Virus record (IMG/VR): IMGVR_UViG_3300036835_000388
Coordinates: 1-33,135 of that record
Reading direction: 5' to 3' (one strand)
DNA: 33,135 nucleotides
Source of the DNA: a virus
In this document: positions 1 to 33,135 of the stretch, piece after piece
Layout: each line of letters begins with the position of its first letter
Position numbering within the stretch: position 1 is the stretch's first letter
Notes under the pieces: model-generated
Database searches by the model: none
The model's input: the letters and a program-made list of their open reading frames with translations, nothing else
What the model was told of the DNA's origin: nothing
Made by a program: the position numbers and the translations under genes

Positions 1-154
1 GGAGTACGGCAAGCTGCTCGCCGAGGTGCTGGAGCCGGTCGGGGAGAACAGTGACAAGGTGCACCTGAGGCAGATCACCCTGACCTTCTTCGATCGGCAC
101 AACAAGGTGCACACCATCGACTCAGGAATCTTCACCTGCGAGCACCGTGCCTGA
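1..154 (+). CDS. C-terminal end of an unknown protein (cut by window edge)
   Basis: An open frame runs from the left edge (codons in phase from base 2) to a TGA at 152-154 and gives about 50 residues ending in TCEHRA. The tail is mixed charged and hydrophobic, with no motif I recognise. The downstream gene begins at a GTG at 147 inside this frame (GTGCCTGA overlap), the translational coupling seen throughout the window, which supports this frame as real. Function is unknown because most of the gene lies outside the window. Confidence 0.6.
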   Translation, partial: EYGKLLAEVLEPVGENSDKVHLRQITLTFFDRHNKVHTIDSGIFTCEHRA

Positions 155-350
155 GGTCTACTACCTCGCCATCCACGTGCCAGCCGAGATCTTCTTCACG
201 GTGCTGGCGCGTGTGGTGGGCGAGGACGGGGACATCCAGATCAACGCGAATGGCTATCTGATCTACCCCCGGGATGTGGAGTCCGGCCGGTTGATCGCTA
301 GCACCCTGACCACACTGGGTCACCCCGCCCAGTTCATGTGGAATCCATGA
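147..350 (+). CDS. Small hypothetical protein, 67 aa
   Basis: This begins with GTG and overlaps the previous stop by 8 bases. The 67-residue product is hydrophobic in its first half and has a mixed alpha/beta look, with no Cys cluster and no clear membrane helix. It ends in a TGA that lies inside the start-associated motif of the next gene (AATCCATGAGAGGAG), so the two genes are nearly contiguous. I do not recognise the family. The call rests on coupling to both neighbours and on being the only frame that tiles this stretch. Confidence 0.6.
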   Translation: MPEVYYLAIHVPAEIFFTVLARVVGEDGDIQINANGYLIYPRDVESGRLIASTLTTLGHPAQFMWNP

Positions 351-357
351 GAGGAGC
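342..357 (+). promoter_or_regulatory. Start-associated sequence / extended RBS for the gene at 362
   Basis: AATCCATGAGAGGAGC is a variant of the recurring CATC(AC)CATGAAAGGA signal. Its GAGAGGAG part is a strong Shine-Dalgarno sequence 5-8 bases before ATG 362. Its own ATG (347) is out of frame with the gene at 362, while an in-frame ATG at 338 lies upstream of the motif and is disfavoured. Confidence 0.6.
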
Positions 358-361
358 AGGT

Positions 362-739
362 ATGAGCAGTACCAAGGACATGGTCGTCAGGGCCTTGTCC
401 AATGCCAAAGATCGCATCGAAGAAGGCTGGATCCAGCACGCGGCCGAGGATCTGGCCGGCAATGTCTGTGCGGCCCAGGCGCTGGGCCTGAACATCGTCT
501 CGGCGGTGGGCATGGAACCCGGGCTCTCCAACAATGAGAAGTGCCTGGCCCGACAGCAGGTCGGATCGGCGGCCTCGAAGATGTTCGTCCGGGCGATCCA
601 GGAGTTGTTCTCGGAGTGGGCGGAGGTCGACCCCGCGATGCTCGAGATCGCCAGGTGGAACGACCAGGAGGGCCGGACCCAGCAGGAGGTGGTGCACACC
701 TTCGACCACGCCATCAAGCTCGCAGAGCGTGATCTCTGA
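362..739 (+). CDS. DUF6197-like protein, copy 1
   Basis: The 125-residue product has the layout of the actinobacterial/phage DUF6197 family as I remember it: an N-terminal helix ending in Ile-x-x-GW (AKDRIEEGW), a central CAAQAL segment and a C-terminal WNDQEGRT signature followed by a helix (VVHTFDHAIKLA). The family has no assigned biochemical function. ATG 362 is chosen over an in-frame ATG at 338 because the strong AGAGGAG signal lies between them. The gene is followed at once (TGATG overlap) by a second member of the same family, so the pair looks like a tandem duplication that has diverged strongly. Confidence 0.7.
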   Translation: MSSTKDMVVRALSNAKDRIEEGWIQHAAEDLAGNVCAAQALGLNIVSAVGMEPGLSNNEKCLARQQVGSAASKMFVRAIQELFSEWAEVDPAMLEIARWNDQEGRTQQEVVHTFDHAIKLAERDL

Positions 740-1146
740 TGGCGCTGGTGAACCGGCGGCGAGTGATCCACTCACTGCTGGCAGCCAAGGCCAGGATCAT
801 CCACGGCTGGACCCAGAACCGAGGTGAGGGCTGGGTCTACGGACGGCATGTGGTCTGTGCCATCCAGGCCATCGAGCTCGGCTCGCTCGAGGCGATGGAC
901 GAGGAGATGCAAGACCGCCGCAGCAAGGGCGGGAAGGGCTGGACCTACAGCGCAGCCGACCTATGTGTGGTTCGTGCGGAGACCACCGAGACCATGCTGG
1001 AGGCCATCAACCAGCTCTGGCCTGAGTCTCCGAACCAGGAGAGCTGGGAGAACATCCCGCACTGGAACGACCAGAGCGACCGCAAGAAGGCCGACGTGCT
1101 CGAGGCCTTCGACCGGGCGCTGAAGATCGCCGGTCACTCGGAGTAG
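739..1146 (+). CDS. DUF6197-like protein, copy 2
   Basis: The 135-residue product is a diverged paralogue of the upstream gene. It shares the AKARIIHGW helix, a VCAIQAIELG segment equivalent to VCAAQALGLN, and IPHWNDQSDR near the C-terminus followed by a helix (VLEAFDRALKIA). Start ATG 739 overlaps the preceding TGA by one base, so translation is probably coupled. A perfect 12-bp hairpin follows the stop codon. Function is unknown; family assignment is from the conserved WND motif and overall length. Confidence 0.7.
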   Translation: MALVNRRRVIHSLLAAKARIIHGWTQNRGEGWVYGRHVVCAIQAIELGSLEAMDEEMQDRRSKGGKGWTYSAADLCVVRAETTETMLEAINQLWPESPNQESWENIPHWNDQSDRKKADVLEAFDRALKIAGHSE

Positions 1147-1152
1147 ACAGAA

Positions 1153-1190
1153 CAGAACCCCCGGTGGAGGTGACTCTTCCGGGGGTTCTG
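1153..1190 (+). terminator. Intergenic hairpin (perfect 12-bp stem, no T-run)
   Basis: CAGAACCCCCGG (1153-1164) pairs perfectly with CCGGGGGTTCTG (1179-1190) across a 14-base loop. The stem is followed by CCATCC rather than a T-run, so it may be a weak terminator, an RNA-processing or stability element, or a translation-start structure. It ends one base before the start-associated motif of the next gene. Confidence 0.55.
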
Positions 1191-1191
1191 C

Positions 1192-1205
1192 CATCCATGA
1201 AAGGA
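1192..1205 (+). promoter_or_regulatory. Start-associated sequence for the gene at 1217
   Basis: CATCCATGAAAGGA lies 11 bases before ATG 1217. The GAAAGGA part is complementary to the expected actinobacterial 16S rRNA 3' end. The internal ATG is not taken as the start. Confidence 0.7.
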
Positions 1206-1216
1206 ACAACCAGCAT

Positions 1217-1672
1217 ATGACCAAACGTGCTCACATCACCAGCCGGCCTGATCACCTGATCGGTGACAAGGTCCTGGGTCTGTGTGGCAAGAAGTTCACC
1301 GTCACCGAGCTCTGGGATGACTTGCCCAAGGACAAGCCGATCTGCCGCGACTGTGTGGATCAGGCCTTGATGGCTCTGACCGAGGCTGACGAGCTGATCG
1401 AGACGGCTCGGCTGCAGCTGGTGTGGGTCCAGTCTCGGATCAGCCGTCTGGACCGAACCCTGAACCCCGACATGACCATCCTCGACGCCATCGCCGAGGC
1501 GGACCAGGAGTACCAGGCGAAGCAGGAGGAGAAGGCCTTGGCGAAGGAGCCGGAGCTGCCGCAGGTGAACTGCATCTGCACCTGGACCGATGCTGAGCAC
1601 TTCACCGTGAACCCCGATTGCCCCATCCACGGGGCACCGATCACATCACAGGAAGAGGATCAGAATGACTGA
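1217..1672 (+). CDS. Zinc-binding protein with two Cys/His clusters
   Basis: The 151-residue product has two likely metal sites: C23 with C43-x-x-C46 (LCGKKF ... ICRDC), and C119-x-C121-x6-H128-x6-C135-x-x-H138 near the C-terminus. A helical segment (about 47-110) ending in a charged stretch lies between. The N-terminus, HITSRPDHLIGDKVLGLCGK, resembles short zinc-ribbon proteins common in actinophages, which are presumed to bind nucleic acid or protein; this role is inference. The start has a strong upstream signal, and the last codons overlap the next gene (ATGACTGA). Confidence 0.65.
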   Translation: MTKRAHITSRPDHLIGDKVLGLCGKKFTVTELWDDLPKDKPICRDCVDQALMALTEADELIETARLQLVWVQSRISRLDRTLNPDMTILDAIAEADQEYQAKQEEKALAKEPELPQVNCICTWTDAEHFTVNPDCPIHGAPITSQEEDQND

Positions 1673-1913
1673 GCTGATGGAGAAGAACGTCCTGCACGTC
1701 ATGGACGCGACCGGCGACACCCGGGTGATGTGGGACCCGGCCAACGCGGACGAGGTAGCAGCCGCCCGCGCTGCGTTCAAGAAGGCCAAGGACCGCGGGA
1801 TGCTGGCCTACGCGGTCAACCCCGACTCCGGCGAGCGCACCGGTGAGGTGATCCGCGAGTTCGACGAGACCCGCGGGAAGATCATCATGGTCCGGCAGAC
1901 CCAAGGTGGCTAG
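1665..1913 (+). CDS. Small conserved phage protein, 82 aa
   Basis: Start ATG 1665 overlaps the upstream stop by 8 bases. The sequence HVMDATGDTRVMWDPAN, then a helix AAARAAFKKAKDRG, then MLAYAV and a C-terminal IIMVRQTQGG, resembles a small alpha/beta protein recurrent in actinobacterial phages and integrated elements. I recall the type but no established function. It overlaps the next gene by 8 bases (GTGGCTAG) and probably shares its translation. Confidence 0.65.
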   Translation: MTELMEKNVLHVMDATGDTRVMWDPANADEVAAARAAFKKAKDRGMLAYAVNPDSGERTGEVIREFDETRGKIIMVRQTQGG

Positions 1914-2562
1914 CTTCGTCGCCGGCACCGCTCTCACCTACTCGGCGAACACCACTTGGCTGCAGTGGAACAACATCTCGACCACTGGCAGCCACCCGTA
2001 CGTCTGGGACCAGTGGGTGTCCACCGGGACCGCGACCTCCTACACCACGCAGGAGATCGTCTGGACCCAGTGGCACGAGACCGAGGAGGAGGCACGGGCG
2101 CGAGCCGAGCAGGCTGCGCGGGCGCGGGATGAGTTCCAGCGTCGGCAGGAGGAGCGGAACCGGGAGCGGTTGGCCCGGCAGCAGGAGCTGGCAGAGCAGA
2201 TGGCTGCAGCTCGTGTGCTGGCCCTGGAGCTGTTGGAGGGTCTGGTACCCGCAGAGGATCGGGCACTAGGCGATCTCTCGCTGATCCTGGTCAGGGGCTC
2301 GGACGGGCACGACTACCGGATCGAGACCCATCGTCGCTCTGTGCACGGCAACATCGTGCGCATCGACGAGCACGGCTGTGTTCTCGGTCGTGCGTGCGTG
2401 GCTCCGGCCATGTACGACGAGAACAACGAGCCGTTGCCACACGAGGACGGCTGGGCGGGTCAGTACCTCGGGCTGAAGTTCGATGCGGAGGAGTTCCTCT
2501 CGCACGCGAACTGGTCCGAGACGTACCGCGGCTGTCAGCAGCCAGACCTGGTGGCGGCCTGA
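1906..2562 (+). CDS. Coiled-coil protein of unknown function, 218 aa
   Basis: GTG 1906 overlaps the upstream TAG. Residues 1-55 are rich in Thr, Ser and Trp (many TTWLQW/WDQW-like patches). Residues about 55-105 form a strongly charged Glu/Arg/Ala coiled coil. The C-terminal 110 residues form a compact domain containing LVRGSDGHDYRIE, a small Cys pair and LPHEDGWAGQYLGLKF. I have seen this architecture in actinophage neighbours of the preceding small protein, but no function is known. The stop overlaps the next ATG (TGATG). Confidence 0.65.
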   Translation: MASFVAGTALTYSANTTWLQWNNISTTGSHPYVWDQWVSTGTATSYTTQEIVWTQWHETEEEARARAEQAARARDEFQRRQEERNRERLARQQELAEQMAAARVLALELLEGLVPAEDRALGDLSLILVRGSDGHDYRIETHRRSVHGNIVRIDEHGCVLGRACVAPAMYDENNEPLPHEDGWAGQYLGLKFDAEEFLSHANWSETYRGCQQPDLVAA

Positions 2563-3026
2563 TGGACAAGGTCATCTACCAGGTCGCGATGTGGGCCAGT
2601 GTCGTGCTGGCCTGCATCGCCGGTCTCGCCACTGTGATCACGCTGGCCGAGATCGCTGAGTACGGAGTGGTGCTGCTGATCCCAGCAACGCTGCTCTCCA
2701 TCACCACCGTCGGGTGCGGGTTCGGGATCGTCTACTTCGGTCGACGGTTCACCGGGCACGAGAAGGTCTTCTCCAACCCGATCGAGCAGGAGGTACTCAC
2801 CAGCAAGCAGCGCAGAGAGCTACGGCAGAAGCGCGGCGGGCTGGTGATGCAGCGGGCCCTGATCGAGATCGAGAACGAGCAGGACAACATCGTGCACCGG
2901 CAGCTCGAGGCCGCCAACGACCCCGAGAAGCCGCCGCATAAGACCAGGTTCGGAGACGAGCAGGAGACCGAGGAGTTCACGGTCTACGTCGACGACGACA
3001 AGTGGCAGCGGCGGAAGCAGTACTAA
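2562..3026 (+). CDS. Two-helix membrane protein, 154 aa
   Basis: ATG 2562 overlaps the upstream TGA. Two hydrophobic helices are clear at about residues 5-27 and 31-55, joined by a short acidic turn. They are followed by an Arg/Lys/Glu-rich cytoplasm-like tail of about 95 residues with helical character and an acidic end (EFTVYVDDDKW). A holin role is conceivable but unsupported because no endolysin gene is next to it. It could equally be a membrane anchor or superinfection-type protein. A longer in-frame start at 2394 lies deep inside the upstream gene and is rejected. Confidence 0.65.
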   Translation: MDKVIYQVAMWASVVLACIAGLATVITLAEIAEYGVVLLIPATLLSITTVGCGFGIVYFGRRFTGHEKVFSNPIEQEVLTSKQRRELRQKRGGLVMQRALIEIENEQDNIVHRQLEAANDPEKPPHKTRFGDEQETEEFTVYVDDDKWQRRKQY

Positions 3027-3033
3027 CCCTCCG

Positions 3034-3070
3034 GTGGGGCCCCTGCGTCAAGGGGGGCCGGGGGCCCCAC
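3034..3070 (+). terminator. Intergenic hairpin (perfect 10-bp GC stem)
   Basis: GTGGGGCCCC (3034-3043) pairs with GGGGCCCCAC (3061-3070). There is no T-run. Like the hairpin at 1153, it sits just ahead of a start-associated motif, here three bases upstream. Confidence 0.5.
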
Positions 3071-3073
3071 CAC

Positions 3074-3087
3074 CATCCATGAAAGGC
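3074..3087 (+). promoter_or_regulatory. Start-associated sequence deciding GTG 3094
   Basis: CATCCATGAAAGGC precedes GTG 3094 by 6 bases. The motif's own ATG (3079) is in frame, so a start there is possible, but by comparison with the other copies the GTG downstream is the better start. Confidence 0.55.
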
Positions 3088-3093
3088 AAGACA

Positions 3094-3867
3094 GTGCCAG
3101 AGAAGACCGCGGTCAAGAAGGCCGCAGCGAAGACCGTCAGCAAGAAGGCCCAGTCGGTGGTCAGCGCACCATCGATGTCCGGGGTGAAGACCACCCCGCT
3201 GAAGAAGGCCGCGACTACCGAGCACACCATGCCCGAGGGTCAGATCGTCATCTCCCGGATCGCCACCGAGACGATCCGGGTTCCGCTCATGGGCACCTCC
3301 CCGCTGATCACCCACAAGTTCAGCGAGAAGGCGAAGCGGCAGATGCTGGACGCGATGCAAGGGCGGAAGGCACCGAAGGAGCCGAAGAATCCGGAGAAGG
3401 AGTACCAGGACGCGGCGTATCGGCTCGACGACGACGGCTACGGCATCCCCGCCATCGCCTTCAAGTCGGCCACCGTCTCCGCAGCCAGGTTCTTCGGGAA
3501 GAGCGTCACCATGGTCGGGCTCCGGCAGACCATCTTCATCGCCGGCGAGTACTCCAAGCTCGAGGGCATGATGCTGGCCCGAATCATCGGCACCCCGGAG
3601 ATGCGCGAGGACGTGGTGCGCGTCGGCAACGGTGGCACCGACCTGCGGTACCGACCGTTCTGGGGTGAGTGGCGGACGTACCTGGATGTCACCTACGTCA
3701 AGAGCATGCTCACCAGGGACTCCGTGTTGTCCCTGATCGAGGCCGGCGGTCTCGGTGTGGGTGTGGGTGAGTGGCGTCCCGAGCGCAGAGGTGAGTACGG
3801 CACCTACTGCATCGACCCGTCCCGGAAGATCGAGGTGGACCCGGACACCCCGATGCCCATCGACTAG
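3094..3867 (+). CDS. Conserved phage protein with basic N-terminal tail, 257 aa
   Basis: The first 40 or so residues are Lys/Ala/Ser-rich and histone-H1-like (VKKAAAKTVSKKAQ), suggesting nucleic-acid binding. The body resembles a protein family I remember from many unrelated phages: a segment like IRVPLMGTSPLITHKF, a basic linker, IPAIAFKSATVSAARF, then MREDVVRVG, and near the end a glycine-rich GGLGVGVGEWRPERRGEYGT signature. The family's function is not known to me; the glycine-rich loop loosely recalls RAMP-type RNA-binding folds, which is speculation. The stop codon TAG at 3865-3867 overlaps the first GGCAGGC of the long repeat array. Confidence 0.7.
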   Translation: MPEKTAVKKAAAKTVSKKAQSVVSAPSMSGVKTTPLKKAATTEHTMPEGQIVISRIATETIRVPLMGTSPLITHKFSEKAKRQMLDAMQGRKAPKEPKNPEKEYQDAAYRLDDDGYGIPAIAFKSATVSAARFFGKSVTMVGLRQTIFIAGEYSKLEGMMLARIIGTPEMREDVVRVGNGGTDLRYRPFWGEWRTYLDVTYVKSMLTRDSVLSLIEAGGLGVGVGEWRPERRGEYGTYCIDPSRKIEVDPDTPMPID

Positions 3868-6700
3868 GCAGGCCCGTCGTTGTCCGGTCCGGGAGTCCCG
3901 GCACCTCATGGCGCTGCACGGCAGGCATGGTTTGGGATGTCGGACCGGTAACGGCAGGGCTAGGTCAGGCAGGCTAGGTCGCCACTCGGCTCCTCCTGGG
4001 ATGGCTGACTAGGTGCGGTTCGGCAGGCGCGACCCGTCGGGTCTGGGGCTGCTGGGCATACTGTCGCGGCATCGCACGGCAGGCGTGGAGTGACCGACGT
4101 GCTTGGGAGAGGTCAGGCGCGGCAGTCGGGTCTTGGTACTGCTGGTCTTGGGTGACGAGACAGGGACCGGCGTGGCAGGCATGGGATGGCAGCAGTGGCG
4201 CGGAAAGGTCAGGGACGGTTTGGCCCGCGTGGCAGGCACTGCTAGGCAAGGTCGCCGGGCTTGGACGGGCCAGGCAAGGCAGGCATGTCATCACGTGTCC
4301 AGACTGGGAGCTCAAGTCGAGGTCCGTCTGGTCGGGGCAGGCGAGTCGTGGCGAGGATGGGCAACCGTAGGCAGGGCGAGGCAGGCTCGGCCGCGCAGGT
4401 CCTAGTCTTGTCTTGGCAAGGCTCGGCAGGTGTGCCATGGCTCGGACGGGCTGATCATGGCTGGGCAAGACAAGGCCGGCGCGGCTAGCAAGTCCAGGCA
4501 TCATGGGACAAGTCGGAGCGTGGCCCTCGTGGCAGGTGAGGCACGGTCTCACCGGCCAAGGCGCGGGATGGACATCTTGGCTAGGCCTGGCAGGCCAGTC
4601 GTGGCTAGCTGGGCCAAGGTATTCAAGGCGAGGCCAGGCAGGCCAGGCCCGTGTTGGTTAGGACGGGGTGTCGTGGCTAGGAGTGGCAGGCGCGGCAAGG
4701 ATGATCTGACTCGGCCCGGCGAGGGGCGGTATGGCACTGCTTGGCAGGCATGGTGACCTTTGGCTCGGATGGGATGTTCGGCAGGACATGGCAGGCATTC
4801 CTGGGTTCGGTTGGCTCGGTGTCCTCTGGTCGTGGCGAGGAATGGCAGGCGTTGGCTCGGTGTGACCGGGACCGGCACGGCTAGTTGTTGGGGCACGGCA
4901 GGCCAGGCATGGATAGGCGCGGACCTACGGCTTGGCGCGACCAGGCAGGAGAGTCCCGGCATCAACTGGTTAGGCAGCACTCCGTGCGGCGTGACATGGC
5001 AGGCGAGGCACGTTCGAGAAGGCTGGTCATGGTGTGTATTGGCAGGCGCGGCTTCACGCGGATGGGTTTGGTTTGTTAGGCAAGACAGGACATGGCAGGC
5101 CAGGCATCGCAGGGCGTACCAGGTCTAGGAGTGTTTGGCACACCGGTCACGGCGCGATCCGGCCCGGCAGGCATCGCCGGATGGGGCTTGGCTTTCGGGG
5201 AAGGCGGGGCAAGGCAGGCTAGGTCTAGGCCTGGTCGGTCACTTCTTGGTGCGACGAGGCAGGCAGGATCCGGCAGGTCATGGACGACTCGGCTTGGCAG
5301 GCGTGACTAGGTGTCTCTGGTCAGGTCCCGCCAGGTTCTGACAGGGCATGGCAGGCCCGGTACGTCGATCCGGTCATGTCAAGGCTTGGCGAGGCCGGCG
5401 CGGAAAGGTTTGCGCGGTGCAGCAAGGCTGGGCATTCGTGGCAGGCTGGGCGATTCGGTCTCGGTCAGGTCCGGTGAATCGAGGCCAGGCACGGCAGGCG
5501 GGGCACGCAAGGCCGGGCGTACCAAGGCAAGACACGGCAGGCTAGTCGGGGTGGCGTCATGGCACTCTAGGCCCGACTTGGTGCCGGCATGGTGGGACGA
5601 GGCAGGCAGGCAATGGCGCGGATCACTAGGCAGTACTGGGCGCGCATGGCAGGCATGGACCCGCGTGGGTTGCAGTGGTGCGGCATCCAGGGCACGGCAG
5701 GCAAGGCTCGGCTCCGTAGGCTGGGTGAGGTACTTCAGGGCAGTCATGGTTGGCCCTTGACGGCTAGGTAGAACGCGGTGCGTCCGGGCAGGCAGGGCTA
5801 CCTCGGAGCTCTTGGTTTGGGCCGCGTGGCAGGTGTCGGCAGGGCACGACTGGGAGGTCCAGGCCCGTCTTGGAGTGCAAGGCAAGACGGCGCGGCGGGG
5901 CATGGCAGGCAGGGTTCGACCGTTCATGGTCGGGTCGACTCGTCATGGTTGGGCAGGCTCGGTCTGACCCGGCCCGGGTGACTTGGATGGGTACGCATGG
6001 CACGGCAGGCTCGGCTCTCCGGGATGTTCGTGGACCGGTCCGGTCAGGCAAGGTCCGGCAGGCAGGGCATCGCTGGTTGAGGCACGGTCGGCCCGGCAGG
6101 CCAGGCATTGTCCGGCGAGGTTCGTCGCGGTCTGGTCCGGCAGGCTCGGTTTCGTCGGGCTTGGTTGTACATCACGTGGTTCGTCGAGGCAGGCAAGGCC
6201 GTGTGAAGGCTGGGCTTGTCCTGGTGAGGCAGGCGTGGCGTTGCTCGGATGGTGGGTTTGGTGGAATCGGCATCTCAAGGCGCGGCAGGCTAGGTCGGCT
6301 TGGATCCGCTTGTCATCGCCTGGTTTGGCACGGCAGTCAGGGCGTTCCTGGATTGGCTAGGTGTGACAGTCAGGTCAGGGCAGGCCAGGCATCTCCGGTT
6401 CAGCGTGGCGGGGGAAGGCAAGGCAGGCGTGGCGGGTTTGACTAGGCCTGGTCAGCGAGGTGCAACAAGGCCGGGCACGGCGGGGCAGGCTGGTCTAGGC
6501 GGGATGTGGTCGGCGCGGTCGATCGGTGCGGCGAGACGGGCGGGGCAGGCTTGTCAGGGCCCGGTCAGTAGGCACGTGGGACTCGTGGCGAGGCAGGCAC
6601 GGACAGGGTTGGCCCGACTTGGTGGGTTGGTGTGGTACGCCTCGGCAGGCAAGCCTAGGCAAGGGCGGCAGGGCACTCGTGGCCCGACAGGCAATCAGGT
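3867..6700 (+). repeat. 2.8-kb degenerate NNNGG pentanucleotide array without genes
   Basis: No credible gene is present. On the + strand, GG dinucleotides recur at 4-6 base steps (or about 10) and hold phase for over 100 bases. Examples are GG at 4804, 4809, 4813, 4818, 4828, 4834, 4839, 4844, 4848, 4854, 4859, 4869, 4874 and 4879, and at 6587, 6592, 6596, 6601, 6606, 6611 and 6621. I count about 48 copies of GGCAGGC, all in this orientation, with spacings clustering near 43, 48, 53 and 58. CTAG occurs about 24 times here against about 15 in the other 30 kb. The strand is G-rich (27 G, 15 C in 5881-5940). The array begins at a stop codon and ends directly before a terminator, so it may be transcribed as a long RNA. 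Function is unknown. Confidence 0.85.
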
Positions 6701-6730
6701 GGGGCGGTGACTTCGGTCACCGCCCCTTTT
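6701..6730 (+). terminator. Rho-independent terminator with UUCG loop
   Basis: GGGGCGGTGAC (6701-6711) and GTCACCGCCCC (6716-6726) form a perfect 11-bp stem closed by a C(UUCG)G tetraloop and followed by TTTT. This is one of the strongest terminators in the window. It immediately ends the NNNGG array, separating it from the next operon. Confidence 0.85.
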
Positions 6731-6743
6731 CCATGTGAGGAGA
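6731..6743 (+). promoter_or_regulatory. Start-associated sequence for the gene at 6749
   Basis: CCATGTGAGGAGA is a variant of the recurring motif. GAGGAG lies 6 bases before ATG 6749. An in-frame ATG at 6707 is inside the terminator stem and is rejected. Confidence 0.6.
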
Positions 6744-6748
6744 TTCAG

Positions 6749-7213
6749 ATGACAGATGTGTACGACGAGCTGATCGCGATCCGCGAGAAGCACGGGAAGC
6801 TCACGCCACGGATCGTGGCGGAGGAGACCAAGCCGCGGACCCACCCTCTGCACGACCGGGTCTACGACGTGGCTCCCAAGGAAGCAGCGGAGAGGTACTA
6901 CCTCTCGAACGCGGCCAAGCTGCTGCGGGTCACCTTCAAGGAGACCATGGCCAGCGGTGAGACCGCCGACCTGCGGCACTTCTGGGTGGTGCGCGGGACC
7001 AAGGAGAACCCGGAGTCCACCTACGAGCCGGTCGAGGAGATCGTGCAGGACCCGATCGCGAAGGCCATCATGCTGCGGCAGATGCTCCGGGACTGGAAGC
7101 GATTCAAGGCGCGGTACGCGCACTACTCCGAGTTCGCCGACATGATCGCGAGAGACCCCGACCACGTCGACCCCGACGAGGAGTTCGAGCCCAAGGCGAA
7201 CGGCACCGAGTGA
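6749..7213 (+). CDS. Conserved hypothetical phage protein, 154 aa
   Basis: This is the first gene after the array terminator. The 154-residue, mostly helical and charged product contains a LTPRIVAEETKPRTHPLHDR segment. It resembles small phage proteins whose N-terminus reads LTP..V...A....SPLHD and which are found in many actinophages, function unknown. The middle (AAERYYLSNAAKLLRVTF) looks like a helix followed by a strand. No metal site or membrane helix is visible. The stop overlaps the next ATG (TGATG), opening a run of coupled genes. Confidence 0.65.
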   Translation: MTDVYDELIAIREKHGKLTPRIVAEETKPRTHPLHDRVYDVAPKEAAERYYLSNAAKLLRVTFKETMASGETADLRHFWVVRGTKENPESTYEPVEEIVQDPIAKAIMLRQMLRDWKRFKARYAHYSEFADMIARDPDHVDPDEEFEPKANGTE

Positions 7214-7428
7214 TGGATCCAGCACGCGAGCAGACCCCTCCGCCACTGCGGTGCCAGTGCGTGCTGATCAACGACGGGTGTGATCCGGACTGGTGTGGTG
7301 AGACCACCGCCGGTCCGGACTCACCCTGGTGCGGCAACTGCGACGGCCGTCATCCCGACAAGCAGAACATCGACGGGATCACGGTTACCGCAGCCTTCGT
7401 GCTCCGAGCAGAAGGAGTGGAGCTATGA
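7213..7428 (+). CDS. Small Cys-rich protein, 71 aa
   Basis: ATG 7213 overlaps the upstream TGA. In 71 residues there are six Cys (CQC, GC, WCG, WCGNC), spaced as CxCx6Cx4Cx12CxxC, plus His and Asp residues. This suggests one or two bound zinc ions. It is not a family I can name. It begins a cluster of small metal-binding proteins, overlaps the next gene by ATGA, and is likely made from the same transcript. Confidence 0.6.
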   Translation: MDPAREQTPPPLRCQCVLINDGCDPDWCGETTAGPDSPWCGNCDGRHPDKQNIDGITVTAAFVLRAEGVEL

Positions 7429-7787
7429 GCCAGATCTGCTGCAGGAACTGTGGTGGCGAGGTCTTCGTCAACCCGCAGCTGATCGTCAATCCGCAGGGGG
7501 GCACCGACGTGTTCCTCTGCTGCAAGAACTGCGGCCAGCCCGCGTACCTCTTCAACGAGGATGACGCGGACGTGGTCCAGGCAATGGCTGAGTTCTTCCT
7601 CGACCCCGAGAAGACCAGCCTCAGTACAGAACAACCATCGATTACATGTCCCCGGTGTGGGAGGACCTCGTACAACCCGAACGACATCCGTGAGGGCTAC
7701 TGCGGGTTCTGCCACGACTGGACTCAGAAAGGTCACATCCATGAAGGACAGCAGGAAGGAAGGCGCAATGGTCCAGGAGACCGCTAG
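7425..7787 (+). CDS. Double zinc-ribbon protein, 120 aa
   Basis: ATG 7425 overlaps the previous TGA (ATGA). The N-terminus has CCRNCGG with CCKNCGQ about 25 residues later, forming one zinc ribbon. The C-terminal CPRCGRTSYNPNDIREGYCG followed by FCHDW is the signature I associate with short actinobacterial and phage zinc-ribbon proteins. Such ribbons usually bind nucleic acid or partner proteins; the specific target is unknown. The last 20 bases overlap the next gene. Confidence 0.7.
   Translation: MSQICCRNCGGEVFVNPQLIVNPQGGTDVFLCCKNCGQPAYLFNEDDADVVQAMAEFFLDPEKTSLSTEQPSITCPRCGRTSYNPNDIREGYCGFCHDWTQKGHIHEGQQEGRRNGPGDR
7734..7748 (+). promoter_or_regulatory. Start-associated sequence inside the upstream gene
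   Basis: CACATCCATGAAGGA lies within the 3' end of the preceding gene and 19 bases before ATG 7768, with a second GGAAGGAAGG directly ahead of that ATG. It is the one clear copy that is fully inside a coding region. Confidence 0.5.
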
Positions 7788-7998
7788 CCTGCACGAGAAG
7801 GCCGTCCAGGCCATTGCCAAGGGTGAGGTGGACCCAACCCCCAAGGCGCGTCGGAAGAGGGCTCAGAATCGCTCTACGCGCGTCCAGCACGTCGTCGTCT
7901 ACCCGCCGGTCTGGGCCAAGGCTCAGGAGATCCTGGCCGGAAAGCACGGCTTCACCAAGATCGAGGTCGTCTCCGAGAACGAGGTGATCGTCCGATGA
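7768..7998 (+). CDS. Small basic protein, 76 aa
   Basis: ATG 7768 follows GGAAGGAAGG; an alternative in-frame ATG at 7741 belongs to the start-associated motif and would add nine residues. The product has a basic centre (KARRKRAQNRSTRVQ) and a C-terminal VVVYPPVWAKAQEI ... IEVVSENEVIVR segment. I recall similar small proteins in actinophages, in which a basic stretch precedes a short alpha/beta domain. Nucleic-acid binding is plausible from charge only. The stop overlaps the next start (ATGA). Confidence 0.6.
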   Translation: MVQETASLHEKAVQAIAKGEVDPTPKARRKRAQNRSTRVQHVVVYPPVWAKAQEILAGKHGFTKIEVVSENEVIVR

Positions 7999-8288
7999 GC
8001 ACGATGCCACGTCCACACTGGGGCTGGATGTTCGACTCGTACGAGGAGACCATCGCCATGCAGGCAGCAGTCCCGATCCGCTCCATCCCATGCACCTTCT
8101 GCGGGGCCAAGGAAGGTGATGAGTGCAAGACCAGAGGTGGGCAGATCATCGAGATCACCCCGCCCAACGCCTACGACACCTACCACGAGGCCAGGCACTA
8201 CGCCCAGGCTGCCTTCTGGAAGGGCATGAGGAGCGTGTTGGACTCAGTCGAGAGGCAGCTTCGCGCCAAGACGTGGAGGGCAGCATGA
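7995..8288 (+). CDS. Zinc-finger protein with C-x2-C / H motif, 97 aa
   Basis: ATG 7995 overlaps the previous TGA. The core CTFCGAKEGDECKTRGG followed about 20 residues later by YHEARH matches a short zinc-finger type frequent in actinobacteria and their phages (C-x2-C-x6-C ... H-x3-H), sometimes associated with DNA-binding proteins. The N-terminal 30 residues (PHWGWMFDSYEET) are Trp/Tyr-rich. Specific function is unknown. It ends in an ATGA overlap with the next gene. Confidence 0.65.
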   Translation: MSTMPRPHWGWMFDSYEETIAMQAAVPIRSIPCTFCGAKEGDECKTRGGQIIEITPPNAYDTYHEARHYAQAAFWKGMRSVLDSVERQLRAKTWRAA

Positions 8289-8461
8289 CGGGCCCGTTCA
8301 AGGTCGACGCGGTCACCCACTTCACCGATGAGATCGGGACCGTGGAGATCTCCACCTTCCGCGATGACCTGGTGCTGGTCATCCCGGCCGGTCTCCAGGT
8401 CTCCGGGATCACCCACATCGAGGACCAGACCTACGTCCACGTGACGAGGGCTGAGTCATGA
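8285..8461 (+). CDS. Small hypothetical protein, 58 aa
   Basis: The ATG at 8285 overlaps the previous TGA, and the next gene's ATG (8458) overlaps this stop. The 58 residues alternate polar and hydrophobic positions (VEISTFRDDLVLVIPAGLQV), suggesting a small beta-rich domain. No motif is recognised. The call depends on its position inside an unbroken chain of coupled genes. Confidence 0.55.
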   Translation: MTGPFKVDAVTHFTDEIGTVEISTFRDDLVLVIPAGLQVSGITHIEDQTYVHVTRAES

Positions 8462-8757
8462 GGATCTGCTGGGTCTCCACCTGCGGCAAGCCGGCCGAGC
8501 TGATCGAGCTGGACACCCAGCGGCTGTGGTGCCGGGCATGTCACCTGGCGTTCTACGCCCAGCTGAACACTATCCGGGCGGACAGCTTCCACCGAAACCG
8601 GCGTCGGGTCCTGACCCAGCGCAAGGTCTCCGATCGAGACGCCAAAGGCGTGTCCTATGTGGCCCGGTCACCCCGACCGAAGCCACCCATCTATCGGGCC
8701 CACGGGACCGAGCTCCTCGGTGGTGCCTGGGAGCAGGGGAAGAACGGGAGGCACTGA
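8458..8757 (+). CDS. Small protein with zinc ribbon and basic tail, 99 aa
   Basis: The N-terminus MRICWVSTCGKPAELIE ... LWCRACHLAF has four Cys in a C-x4-C ... C-x2-C ribbon plus a His. It is followed by an Arg/Lys-rich stretch (FHRNRRRVLTQRKVSDRD) and a Pro-rich end. Zinc and nucleic-acid binding is the natural reading, not proven. It overlaps both neighbours (ATGA upstream, TGATG downstream). Confidence 0.6.
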   Translation: MRICWVSTCGKPAELIELDTQRLWCRACHLAFYAQLNTIRADSFHRNRRRVLTQRKVSDRDAKGVSYVARSPRPKPPIYRAHGTELLGGAWEQGKNGRH

Positions 8758-8942
8758 TGGTCACCGGATATGAGGTGGAGTACTACGCCAACATCAGCTC
8801 CATCGCGAAGTCGCTGAACCGGATCGCCAACTGTCTGGAGGCCAGCGAGTACCGGGCCCGGAGCAAGGACGTTCCCCAGGTCCTGGAGAAGACGGCTCAG
8901 ACCGAGACGGGGGCGGTCACCTCTCCCAAGGACGAGGAGTGA
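8757..8942 (+). CDS. Small helical protein, 61 aa
   Basis: ATG 8757 overlaps the upstream TGA. Residues 8-35 form a likely amphipathic helix (YYANISSIAKSLNRIANCLE), followed by a polar, charged tail. No family is recognised. The helix could mediate dimerisation, but the sequence gives nothing more. It abuts the next gene (GTG 8943). Confidence 0.5.
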   Translation: MVTGYEVEYYANISSIAKSLNRIANCLEASEYRARSKDVPQVLEKTAQTETGAVTSPKDEE

Positions 8943-9170
8943 GTGCCCATGGTGTGGGTTGGCATCGCGATTGCGGGCGTAGCGGGAGTGGTCCTCGGCT
9001 ACGCCATCGCCGTAGTTGGCACCTGGGCTCGGCTGCACCGGCAGGAGTCGGAGCTGAGAGCCCTGATCAACGCGGTGGTGGTGGAGCGGAGTATGAACCG
9101 CCACGACTCGATCAGCTCGACCTGGGTCCAGCAGGAGCTGGAGACGATGCTCCACAAGGAGTACGGGTGA
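8943..9170 (+). CDS. Small single-span membrane protein, 75 aa
   Basis: GTG 8943 follows the previous TGA directly; ATG 8949 is an alternative start. A glycine-rich hydrophobic helix at about residues 4-28 (WVGIAIAGVAGVVLGYAIAV) is followed by a charged helical tail. This is typical of a signal-anchored inner-membrane protein. Such small phage proteins include lysis accessory and Rz/holin-like proteins, but nothing here identifies it. It overlaps the next gene by GTGA. Confidence 0.6.
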   Translation: MPMVWVGIAIAGVAGVVLGYAIAVVGTWARLHRQESELRALINAVVVERSMNRHDSISSTWVQQELETMLHKEYG

Positions 9171-9424
9171 TCGGCGAGGCACCGCGTCATGCCGAGCCCG
9201 AGAAGCCGCACTTCACCTACTACGACCACACCACCACGCTCTCCTTCGTCTGGGACGGGGTGAGCGAGGCGATCGAGGTCAGCTTGGGCGGCTACATGGA
9301 GCCGGTCATCGACACCATCCAGGTGAGCTCGGTGGTACCTGGCACCAAGATGGGCGCGCTCGCCTGGCTGCAGTACTTCCAGGCGGCGTGCCGGGTCTAC
9401 ATCATCCGGAAGGAGCAGGAATGA
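9167..9424 (+). CDS. Small hypothetical protein, 85 aa
   Basis: GTG 9167 overlaps the upstream TGA. The product carries a polar N-terminus, then beta-like segments (TTTLSFVWDGVSEAIEVSL) and an aromatic helix (LAWLQYFQAACRVYII). I do not recognise it. It overlaps the next ATG (9421) by four bases, so it is part of the same coupled block. Confidence 0.55.
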   Translation: MIGEAPRHAEPEKPHFTYYDHTTTLSFVWDGVSEAIEVSLGGYMEPVIDTIQVSSVVPGTKMGALAWLQYFQAACRVYIIRKEQE

Positions 9425-10116
9425 GTGAGGAGTCGCACGGAGTGCATCCGCTGATGTCCATGCTGTTCGAGCATCAGTCATTCGTGGGGCCGGCAGAGGG
9501 GATCGAGACCGAGATCCTGCCGATCACCCAGCAGATGGACTTCGGTCCGGGCAGCGGCGCGATCATGGCCATGGCGAACACCGCCCTCGAGAACGACCTG
9601 GTGATCGTCAAGGGTCTGGACCCGAGCAAGTACGCCGAGGAGTTCCCGGACTGGGAGACCAGGCACCTGCACGTGCTGTGCCAGGCGTTCTCTCGGGAGG
9701 ATCCGGAGCTGCGAATCGGCTGGTTCAGCCGGCTGAAGCTGATCCCGATCAGCACCTACCGGTACCGGCAGGCCCGGAAGTGGCTCAAGGAGGGCTTCCC
9801 CGAGGAGCTCCCGGACTGGGTGGACGACTACTACACCGAGTTCGCGGACCATCTCTCGGTGGCCGCTCCCGAGCTGGTACCCAAGGTGGTCCAGTGTCCG
9901 AACTGCAAGAAGCGCAACGTGTCCCTGGAGGTCACCCGCCGGCTCGACTACATGTGCAAGGTCGGCGTCCTCCAGCACGAGGGAGAGGACATGTACGTGC
10001 CGATCACCGAGGTGGACGACCAGTCCACCCACACCGCCCAGCTGCGCTGCCTGGATTGTGGTGCCCACGCCGATCTCGAGGACTCGGAGTGGACCCTTCC
10101 AGGGATCAGCAGCTGA
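9421..10116 (+). CDS. Hypothetical protein with C-terminal zinc ribbon, 231 aa
   Basis: This is the last and largest gene of the coupled block. The N-terminal 150 residues are helical and acidic/aromatic (EFPDWETRHLHVLCQAF, YRQARKWLKEGFPEELPDWVDDYY). A C-terminal ribbon uses CPNCKKR near residue 159 and CLDCG near residue 210. No catalytic motif is seen. Function is unknown; the ribbon fits the metal-binding theme of this operon. It is followed by a promoter-like sequence and a terminator. Confidence 0.6.
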   Translation: MSEESHGVHPLMSMLFEHQSFVGPAEGIETEILPITQQMDFGPGSGAIMAMANTALENDLVIVKGLDPSKYAEEFPDWETRHLHVLCQAFSREDPELRIGWFSRLKLIPISTYRYRQARKWLKEGFPEELPDWVDDYYTEFADHLSVAAPELVPKVVQCPNCKKRNVSLEVTRRLDYMCKVGVLQHEGEDMYVPITEVDDQSTHTAQLRCLDCGAHADLEDSEWTLPGISS

Positions 10117-10121
10117 AAGAC

Positions 10122-10151
10122 TGGACTGTTGTGTCGCGTTTGTGATACAAT
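10122..10151 (+). promoter_or_regulatory. Putative sigma-70-type promoter
   Basis: TGGACT (10122-10127) and TACAAT (10146-10151) are separated by 18 bases. The -10 box is one mismatch from TATAAT, and the -35 box is a modest match to TTGACA. It lies just after a stop codon and ahead of a short hairpin-terminator unit. Transcription would start near 10158. Confidence 0.45.
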
Positions 10152-10157
10152 GGACCT

Positions 10158-10221
10158 AAGTCCCTAGGTACGCATGTGCCTGGGACACCGCAGGCCCCGT
10201 GTAGAAGACGCGGGGCCTTTT
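10158..10221 (+). ncRNA. Possible short leader or small RNA (about 65 nt)
   Basis: Between the putative promoter and the terminator lies an untranslated stretch that can fold as GTCCC (10160-10164) plus AGG pairing with CCT plus GGGAC (10179-10186). The terminator stem follows. This could be a small RNA or an attenuating leader of the membrane-protein gene at 10260. Expression is not shown by the sequence. Confidence 0.3.
10192..10221 (+). terminator. Rho-independent terminator / attenuator
   Basis: AGGCCCCG (10192-10199) pairs with CGGGGCCT (10211-10218), extendable by one wobble and one GC pair, and ends in a TTTT run. It would stop transcripts from the putative promoter after about 65 nt unless read through. 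Confidence 0.75.
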
Positions 10222-10231
10222 GCATGTCATC

Positions 10232-10247
10232 CATCACATGAAAGGGA
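10232..10247 (+). promoter_or_regulatory. Start-associated sequence deciding ATG 10260
   Basis: CATCACATGAAAGGGA is a full-length copy of the motif. An ATG at 10248 touches the Shine-Dalgarno sequence and is too close for initiation, so ATG 10260 (12 bases away, same frame) is preferred. Confidence 0.7.
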
Positions 10248-10259
10248 ATGGAAACCGAC

Positions 10260-11093
10260 ATGAGCGCAATGGCAGTAGAAACCCAAGTGAGGCCCGGGGT
10301 GCCGACCCCGGAACAGGTCCTCGTGGACAGCCGGTCTCGCACCGAGCGGTTCTCGAGCTGGGTCCGCGAGAAGTGGGGCCAGCTCAAGGGCTGGCTCAGC
10401 CGCGCGTGGAGCTGGACCACCGACAAGGTGGTCTCGGCGTACCGCTGGACTCGAGACCAGGTGGTCCTGCCGGCGGTCGACTGGACCGTTCGGAACACCC
10501 GACGCGCAGCCGCGTGGACTCGGGACTCGGCGATCCGCCTGTGGAACTGGGCGGCCCCATTCAGGAACTGGGTGGTGGGCTCGGCCGTGATCGTGGCCGA
10601 CGCCGGCATCACCGTGTGGTCCTGGAGGGTGCTCGGCACCAAGGTCTGGCTGCTGGCCCTGATCGGTGGTGCCGTCATCGGTGGCGTCATCGCTCACCGT
10701 CGCAAGATCCGCAAGGCCAAGAAGCAGATCCCGGTGACCGTGCCGGGTGACTCGATCGTGATCCCGGACCTCGCACTCACTCCGTCCCAGGAGCAGGCGC
10801 TGGCCGACCGGATGAACCACCTCGCCGACTCCGCCCGGGCCGCCGCCCAGAACAACAACAAGCAGCTCTCCTCGAACCACGAGGGTCGGCTGTACCTGGT
10901 GACCCAGCGGCTGCACGGTTCCAGCCAGCCTGCGAACTACATCTTCGACCTGTACCGCTCCATCCAGGAGCGGGACCTCGGCGTCGACGACGCCGCTGAG
11001 CGCTACACCTGGTCGGCCGTCCGCAAGGGCATGGTCGAGGAGGACAAGCAGGTCAAGAAGCTCCTGGCGGAGACCGCCGGGAGCTCGGTCTGA
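10260..11093 (+). CDS. Trp-rich two-span membrane protein, 277 aa
   Basis: The N-terminal part (about residues 28-100) is an amphipathic stretch with Trp every 7-11 residues (WVREKWGQLKGWLSRAWSW, AYRWTRDQVVLPAVDWT, AAAWTRDSAIRLWNW), resembling surface-lying membrane helices. Two hydrophobic helices follow at roughly 103-122 and 125-142, then a basic stop (HRRKIRKAKK). The C-terminal 130 residues are soluble and helical. It may shape or associate with the host membrane; no family is recognised. It has its own upstream promoter-like element, terminator and strong start motif. Confidence 0.65.
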   Translation: MSAMAVETQVRPGVPTPEQVLVDSRSRTERFSSWVREKWGQLKGWLSRAWSWTTDKVVSAYRWTRDQVVLPAVDWTVRNTRRAAAWTRDSAIRLWNWAAPFRNWVVGSAVIVADAGITVWSWRVLGTKVWLLALIGGAVIGGVIAHRRKIRKAKKQIPVTVPGDSIVIPDLALTPSQEQALADRMNHLADSARAAAQNNNKQLSSNHEGRLYLVTQRLHGSSQPANYIFDLYRSIQERDLGVDDAAERYTWSAVRKGMVEEDKQVKKLLAETAGSSV

Positions 11094-11104
11094 TCCACGC
11101 AGCT

Positions 11105-11132
11105 AGGGGTGGAGGAGAGATCCTCCACCCCT
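11105..11132 (+). terminator. Hairpin terminator (12-bp perfect stem, GAGA loop)
   Basis: AGGGGTGGAGGA (11105-11116) pairs with TCCTCCACCCCT (11121-11132) across a GAGA tetraloop, followed by TTCTGTG. The U-tract is weak, but the stem is strong and lies directly after the membrane-protein stop. Confidence 0.6.
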
Positions 11133-11135
11133 TCT

Positions 11136-11151
11136 GTGTGAGAAAGGGAGA
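11136..11151 (+). promoter_or_regulatory. Divergent start-associated sequence for the gene at 11158
   Basis: TGTGTGAGAAAGGGAG keeps the AGAAAGGGAG Shine-Dalgarno core 7 bases before ATG 11158, but the CATCCATG half is degraded. Confidence 0.45.
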
Positions 11152-11157
11152 GGACCA

Positions 11158-11415
11158 ATGGCAACGACAGTGATCACATTCCAGGCGATCGTCGAGACCA
11201 GCGAGAACAACATGGCTCCCTCAGTCAACTTCGTGGCCCAGAAGGTGCTGGCCACGTTTCCGCACGGACTTCGCAACGCCCGATTCGGGATGGCGATGTT
11301 CGACGAGAAGGACAACCTGAAGTGGACCCACGTCTTCGGTGAGGGGAACGAGGCGTTGCGCTTGGCCATGGAAGCCGAGTGGGGTCCCGAGGGAGAGGGA
11401 CCGAAGGTCGCATGA
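11158..11415 (+). CDS. Small hypothetical protein, 85 aa
   Basis: The ATG follows a strong AGAAAGGGAG. The product appears to be a small mixed alpha/beta domain (VITFQAIVET ... VNFVAQKVLATFPHGLRNARFGMAMFDEKDNLKWTHVF), with no Cys and no membrane helix. The family is unknown. It overlaps the next gene by ATGA. Confidence 0.6.
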   Translation: MATTVITFQAIVETSENNMAPSVNFVAQKVLATFPHGLRNARFGMAMFDEKDNLKWTHVFGEGNEALRLAMEAEWGPEGEGPKVA

Positions 11416-11795
11416 GCATCGCCCCGGAGGACCAACAGTTGCGAGAGGCGATCAACCAGATCGTCTACGCCCAGTACCGGTATGGGGAGGAGCGGATCTT
11501 GTTCCTAGGTCCGCGCGGGGAACTCCGGGACGTGCTCTACCCGAGTGAGGGCAGCTCTGCATTGCACGCCAAGCGTGTGGAGCTGCTCTCCCGGGGCGAG
11601 CTCGGAGCCGTCGTACATCTGTCCATCGCCGACTACCACGGCCGCGGTCGCCTGACCATGGTCGAGGTGATCGGCGATGACGAGATCCATACCCTAGCCA
11701 GCTGGCCTTCTGAAGGTCAGTGGATAGGGCCCAGGCCAGACGCTCAGGAGCGCTGGCACGAACTGTGGGGAGAGGAGGAAGACCAGGAGAGCTGA
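11412..11795 (+). CDS. Hypothetical protein, 127 aa
   Basis: ATG 11412 overlaps the upstream TGA; an in-frame ATG at 11379 has no such coupling. The sequence alternates helix and strand segments and ends in a Trp/Glu-rich tail (WHELWGEEEDQES). No recognised motif. A -strand frame spanning 11452-13743 overlaps this gene and is treated as an antisense shadow. Confidence 0.55.
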   Translation: MSIAPEDQQLREAINQIVYAQYRYGEERILFLGPRGELRDVLYPSEGSSALHAKRVELLSRGELGAVVHLSIADYHGRGRLTMVEVIGDDEIHTLASWPSEGQWIGPRPDAQERWHELWGEEEDQES

Positions 11796-11816
11796 CCCAA
11801 GAGATAACCCCTCCAA

Positions 11817-11834
11817 CATCACATGAAAGAAGGA
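11817..11834 (+). promoter_or_regulatory. Start-associated sequence for the gene at 11842
   Basis: CATCACATGAAAGAAGGA, a copy with a short insertion in the purine part, precedes GTG 11842 by 7 bases. Confidence 0.6.
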
Positions 11835-11841
11835 ACCAGAT

Positions 11842-12120
11842 GTGACCGAAGAGACCATCCATCGTCTTCGGTTCTCTGTCGACGTGCCCATCAAGACCAA
11901 GACCGGCAAGCCGTTGGTGCCCGCACTCTCCACGCGGGCGCTGAACCGGATTGCCGCCTACGCACGAGTCTGTGCGTTTGAGGGCATGGAGACCAAGGCG
12001 GAAGTCGTCTACGACGAGAACCTCTTCGCCCAACACGTGCACCACCACGACGCAACGATCGGTCGTTGCCGTCCGGACTACCAGGCCGCACACGACGGTC
12101 TGGGTCCCCTCATCAAGTGA
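11842..12120 (+). CDS. Small hypothetical protein with GTG start, 92 aa
   Basis: The start is GTG 11842. An overlapping ATG at 11840 reads ATG-TGA and so would end at once, a start-stop arrangement that could compete for ribosomes. The product begins HRLRFSVDVPIKTKTG and contains a helix (ALNRIAAYARVCAFEG) and a His cluster (QHVHHHDATIG) that might hold a metal. It has no recognised family and is followed by the AAA+ ATPase gene. Confidence 0.6.
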   Translation: MTEETIHRLRFSVDVPIKTKTGKPLVPALSTRALNRIAAYARVCAFEGMETKAEVVYDENLFAQHVHHHDATIGRCRPDYQAAHDGLGPLIK

Positions 12121-12135
12121 CCCCAGCAGTACGAC

Positions 12136-12148
12136 CCCATGAAAGGAG
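12136..12148 (+). promoter_or_regulatory. Start-associated sequence for the AAA+ gene
   Basis: CCCATGAAAGGAG lies 11 bases before ATG 12160. The ATG inside the motif (12139) is in frame, so automated calling would add seven residues. Confidence 0.65.
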
Positions 12149-12159
12149 TCTTCAGGCCA

Positions 12160-13716
12160 ATGGCTGAAGACAATCTGTGGAGTGACAAGACCATGAAGGC
12201 GACGGCGAAGAAGGTGGATGACTTCTTGGCCGACATCGCGGGCGGACGGGTGACCGTCGAGTCTGCGTTCGAGTACCGGGAGGATGGCGGCATCCGGATC
12301 GCCCTCCCCCAGGTGCCCTCGAAGATGAGCCTGAAGAAGGCAGCGAACATGCTGATCGCTCAGGCCGAAGCCGAGGAGGCGACGTACGAGTACGCCCAGC
12401 AGCTGAAGTGCCGGCCGCTGGACGGGGCGTTCGCCTTCAACAAGGTGTTCAAGGAGCTGTACGGCATGACCGCGATCGGGAAGGAGATCCGTGGGTTCTT
12501 CGGCAGCCAGCCGCCAGAGCTCAAGTACGTCCAGGTCTCTCCGACCGAGCGGGTCCAGGTGCCGTTCGGCCTGCTGGCGTTCCCTCCGTGGGGGGCGGAG
12601 TTCTACCTGCAGAACGCCATGGACCCGGACTACGGCCTGTGCCTGCACATCGGCGTGCACGCCAAGAAGAAGTACGAGCGGCAGGTCCAGGGCCTGCTGA
12701 TCATGGTGGAGCAGTACGTCCGGGCGAACTCGCTCTACAAGAACAAGGCACTCCGCGGGGTCACCGCTGGTGAGGAGCCCGAGTTCTACAACCCCTACGA
12801 GATCGACCGGACCACCGTCGCGTACTCCAAGGACGTGTACGAGGCTCTGACCGATCAGATCTGGGGGATCATCGAATGCGCGGAGCTGATCCGCGAGTCC
12901 AACGCCGGGTACGAGGTGAAGGACAAGGAGACCGGGGAGACGATCACTCTCGAGAGCGGCGAGCCGCTGGTCGAGAAGACCCACATCCGGATCGGCAACA
13001 ACGTCCTGCTGCACGGCGAGAACGGCACCGGCAAGACGCTGGCCGCCGCGATCACCGGGCAGTTCTGCCTGGAGTACGGGTGGACGTTCGTCGAGGCCCG
13101 CTGGGACGAGAACCTGGTGGGCGTGCTCCGCTTCGTGGAGCGCGTCGGATCTCCTGCGGTGGTGGTGATCGAGGACGTGGAGAACCTGTTCTCCCGGCCC
13201 GACGCCATGAAGAAGCTCCTCGGGGAGTTCGATGGCATGCGTACCAAGGGCTTCGACCTGATGCTGCTGATGACCAGCAACCACGTCGGGGAGCTGCCCA
13301 AGTCCATGCTCGGGGGGCATCGGATCGATCACACCATCTACGTGTCCGACCTGGACAAGGAGGGTGTGGAGCGTCTGATCAACGTGCTCGTCCCGGCTTC
13401 GCAGCGGGAGGAGCTCGACTACGAGCAGTTGCACACGGCCTACGAAGGCTTCACGCCGTCGTGGATCGTCCGCAACCTCGAGGACGTGGGGAAGCACAGC
13501 ATCATCCGGACCAAGAAGGTCGGTCAGCCACACGCGACCGAGGACTTCGTCCGGGCAGCTCACGCGCTGCGTCCGGCCTGGACCCTCCACCAGGAGGCGA
13601 CGGACCGGCCCGAGCGTCCCAAGATGGAGCTCGCTCTGCTGGAGCTCTTCTCGGAGGCACTGCGCGACCACTACGTGGACGTGGGTGACACCGGGGAGAT
13701 CTTGGTCAGGGACTGA
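12160..13716 (+). CDS. AAA+ family ATPase, 518 aa
   Basis: The C-terminal half is an AAA+ module: Walker A GENGTGKT at residues 286-293, Walker B-like VVVIEDVE at 334-341, and a sensor-1-like LLMTSN about 40 residues on, then a helical lid (EGVERLINVL). In Walker B the acidic pair is Glu-Asp rather than Asp-Glu. The N-terminal 270 residues are unassigned and would supply substrate or partner binding. Closest in type are Cdc48/FtsH-like AAA proteins of actinophages without a protease domain, so a remodelling role is likely; the target is unknown. ATG 12160 is chosen from the start-associated motif. A bulged hairpin follows the gene. Confidence 0.8.
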   Translation: MAEDNLWSDKTMKATAKKVDDFLADIAGGRVTVESAFEYREDGGIRIALPQVPSKMSLKKAANMLIAQAEAEEATYEYAQQLKCRPLDGAFAFNKVFKELYGMTAIGKEIRGFFGSQPPELKYVQVSPTERVQVPFGLLAFPPWGAEFYLQNAMDPDYGLCLHIGVHAKKKYERQVQGLLIMVEQYVRANSLYKNKALRGVTAGEEPEFYNPYEIDRTTVAYSKDVYEALTDQIWGIIECAELIRESNAGYEVKDKETGETITLESGEPLVEKTHIRIGNNVLLHGENGTGKTLAAAITGQFCLEYGWTFVEARWDENLVGVLRFVERVGSPAVVVIEDVENLFSRPDAMKKLLGEFDGMRTKGFDLMLLMTSNHVGELPKSMLGGHRIDHTIYVSDLDKEGVERLINVLVPASQREELDYEQLHTAYEGFTPSWIVRNLEDVGKHSIIRTKKVGQPHATEDFVRAAHALRPAWTLHQEATDRPERPKMELALLELFSEALRDHYVDVGDTGEILVRD

Positions 13717-13728
13717 CCAGAGCCACCT

Positions 13729-13764
13729 CGGAGGGTGGGGCATAGAGTGCCGCCCTGCCCTCCG
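13729..13764 (+). terminator. Intergenic hairpin with bulged stem
   Basis: CGGAGGG (13729-13735) pairs with CCCTCCG (13758-13764), and an inner GGGC/GCCC stem follows. There is no T-run. It sits four bases ahead of a start-associated motif variant. Confidence 0.45.
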
Positions 13765-13768
13765 GGGT

Positions 13769-13781
13769 CATCCAGGAAGGA
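13769..13781 (+). promoter_or_regulatory. Start-associated sequence variant
   Basis: CATCCAGGAAGGA lies 5 bases before ATG 13787. It is the variant in which the internal ATG is changed to AGG. Confidence 0.55.
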
Positions 13782-13786
13782 ATGCA

Positions 13787-14056
13787 ATGGAGATCAGAGA
13801 GGCCTTCGGGGAGGAGGCCATCCGGATCGCCGGCGCGGATGTCGGTGGTCACGAAGAGAATGAACTCCGCGAGGTCATCCGTGAGCTCGCAGAGAGCAAT
13901 CGGATGGAGTTCACCAGAGAGGACGAGAACCTGGCCGTGGGCTGCTTCATCGCGGGACGAACCTACCAGTCGGACATCGAGCCGATGTTCCCGATCCCGC
14001 TGGTGTTGCTGCCCGAGTTCATGGCTTGGATGGTGGAGAGGGTCACCCATGAGTGA
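13787..14056 (+). CDS. Small acidic protein, 89 aa
   Basis: The ATG follows the GGAAGGA motif. The product is acidic and mostly helical (EAFGEEAIRIAG, ENELREVIRELAE), ending in a hydrophobic PIPLVLLPEFMAWMVERV stretch that may be a buried helix rather than a membrane span. No family recognised. It overlaps the next gene by 8 bases (ATGAGTGA). Confidence 0.6.
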   Translation: MEIREAFGEEAIRIAGADVGGHEENELREVIRELAESNRMEFTREDENLAVGCFIAGRTYQSDIEPMFPIPLVLLPEFMAWMVERVTHE

Positions 14057-14723
14057 GCTGCTGAAGGAAGTAGAGGACTCCTTCCAGCACGTCCGGGAGG
14101 ACAACGCCGGCAGGGGCCCGCTGATGATGGTCACCGATGGGGACGAGTTCGCGCCGGGCTTCAACGCCATGCGCAGGCACTACCAGCCCTGGCTGATGGC
14201 CATGGTCCGACGCGGTTACCACCATTACGCCGGCTCGGCTCCGCAGGAGAACTCCGACGAGGCGCTGGCCGAAACGGCGACAGTGATGATGCCGTTCTAT
14301 CTCGGAGCCTGCATGGAGACCTTCTGCCAGGGTGTGCTGGTGGGTCACCAGGACAACCACCTGGTGAAGATGGCCTTCCACTTCGACAACCTGGATCACC
14401 TCTACCACGAGGACGACTTCAGGACGTTGGCGCACGACATGGCCAAGGGATTCGCCAGCGATGGCGAGGTTGAGGAGTTCTTCCTCAACTACCTGACCCA
14501 GGGGCTGAACCACATCTCGCACATCGTCGGGTTCGCCCACCAGACCGACTACCAGTACAACAAGGTCTGGGACATCTGGATGCTGGTCGGCACCGCGGTC
14601 GTCTCCTCCGGCTACCTGGCCGGACACACCCTCGGCTCCGCCTGGCGCGAGCGTGATGTCCTCCGGGACATCGAGATCGACCTGGAGGAGGTGTCCGATG
14701 GGGTTGCAGGAGAAGGCGACTGA
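14049..14723 (+). CDS. Hypothetical helical protein, 224 aa
   Basis: ATG 14049 overlaps the upstream stop by 8 bases. The protein is predicted helical throughout, rich in His, Asp, Tyr and Met (HFDNLDHLYHEDDF, GLNHISHIVGFAHQTDYQY), with Gly/Ala-containing helices (TVMMPFYLGACMET, MLVGTAVVSSGYLAGHTLG). The many His/Asp/Glu on helices could suggest a metal-binding bundle, but I do not recognise a fold. It overlaps the next gene by 26 bases. Confidence 0.6.
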   Translation: MSELLKEVEDSFQHVREDNAGRGPLMMVTDGDEFAPGFNAMRRHYQPWLMAMVRRGYHHYAGSAPQENSDEALAETATVMMPFYLGACMETFCQGVLVGHQDNHLVKMAFHFDNLDHLYHEDDFRTLAHDMAKGFASDGEVEEFFLNYLTQGLNHISHIVGFAHQTDYQYNKVWDIWMLVGTAVVSSGYLAGHTLGSAWRERDVLRDIEIDLEEVSDGVAGEGD

Positions 14724-15441
14724 GATCGCCAAGGTGATGGAGGAGGTCAAGGAGCGCTGGGTAGCCGATCCCGCGAACGAGGGGCAGACCGACCTGTCGA
14801 TCTACCTGCACTTCTGGCGCGGCGAGGAGATGGTGGCAACCGTGGTCTGTCCGCTGGACCGGGACACCGGTCTGCATGCCGGCCTGATGGGGGCGAAGGG
14901 CTTCAACGCCACCACCATGGCCATCACCTTCGAGAGCTACCACACCGAGCTGGCCGAGTCTCCATTGAGCGGCCAGCCCTGGCGTCCGCACGAGATGCAG
15001 TACGTGTTCTATGCCCATCCCGAGGAGGACTGGGTGACCGAGTGCCTGACCACTTCGGTGCACGAGCGGGACGGGGCCTTCGTGCTGCACTCCCAGGCCT
15101 TCAAGATCGAGGACGGACACGTGATCTGGGGTGACTCCCAGCTGCACCACGTCTCCAGCGAGGACGAGATCACCGGCAACGGGGTGATGTTCGAGTACCT
15201 TCAGCAGGCGATGAAGGAGCCGCTGCTCATGGCCGAGCTGCAGAAGGAGGGCGAGAAGAGTCCTCTGGCCCAGCTGATGCTGACCCTGGTCAACGACCCG
15301 GAGGAGCAGTACTTCCATGCCGATGCAGCGACGGCCAGGATCCTGATGGATCGGAAGCTGGCCATCACCGTGATGCTCGGTGCCGAGCCTGGCACCAAGC
15401 GCGAGGAGTGGATCAAGGAGCGGTTCGGCGAGACCGAATAA
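14698..15441 (+). CDS. Hypothetical protein, 247 aa
   Basis: ATG 14698 follows GGAGGAGG, a near-perfect Shine-Dalgarno sequence inside the upstream gene. The sequence suggests an N-terminal helix, a central beta-rich domain (EEMVATVVCPL, MAITFESYHTEL, MQYVFYAHPEEDW) and a C-terminal helical end. No motif is recognised. With 13787 and 14049 it forms a three-gene coupled unit closed by a hairpin. Confidence 0.6.
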   Translation: MGLQEKATEIAKVMEEVKERWVADPANEGQTDLSIYLHFWRGEEMVATVVCPLDRDTGLHAGLMGAKGFNATTMAITFESYHTELAESPLSGQPWRPHEMQYVFYAHPEEDWVTECLTTSVHERDGAFVLHSQAFKIEDGHVIWGDSQLHHVSSEDEITGNGVMFEYLQQAMKEPLLMAELQKEGEKSPLAQLMLTLVNDPEEQYFHADAATARILMDRKLAITVMLGAEPGTKREEWIKERFGETE

Positions 15442-15447
15442 CAGACC

Positions 15448-15489
15448 CCGTGGGGGAGTGGATTCACACGAGCTTCCCCTCCCCCACGG
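15448..15489 (+). terminator. Intergenic hairpin (perfect 11-bp stem)
   Basis: CCGTGGGGGAG (15448-15458) pairs with CTCCCCCACGG (15479-15489) across a 20-base loop. No T-run follows, and the start-associated motif begins two bases later. Confidence 0.5.
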
Positions 15490-15490
15490 T

Positions 15491-15504
15491 TCACATGGAA
15501 GGAG
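15491..15504 (+). promoter_or_regulatory. Start-associated sequence for the gene at 15510
   Basis: TCACATGGAAGGAG lies 5 bases before ATG 15510. GGAAGGAG is the Shine-Dalgarno part. Confidence 0.6.
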
Positions 15505-15509
15505 AACGC

Positions 15510-15800
15510 ATGCCGGTATGGCATGACCCACCGGAAGAGGAACTGCACGGAGCGCTCCAGTCCGTGTGGGAAGAGCTCAACAAGGAGGTCAACACAGCAC
15601 CACCGTTCGAGTCCGTCACTGGAATCCCGATGGATCAACTGACCGAACACGCGATGAAGGCGATCACCGCTTTCCTCTCCAGTGACGAGGTCGACCCGCA
15701 GAACCCCATCACCTGGGTGCGCCTGTACTGCATGGCGTTCGTGGTGGGGATGAAGTACGGCGAGAGCCGTGTCAGCAACAACACACAAGAGATCGCATGA
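15510..15800 (+). CDS. Small acidic protein, 96 aa
   Basis: The 96-residue product is helical and acidic (PEEELHGALQSVWEELNKEV), with a C-terminal hydrophobic stretch (VRLYCMAFVVGMKYG). No recognised family. Its stop TGA (15798-15800) lies inside the next gene's start-associated motif (GCATGAAAGGC). In-frame starts upstream fall in the preceding hairpin region and are rejected. Confidence 0.55.
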   Translation: MPVWHDPPEEELHGALQSVWEELNKEVNTAPPFESVTGIPMDQLTEHAMKAITAFLSSDEVDPQNPITWVRLYCMAFVVGMKYGESRVSNNTQEIA

Positions 15801-15805
15801 AAGGC
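15794..15805 (+). promoter_or_regulatory. Start-associated sequence overlapping the upstream stop
   Basis: CGCATGAAAGGC contains the stop codon of the preceding gene and lies 12 bases ahead of ATG 15818. The internal ATG (15797) is in frame with the next gene and would add seven residues if called as the start. Confidence 0.6.
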
Positions 15806-15817
15806 AAGGTAATACCA

Positions 15818-16816
15818 ATGGCAGCCAAGACTGCTGAGTCCAAGGACCCCAAGAAGACCACGAGGAAAGTCAAGCCGAACCCGACGATGTCGGCGACGCC
15901 GGAGAAGTGGACCTGGCAGGACGCCGAACAGGCCCTGGCCAAGAACACCACCAACCGGCACCTCCGCGAGGGGGACGTGGCGAAGTACGCCCGGCTGATG
16001 GGCGAGAAGCTCTGGGGTGCCCAGGGTGCCAAGCAGGGGTTCAAGGCCTCCGCCGCGCCCATCATCTTCGACTGGGACGAGAACCTGATCGACGGCCAGC
16101 ATCGGCTGCACGGCCAGGTGAAGTCGAGGACCACGCAGTACTGGTACGTGCTCCGGGACGTGCCGCCGGAGACTCAGCAGATCATCGACACCGGCATCGC
16201 CCGGTCCGCCGCCGACGCGCTGAAGTTCGCCGGCTTCCAGAACTACATCATCCTGGCCTCAGTCGCGCGCTGGGCCTGGATGCTCGAGCAGGGTGTCACC
16301 AGCTCTGGCCGGGTCAAGGTCGCCAACGACGAGATCGTCGACATGGTGCTGCGCCACCCGGACTTGGCGCACTCCGCGGCCATGGGCTCCTACGTCCGCA
16401 GCGCCGGCTTCGTGCCGGTGCACCCGACGCCGATCGGTGCGGCCCACTGGTGGATCGCCCAGCACAACGGCCACGACGAAGCCGCCATCTTCATGGAGCG
16501 GATGGCGCACATGAACCGTGAGGAGAACGGGTCGGCGATCCTGGCCCTGCTCCGCCGGTTCTCCCAGGCTCGTGAGAAGAACGAGCACATCCGCACCAGG
16601 GTCCAGATCGCGATGATCGTCAAGGCCTGGAACCTGGACGTGGAGAGGACCTTCGTCCACAAACTGCCCTCCCGCTCACGCACCGGTGAGTACCCGCTGC
16701 CCGAGGTACTGGTCCGCACCGAGAGCCAGGAGGACACCTTCGGCCCGCTCCCTGGCACGGAAGTGGACGAGGACTCGCTGGTCGAGCAGACCATCGAGGA
16801 GCCGGAAGCCAGCTGA
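15818..16816 (+). CDS. ParB/DGQHR-type protein, 332 aa
   Basis: A Lys/Thr/Pro-rich N-terminus is followed by NRHLREGDVAKYARLM, a hydrophobic strand (APIIFDWDENL) and IDGQHRLHG (DGQHR at 92-96). This is the hallmark of the ParB N-terminal-like/DGQHR superfamily, whose members bind nucleotides or DNA. The C-terminal 200 residues are helical with no clear helix-turn-helix. Phage homologues of this kind are usually of unknown role; DNA binding is inference. A terminator follows the gene. Confidence 0.7.
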   Translation: MAAKTAESKDPKKTTRKVKPNPTMSATPEKWTWQDAEQALAKNTTNRHLREGDVAKYARLMGEKLWGAQGAKQGFKASAAPIIFDWDENLIDGQHRLHGQVKSRTTQYWYVLRDVPPETQQIIDTGIARSAADALKFAGFQNYIILASVARWAWMLEQGVTSSGRVKVANDEIVDMVLRHPDLAHSAAMGSYVRSAGFVPVHPTPIGAAHWWIAQHNGHDEAAIFMERMAHMNREENGSAILALLRRFSQAREKNEHIRTRVQIAMIVKAWNLDVERTFVHKLPSRSRTGEYPLPEVLVRTESQEDTFGPLPGTEVDEDSLVEQTIEEPEAS

Positions 16817-16862
16817 CTGGCTACCGTAATCGTGTTGCCTGTGACGAGGTAGCACTCCCAGG

Positions 16863-16898
16863 ACCCCGGCCCCCACTGCGATGGGGGTCGGGGTTCTT
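16863..16898 (+). terminator. Rho-independent terminator
   Basis: ACCCCGGCCCCCA (16863-16875) pairs with TGGGGGTCGGGGT (16882-16894), 13 bp with one G-U pair, a CTGCGA loop and a TTCTT tail. It ends the ParB-like gene. Confidence 0.75.
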
Positions 16899-16925
16899 GC
16901 ATGTCAGAAACACCATCAAGTAATA

Positions 16926-16941
16926 CATCACATGAAAGAGA
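16926..16941 (+). promoter_or_regulatory. Start-associated sequence deciding ATG 16947
   Basis: CATCACATGAAAGAGA lies 5 bases before ATG 16947. In-frame ATGs upstream (16881, 16932) fall in the terminator region or in the motif itself. Confidence 0.65.
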
Positions 16942-16946
16942 ATCAC

Positions 16947-17474
16947 ATGTACACCAACGAGAACGACATCACCCAGCCCCGCCTCGCTGCTCCCAGCTGG
17001 GAGCCGAAGCCGGTGCGGCGCAAGACCGGCAAGGCCCCGATCATCACGCTCGCGGTCCTGCTGGTGCTGGCCATCGCGGCCAGCATCACGATGGCCGTCA
17101 TGTACAGCCAGGAACACAGCGCGAAGGTCAGCACCGAGCACACGCTGACTAACACCCAGTCCACCCTGAAGAACACCGAGGCGGACCGGGATGCGATCAA
17201 GGCCAGCCTGGACACCGCGCGCAGTGACATCTCCGCCAAGGACGACCAGCTCGGCACCTGCGCGCTGGTGGTGGAGTTCAGCGAGCACCTCTACCAGGCC
17301 ATGTCCCATGAGATCGACGCTGCTGGGGACTACCTGGACAACAACTACTTCAGCACCAGTGCCGACCAGGCACTGACCGAGCTGAACTCCGCCAAGTCCG
17401 TGCTCAGCGAGAACGGCTACTCGTCCTACCCGGAGCTGTTCAGCGCCTGCAAGTCTGGCGGTGCCAACAGCTAG
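16947..17474 (+). CDS. Membrane-anchored coiled-coil protein, 175 aa
   Basis: A short polar N-terminus with a basic cluster (VRRKTGK) precedes one hydrophobic helix at about residues 29-51 (IITLAVLLVLAIAASITMAV). A Thr/Ala/Asp-rich helix then follows (about 60-110, likely coiled coil), with a C-terminal domain containing two Cys. The topology suggests a single-pass protein with its C-terminus outside the cytoplasm. Function is unknown. It shares an unusual leader arrangement with the membrane protein at 10260 and is the last + strand gene before a strong terminator. Confidence 0.65.
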   Translation: MYTNENDITQPRLAAPSWEPKPVRRKTGKAPIITLAVLLVLAIAASITMAVMYSQEHSAKVSTEHTLTNTQSTLKNTEADRDAIKASLDTARSDISAKDDQLGTCALVVEFSEHLYQAMSHEIDAAGDYLDNNYFSTSADQALTELNSAKSVLSENGYSSYPELFSACKSGGANS

Positions 17475-17532
17475 ACCCCCGCGGTCGCCTGTGGTGCAAC
17501 TTCCGCGGACCGATGGGTTCCAGATGCCCATC

Positions 17533-17590
17533 AACCAGAGCCCCGGCTCTCCTCTTCGGAGGAGGGTCGGGGCCCACTGGTTCTTTTTTT
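17533..17590. terminator. Strong terminator between convergent blocks
   Basis: A 15-bp stem (17540-17554 with 17559-17573, two G-U pairs) is closed by a C(UUCG)G loop. A lower AACCAG/CTGGTT stem (17533-17538 with 17577-17582) and a long T-run to 17590 complete it for + strand transcripts. For - strand transcripts arriving from the right the hairpin exists but no T-run follows. Confidence 0.85.
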
Positions 17591-17600
17591 ATGCCCTTTT

Positions 17601-17963
17601 TCAGCCGAACGACACGACAATGCTGCCGGCGTAGAGGATGTAGCCCTTGCCGTTCAGGATCGCCACCGGCGAGGGGAGCTCGGCGTAGGCCCGGAGCATC
17701 CCGTTGAACTGCTGGTTCCAGACCCCGAAGTAGGTGAGCTTGTTCTGGGTCAGCCCGGTCCACCGGGCATCGGTCAGGGACCAGATGGCCCGGTTGTTCG
17801 GTTGGCTCCAGACCATCTTGAACCGGCCGTAGCCACCGCCGGCGATCTCGCCCTTGTCGTCCCCACCCAGGGCCGGGCTGTCGTAGTGCAGGCTGACCCA
17901 GCCGCTGTTCGCAACCTCCTGGAGCCAGAGATGGGCCTGCTCGTCGGTGATGCTGCCGTCCAT
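17601..17963 (-). CDS. Minor tail protein, 120 aa
   Basis: This is the last gene of the - strand structural block. The motif-like patches SLHYDSPALGG, GGGYGRFKMVWSQPNNRAIWS and GKGYILYAGSIVVSF match small tail proteins at the end of actinophage tail modules, which likely sit at the tail tip or on fibres. The ATG overlaps the upstream stop (TGATG). The high Gly/aromatic content fits a beta-sandwich. Receptor contact is inference. Confidence 0.7.
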   Translation of the reverse strand: MDGSITDEQAHLWLQEVANSGWVSLHYDSPALGGDDKGEIAGGGYGRFKMVWSQPNNRAIWSLTDARWTGLTQNKLTYFGVWNQQFNGMLRAYAELPSPVAILNGKGYILYAGSIVVSFG

Positions 17964-20197
17964 CAGCCCTGTCCCGGTTCCACGCGGATGAAGTGCCCCA
18001 GGAAGAAGACCGGTTGGTCACCCTGGTCGTCGCAGTAGATCATGATGTACAGCATCCCGGCGTCCTCCTTGTCCTGGTTTGCACTGGGTTTCCTCATGTC
18101 CAGCCGGCCGGACACGTCCCAGGTCCACTGGACCGCATCCTCGAGCAACCCGGTCCGTTGGGCACCCTTGGAGAAGTCCCCGGGGTCGTAGCCGGCCGGC
18201 TCGTAGTAGTGGCCCCAGCCCACCACCGGCGGTTCCTGGGGCAGGTTGGTGTTGCCGATGTAGTCGTACTGGGTGCCGTCCGGCTTCACCTTCTCCCAGG
18301 CCCCATCCCAGAACGGGTGGCACTGGGCCTCATCCGCGGTGGTCTCGTAGGTGGTCGGGATCACTGAGCCATCCACCCGCCGAGCAGCCAGGTACTTGGG
18401 GAAGCTCGGGCTGGTCCGCAGTCCCGGCAGCCGCGGCATGGAGTGCACCGCGAGGGAGTTGATGGTGTACACGCTCACGTGGAACTTGACCGGCATCACG
18501 TTCCCGTCCTTGTCGTACGCCGCGATCTGGGAGAGACGGATGCTGCCCTGTGCTCCCATCCGGATCGGGATGGCCGCGGTCGGGATCCCGTTTCGCGACA
18601 TGTGGCTCCAGTTGTTGTTGGAGTTGCCTGGGTCCGTCGGGCCGATCCGGATGTAGTACTTGGAGTAGGACGGGTGCTTGGGCGGGAACTGCTTGGTCCA
18701 CTGCTCGTAGGGGAAGGTGGCCTCGGCCGGCAGCTTCTCGTTGAAGAACTCACTGGCCGCAGTGGGGATCACCCCGGAGCCGGCCTTGTAGGACCAGGGC
18801 AGGATCAGGTCCTGGATGGTGTTGGAGTACTTGCCCACCTGGAGTGAGCGCATCGGGGTCAGTGCGTCCCGAGTCCTAGCCCGCACCTCCTCCACGGTCA
18901 GCTGGTCGCGGTACTTGGTGTCGAAGGTCAGCGTGGTGGTCAGGTTGGTGAAGTCCGCAGAGGACTCGGTGACGTGCGCCAGCACCCCTTCTCGCACCCC
19001 GAACAACCCGTTGATCCGGATCGTCATCCCGCCCTTGATCATCAGCCGTGGCATCAGTGCCCCACTGGACCGGCGCGGGTCGGTGGTCAGGGTGATGGTC
19101 CCGGTGATCCCGGGCTCGGCGGAACGCTGGTACTGGCCCTGGGCGATCTTCATCGCGCTGATCTCGTCGACGCCGGTCTGGAACTGGATCATCACCTCCT
19201 TGGGCTTGACCGTCTTCTTGTAGCTGGGGTTGCCCTTCCGCGGCCACATCTGTGGGGACCAGGCGAACGGCTTGAAGTAGGTGGTCGCCCCGTTCGGAGT
19301 GACCTGGATGTTGGAGAACTCGATGCCGGCCTCGTCCTTGCCCGAGCCGTAGATCACCCCGGCCCGCTGGGTGAAGTCCTTGGAGCCGTCGAACTGGACC
19401 CCGGGTGCGCCCAGGTAGATCTCGATGATCGAGTCGTCGCTCGAGTCCGGGATCCGGCGCAGGAACAGCTCCGGGCGACGCCGGCCCAGGTTCCGGATGC
19501 TCCACTGCGAGCCGCCCTCGGCGAACATCACGGTGAGCAGGGACTGCACGAAGCCGGACAGCATCGGCTCCCAGCTCCCGGTGCTCCGGGAGGTGAACCC
19601 GGTCCAGCGCTTATCGGTGCCGATCCCGTTGGGCTTGAGCGCCAGCAGGTAGTTCGGGTCCTTGAACGGCGGCACCGTGAGCGTCCAGTCGCTGGGCCAC
19701 CGGATCTGGAACTGGCCCAGGTGCGCCGGGTGCAGGGCCTGGTCGAAGGCCTTGGCGATGAGAATCTCGTACGGGATCGGTCTCTTCGGGTGGGAGGGGA
19801 TGGCCAGGTAGTCGTCCAGCCCGTAGAAGGCCCCCTTCAGGTCGGTGCTGAAGCTCGAGTCCTGTCCGGACAGGCTGAAGGAGTAGGAGGCGATGTAGCC
19901 CTCCCAGCGCCACTCGAAGTCGTAGGCCCCGACGTTCTGCCAGACGATGTCGATGTCGCAGTTGGGCACCAGCCAGTCCAGGTCACCGACACCCGGGGTG
20001 TCGAAGGTGGTGATCATCGGGAAGCTCAGGCTGGCCGTCTGGTCGGTGAACGGGTCCTGGGTGGACACCGAGCCGATCTGCACCGGAGCGTCCCGGAACA
20101 GGGTGATCTCCCGCTCGAAGCCACCCGGTGGCGTGGCGAAGATCCGGAAGAAGCCCAGCGGCTCCTGGTCCGAGGGGTAGGCGGTCAGGGACTTCAC
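17963..20197 (-). CDS. Minor tail protein (baseplate hub-like), 744 aa
   Basis: A GTG start overlaps the upstream TGA (GTGA). The N-terminal half resembles the tail-hub/minor tail protein of actinophages (QDPFTDQTASLSFPMIT, GDLDWLVPNCDIDIVWQN, WRWEGYIASYSFSLSG). The centre contains a beta-rich hub segment (VQFDGSKDFTQRAGVIYGSG), and the C-terminal 250 residues form a variable, aromatic and Gly/Pro-rich region. By position (third after the tape measure) and size it is probably part of the tail-tip structure that leads to DNA ejection. No enzymatic motif was seen. Confidence 0.7.
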   Translation of the reverse strand: MKSLTAYPSDQEPLGFFRIFATPPGGFEREITLFRDAPVQIGSVSTQDPFTDQTASLSFPMITTFDTPGVGDLDWLVPNCDIDIVWQNVGAYDFEWRWEGYIASYSFSLSGQDSSFSTDLKGAFYGLDDYLAIPSHPKRPIPYEILIAKAFDQALHPAHLGQFQIRWPSDWTLTVPPFKDPNYLLALKPNGIGTDKRWTGFTSRSTGSWEPMLSGFVQSLLTVMFAEGGSQWSIRNLGRRRPELFLRRIPDSSDDSIIEIYLGAPGVQFDGSKDFTQRAGVIYGSGKDEAGIEFSNIQVTPNGATTYFKPFAWSPQMWPRKGNPSYKKTVKPKEVMIQFQTGVDEISAMKIAQGQYQRSAEPGITGTITLTTDPRRSSGALMPRLMIKGGMTIRINGLFGVREGVLAHVTESSADFTNLTTTLTFDTKYRDQLTVEEVRARTRDALTPMRSLQVGKYSNTIQDLILPWSYKAGSGVIPTAASEFFNEKLPAEATFPYEQWTKQFPPKHPSYSKYYIRIGPTDPGNSNNNWSHMSRNGIPTAAIPIRMGAQGSIRLSQIAAYDKDGNVMPVKFHVSVYTINSLAVHSMPRLPGLRTSPSFPKYLAARRVDGSVIPTTYETTADEAQCHPFWDGAWEKVKPDGTQYDYIGNTNLPQEPPVVGWGHYYEPAGYDPGDFSKGAQRTGLLEDAVQWTWDVSGRLDMRKPSANQDKEDAGMLYIMIYCDDQGDQPVFFLGHFIRVEPGQG

Positions 20198-21171
20198 CCG
20201 TCACCCCCATAGACCTGGCTGAGCAGCGCGAACTCAGCGAGCACTTCCTCCTTGCTGAGCAGGTTCGCGTAGATACTCAGGTCCAGCAGCGCCATGTCCA
20301 TCGTGGCGCTGGACGGGAACGGCCCGAATCCCAGCCGGAAACGGGGGCTCAGCGGCTCAGGAGCAGCTCCGGCAGTCAATGCCTTCACCTGGGCTCCCGT
20401 GGGCCCAGGACCCGCATACAGGGTCGTCTGCGGCCTGCCCACCACCAGGGCCACGTAGCTGGGTGCGGCAGTGGTCAGCGCGTTCCCGATCGCTACACCC
20501 TTCTGGGCGACCTGCTCCTCTGTGGTCAGCCAGATCGCCTTCTCCTTGACGGTGAACACGCTCCAGGCCCCGAGTGTGCTGTCCGGTCCCCACAGGGTGT
20601 TGTCGTGGACGCTGGTGTCGTTGCCGTAGACCGAGTTCGGGCTCATCACCATGATCACCGTGTAGCCGGTGGTGCCACCCAGCGCCAGGGACAGGTCGAT
20701 CCACATGTAGTCGTTGGTGTCGGAGTCGAAGTTCAGCGCGCTCATCCCCATGAACCGCTCGTCCCCGACCCGGTACTCGTAGTCCGCGATCAGGCTCGGC
20801 GCGCTCTCCGCGGAGGTCTCCCAAGGTGAAGCCCCACTCTGCAGCGGACGCCAGAGCAGTGCGGTCTGGTCGTAGAAGTCCGCGTCCGCCACCCAGCGCA
20901 TGTCCGCGTTGGTGGTCAGTGCGGTCGGCTCCATCCGGTTGCCCAGCACCGTGCCGTCCCCGGTGACCTGGCAGTGGATCCGGATGTCCCCGGTGGGGAT
21001 CGAGACCGGCCAGCCAGACATGATCCGGTACTCGTCCACCTCGAAGGCCGCGCTCTTCAGCGGGTAGAGACCACCGGGCACCTCGAGCAACGCCGGCGGC
21101 ACCCGGACCGCCTTGCCGTTGGCGCTGACCTGGATATCGGTCTTCCCAGGCACGATCTGGACCGTCGCCAC
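20194..21171 (-). CDS. Minor tail protein with LamG/concanavalin-like C-terminal domain, 325 aa
   Basis: The start GTG 21171 overlaps the upstream TAG. Residues about 1-85 form a small N-terminal domain (DIRIHCQVTGDGTVLG). The rest has a jelly-roll pattern of short strands (YTVIMVMSPN, SVFTVKEKAIWLTT, PSYVALVVGRP) and ends in MDMALLDLSIYANLLSKEEV, typical of LamG-like lectin domains on phage tail tips. Carbohydrate binding on the host cell wall is inferred from the fold class. Confidence 0.65.
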   Translation of the reverse strand: MATVQIVPGKTDIQVSANGKAVRVPPALLEVPGGLYPLKSAAFEVDEYRIMSGWPVSIPTGDIRIHCQVTGDGTVLGNRMEPTALTTNADMRWVADADFYDQTALLWRPLQSGASPWETSAESAPSLIADYEYRVGDERFMGMSALNFDSDTNDYMWIDLSLALGGTTGYTVIMVMSPNSVYGNDTSVHDNTLWGPDSTLGAWSVFTVKEKAIWLTTEEQVAQKGVAIGNALTTAAPSYVALVVGRPQTTLYAGPGPTGAQVKALTAGAAPEPLSPRFRLGFGPFPSSATMDMALLDLSIYANLLSKEEVLAEFALLSQVYGGDG

Positions 21172-21611
21172 TATTCCTCCTCGTCGAGGAGGAACGGGCC
21201 CAGGGAGACCGTCAGGTCCCCGTCCTCGAACCTCGCCTGGTCTCCCGTGTTGATGATCACCGGGTTGGCCAGGTCCCCGATGATCAGGTTGTAGCCGTCC
21301 ACTGGAGCGTTTGTAAGTGCCCAGTAGCTGATCAACCCCCAATCTGATGTGGCGGTGATGAACTGGCTGGGCACCACGTTGGCGATGATCTGGGGCTGGG
21401 AGGCGTTCGACCAGTGCGCCAGGTCGTTCTCGATCAGTACTCGGGCGTAGTCGGAGTTGGTCGGCTCGTCGAGCTCGGCCCCGGACAGGTACGGCGTGGG
21501 TGCGACGGTGCAGATCAAGGCCAGGTAGAACTCCTGGGGCGGAGTTGTGGTCTGGCTGAAGTAGCTGGTGAGCAGCTGGCCGGCTCCCCAGATGGTGAGT
21601 CGCCCGGTCAC
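21171..21611 (-). CDS. Minor tail / tail-fibre-like protein, 146 aa
   Basis: GTG 21611 overlaps the upstream stop (GTGA). Beginning LTIWGAGQLLTSYFSQTTTP, with EFYLALICTVAPTP and SDWGLISYWALTN, it resembles the short conserved protein found among tail-tip genes of many actinophages. It is small and beta-rich. It probably caps or attaches to the hub; the exact role is unknown. Confidence 0.6.
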   Translation of the reverse strand: MTGRLTIWGAGQLLTSYFSQTTTPPQEFYLALICTVAPTPYLSGAELDEPTNSDYARVLIENDLAHWSNASQPQIIANVVPSQFITATSDWGLISYWALTNAPVDGYNLIIGDLANPVIINTGDQARFEDGDLTVSLGPFLLDEEE

Positions 21612-22060
21612 AGGTGCTCCCTGGTCACGTCCGGGTAGCGCGGGATGGTGAAGTCGGCTCGAGCCATCAGGCTGTGCGTCCAGATCTGGTTGCGGCTGAA
21701 GGTGGCATCGGCGAGCTGGCAGCGCCAGTACTCCCGGTACTCGTCCGTGGTCCAGCGCACCCGGTAGTCGTACTGCTCGAACAGGTCCTGCAGGTAGAAC
21801 AGGTTGTCGGCCACCTCGGTCTGGGTGGTGCCGTAGATCCACACGCTGATCCGCTCCTGGACCATCTCGGGCACTGCGTGGATCAGATAGTCGCCGCCCA
21901 GGATCGGGCTGGTGGCGATCACCTTGCGCCAGGTCTTGGCCACCGAGTCCCGGGTCCCGTCCGCGCCGATCTTGAAGACCTCACCGTCATTGAGGTTCAC
22001 CCAGCGGGTCCCGAAGGAGACCTCCACCGCCATGTAGTCCAGGCCGGTCTTGCTGGTCAT
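21608..22060 (-). CDS. Minor tail protein (distal-tail type), 150 aa
   Basis: ATG 22060 overlaps the tape-measure stop (ATGA). The position directly after the tape measure is that of the distal tail or minor tail protein in siphoviruses. The sequence contains a strand-rich domain (VEVSFGTRWVNLNDGEVFKIG, LIHAVPEMVQERISVWIYG) and an aromatic helix (NLFYLQDLFEQYDYRVRW). Assignment is by synteny plus general character. Confidence 0.6.
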   Translation of the reverse strand: MTSKTGLDYMAVEVSFGTRWVNLNDGEVFKIGADGTRDSVAKTWRKVIATSPILGGDYLIHAVPEMVQERISVWIYGTTQTEVADNLFYLQDLFEQYDYRVRWTTDEYREYWRCQLADATFSRNQIWTHSLMARADFTIPRYPDVTREHL

Positions 22061-25000
22061 GCCGCAGATCCTGTCAGGGAGGGCCGGCTCAGAGCCATCA
22101 CGCGCTGCCGAGCCTGGAGCTTGCTGATCAGTTCGTGCGGGTCGTTGGCCTGCACGGTGATCGGACCGGTGAAGTTCATCGACCGGTCGATCTTGGTGGC
22201 GTGCACCGAGTAGCCGCCGCGCATCGGGGTGGCACCCAGCCCGATCGAGCGGGCCATCACCTCGCCCATGAAGTCCGCGCCGTGGGCGTTGAGCGGGATC
22301 ACCGCCTCCGGTCCGTTCTCGCCCACCCCGATGGTCTGCGCCTTGTCGAAGACCGCGCCAGACCCGTACCAGTGCGGGGACCGGCTCTGCCAGGCCGCCC
22401 AGGCGCGCTGCGGGTCGCCGTACCGATCCTTGATGTACTGCATCATGTACACCGACTGCAGCCACGGGTCGGTGGTCTTCTTCCCGTACGCGCCCCAGGT
22501 GGAGTCCAGGAACTGGCCCATCCCGAAGGCCGAGGAGACCGGGTTCTGGGCCATGTTGTTGAAGCCGGCCTCACCCATCTCCAGGTTGTACAGCGCGTTC
22601 CACTGGTGCCAGCCCATGTTCAGCATCGCCTTGCGCATCAGCTGCTGGTTGGTCATCGTGTCCGCGCCGGCAGGGGAGCTCATGCTCATGGTGTTGATGC
22701 CCATGGTGGCCAGCTTGTTGATCCTGCGCCGCGCGAACCGGTTCATCAGCGAGCTGACCTGGCCGACCTCGAGCGGGTGCACACCCTCCATCGCCATCGC
22801 CGCCCGCTCGGACTCCGGGTACCAGCCCTTGAGCAGGGCCCGGGATGCGCTCGCCCGTGTCGCGTTCACTGCGCCGGAGACCGCCGCGGCAATGGCACCG
22901 AGCAGCCCACCGGCTCCCCTGGCTCCGCCGGCGAACTCCATCGGGTTCCCGTCGCTGTCACCGAAGTGCAGGTGCGGACCGGTGGAGTTGCCGGTGTCAC
23001 CGGACAGACCGATCACCTGACCACCGATCACCTGGCTGCCGGCGGCCACACCACGCTGGCTGAGGTGTGCGTAGAGCACCTCGGGACCGCCGGCAGTCTT
23101 CAGGTAGATCACCCGACCGTAGGAACGGTAGCCGTCCTGGGCCTTGCCGTAGTCGGCCCGCCGGGGCTCGAAGCCGGTGATGTCGTAGGACCTGCTGATC
23201 CGGCCGGCCTCGACGGCGTACACCGGGGTGCCCACCGGGGCGGCAAAGTCCACCGCGGCGTAGCCGGTGTACTGGTCGTGCAGCGGGTTGGACATGGACG
23301 CATTGATCGGCCGGAAGATGCCACCGGTGGCGAAGCTGCCGTACTGGGCGGCGTGGTTCATCGCGTTGATGGCCTTCTCGCCACCCATCGCCCGGGTCCA
23401 CTCCGGACGCATGATCGCCTCGCCACCGCCGACGTTGATGTTGTAGATGTCCTGGCCCGGGGTGTAGCCGGGCATCACGCCGCCGGTGTGGTAGCCGGTG
23501 GCCCGCTCCATGGCCTCGTGACCCGGTCCGTAGGCGGCCTGGTTGTGGCCGGCGGTGAGCTGCTGCCGCTGCACCGAGGGCGGGATCTTGTACTCGAACC
23601 CCCAGATCGCGGCCAGCTCCTGCATGGTCTTGATGGCCTCGTCGGTGGTGGAGCCGCGCAGGCTCTGGAAGGACTTCAGCACCTGCTGGGCCTGCCGGCC
23701 GGCCATCCCGGGCAGCTTCTTCGCAGCCTGGGTGAGGATGTCCTCCAGGGACATGTTGATGGTCCTGGCCATCTCCGAGAAGTCCTCAGCAGCCCGGTCC
23801 ATCTGCTTCTTGTAGGCCACCTCCTGGCGGGCCATGCCGCGCTTGTAGTCCTCGAGCTGCTGATCCATCATCAGCTCGAAGTCGTCGTCCTGCTGCTTCA
23901 GGTGCCGGTGGAAGTCATCGCCGCTCTGGTCCATCTGCCGGTCGAAGTCCTGCAGGTTCCGCCGGATGGTCTTGTTGCGCTGGTACTCCGCTTCCTGCCA
24001 CTGCTCGTTGGAGGAGTCGGTGACCAGCTTCTGGCCCTCGGTGACCTTCTGCTGGGCGACCTGGTTGAACTGGGCGATCAGTTGTGGGTTGAGCTCCGGG
24101 ATCAGCCGCTCCAGCTGCTGGGCGTTCCCCGCCTCACCCAGCCCGAACTGCTGGATGGCCAGGTCGGACAGCCCCATCTGGCGCGCCTTGGCCAGGTTGG
24201 CGATCTGGTCCTCCATCGCCTTGAGCTGCTCCTGGGAGTTCGAGAGCAGCCACTCCGCAGACGCGGTCTGCTTGACCTCGATCCGCTCGTAGACGTTGTA
24301 CATCGACTCGGCGGCTTGCTTCGCCATCACCTCGATCTGATGGGCGTGGTCCTGCTCCTCCCGCCGCCGGGAGATGTTGAACTCCTGCTCGGCGCGACGC
24401 CGGCTGATGTTGTACTCCTGGATTGCCCGCGTGCGGTTCCGCTCGTAGCTCTCCTCGGCCCGCTCCCGGGAGATCTGGAAGTCCTCCTCCTGGTACTGGC
24501 GCTGCTGGTTGAAGTCCTCCTCGGCCCGGTCCCGCTGGGTGTCGAACTGCTTGTAGGCCAGCAGCATCTGCGCTTCCCACTGCGCAGTGCCGGCGATGGC
24601 CTGGGCGGTGGCCTGCTTGGTCTGGTCCAGGAGCTGCAGCCCGGCATCGGAGAGCTGGGCGGTGTCGACACCCTCCAGGTCCTTCATCTGCCCGAGCGCC
24701 TGCCGGAACTGGGCCGGCCGGCTCATGAACGGCTGCTGGAGCTGCTGAGCCTGCTGGGCCTGGGCGATCATGGCCAGGGCGAACTCGGACTCGCGGTTGT
24801 TGCTGACCCCGATGGTCTGCAGGTCGGTGGCCGAGGACTTGATGATGTCCCGGTAGGTATAGCCCTGCTTGGTCAGGTCCTGGAAGGCCTCATGGGTGGC
24901 CTTGTAGAAGACCCCGATGTCGGCCTGGAACTCCAGTGAGGCTCGACCGGAAGCGGAGTCCAGCATCGCGGCCCCGGTCGGGGACTGCCGCAGCCGGTCC

Positions 25001-27846
25001 CACAGCCCGCTGGCCTGGCCGGGAGTGTTGATCCGGGACAGCAGGTCACTGAACTGCTTGCCGCCCTTCTCCCGGGACTTCTGGAAGTCCTCGAAGGTCA
25101 TCCCCACCGAGGCGAGGGCCTGGGCACCCTCGCCGGACATCCATTCCTCCATCTGCTGGAGCTGGTTCTTGTCCGTGCCGGTGAAGTCCTTGCCGACCGC
25201 CTTGCCCAGAGCCCGCACCGCTGAGGTGGTGTCGTTGAGGGAGTCCTGGATCTTCTTCTGGTCGCCCCGCGCCTCCTCGACATCGGAGCTGCCGAAGATC
25301 CCCTCGATGACGTTCTTCTGGAACCCGAAGTAGTGCCCCGGGTCGGTGACCATCTCGTAGGTCTCGGGGGCGTTCTTCTTCCAGTCCATCGAGTCAGCGA
25401 AGTCGTCGACCTGCTTGCTGGCGTCCTGCATCCCCTGGGCCACCGCGGACAGCCCGGTACCGGACCGGGCAGCCTCGTCGGCCTGCGCCTTCAGGTTCTT
25501 CAGGGTGTCGGAGACCTTGTCGTTGGCCTTGAACCCGGCCATCCCCATCCCGAGCACGGTCCCGGCGGCAGCCCCGTAGGGCCCGAACATCGAGCCCATC
25601 GCGGCCCCGGAGAGCACGTCGTTCTCGTAGCCGGTGGCTCCCATCACCGTCATCCCGAGCATGCCGGCAGCGGGTACCCCCATCGGTGACCGTGCCAGCC
25701 CCTTGATCCCGGCGACCCCAGCTCCGACGACACCGCCGCCTACTGCCATCGCAGCGCGTCCGGCCGCAGCAGCCAGGCGTCGGTTCCCTACCGAAGCCTC
25801 GTTGGTCGCGGTGGCCTCACGCTCCTTGGCATAAGCCACTGTTGTGCTGGCAGCGATCTCCTCCTTGACCGCACGTTCCGCGGCCTGGGCCGAGGCCAGC
25901 CGCGCCTTGGTCTCCTCCTTGGCCGCGGCGATGTTCGCCAGCCGGGCTTCCTTCTCCTCGTTGCTGATGGCGTAGTCCCGGCGGGTCGCAGCCTCCTGCC
26001 GACGGATGTCGGTGAGCTGACCCTGCAGACCCATGGTGGTCCGGGATCGAGAGGCCAACCGCTCACCCTGCGCCCAGGTCATCATGCGGTCCATCGGGTG
26101 GGTGCTGGAGAACCCCTCACCGAACCACGGCGTACGCCGGGCCGCGTTCCCATAGCGCATCTGGTCGAACTGTGGGGTGAACAGGAAGTCCAGGGCCCGA
26201 CCAGCGCCACCAGCCATGTACGAGGTCACCCCGCGTGGGGGCTGCCGCACATAGTCGGGATCCCAGGCCTCACGAGCCCGCTGCCAGTTCTCGTACGCCG
26301 CGCCTCGAGTGCCACCGATGAAGGCACCGACCGGCTGGCCAAGGTTGTACAGGCTGGCCTGGGTCCAACGCCCACCCTCGGCGATCTGGGCTCCACGCCG
26401 GCCCAGCGTGCCGGTGGTACCACCCGGACCAGGCGCGGCCACGTAGTTGCCCTCGGCGTCGCGGATCATCCGCTGGTTGCCGGCCAGCCCCTCGCGGAAG
26501 CCGTACGCCATCGAGTTGCGCACCGCCATGAAGGCGGTGGCCACCTTCAGCAGTGCGCCGGCGAAGAGCAGCATGGTCCCGACGCCACCGGCCAGCGGGG
26601 CCAGGATGCCCATCACCATCTGGAGGAACTCGCCCATCGGTCCCTCGACGACCTGACGCATCACATCGGCGAACTTGACGACGCCCTTGAGGACCTCCTC
26701 GAGAGCCGGGCCGAAGAGCGTGGCCATGGCCTCCGCGGTCTGCTCCATCTCCTCACGCAGCTTGGACATCTGGTTGGAGATGTTGTTCATCACCGCCGCG
26801 GAGCCACGCTCAGTGGCCCCGGCAGCCGCTGGCGACTGGGCCTGCTGCACGGCTTGGGCGATGCCGCCGGACTGCTGGATCATCGCCTGGATGGCCCGGA
26901 TGTTCCGTGGCCCCTCCAGCCCCTGTCGCTCCAGGAAGGTGGCCGCCTGGCCCTGCCCCATCTGGTTCAGCTGCTGGAAGATCTGGATCAGCTTCTGGTC
27001 CGGAGCCAGCGACTCGAACTGCTTGCCGGTCATCCCGAGCAGGTTGGCGTAGGTCCTGATCTCCGGGGAGCCGGTCTGGATGGACTTGGTGATGTCGTTG
27101 GTCACCTTGGTGAAGACCGTGGCCGCGGCCTGACCGTTGACCCCGGCCCGGGTGAAGGCGGCTGCGAAGCCGGCGACCTGCTTGGTGTTCATTCCCATGG
27201 CCATGGCGGTCGGGGCCAGGGTGGCGGTGAAGTCGGCCAGCGCGGTGGCACTGGTGTTGGTCTTGGCGGCCAGGTAGGTGAAGGTGTCGGCGTACTCCCG
27301 GCTGTTCTTGGCGTTGACCGGCTGGCCCATCACCCGCTGCAGGTTGGTCAGCGAGGTGGCCAGCCCCTCGGCATTCTCCCCGGTTGCCTCGGACATCTGC
27401 TGGAAGACCTTGGACAGGTCCTGCAGCTGACGCTGGGACCGGACATCGGCGACCTTGGAGAGCGTCTGGACCAGGTTGGCGGCCTCCTTGGTGGTGGTCC
27501 CGAACTCCAGCCGCAGCCCCTTCACCGACTTCTCATAGCTGCCCATCAGCTTGGTCTGCTGCTCGGTGGTCCGGGTCAGCACTGCGGACTGGGCCTTGAG
27601 CCGCTCGACCTGCTTCTCGTAGCTGGCCCAGGCGGCAGTGGCCCCGGTGATGGTGGCCACGTCGGCCGCGCTGATCCCGATCAGACCCTTGCCGGCGGTC
27701 TTGGACAGCGAGTTGATCTTCTTGCCCAGCGAGTCGACCGCGGTGCCCAGGTTGTTGGTCGCCCCGGCCGACTGCATCATCGCCTGGTCGTATTGGGTGT
27801 TGTCCGTCGTCAGGACAACGTTCGCTTCGACCGGCTGGGTCGTCAT
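22057..27846 (-). CDS. Tape measure protein with M23-like and lytic-transglycosylase domains, 1929 aa
   Basis: This is the longest gene. The N-terminal 350 residues are the helical tape-measure domain. Hydrophobic segments lie near 408-440 and 695-772. Charged coiled coils of repeating EEDF/RAEE type span about 1099-1172 and 1285-1359. An M23-like peptidase domain (about 1511-1640) keeps D1533, H1594 (YAHL) and H1625/H1627 (GPHLHF), but has Tyr 1529 where the first zinc-binding His is expected. A lytic-transglycosylase-like domain (about 1749-1829) has E1759, SSAFGMGQF and DPWLQ. It sets tail length (about 290 nm at 0.15 nm per residue, a rule of thumb) and probably opens the cell wall during infection. 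Confidence 0.9.
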   Translation of the reverse strand: MTTQPVEANVVLTTDNTQYDQAMMQSAGATNNLGTAVDSLGKKINSLSKTAGKGLIGISAADVATITGATAAWASYEKQVERLKAQSAVLTRTTEQQTKLMGSYEKSVKGLRLEFGTTTKEAANLVQTLSKVADVRSQRQLQDLSKVFQQMSEATGENAEGLATSLTNLQRVMGQPVNAKNSREYADTFTYLAAKTNTSATALADFTATLAPTAMAMGMNTKQVAGFAAAFTRAGVNGQAAATVFTKVTNDITKSIQTGSPEIRTYANLLGMTGKQFESLAPDQKLIQIFQQLNQMGQGQAATFLERQGLEGPRNIRAIQAMIQQSGGIAQAVQQAQSPAAAGATERGSAAVMNNISNQMSKLREEMEQTAEAMATLFGPALEEVLKGVVKFADVMRQVVEGPMGEFLQMVMGILAPLAGGVGTMLLFAGALLKVATAFMAVRNSMAYGFREGLAGNQRMIRDAEGNYVAAPGPGGTTGTLGRRGAQIAEGGRWTQASLYNLGQPVGAFIGGTRGAAYENWQRAREAWDPDYVRQPPRGVTSYMAGGAGRALDFLFTPQFDQMRYGNAARRTPWFGEGFSSTHPMDRMMTWAQGERLASRSRTTMGLQGQLTDIRRQEAATRRDYAISNEEKEARLANIAAAKEETKARLASAQAAERAVKEEIAASTTVAYAKEREATATNEASVGNRRLAAAAGRAAMAVGGGVVGAGVAGIKGLARSPMGVPAAGMLGMTVMGATGYENDVLSGAAMGSMFGPYGAAAGTVLGMGMAGFKANDKVSDTLKNLKAQADEAARSGTGLSAVAQGMQDASKQVDDFADSMDWKKNAPETYEMVTDPGHYFGFQKNVIEGIFGSSDVEEARGDQKKIQDSLNDTTSAVRALGKAVGKDFTGTDKNQLQQMEEWMSGEGAQALASVGMTFEDFQKSREKGGKQFSDLLSRINTPGQASGLWDRLRQSPTGAAMLDSASGRASLEFQADIGVFYKATHEAFQDLTKQGYTYRDIIKSSATDLQTIGVSNNRESEFALAMIAQAQQAQQLQQPFMSRPAQFRQALGQMKDLEGVDTAQLSDAGLQLLDQTKQATAQAIAGTAQWEAQMLLAYKQFDTQRDRAEEDFNQQRQYQEEDFQISRERAEESYERNRTRAIQEYNISRRRAEQEFNISRRREEQDHAHQIEVMAKQAAESMYNVYERIEVKQTASAEWLLSNSQEQLKAMEDQIANLAKARQMGLSDLAIQQFGLGEAGNAQQLERLIPELNPQLIAQFNQVAQQKVTEGQKLVTDSSNEQWQEAEYQRNKTIRRNLQDFDRQMDQSGDDFHRHLKQQDDDFELMMDQQLEDYKRGMARQEVAYKKQMDRAAEDFSEMARTINMSLEDILTQAAKKLPGMAGRQAQQVLKSFQSLRGSTTDEAIKTMQELAAIWGFEYKIPPSVQRQQLTAGHNQAAYGPGHEAMERATGYHTGGVMPGYTPGQDIYNINVGGGEAIMRPEWTRAMGGEKAINAMNHAAQYGSFATGGIFRPINASMSNPLHDQYTGYAAVDFAAPVGTPVYAVEAGRISRSYDITGFEPRRADYGKAQDGYRSYGRVIYLKTAGGPEVLYAHLSQRGVAAGSQVIGGQVIGLSGDTGNSTGPHLHFGDSDGNPMEFAGGARGAGGLLGAIAAAVSGAVNATRASASRALLKGWYPESERAAMAMEGVHPLEVGQVSSLMNRFARRRINKLATMGINTMSMSSPAGADTMTNQQLMRKAMLNMGWHQWNALYNLEMGEAGFNNMAQNPVSSAFGMGQFLDSTWGAYGKKTTDPWLQSVYMMQYIKDRYGDPQRAWAAWQSRSPHWYGSGAVFDKAQTIGVGENGPEAVIPLNAHGADFMGEVMARSIGLGATPMRGGYSVHATKIDRSMNFTGPITVQANDPHELISKLQARQRVMALSRPSLTGSAA

Positions 27847-27852
27847 CTCGTC

Positions 27853-28640
27853 CTAGTCCATCTTCAGCCTGGAGCGCTTCCGCGCCTTCATCGCCAGTTT
27901 GGCTGTCAGCTGTGGTGTGGTTGGGATCAGTTTGACATTGGTGCCGGGCAGTGACGACCCCTGCGTGTCGGAGTAGACCGACTTCATGTAGCAGCCCTGG
28001 CAGAACTCATCCACTGCGGTGAAGGCGAACTTGTTCTCCTCCCACTCCCAGGGGGCGGTCCCGCACAGCTGGCAGCGCAGCGAGGACTCGTAGGCGAAGG
28101 CCAGGACCTTGGCCCGATCCTCCGGGTCCCACTTGAGGAACCTGCTGTGCGGGATGCCCTTCTCGTAGCAGTAGGACATCTCGAGGTAGAAGTTCTGGTC
28201 CTTCCTCAGCCGTTCTCGCTGAAAGGGACATCCAGCCCCCGGTTGTTGAGCTCCACGGCGTTGCGGAACAGGACCATCACATCCCCGCGCGACCAGTCGT
28301 CGGAGTCCCAGATCTCCTTGGCCTCGGCCGGGGTGATCTCCGGCTCCACCGCACAGGCCGCGATCAGCGCGGGTGCGAAGGTGTCGATGTTGAAGGAGTT
28401 GCCCTCGGCCCGCTGCTCCGGCTTCGGCGGGTGCTTGCCCACCAGAGCGTCGTAGGCACGCATCCCGATCGCCTGGTACTTCAGCGTCACCTCGTTGGTG
28501 CCGCCGTTGCCGTCGGAGAGGAAGAGGGAGAACTCGGTGGTGGAGCGCGGCTTGTTCTTGAGCATGTCCAAGGTGGCGCGCTTGGACTCCTCGGACTGCT
28601 TCTGCCGTGCCTCTACGTTCTTCGCTGTCTGGTTGGCCAC
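27853..28640 (-). CDS. Tail assembly chaperone fusion (G-T type) made by -1 frameshift, 262 aa
   Basis: Reading starts at GTG 28640, changes frame by -1 at CCCTTTC (28221-28227) and continues to TAG at 27853-27855. The shifted frame reads QRERLRKDQNFYLEMSYCYEKG and onward, with two CxxC pairs (CQLCG, CQGC) that could bind zinc. RLRKDQNFYLEMSYCYE-type sequence is a hallmark of the downstream chaperone segment in actinophages. G and G-T chaperones act before the tape measure gene, wrapping the tape measure during tail assembly. The fused product is inferred from the slippery site and open frames. Confidence 0.8.
28206..28640 (-). CDS. Tail assembly chaperone, unshifted product, 144 aa
   Basis: The zero-frame product starts at GTG 28640 after a 25-base gap downstream of the tail tube gene and ends at TGA 28206-28208, 12 bases past the slippery heptamer. 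It is a helical, charged protein (EARQKQSEESKRATLDMLKNK ... EAKEIWDSDDWSRGDVM). Position between tail tube and tape measure and the frameshift architecture make the assignment strong. Confidence 0.8.
   Translation of the reverse strand: MANQTAKNVEARQKQSEESKRATLDMLKNKPRSTTEFSLFLSDGNGGTNEVTLKYQAIGMRAYDALVGKHPPKPEQRAEGNSFNIDTFAPALIAACAVEPEITPAEAKEIWDSDDWSRGDVMVLFRNAVELNNRGLDVPFSENG
28221..28227 (-). other. Programmed -1 ribosomal frameshift site CCCTTTC
   Basis: In the coding strand the zero-frame codons are GTC-CCT-TTC, giving C-CCT-TTC, a canonical X-XXY-YYZ heptamer. A -1 slip keeps pairing at both codons and joins the 144-aa frame to the following one, which is open up to 27853. The zero-frame stop TGA comes 12 bases later. 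Confidence 0.8.
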
Positions 28641-28665
28641 GTCCGGATGCTAGCCACTACATGGC

Positions 28666-29145
28666 TCAGGCAGCAACGACGGCGTCCTCCGACGGCTCCA
28701 CGTTCACCGAGCAGGACGCGGTGAAGGTGAGCACCGTGTTGGAGCTCATGTTCGCCATCGTCCGGCTGGTCACCATCACTGTCCAGACCTCGACGTTGTC
28801 GTCGGCGACCGGCAGGTTATCAGTGCCGGTGCCCCCGAACCGGCTGATGATGAACGTGCCTCGAGTACCACGCGGCAGGGTCTCCCAGGCGGTGTCGTCC
28901 TCGTCGTCGCGGTAGAAGTCCGCGTCGAACGTCGCCGCCGAGGTACCAGCCGTGCTGGTCTCGAAGAGGCTGTCGAACGCCGGCGTCGGCACCGTGTTGC
29001 CACGGGAGCTGGCGTTCAGGGAGATGCAGAAGCCGGTCAGGTCGACACACGCGGCCACCTGGGCTGCCGTGGGCGCGCTGAGGTCGGTGATCGCGGCCGT
29101 GGTGAACCCGATCCAGGTGTTCTCATTCGGGATGATGCGTGCCAT
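28666..29145 (-). CDS. Major tail tube protein, 159 aa
   Basis: This protein of 159 residues has the size and beta-rich pattern of siphovirus tail tube proteins. It begins MARIIPNENTWIGFTTA, has a long Thr/Ser/Ala-rich loop (TPAFDSLFETSTAGTSAATF), an acidic turn (YRDDEDDTAWETL), RGTFIISRFGG and a VEVWTVMVTSR ... TVLTFTASCSV end. It is directly upstream of the chaperones, as expected. The start overlaps the upstream stop by one base (TGATG). Confidence 0.85.
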   Translation of the reverse strand: MARIIPNENTWIGFTTAAITDLSAPTAAQVAACVDLTGFCISLNASSRGNTVPTPAFDSLFETSTAGTSAATFDADFYRDDEDDTAWETLPRGTRGTFIISRFGGTGTDNLPVADDNVEVWTVMVTSRTMANMSSNTVLTFTASCSVNVEPSEDAVVAA

Positions 29146-29345
29146 CAGTCGGCTGCCTTCCTCGTGGTCTTCTTCGCTGCGCGAGCCTGGGTCTCCAGCG
29201 GCTTGTCGGTGACTTCGGCCTCTTCCTCGCTATCTCCATCATCTGCGCGCGTCCAGCCGTTCCGCTCCCATGCGGGTAGCGACGACTCCAGGCAGAACCC
29301 CTCCTGCCCGTCCTTGGTGATCTTGACCTGCTTCGGTCGCGGCAT
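29145..29345 (-). CDS. Small acidic/basic structural-module protein, 66 aa
   Basis: The 66-residue product begins PRPKQVKITKDGQEGFCLESS and contains LPAWERNGWTRAD, followed by an acidic then Lys/Arg/Ala-rich tail. Similar short proteins sit between tail terminator and tail tube genes in several actinophages; no function is known. The gene is close-packed (two-base gap upstream). Confidence 0.6.
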   Translation of the reverse strand: MPRPKQVKITKDGQEGFCLESSLPAWERNGWTRADDGDSEEEAEVTDKPLETQARAAKKTTRKAAD

Positions 29346-29347
29346 GC

Positions 29348-29815
29348 TCAGCTTCCCTTCGTGACCCAGACCTCGAACGAGTCTGCTTGTGTGAAGTAGT
29401 CCGGATAGGCAGACCCGATCCGGTTGGTGTTGCCGATGGCGGTGCAGGTGACCTTCTGGATCCGCCAGTTCCCCGTGTCCGTCTGCACGGACTCCCTGGC
29501 GATGTTCGTCAGGTTCATCCGCATCCGGTCAGCCAGCGCCTCGGTCTGCTTCCGGGACAGGCCGGCGTAGGTGACCATGTAGGCCAGTCGCCATTCGCTC
29601 TGGCTGTCCCCCATTGCCCCACCTGGGTTCTGCAGCGTGGCTGCTCCAGGGGACAGCGACGACCACGGTGTGAAGGTGGTGCCGGGCTGGTTCGGCTCTC
29701 CCTGCCAGCCGTACGGCACCATCGGTGAGGCATTGTCGCCCACGGGGAAGCCCTCGGTCTCCAGCTCGGTCAGTAGCCGAGTGGTGATCGGTCCGCGGGA
29801 GAGGCTACTTGGCAT
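29348..29815 (-). CDS. Tail terminator protein, 155 aa
   Basis: The ATG at 29815 lies inside the end of the upstream gene. The pattern ITTRLLTELETEGFPVGDN ... GDSQSEWRLAYMVTYAG ... QTEALADRMRMNL ... FTQADSFEVWVTKGS matches actinophage tail terminators, which cap the growing tail tube and join it to the head. An in-frame ATG at 29953 would overlap the upstream gene by about 150 bases and is rejected. Confidence 0.7.
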   Translation of the reverse strand: MPSSLSRGPITTRLLTELETEGFPVGDNASPMVPYGWQGEPNQPGTTFTPWSSLSPGAATLQNPGGAMGDSQSEWRLAYMVTYAGLSRKQTEALADRMRMNLTNIARESVQTDTGNWRIQKVTCTAIGNTNRIGSAYPDYFTQADSFEVWVTKGS

Positions 29816-30260
29816 TGTCCTTGAGCACCTTGACGTTGGCTTCTGCTGCCATCGTCCCAAGGGAGTCCACCCACGCCTCGAAAGCCGGACGCACGTAGGG
29901 CTGGGCTCTGGTGCCCGGGTGGTGCACCTTCTTGGCGAAGACCTTGACTCCACCGACGGTGAAGACCAGCACCCCGCCCGGCTTCCGGGGTCTGATCTCG
30001 TGTGCCTTGGTGCCGGACTCGACGTAGCCGGCGTACGGAGCCTGGGTCTCGTTCGGGCCGATGATCACCTGGCCCGGGTTCACCGTGATGTGCAGGGACC
30101 GGCGCAGGTTCCCGGTCTTCACCGGGACTTTGGCCTCCATCTCGGCCAGGATCTGGTTGGAGGCCTGGACCAGCACCTGCTGGGTGGTCACCTGGGACTG
30201 CTGAGCGGTCTGGTGCAGCGCCTCGGTCAGCCTGGTGATGTCGGCGTAGTAGACCGGCAT
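29805..30260 (-). CDS. HK97 gp10-like tail/neck protein, 151 aa
   Basis: The sequence contains KVPVKTGNLRRSLHI, YAGYVESGTKAHEI and the C-terminal VFAKKVHHPGTRAQPYVRPAFE, the signature of the HK97 gp10 / minor tail component family found between head-closure and tail-terminator genes. It likely forms part of the head-tail joint. It begins immediately after the upstream TAG and overlaps the next gene. Confidence 0.8.
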   Translation of the reverse strand: MPVYYADITRLTEALHQTAQQSQVTTQQVLVQASNQILAEMEAKVPVKTGNLRRSLHITVNPGQVIIGPNETQAPYAGYVESGTKAHEIRPRKPGGVLVFTVGGVKVFAKKVHHPGTRAQPYVRPAFEAWVDSLGTMAAEANVKVLKDNAK

Positions 30261-30758
30261 CTACATCAGCCCCGTGACCTCAAACCGCCGGGTGGCCCGC
30301 AGCTCGCCGGCCTTGGCGATGGTCTGGATCTCGTAGCGCTTGCCCACCATCTGGCTATCGGTGGGTGCGGTCAGGATGGTCACCTCGTCGTAGCGCTTGA
30401 CCTTGGCCGGGGAGTCCCAGGGGATCGAGAGGTTGGTGCTCATCTGGTAGATGTCGGTGTCCCCGACCACCACCGAGCTGGCGTTGGCCACCTCCCAGAT
30501 CCGGCAGCGGCCCTCGTAGACCACCTCGGCCAGACCACCCGGGGTGTACACCAATGAGTCCTCGTCATACCCATCAGGTCGTTGTCCCCGGGTGATCCGG
30601 CAGCTGTACTCCATCACCGCCGTGGCTCGCGCACGCACGTACGAGCGCGCGAAGGCCGTGATCGGGCTGTGCCCATAGGCGGGTACTGGCTCCGGAGGCT
30701 CCGGTGGTACCTCGACGACGCCGAAGTCGGTGGAGAAGTCTGTGGAGAACGAGCTCAT
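30261..30758 (-). CDS. Head closure protein (DUF6093-like), 165 aa
   Basis: The 165-residue product has a Pro/Glu-rich N-terminus (VPPEPPEPVP), then a beta-rich domain (EGRCRIWEVANASSVVVGDTDIYQM, SIPWDSPAKVKRYDEVTI, VGKRYEIQTIAKAGELRAT). This matches the DUF6093-type head-closure proteins of actinophages as I remember them, which seal the capsid portal vertex and join the tail. Start overlaps upstream stop (ATGA). Confidence 0.7.
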   Translation of the reverse strand: MSSFSTDFSTDFGVVEVPPEPPEPVPAYGHSPITAFARSYVRARATAVMEYSCRITRGQRPDGYDEDSLVYTPGGLAEVVYEGRCRIWEVANASSVVVGDTDIYQMSTNLSIPWDSPAKVKRYDEVTILTAPTDSQMVGKRYEIQTIAKAGELRATRRFEVTGLM

Positions 30759-31195
30759 ACCTGAGCCACCACGGTGAGCGTGATCAGGTCGTTGTTGGAC
30801 GGAGCGACCATCGAGGCCTTGTCCACGCTCACCGGGATGTCCCGGTACACGCCCTGGTCCACGCTCACGTCGAGAGGCTTCATCTGCATGGCGATCCCAG
30901 GTGCGGTCAGGATCAGCGCGCTGACCCGGCCACCATCAAGCAGCGCGGTCCCGAAGGTCAGGCCGCCGGCGGACAGATCTGCGACGTGCAGGATCCCGTC
31001 AGCCGCGGTCCAGCCGTTGGACTTGGAGATCTTCCCGTTCCCCGGCGTCTGGTCGGTGGACCAGTTGTAGGCGTACTGGGTGCCCCAGGTATGCGCAGCC
31101 TCATACAGATCGGTGACGATCGTCCTCAGGTCGGCCGCACTGATATCGCCGGTGTCGTTGTCCGGCAGCAGGGCCAGTAGCTCGTCGAGGGTCAC
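30755..31195 (-). CDS. Structural-module protein, possibly collar/head fibre, 146 aa
   Basis: GTG 31195 overlaps the upstream TGA. Residues 1-30 (LDELLALLPDNDTGDISAADLRTIVTDLYEAA) form a recognisable N-terminal helix-loop-helix shared with accessory structural proteins. The rest is beta-like, Gly/Ala/Val-rich and suggests a surface or decoration domain. Placement among head-tail joining genes supports a virion location; the exact role is uncertain. Confidence 0.55.
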   Translation of the reverse strand: MTLDELLALLPDNDTGDISAADLRTIVTDLYEAAHTWGTQYAYNWSTDQTPGNGKISKSNGWTAADGILHVADLSAGGLTFGTALLDGGRVSALILTAPGIAMQMKPLDVSVDQGVYRDIPVSVDKASMVAPSNNDLITLTVVAQV

Positions 31196-31701
31196 GGCTC
31201 CACGATCCGTTCGTACTCAGGGAGACCGGCAGAGCTGGCCACCGACTGGTCGGGCGGGTAGACCCCGCCATACTCCTGCGGCCCGGCCTGGAGGTTGTCG
31301 TGCAGCCCCTTGCCGAAGGAGAACGGCTTGGTGCCGGGCTCGAGCTGCTCGTCCGGGGCGATCCCACCGGCGTCGACGGTAGTGCCGACCAGCGCACTCT
31401 TGTACTGCTCACGCAGGGAAGCCGCGAGCGCCCGGTACTGGTCTCCGACCGGCCCGAGACTGATCGACACACCGTCGGCGCTGTAGGACGCCTCGCGTGC
31501 GTAACGCGCCGCGATGGTATCAGCGCACATCGCGGCCACGTACTGGTCGGAGTGGTAGAGCGGGAACCAGGTGTCGTAGGAGTACTGGACCTCCTCATCG
31601 GTGAGCAGCCACTCACCTGCGCCGTACGGGTCGGTGTCCTGGATCAGGAATCTGATGGTGTCCTTGTCGGTGGTCCCGGGCCCGTCGTAGGAGTACGTCA
31701 T
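31192..31701 (-). CDS. Head-tail adaptor/connector protein, 169 aa
   Basis: ATG 31701 overlaps the upstream TGA. The sequence MTYSYDGPGTTDKDTIRFLI, ending the N-terminal strand with QDTDPYGAGEWLLTDEEVQY, and a long helix AAMCADTIAARYAREASYS, resembles the head-tail adaptors (gp6/gp15-like) of siphoviruses. The Pro/Gly-rich C-terminus is extended. It joins portal and closure proteins. Confidence 0.7.
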   Translation of the reverse strand: MTYSYDGPGTTDKDTIRFLIQDTDPYGAGEWLLTDEEVQYSYDTWFPLYHSDQYVAAMCADTIAARYAREASYSADGVSISLGPVGDQYRALAASLREQYKSALVGTTVDAGGIAPDEQLEPGTKPFSFGKGLHDNLQAGPQEYGGVYPPDQSVASSAGLPEYERIVEP

Positions 31702-32087
31702 CACGCCTCCTTCTTGCGCCTGGGCTCCTTGTTCGACAGGTACTTGTAGCCGGCGAACCCGCCGCCACCCAGGATGCCAGCACCGGTCAGTCCGGGGTGC
31801 CGAGCGGTGAAGTTCGAGGCGGTCTGTCCGACTCGGGAGGTGCCACGGCCGACGCCGGCGATGGTGATCGGTGCCTCGGTGATCCGCTGCATCCCGGTCC
31901 GGATCTTCTGGGGGCCGGTCTGGGGAGCCTGGCCCGGAGGAGAGGCGGTGCGCCGCTGGGCGGCGTTCAGTCGCTTGCCCTTGCGCGTGCGAGTACCGCG
32001 AGGTACTCGAGGCTTGCCGACCCGGACCACCCGGAGCCGGACAGCCTTGGAGATCTCCCCGTGATCGACACCGAACGCGCTGATCAT
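31701..32087 (-). CDS. Basic Gly-rich head-module protein with MISAFGVDHG N-terminus, 128 aa
   Basis: The product starts with MISAFGVDHGEISKA, then is very basic and Gly/Arg/Thr-rich (RVPRGTRTRKGKRLNAAQRR), with a hydrophobic/Gly segment near the C-terminus (LTGAGILGGGGFAGYKYLS) and a basic end. The N-terminal decapeptide is shared with the next upstream gene. It lies in the head module; DNA or capsid-interior binding is plausible from charge but unproven. Confidence 0.6.
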   Translation of the reverse strand: MISAFGVDHGEISKAVRLRVVRVGKPRVPRGTRTRKGKRLNAAQRRTASPPGQAPQTGPQKIRTGMQRITEAPITIAGVGRGTSRVGQTASNFTARHPGLTGAGILGGGGFAGYKYLSNKEPRRKKEA

Positions 32088-32440
32088 CAGAACCGCTTTC
32101 GGTTACCGAACGCCGCTCCTGCACCCAGACCGACGCCAGCACCGGCACCACCAGCGGCGATGCCACCGGTCAGCCCGGGACGTGCGGCCATGCCGCCACC
32201 GAGCCTGCGCAGTCCACCACCGACTCGGCCCAGAGCCTTGCCACCGGCCATCTTCACCTTGGACGGAGTGCTTCCCGGGTTCAGGGTCGCAGCACCGCGA
32301 CGCATCCCGGCACCCTGCCGGCTAGCCGCTCCACCTAGTTGGGTGACCCTACGAGCGATCCCGCCGCCGAGCCCACCCACGCTGAACGCCTTCTCGATCT
32401 CCTCGTCGTACCCGTGGTCGACGCCGAATGCGCTGATCAT
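32087..32440 (-). CDS. Basic Gly-rich head-module protein with MISAFGVDHG N-terminus, paralogue, 117 aa
   Basis: ATG 32440 (overlapping the upstream TGA) is preferred over GTG 32443 because it yields MISAFGVDHGYDEEIEKA, matching the neighbouring gene. The rest is basic and Gly/Ala-rich with a C-terminal glycine/alanine block (LTGGIAAGGAGAGVGLGAGA). Its similarity to the next gene is confined to the first 15-20 residues and the basic Gly-rich character. Function is unknown. Confidence 0.6.
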   Translation of the reverse strand: MISAFGVDHGYDEEIEKAFSVGGLGGGIARRVTQLGGAASRQGAGMRRGAATLNPGSTPSKVKMAGGKALGRVGGGLRRLGGGMAARPGLTGGIAAGGAGAGVGLGAGAAFGNRKRF

Positions 32441-32973
32441 CACGCCTCCAGGATGCCCTTGCGGCCGCGACCGGCCTCTTCCTCGGCCAGCACCCGATCC
32501 CGATCCTCGGGATGCTCGGCCAGGTAGGCGTTCACCTCGGTCACGGTGTGCTCACCAGGGTCGAAGAGCTCCTCCCCGGACTCCTCAGGCACCTCCTCGA
32601 GCTGCTCCTCGGACTCTGCAGCCAGCTCCTCGGCGTCAGGGGTGGTCTCCGGGTGGGTGAGCCGTTCGAGGTTCACCACCTCCTCGGAGTCCGGTTCCTG
32701 GCCCGCCGGCATCAGCAGCTGCACCCGGTCATGGTTCAGCTTTGCCATGACCTCCTCGCGGGTCTTGAGCTCCTGGTGCCACTGCCGGACGAACTTCTTG
32801 TCCTCGGCGCTCTCGATGAACGGAACCACGTACCGGGCCCGAACGAAGACCTCGATGTCGCGGGCCTCCTCCTGCGGGAAGTCGTCGCCGACCGCGTACT
32901 CCTTGCCACGCGAGTTGAACGGCTTGCAGACGATGAAGCCGATCTTGTCGTTGGTCAGCAGCTGACTGGGCAT
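32440..32973 (-). CDS. Acidic head-module protein, 177 aa
   Basis: The N-terminal 90 residues form a compact domain (LLTNDKIGFIVCKPFNSRGKEY, DFPQEEARDIEVFVRARYVVP). A Glu-rich linker follows (EELAAESEEQLEEVPEESGEEL), then a C-terminal motif HTVTEVNAYLAEHPEDRDRVLAEEEAG that resembles a small helical module attached to several actinophage head proteins. Position downstream of the presumed capsid genes supports a virion or assembly role. Confidence 0.65.
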   Translation of the reverse strand: MPSQLLTNDKIGFIVCKPFNSRGKEYAVGDDFPQEEARDIEVFVRARYVVPFIESAEDKKFVRQWHQELKTREEVMAKLNHDRVQLLMPAGQEPDSEEVVNLERLTHPETTPDAEELAAESEEQLEEVPEESGEELFDPGEHTVTEVNAYLAEHPEDRDRVLAEEEAGRGRKGILEA

Positions 32974-32975
32974 GC

Positions 32976-33135
32976 CTACCTCCCTAGGTGCGCGCCGCCG
33001 CCCAGGCGACGCTTGCCAGCCGATGATCCGAACTTGGTGGCCGGGATGAGCTTGGCATGGCGACCGGCCACATTACGACCGGGCACGGCCAGCTTGGCAG
33101 CAGCCTGGATGTCCCTCAGGCCACCGGCCTTGCTG
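32976..33135 (-). CDS. C-terminal part of a basic Gly-rich protein (cut by window edge)
   Basis: The - strand frame entering at the right edge is open for about 50 residues (ending AGKRRLGGGAHLGR) and stops at TAG 32976-32978. It is basic and Gly/Ala-rich like the two MISAFGVDHG genes. The next gene starts two bases after this stop. Its N-terminus lies outside the window. Confidence 0.6.
   Translation of the reverse strand, partial: SKAGGLRDIQAAAKLAVPGRNVAGRHAKLIPATKFGSSAGKRRLGGGAHLGR

What the first reader, a model, noticed from the sequence alone, without database searches (positions are those of the whole stretch)
3867..6700. A 2.8-kb pentanucleotide (NNNGG) lattice with no gene
The + strand carries GG at near-constant 5-base steps that hold phase over long stretches: 4804, 4809, 4813, 4818, 4828, 4834, 4839, 4844, 4848, 4854, 4859, 4869, 4874, 4879, and again 6587 to 6621 in 5-base multiples. 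Individual pentamers differ, so this is not an ordinary microsatellite; the GG spacing is what is conserved. A 5-base period is incompatible with a triplet code. GG every 5 bases is compatible with two-tier G-quadruplexes or R-loop-prone RNA:DNA hybrids (compare the G-rich pentameric immunoglobulin switch regions), a protein-coated filament site, a replication start, or a long RNA with many identical protein sites. The lattice is seen directly; all roles are inference. I know of no described phage element with this design.
Basis: partly seen in the sequence, partly recalled or inferred. Interest (0 to 1): 0.88.

Follow-up and report, generated by a model that had tools for sequence, protein, structure and literature searches.

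The report
Phage VIPR guide-RNA array, unusually long
The "lattice" is a phage-encoded bank of about 50 guide-RNA units that, with the CRISPR-like protein encoded just upstream, very probably recognises and silences chosen DNA targets such as rival phages; this kind of system (VIPR) was first reported in a 2026 preprint, and this copy has an unusually long array.

Summary
GG recurs every ~4.8 bases over 3867-6702 (lag-5 z = 10.5 against dinucleotide shuffles; absent elsewhere in the window; + strand only). The unit is GGY+NN, punctuated by GGCA separators every ~43-58 bases, giving about 50 guide-length units. The gene immediately upstream (3229-3867) encodes a RAMP/Cas7-like protein. A profile of its family has one PDB match, "SUSP1 Vipr protein" (E = 2e-11), and finds exactly that gene in the SUSP1 genome. 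The lattice is therefore the vrRNA array of a VIPR system (bioRxiv 2026.04.26.720920, PMC13142463). Of 149 loci fetched only by protein similarity, 129 carry such an array on vipr's strand and none on the opposite strand. Arrays in two related phages keep GG and let mainly C/T vary at Y, while NN changes freely. In relatives, guides read by the published 1-nt-skip code match a phage capsid gene (22/22) and vipr genes; the closest relative's first guide matches this window's own vipr gene (22/24). The window's first guide has a 20/20 match in a ThiF (E1-like) gene, only a lead. G-quadruplex and R-loop readings are not supported. Differences from the characterised SUSP1 system: array size, GGCA separators without per-guide tails, off-length units, accessory gene.

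The parts
3229..3867 (+). vipr gene: RAMP/Cas7-like RNA-binding protein, 212 aa from ATG 3229 (frame open upstream to GTG 3034); phrog_4652
   Evidence: phrog_4652 E 3.9e-35; profile A2 hits PDB 36pp_D 'SUSP1 Vipr protein' E 2e-11 as its only hit; AF2 pLDDT 89, Foldseek best hits Csm3/Cas7 RAMPs E 3e-6
3867..6702 (+). vrRNA array: GGYNN units in GGCA-delimited guides; 57 GGCAGG occurrences counting 3867, 49 intervals of at least 30 nt
3867..3919 (+). first guide, starting on the last base of the vipr stop codon (TAGGCAGGC); NN read CC GT CC CC AG CC AC AT GC AC, with one 4-nt unit
   Evidence: 20/20 match to L351 in a ThiF gene, a lead only
5440..5492 (+). guide whose last eight NN pairs (CG TC CA CC GA GA CA AC) are identical in relative L002 although several scaffold triplets differ
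6701..6730 (+). intrinsic terminator at the 3' end of the array: GGGGCGGTGAC-TTCG-GTCACCGCCCC + TTTT
   Evidence: 11-bp stem, centroid -25.4 kcal/mol; z -3.75 for the 51-nt stretch
6749..7213 (+). candidate vap (VIPR accessory) gene, phrog_15946, 154 aa, function unknown
   Evidence: homologue in 140 of 155 related loci; AF2 pLDDT 91, no significant fold match in PDB
3511..3546 (+). stretch of this vipr gene (MVGLRQTIFIAG) matched by the first guide of the closest relative L002
   Evidence: 22 of 24 NN bases, every skipped base is a codon third position

Best explanation
The lattice is the vrRNA array of a VIPR (Viral Interference Programmable Repeat) system. It is transcribed on the + strand, probably together with vipr (the array starts on vipr's stop codon), and ends at an intrinsic terminator. 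The transcript carries about 50 guides of roughly 8-11 GGYNN units separated by GGCA. Vipr, a Cas7-like RAMP, would coat the RNA one subunit per unit, holding GGY and presenting NN. The NN pairs read target DNA with one base skipped between pairs, so guides taken from coding DNA read codon positions 1-2 and ignore wobble. Binding would repress target genes of competing phages, rival VIPR systems or host factors. Shown here: the array grammar, its link to vipr, GGY/NN evolution, and code-consistent targets for guides of relatives. Taken from the preprint: RNA expression, RNP formation, the skip rule and repression. Inferred for this phage: transcription, processing at GGCA, and the actual targets.
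For: Vipr homology; positive control: the A2 profile, built without SUSP1, finds one ORF in the SUSP1 genome (28477-29079, E 1.6e-14) with GGYNN arrays beside it on the same strand. Link: 129/149 loci selected only by vipr protein have an array within 3 kb on the same strand, 0/149 on the opposite strand; 97/120 loci selected only by the DNA lattice encode Vipr, strand agrees in 96/97, and all 94 measured lie within 1 kb. Grammar: GGCAGGY spacing is 4 mod 5 in 926/1129 intervals of 154 other loci. Constraint: L009 vs L044 arrays, substitutions at phases G,G,Y,N,N = 2.3, 6.0, 15.1 (66 of 85 are C/T), 16.5, 17.8%. Code: L027 guide 22/22 in a phage capsid gene, skip = wobble; guides decoding to conserved Vipr motifs, 7 at score >=16 vs 0, 0, 3 in shuffles (three of the 7 are one shared guide); L002's first guide to this window's vipr, 22/24. 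Published mechanism: PMC13142463.
Against: No target is established for any window guide: one exact search found nothing, two gave chance-like or ambiguous hits, and local searches are at shuffle level. The window array is more degenerate than its relatives' (GGY in 51% of 5-nt units, against 78% in L009), so part of it may be decaying. No sigma-70-type promoter was found. SUSP1-type structured 3' tails are absent from individual guides. Expression cannot be tested here.
Confidence: 0.93

Rival explanations
1. A VIPR-derived array that no longer works, or works mainly as an assembly scaffold or sponge for Vipr rather than as a set of guides.
For: Lower GGY regularity than in relatives and frequent 4-nt units; no target proven for window guides.
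Against: vipr and vap frames are intact and a strong terminator closes the array; the guide at 5440 keeps eight NN pairs identical to L002's while scaffold triplets changed; off-length units also occur in the giant arrays L002, L009 and L044, whose GG positions are constrained (L009/L044).
Confidence: 0.08
2. A DNA element: two-tier G-quadruplexes or an R-loop/switch-like region used for replication, recombination or packaging.
For: Very G-rich + strand with regular GG.
Against: GGG tracts are depleted (z -15); vipr-selected loci carry arrays only on vipr's strand; third base constrained to C/T, which quadruplexes do not need; guides match genes with skip = wobble.
Confidence: 0.02
3. A protein-coding gene in an unusual frame or code.
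For: Chance open frames up to 192 aa; some annotators called genes inside homologous arrays.
Against: 5-base period; no PHROG or Pfam match to the frames tested; frames are broken by 4-nt units.
Confidence: 0.01

Closest known systems
VIPR system of Escherichia phage SUSP1 (type II VIPR; PMC13142463, PDB 36pp)
   Same: Homologous RAMP protein (E 2e-11 in PDB, 1.6e-14 against the SUSP1 genome), GGY/NN tandem-repeat RNA on the same strand next to it, small accessory gene; in relatives of the window, targets follow the 1-nt skip.
   Different: The window has one block of about 50 guides instead of 4 vrRNAs; guides are separated by GGCA with no structured 3' tail each; about 40% of window guide intervals have one extra off-length step; the window's accessory family (profile A3) has no hit in SUSP1.
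Other VIPR array types named in the preprint (staggered/overlapping arrays, ribozyme-interspersed arrays)
   Same: Contiguous multi-guide arrays.
   Different: Their figures (S17-S20) could not be read, so identity with one of the seven types is untested; no Rfam ribozyme was found in the window or in L002, L009, L044, L211, L017.
Class 1 CRISPR-Cas (Cas7/Csm3 RAMPs)
   Same: Foldseek best hits are all Csm3/Cas7-type RAMPs; guide array next to a RAMP gene.
   Different: No repeat-spacer CRISPR array, one RAMP only, discontinuous 2-of-3 base reading.
Immunoglobulin switch-like or G-quadruplex DNA
   Same: G-rich strand with about 5-base spacing.
   Different: GGG depleted, GGY grammar, tied to a RAMP gene.

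Membership tests
VIPR system | Vipr protein: RAMP fold, homologous to SUSP1 Vipr | tested here: met
VIPR system | vrRNA of alternating GGY/NN repeats next to vipr | tested here: met
VIPR system | 9-16 repeats per vrRNA | tested here: inconclusive
   GGCA-delimited guides hold mostly 8-11 units; true RNA ends unknown
VIPR system | vap accessory gene in the locus | tested here: inconclusive
   phrog_15946-like gene follows the array and is present in 140 of 155 related loci; whether it is one of vap1-6 could not be checked
VIPR system | targets found by the 1-nt skip rule | tested here: inconclusive
   met for guides of relatives; for the window only a lead
VIPR system | vrRNA expressed and co-purifying with Vipr; target repression | not testable with these tools
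   needs sRNA-seq, pull-down and reporter assay
type II (SUSP1-like) VIPR | invariable structured 3' tail on each vrRNA | tested here: not met
   guides follow one another across GGCA; one terminator hairpin at the array end only; SUSP1 arrays end in non-repeat sequence
CRISPR-Cas | identical repeats with spacers plus several cas genes | tested here: not met
   no such repeat array found; neighbouring proteins tested have no Cas match
G-quadruplex / switch-like DNA | G-tracts free to lengthen, no third-base rule | tested here: not met
   GGG depleted; Y rule

The most novel reading that the evidence does not exclude
This lineage (window, L002, L009, L044) is a distinct 'giant array' VIPR variant. 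It carries 50-90 separators in one block with GGCA punctuation instead of per-guide tails, and many guides contain one unit of 4 (or 6) bases that still delivers one NN pair. Its guides are aimed both at rival VIPR systems (L002's first guide against a vipr gene like the window's) and at host or mobile-element defence genes (the window's first guide against a ThiF-JAB-E2 ubiquitin-like operon), making VIPR a counter-defence tool as well as an anti-phage one.
Probability: 0.3. Interest if true: 0.82.

Novelty: new member of a known kind. Interest (0 to 1): 0.62.

Why it matters
VIPR is a very recently reported RNA-guided DNA-recognition system, proposed to be ancestral to CRISPR and to read DNA discontinuously. 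This locus and its relatives give independent sequence evidence for the code, show a GGCA-punctuated array form with 129 of 149 vipr loci carrying an array, and provide orthologous array pairs in which guide turnover can be measured. They also supply natural guides with testable targets, including vipr against vipr.

Tried and rejected
G-quadruplex or switch-region element: rejected (GGG depleted, Y rule, strand link). Coding region: rejected. Rfam RNA and ribozymes: none. tRNA array: none. DNA homologues of the lattice in the phage collection: none detectable, because NN drifts. Exact-match target searches for a window guide, two cluster F phage guides and one Streptomyces guide in 247 genomes of its genus: no hits. 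A 16-base seed of the conserved guide at 5440: 11 hits in unrelated genes, judged chance. Slip-tolerant searches of the giant arrays in ~4 Mb: shuffle level apart from L002's first guide. First local target searches in 2-3 Mb of loci: no enrichment at any skip; adding whole relatives' contigs gave the L027 and L015 matches. Across 692 guides the overall excess at skip 1 is modest (22 hits from 11 guides vs 3-11 hits from 3-10 guides in shuffles), so weight rests on the few long matches. Vap function from fold: no significant match. The window's 20/20 ThiF match is kept only as a lead: an 18-base pattern hit three unrelated gene families, so agreement at two more bases is not decisive, and the placement of the 4-nt unit was chosen after seeing the hit; the 20-base pattern was absent from 296 genomes of the Streptomyces phylum.

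Full report
OBSERVATION. The lattice is real. In 3868-6702 there are 519 GG dinucleotides; pairs 5 apart number 187 against 95 expected from dinucleotide-preserving shuffles (z 10.5), with further peaks at 10, 14, 19, 24, 29, 34, 38, 43, 48 and 53, so the step averages 4.8. The other 2.8-kb blocks of the window show nothing comparable, nor does CC. GGG is depleted (z -15). The word GGCAGG occurs 56 times in 3868-6702, plus once at 3867. Segmentation shows mostly 5-base units beginning GGC or GGT (then GTC, GAC), with 4-base units of which half are GGCA. GGCA therefore acts as punctuation, giving 49 intervals of at least 30 bases; a few double-length intervals lack a separator.

WHAT IT IS. The gene that ends where the array starts (3229-3867; the first GGCAGGC overlaps the last base of its stop codon) belongs to phrog_4652, of unknown function. 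An alignment of 69 homologues matches one protein in the PDB by sequence: 36pp_D, "SUSP1 Vipr protein" (E 2e-11). The AlphaFold2 model (pLDDT 89) has Csm3/Cas7 RAMP proteins as best structural matches (E 3e-6). PMC13142463 (bioRxiv 2026.04.26.720920) describes VIPR: a RAMP protein (Vipr) with vrRNAs made of alternating GGY/NN motifs, whose NN pairs recognise double-stranded DNA with one base skipped between pairs, used against competing phages. As a positive control, the profile built here without SUSP1 was run on the complete SUSP1 genome: it found one ORF (28477-29079, E 1.6e-14), flanked on the same strand by GGYNN arrays, as the preprint states.

ASSOCIATION. Loci were fetched in two independent ways. 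Of 149 selected by Vipr protein similarity (80 viral, 69 from cellular genomes), 129 have a GGYNN array within 3 kb on vipr's strand and 0 on the opposite strand. Of 120 selected only by a DNA pattern of the lattice, 97 encode Vipr, with the same strand in 96 of 97, and all 94 measured lie within 1 kb. Several without Vipr are short fragments. Short forms (190-330 bases) sit next to the same gene in Gordonia phages ODay, Pipp and UmaThurman and, on its 5' side, in Mycobacterium phages Saal and Philus. The gene after the window's array (6749-7213, phrog_15946) recurs in 140 of 155 loci and is the likely accessory gene (vap); its model is confident but has no significant structural match.

GRAMMAR AND CONSTRAINT. 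In 154 other loci, successive GGCAGG[C/T] separators lie 4 mod 5 bases apart in 926 of 1129 intervals, exactly as n five-base units plus one GGCA predicts. In the window and its closest relatives (L002, L009, L044) a large share is 3 mod 5 (19 of 41, 13 of 47, 28 of 63, 25 of 57), i.e. one further 4-base unit inside the guide. L009 and L044 share most of their guides; in aligned five-base units the substitution rates at the five positions are 2.3, 6.0, 15.1, 16.5 and 17.8%, and 66 of 85 third-position changes are C/T. That is the GGY-fixed/NN-variable pattern of a guide scaffold. Between the window and L002, guide content has turned over almost completely (5 of 43 units at >=0.7 similarity) although both keep the same array in the same place. 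One shared guide (5440) keeps its last eight NN pairs unchanged while scaffold triplets differ.

TARGETS. Decoding guides with the 1-nt skip against ~4 Mb of fetched DNA gave a 22/22 match of an L027 guide inside the HK97-type capsid gene (PF05065, E 2e-41) of another VIPR phage, with every skipped base at a codon third position, and a 19/20 match of an L015 guide inside vipr of L009 and L044. Scored against the Vipr family, guides reach high scores more often than shuffled ones (score >=16: 7 vs 0, 0, 3; reversed-family control 1); the 7 comprise five distinct guides, one of them shared by three loci. Among these, the first guide of L002, the window's closest relative, reads M V G L R Q T I F I A G, the window's own Vipr peptide: 22 of 24 bases at window 3511-3546, against 20 of 24 in L002's own vipr. 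It is the longest near-match in the unbiased search of the giant arrays; shuffles reached at most 2 mismatches in 20. This guide contains a 6-base unit that still contributes one NN pair. The window's own first guide reads CC GT CC CC AG CC AC AT GC AC and matches 20/20 in a ThiF (E1-like) gene of a 143-kb contig (L351; 67% G+C in the 13.5 kb held), in an E2-JAB-ThiF cluster near an AbiEii gene. This stays a lead: the 18-base search pattern also hit two unrelated Gly-rich families, the motif VAIVGxGGTG is common, and the unit parse was settled after the hit was seen. Other window guides have no convincing target.

TRANSCRIPTION. The array ends at GGGGCGGTGACTTCGGTCACCGCCCCTTTT (6701-6730), an intrinsic terminator, and vap follows at 6749. 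The simplest reading is a vipr-array transcript that stops before vap; transcription itself is inferred.

NOVELTY. The element belongs to a kind reported in 2026. It differs from the characterised SUSP1 system in array size, GGCA separators without per-guide tails, off-length units and accessory gene; whether one of the preprint's seven types already covers this could not be checked, because the supplement was not readable. It is filed as a new member of a known kind, with a stated chance that the giant off-length arrays are a distinct variant.

Noticed in passing
L004 6632-6901 (Gordonia phage Pipp gene 43); L007 3171-3494 (UmaThurman gene 40); L006 4059 (Philus gene 52 start): Published annotations place hypothetical genes inside, or start a gene inside, the vrRNA array; these look like annotation artefacts.
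   Followed up: partly
L351 4286-6105 and 9014-9970: E2, JAB and ThiF genes in a row (ubiquitin-like cluster) near an AbiEii-type toxin gene, in a contig classed as viral; contains the 20/20 match to the window's first guide.
   Followed up: partly
L009 6590-10800 and L044 6640-10320: Even longer arrays (92 and 86 GGCAGG) from the same metagenome sample, sharing most guides: a natural pair for measuring guide gain, loss and drift.
   Followed up: partly
L006 4247-4265, L003 6797-6821: Perfect short hairpins at the 3' end of some short arrays (Philus, ODay), possibly RNA-end caps comparable to the window's terminator.
   Followed up: no
L064 7047, L194 4382 (- strand), L226 9047: The same guide, reading E D M V R V G M, occurs in three loci and matches the most conserved Vipr motif (16/16 in L048's vipr).
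   Followed up: partly
L208-L276: Relatives of this vipr occur in cellular genomes of Actinomycetota, Alphaproteobacteria, Clostridia, Bacteroidota and others, probably mostly prophages.
   Followed up: no
L022, L032, L051, L057 and 16 other vipr loci: 20 of 149 vipr loci show no regular GGYNN array near vipr by the strict detector (some are cut contigs); a few may use another consensus.
   Followed up: no
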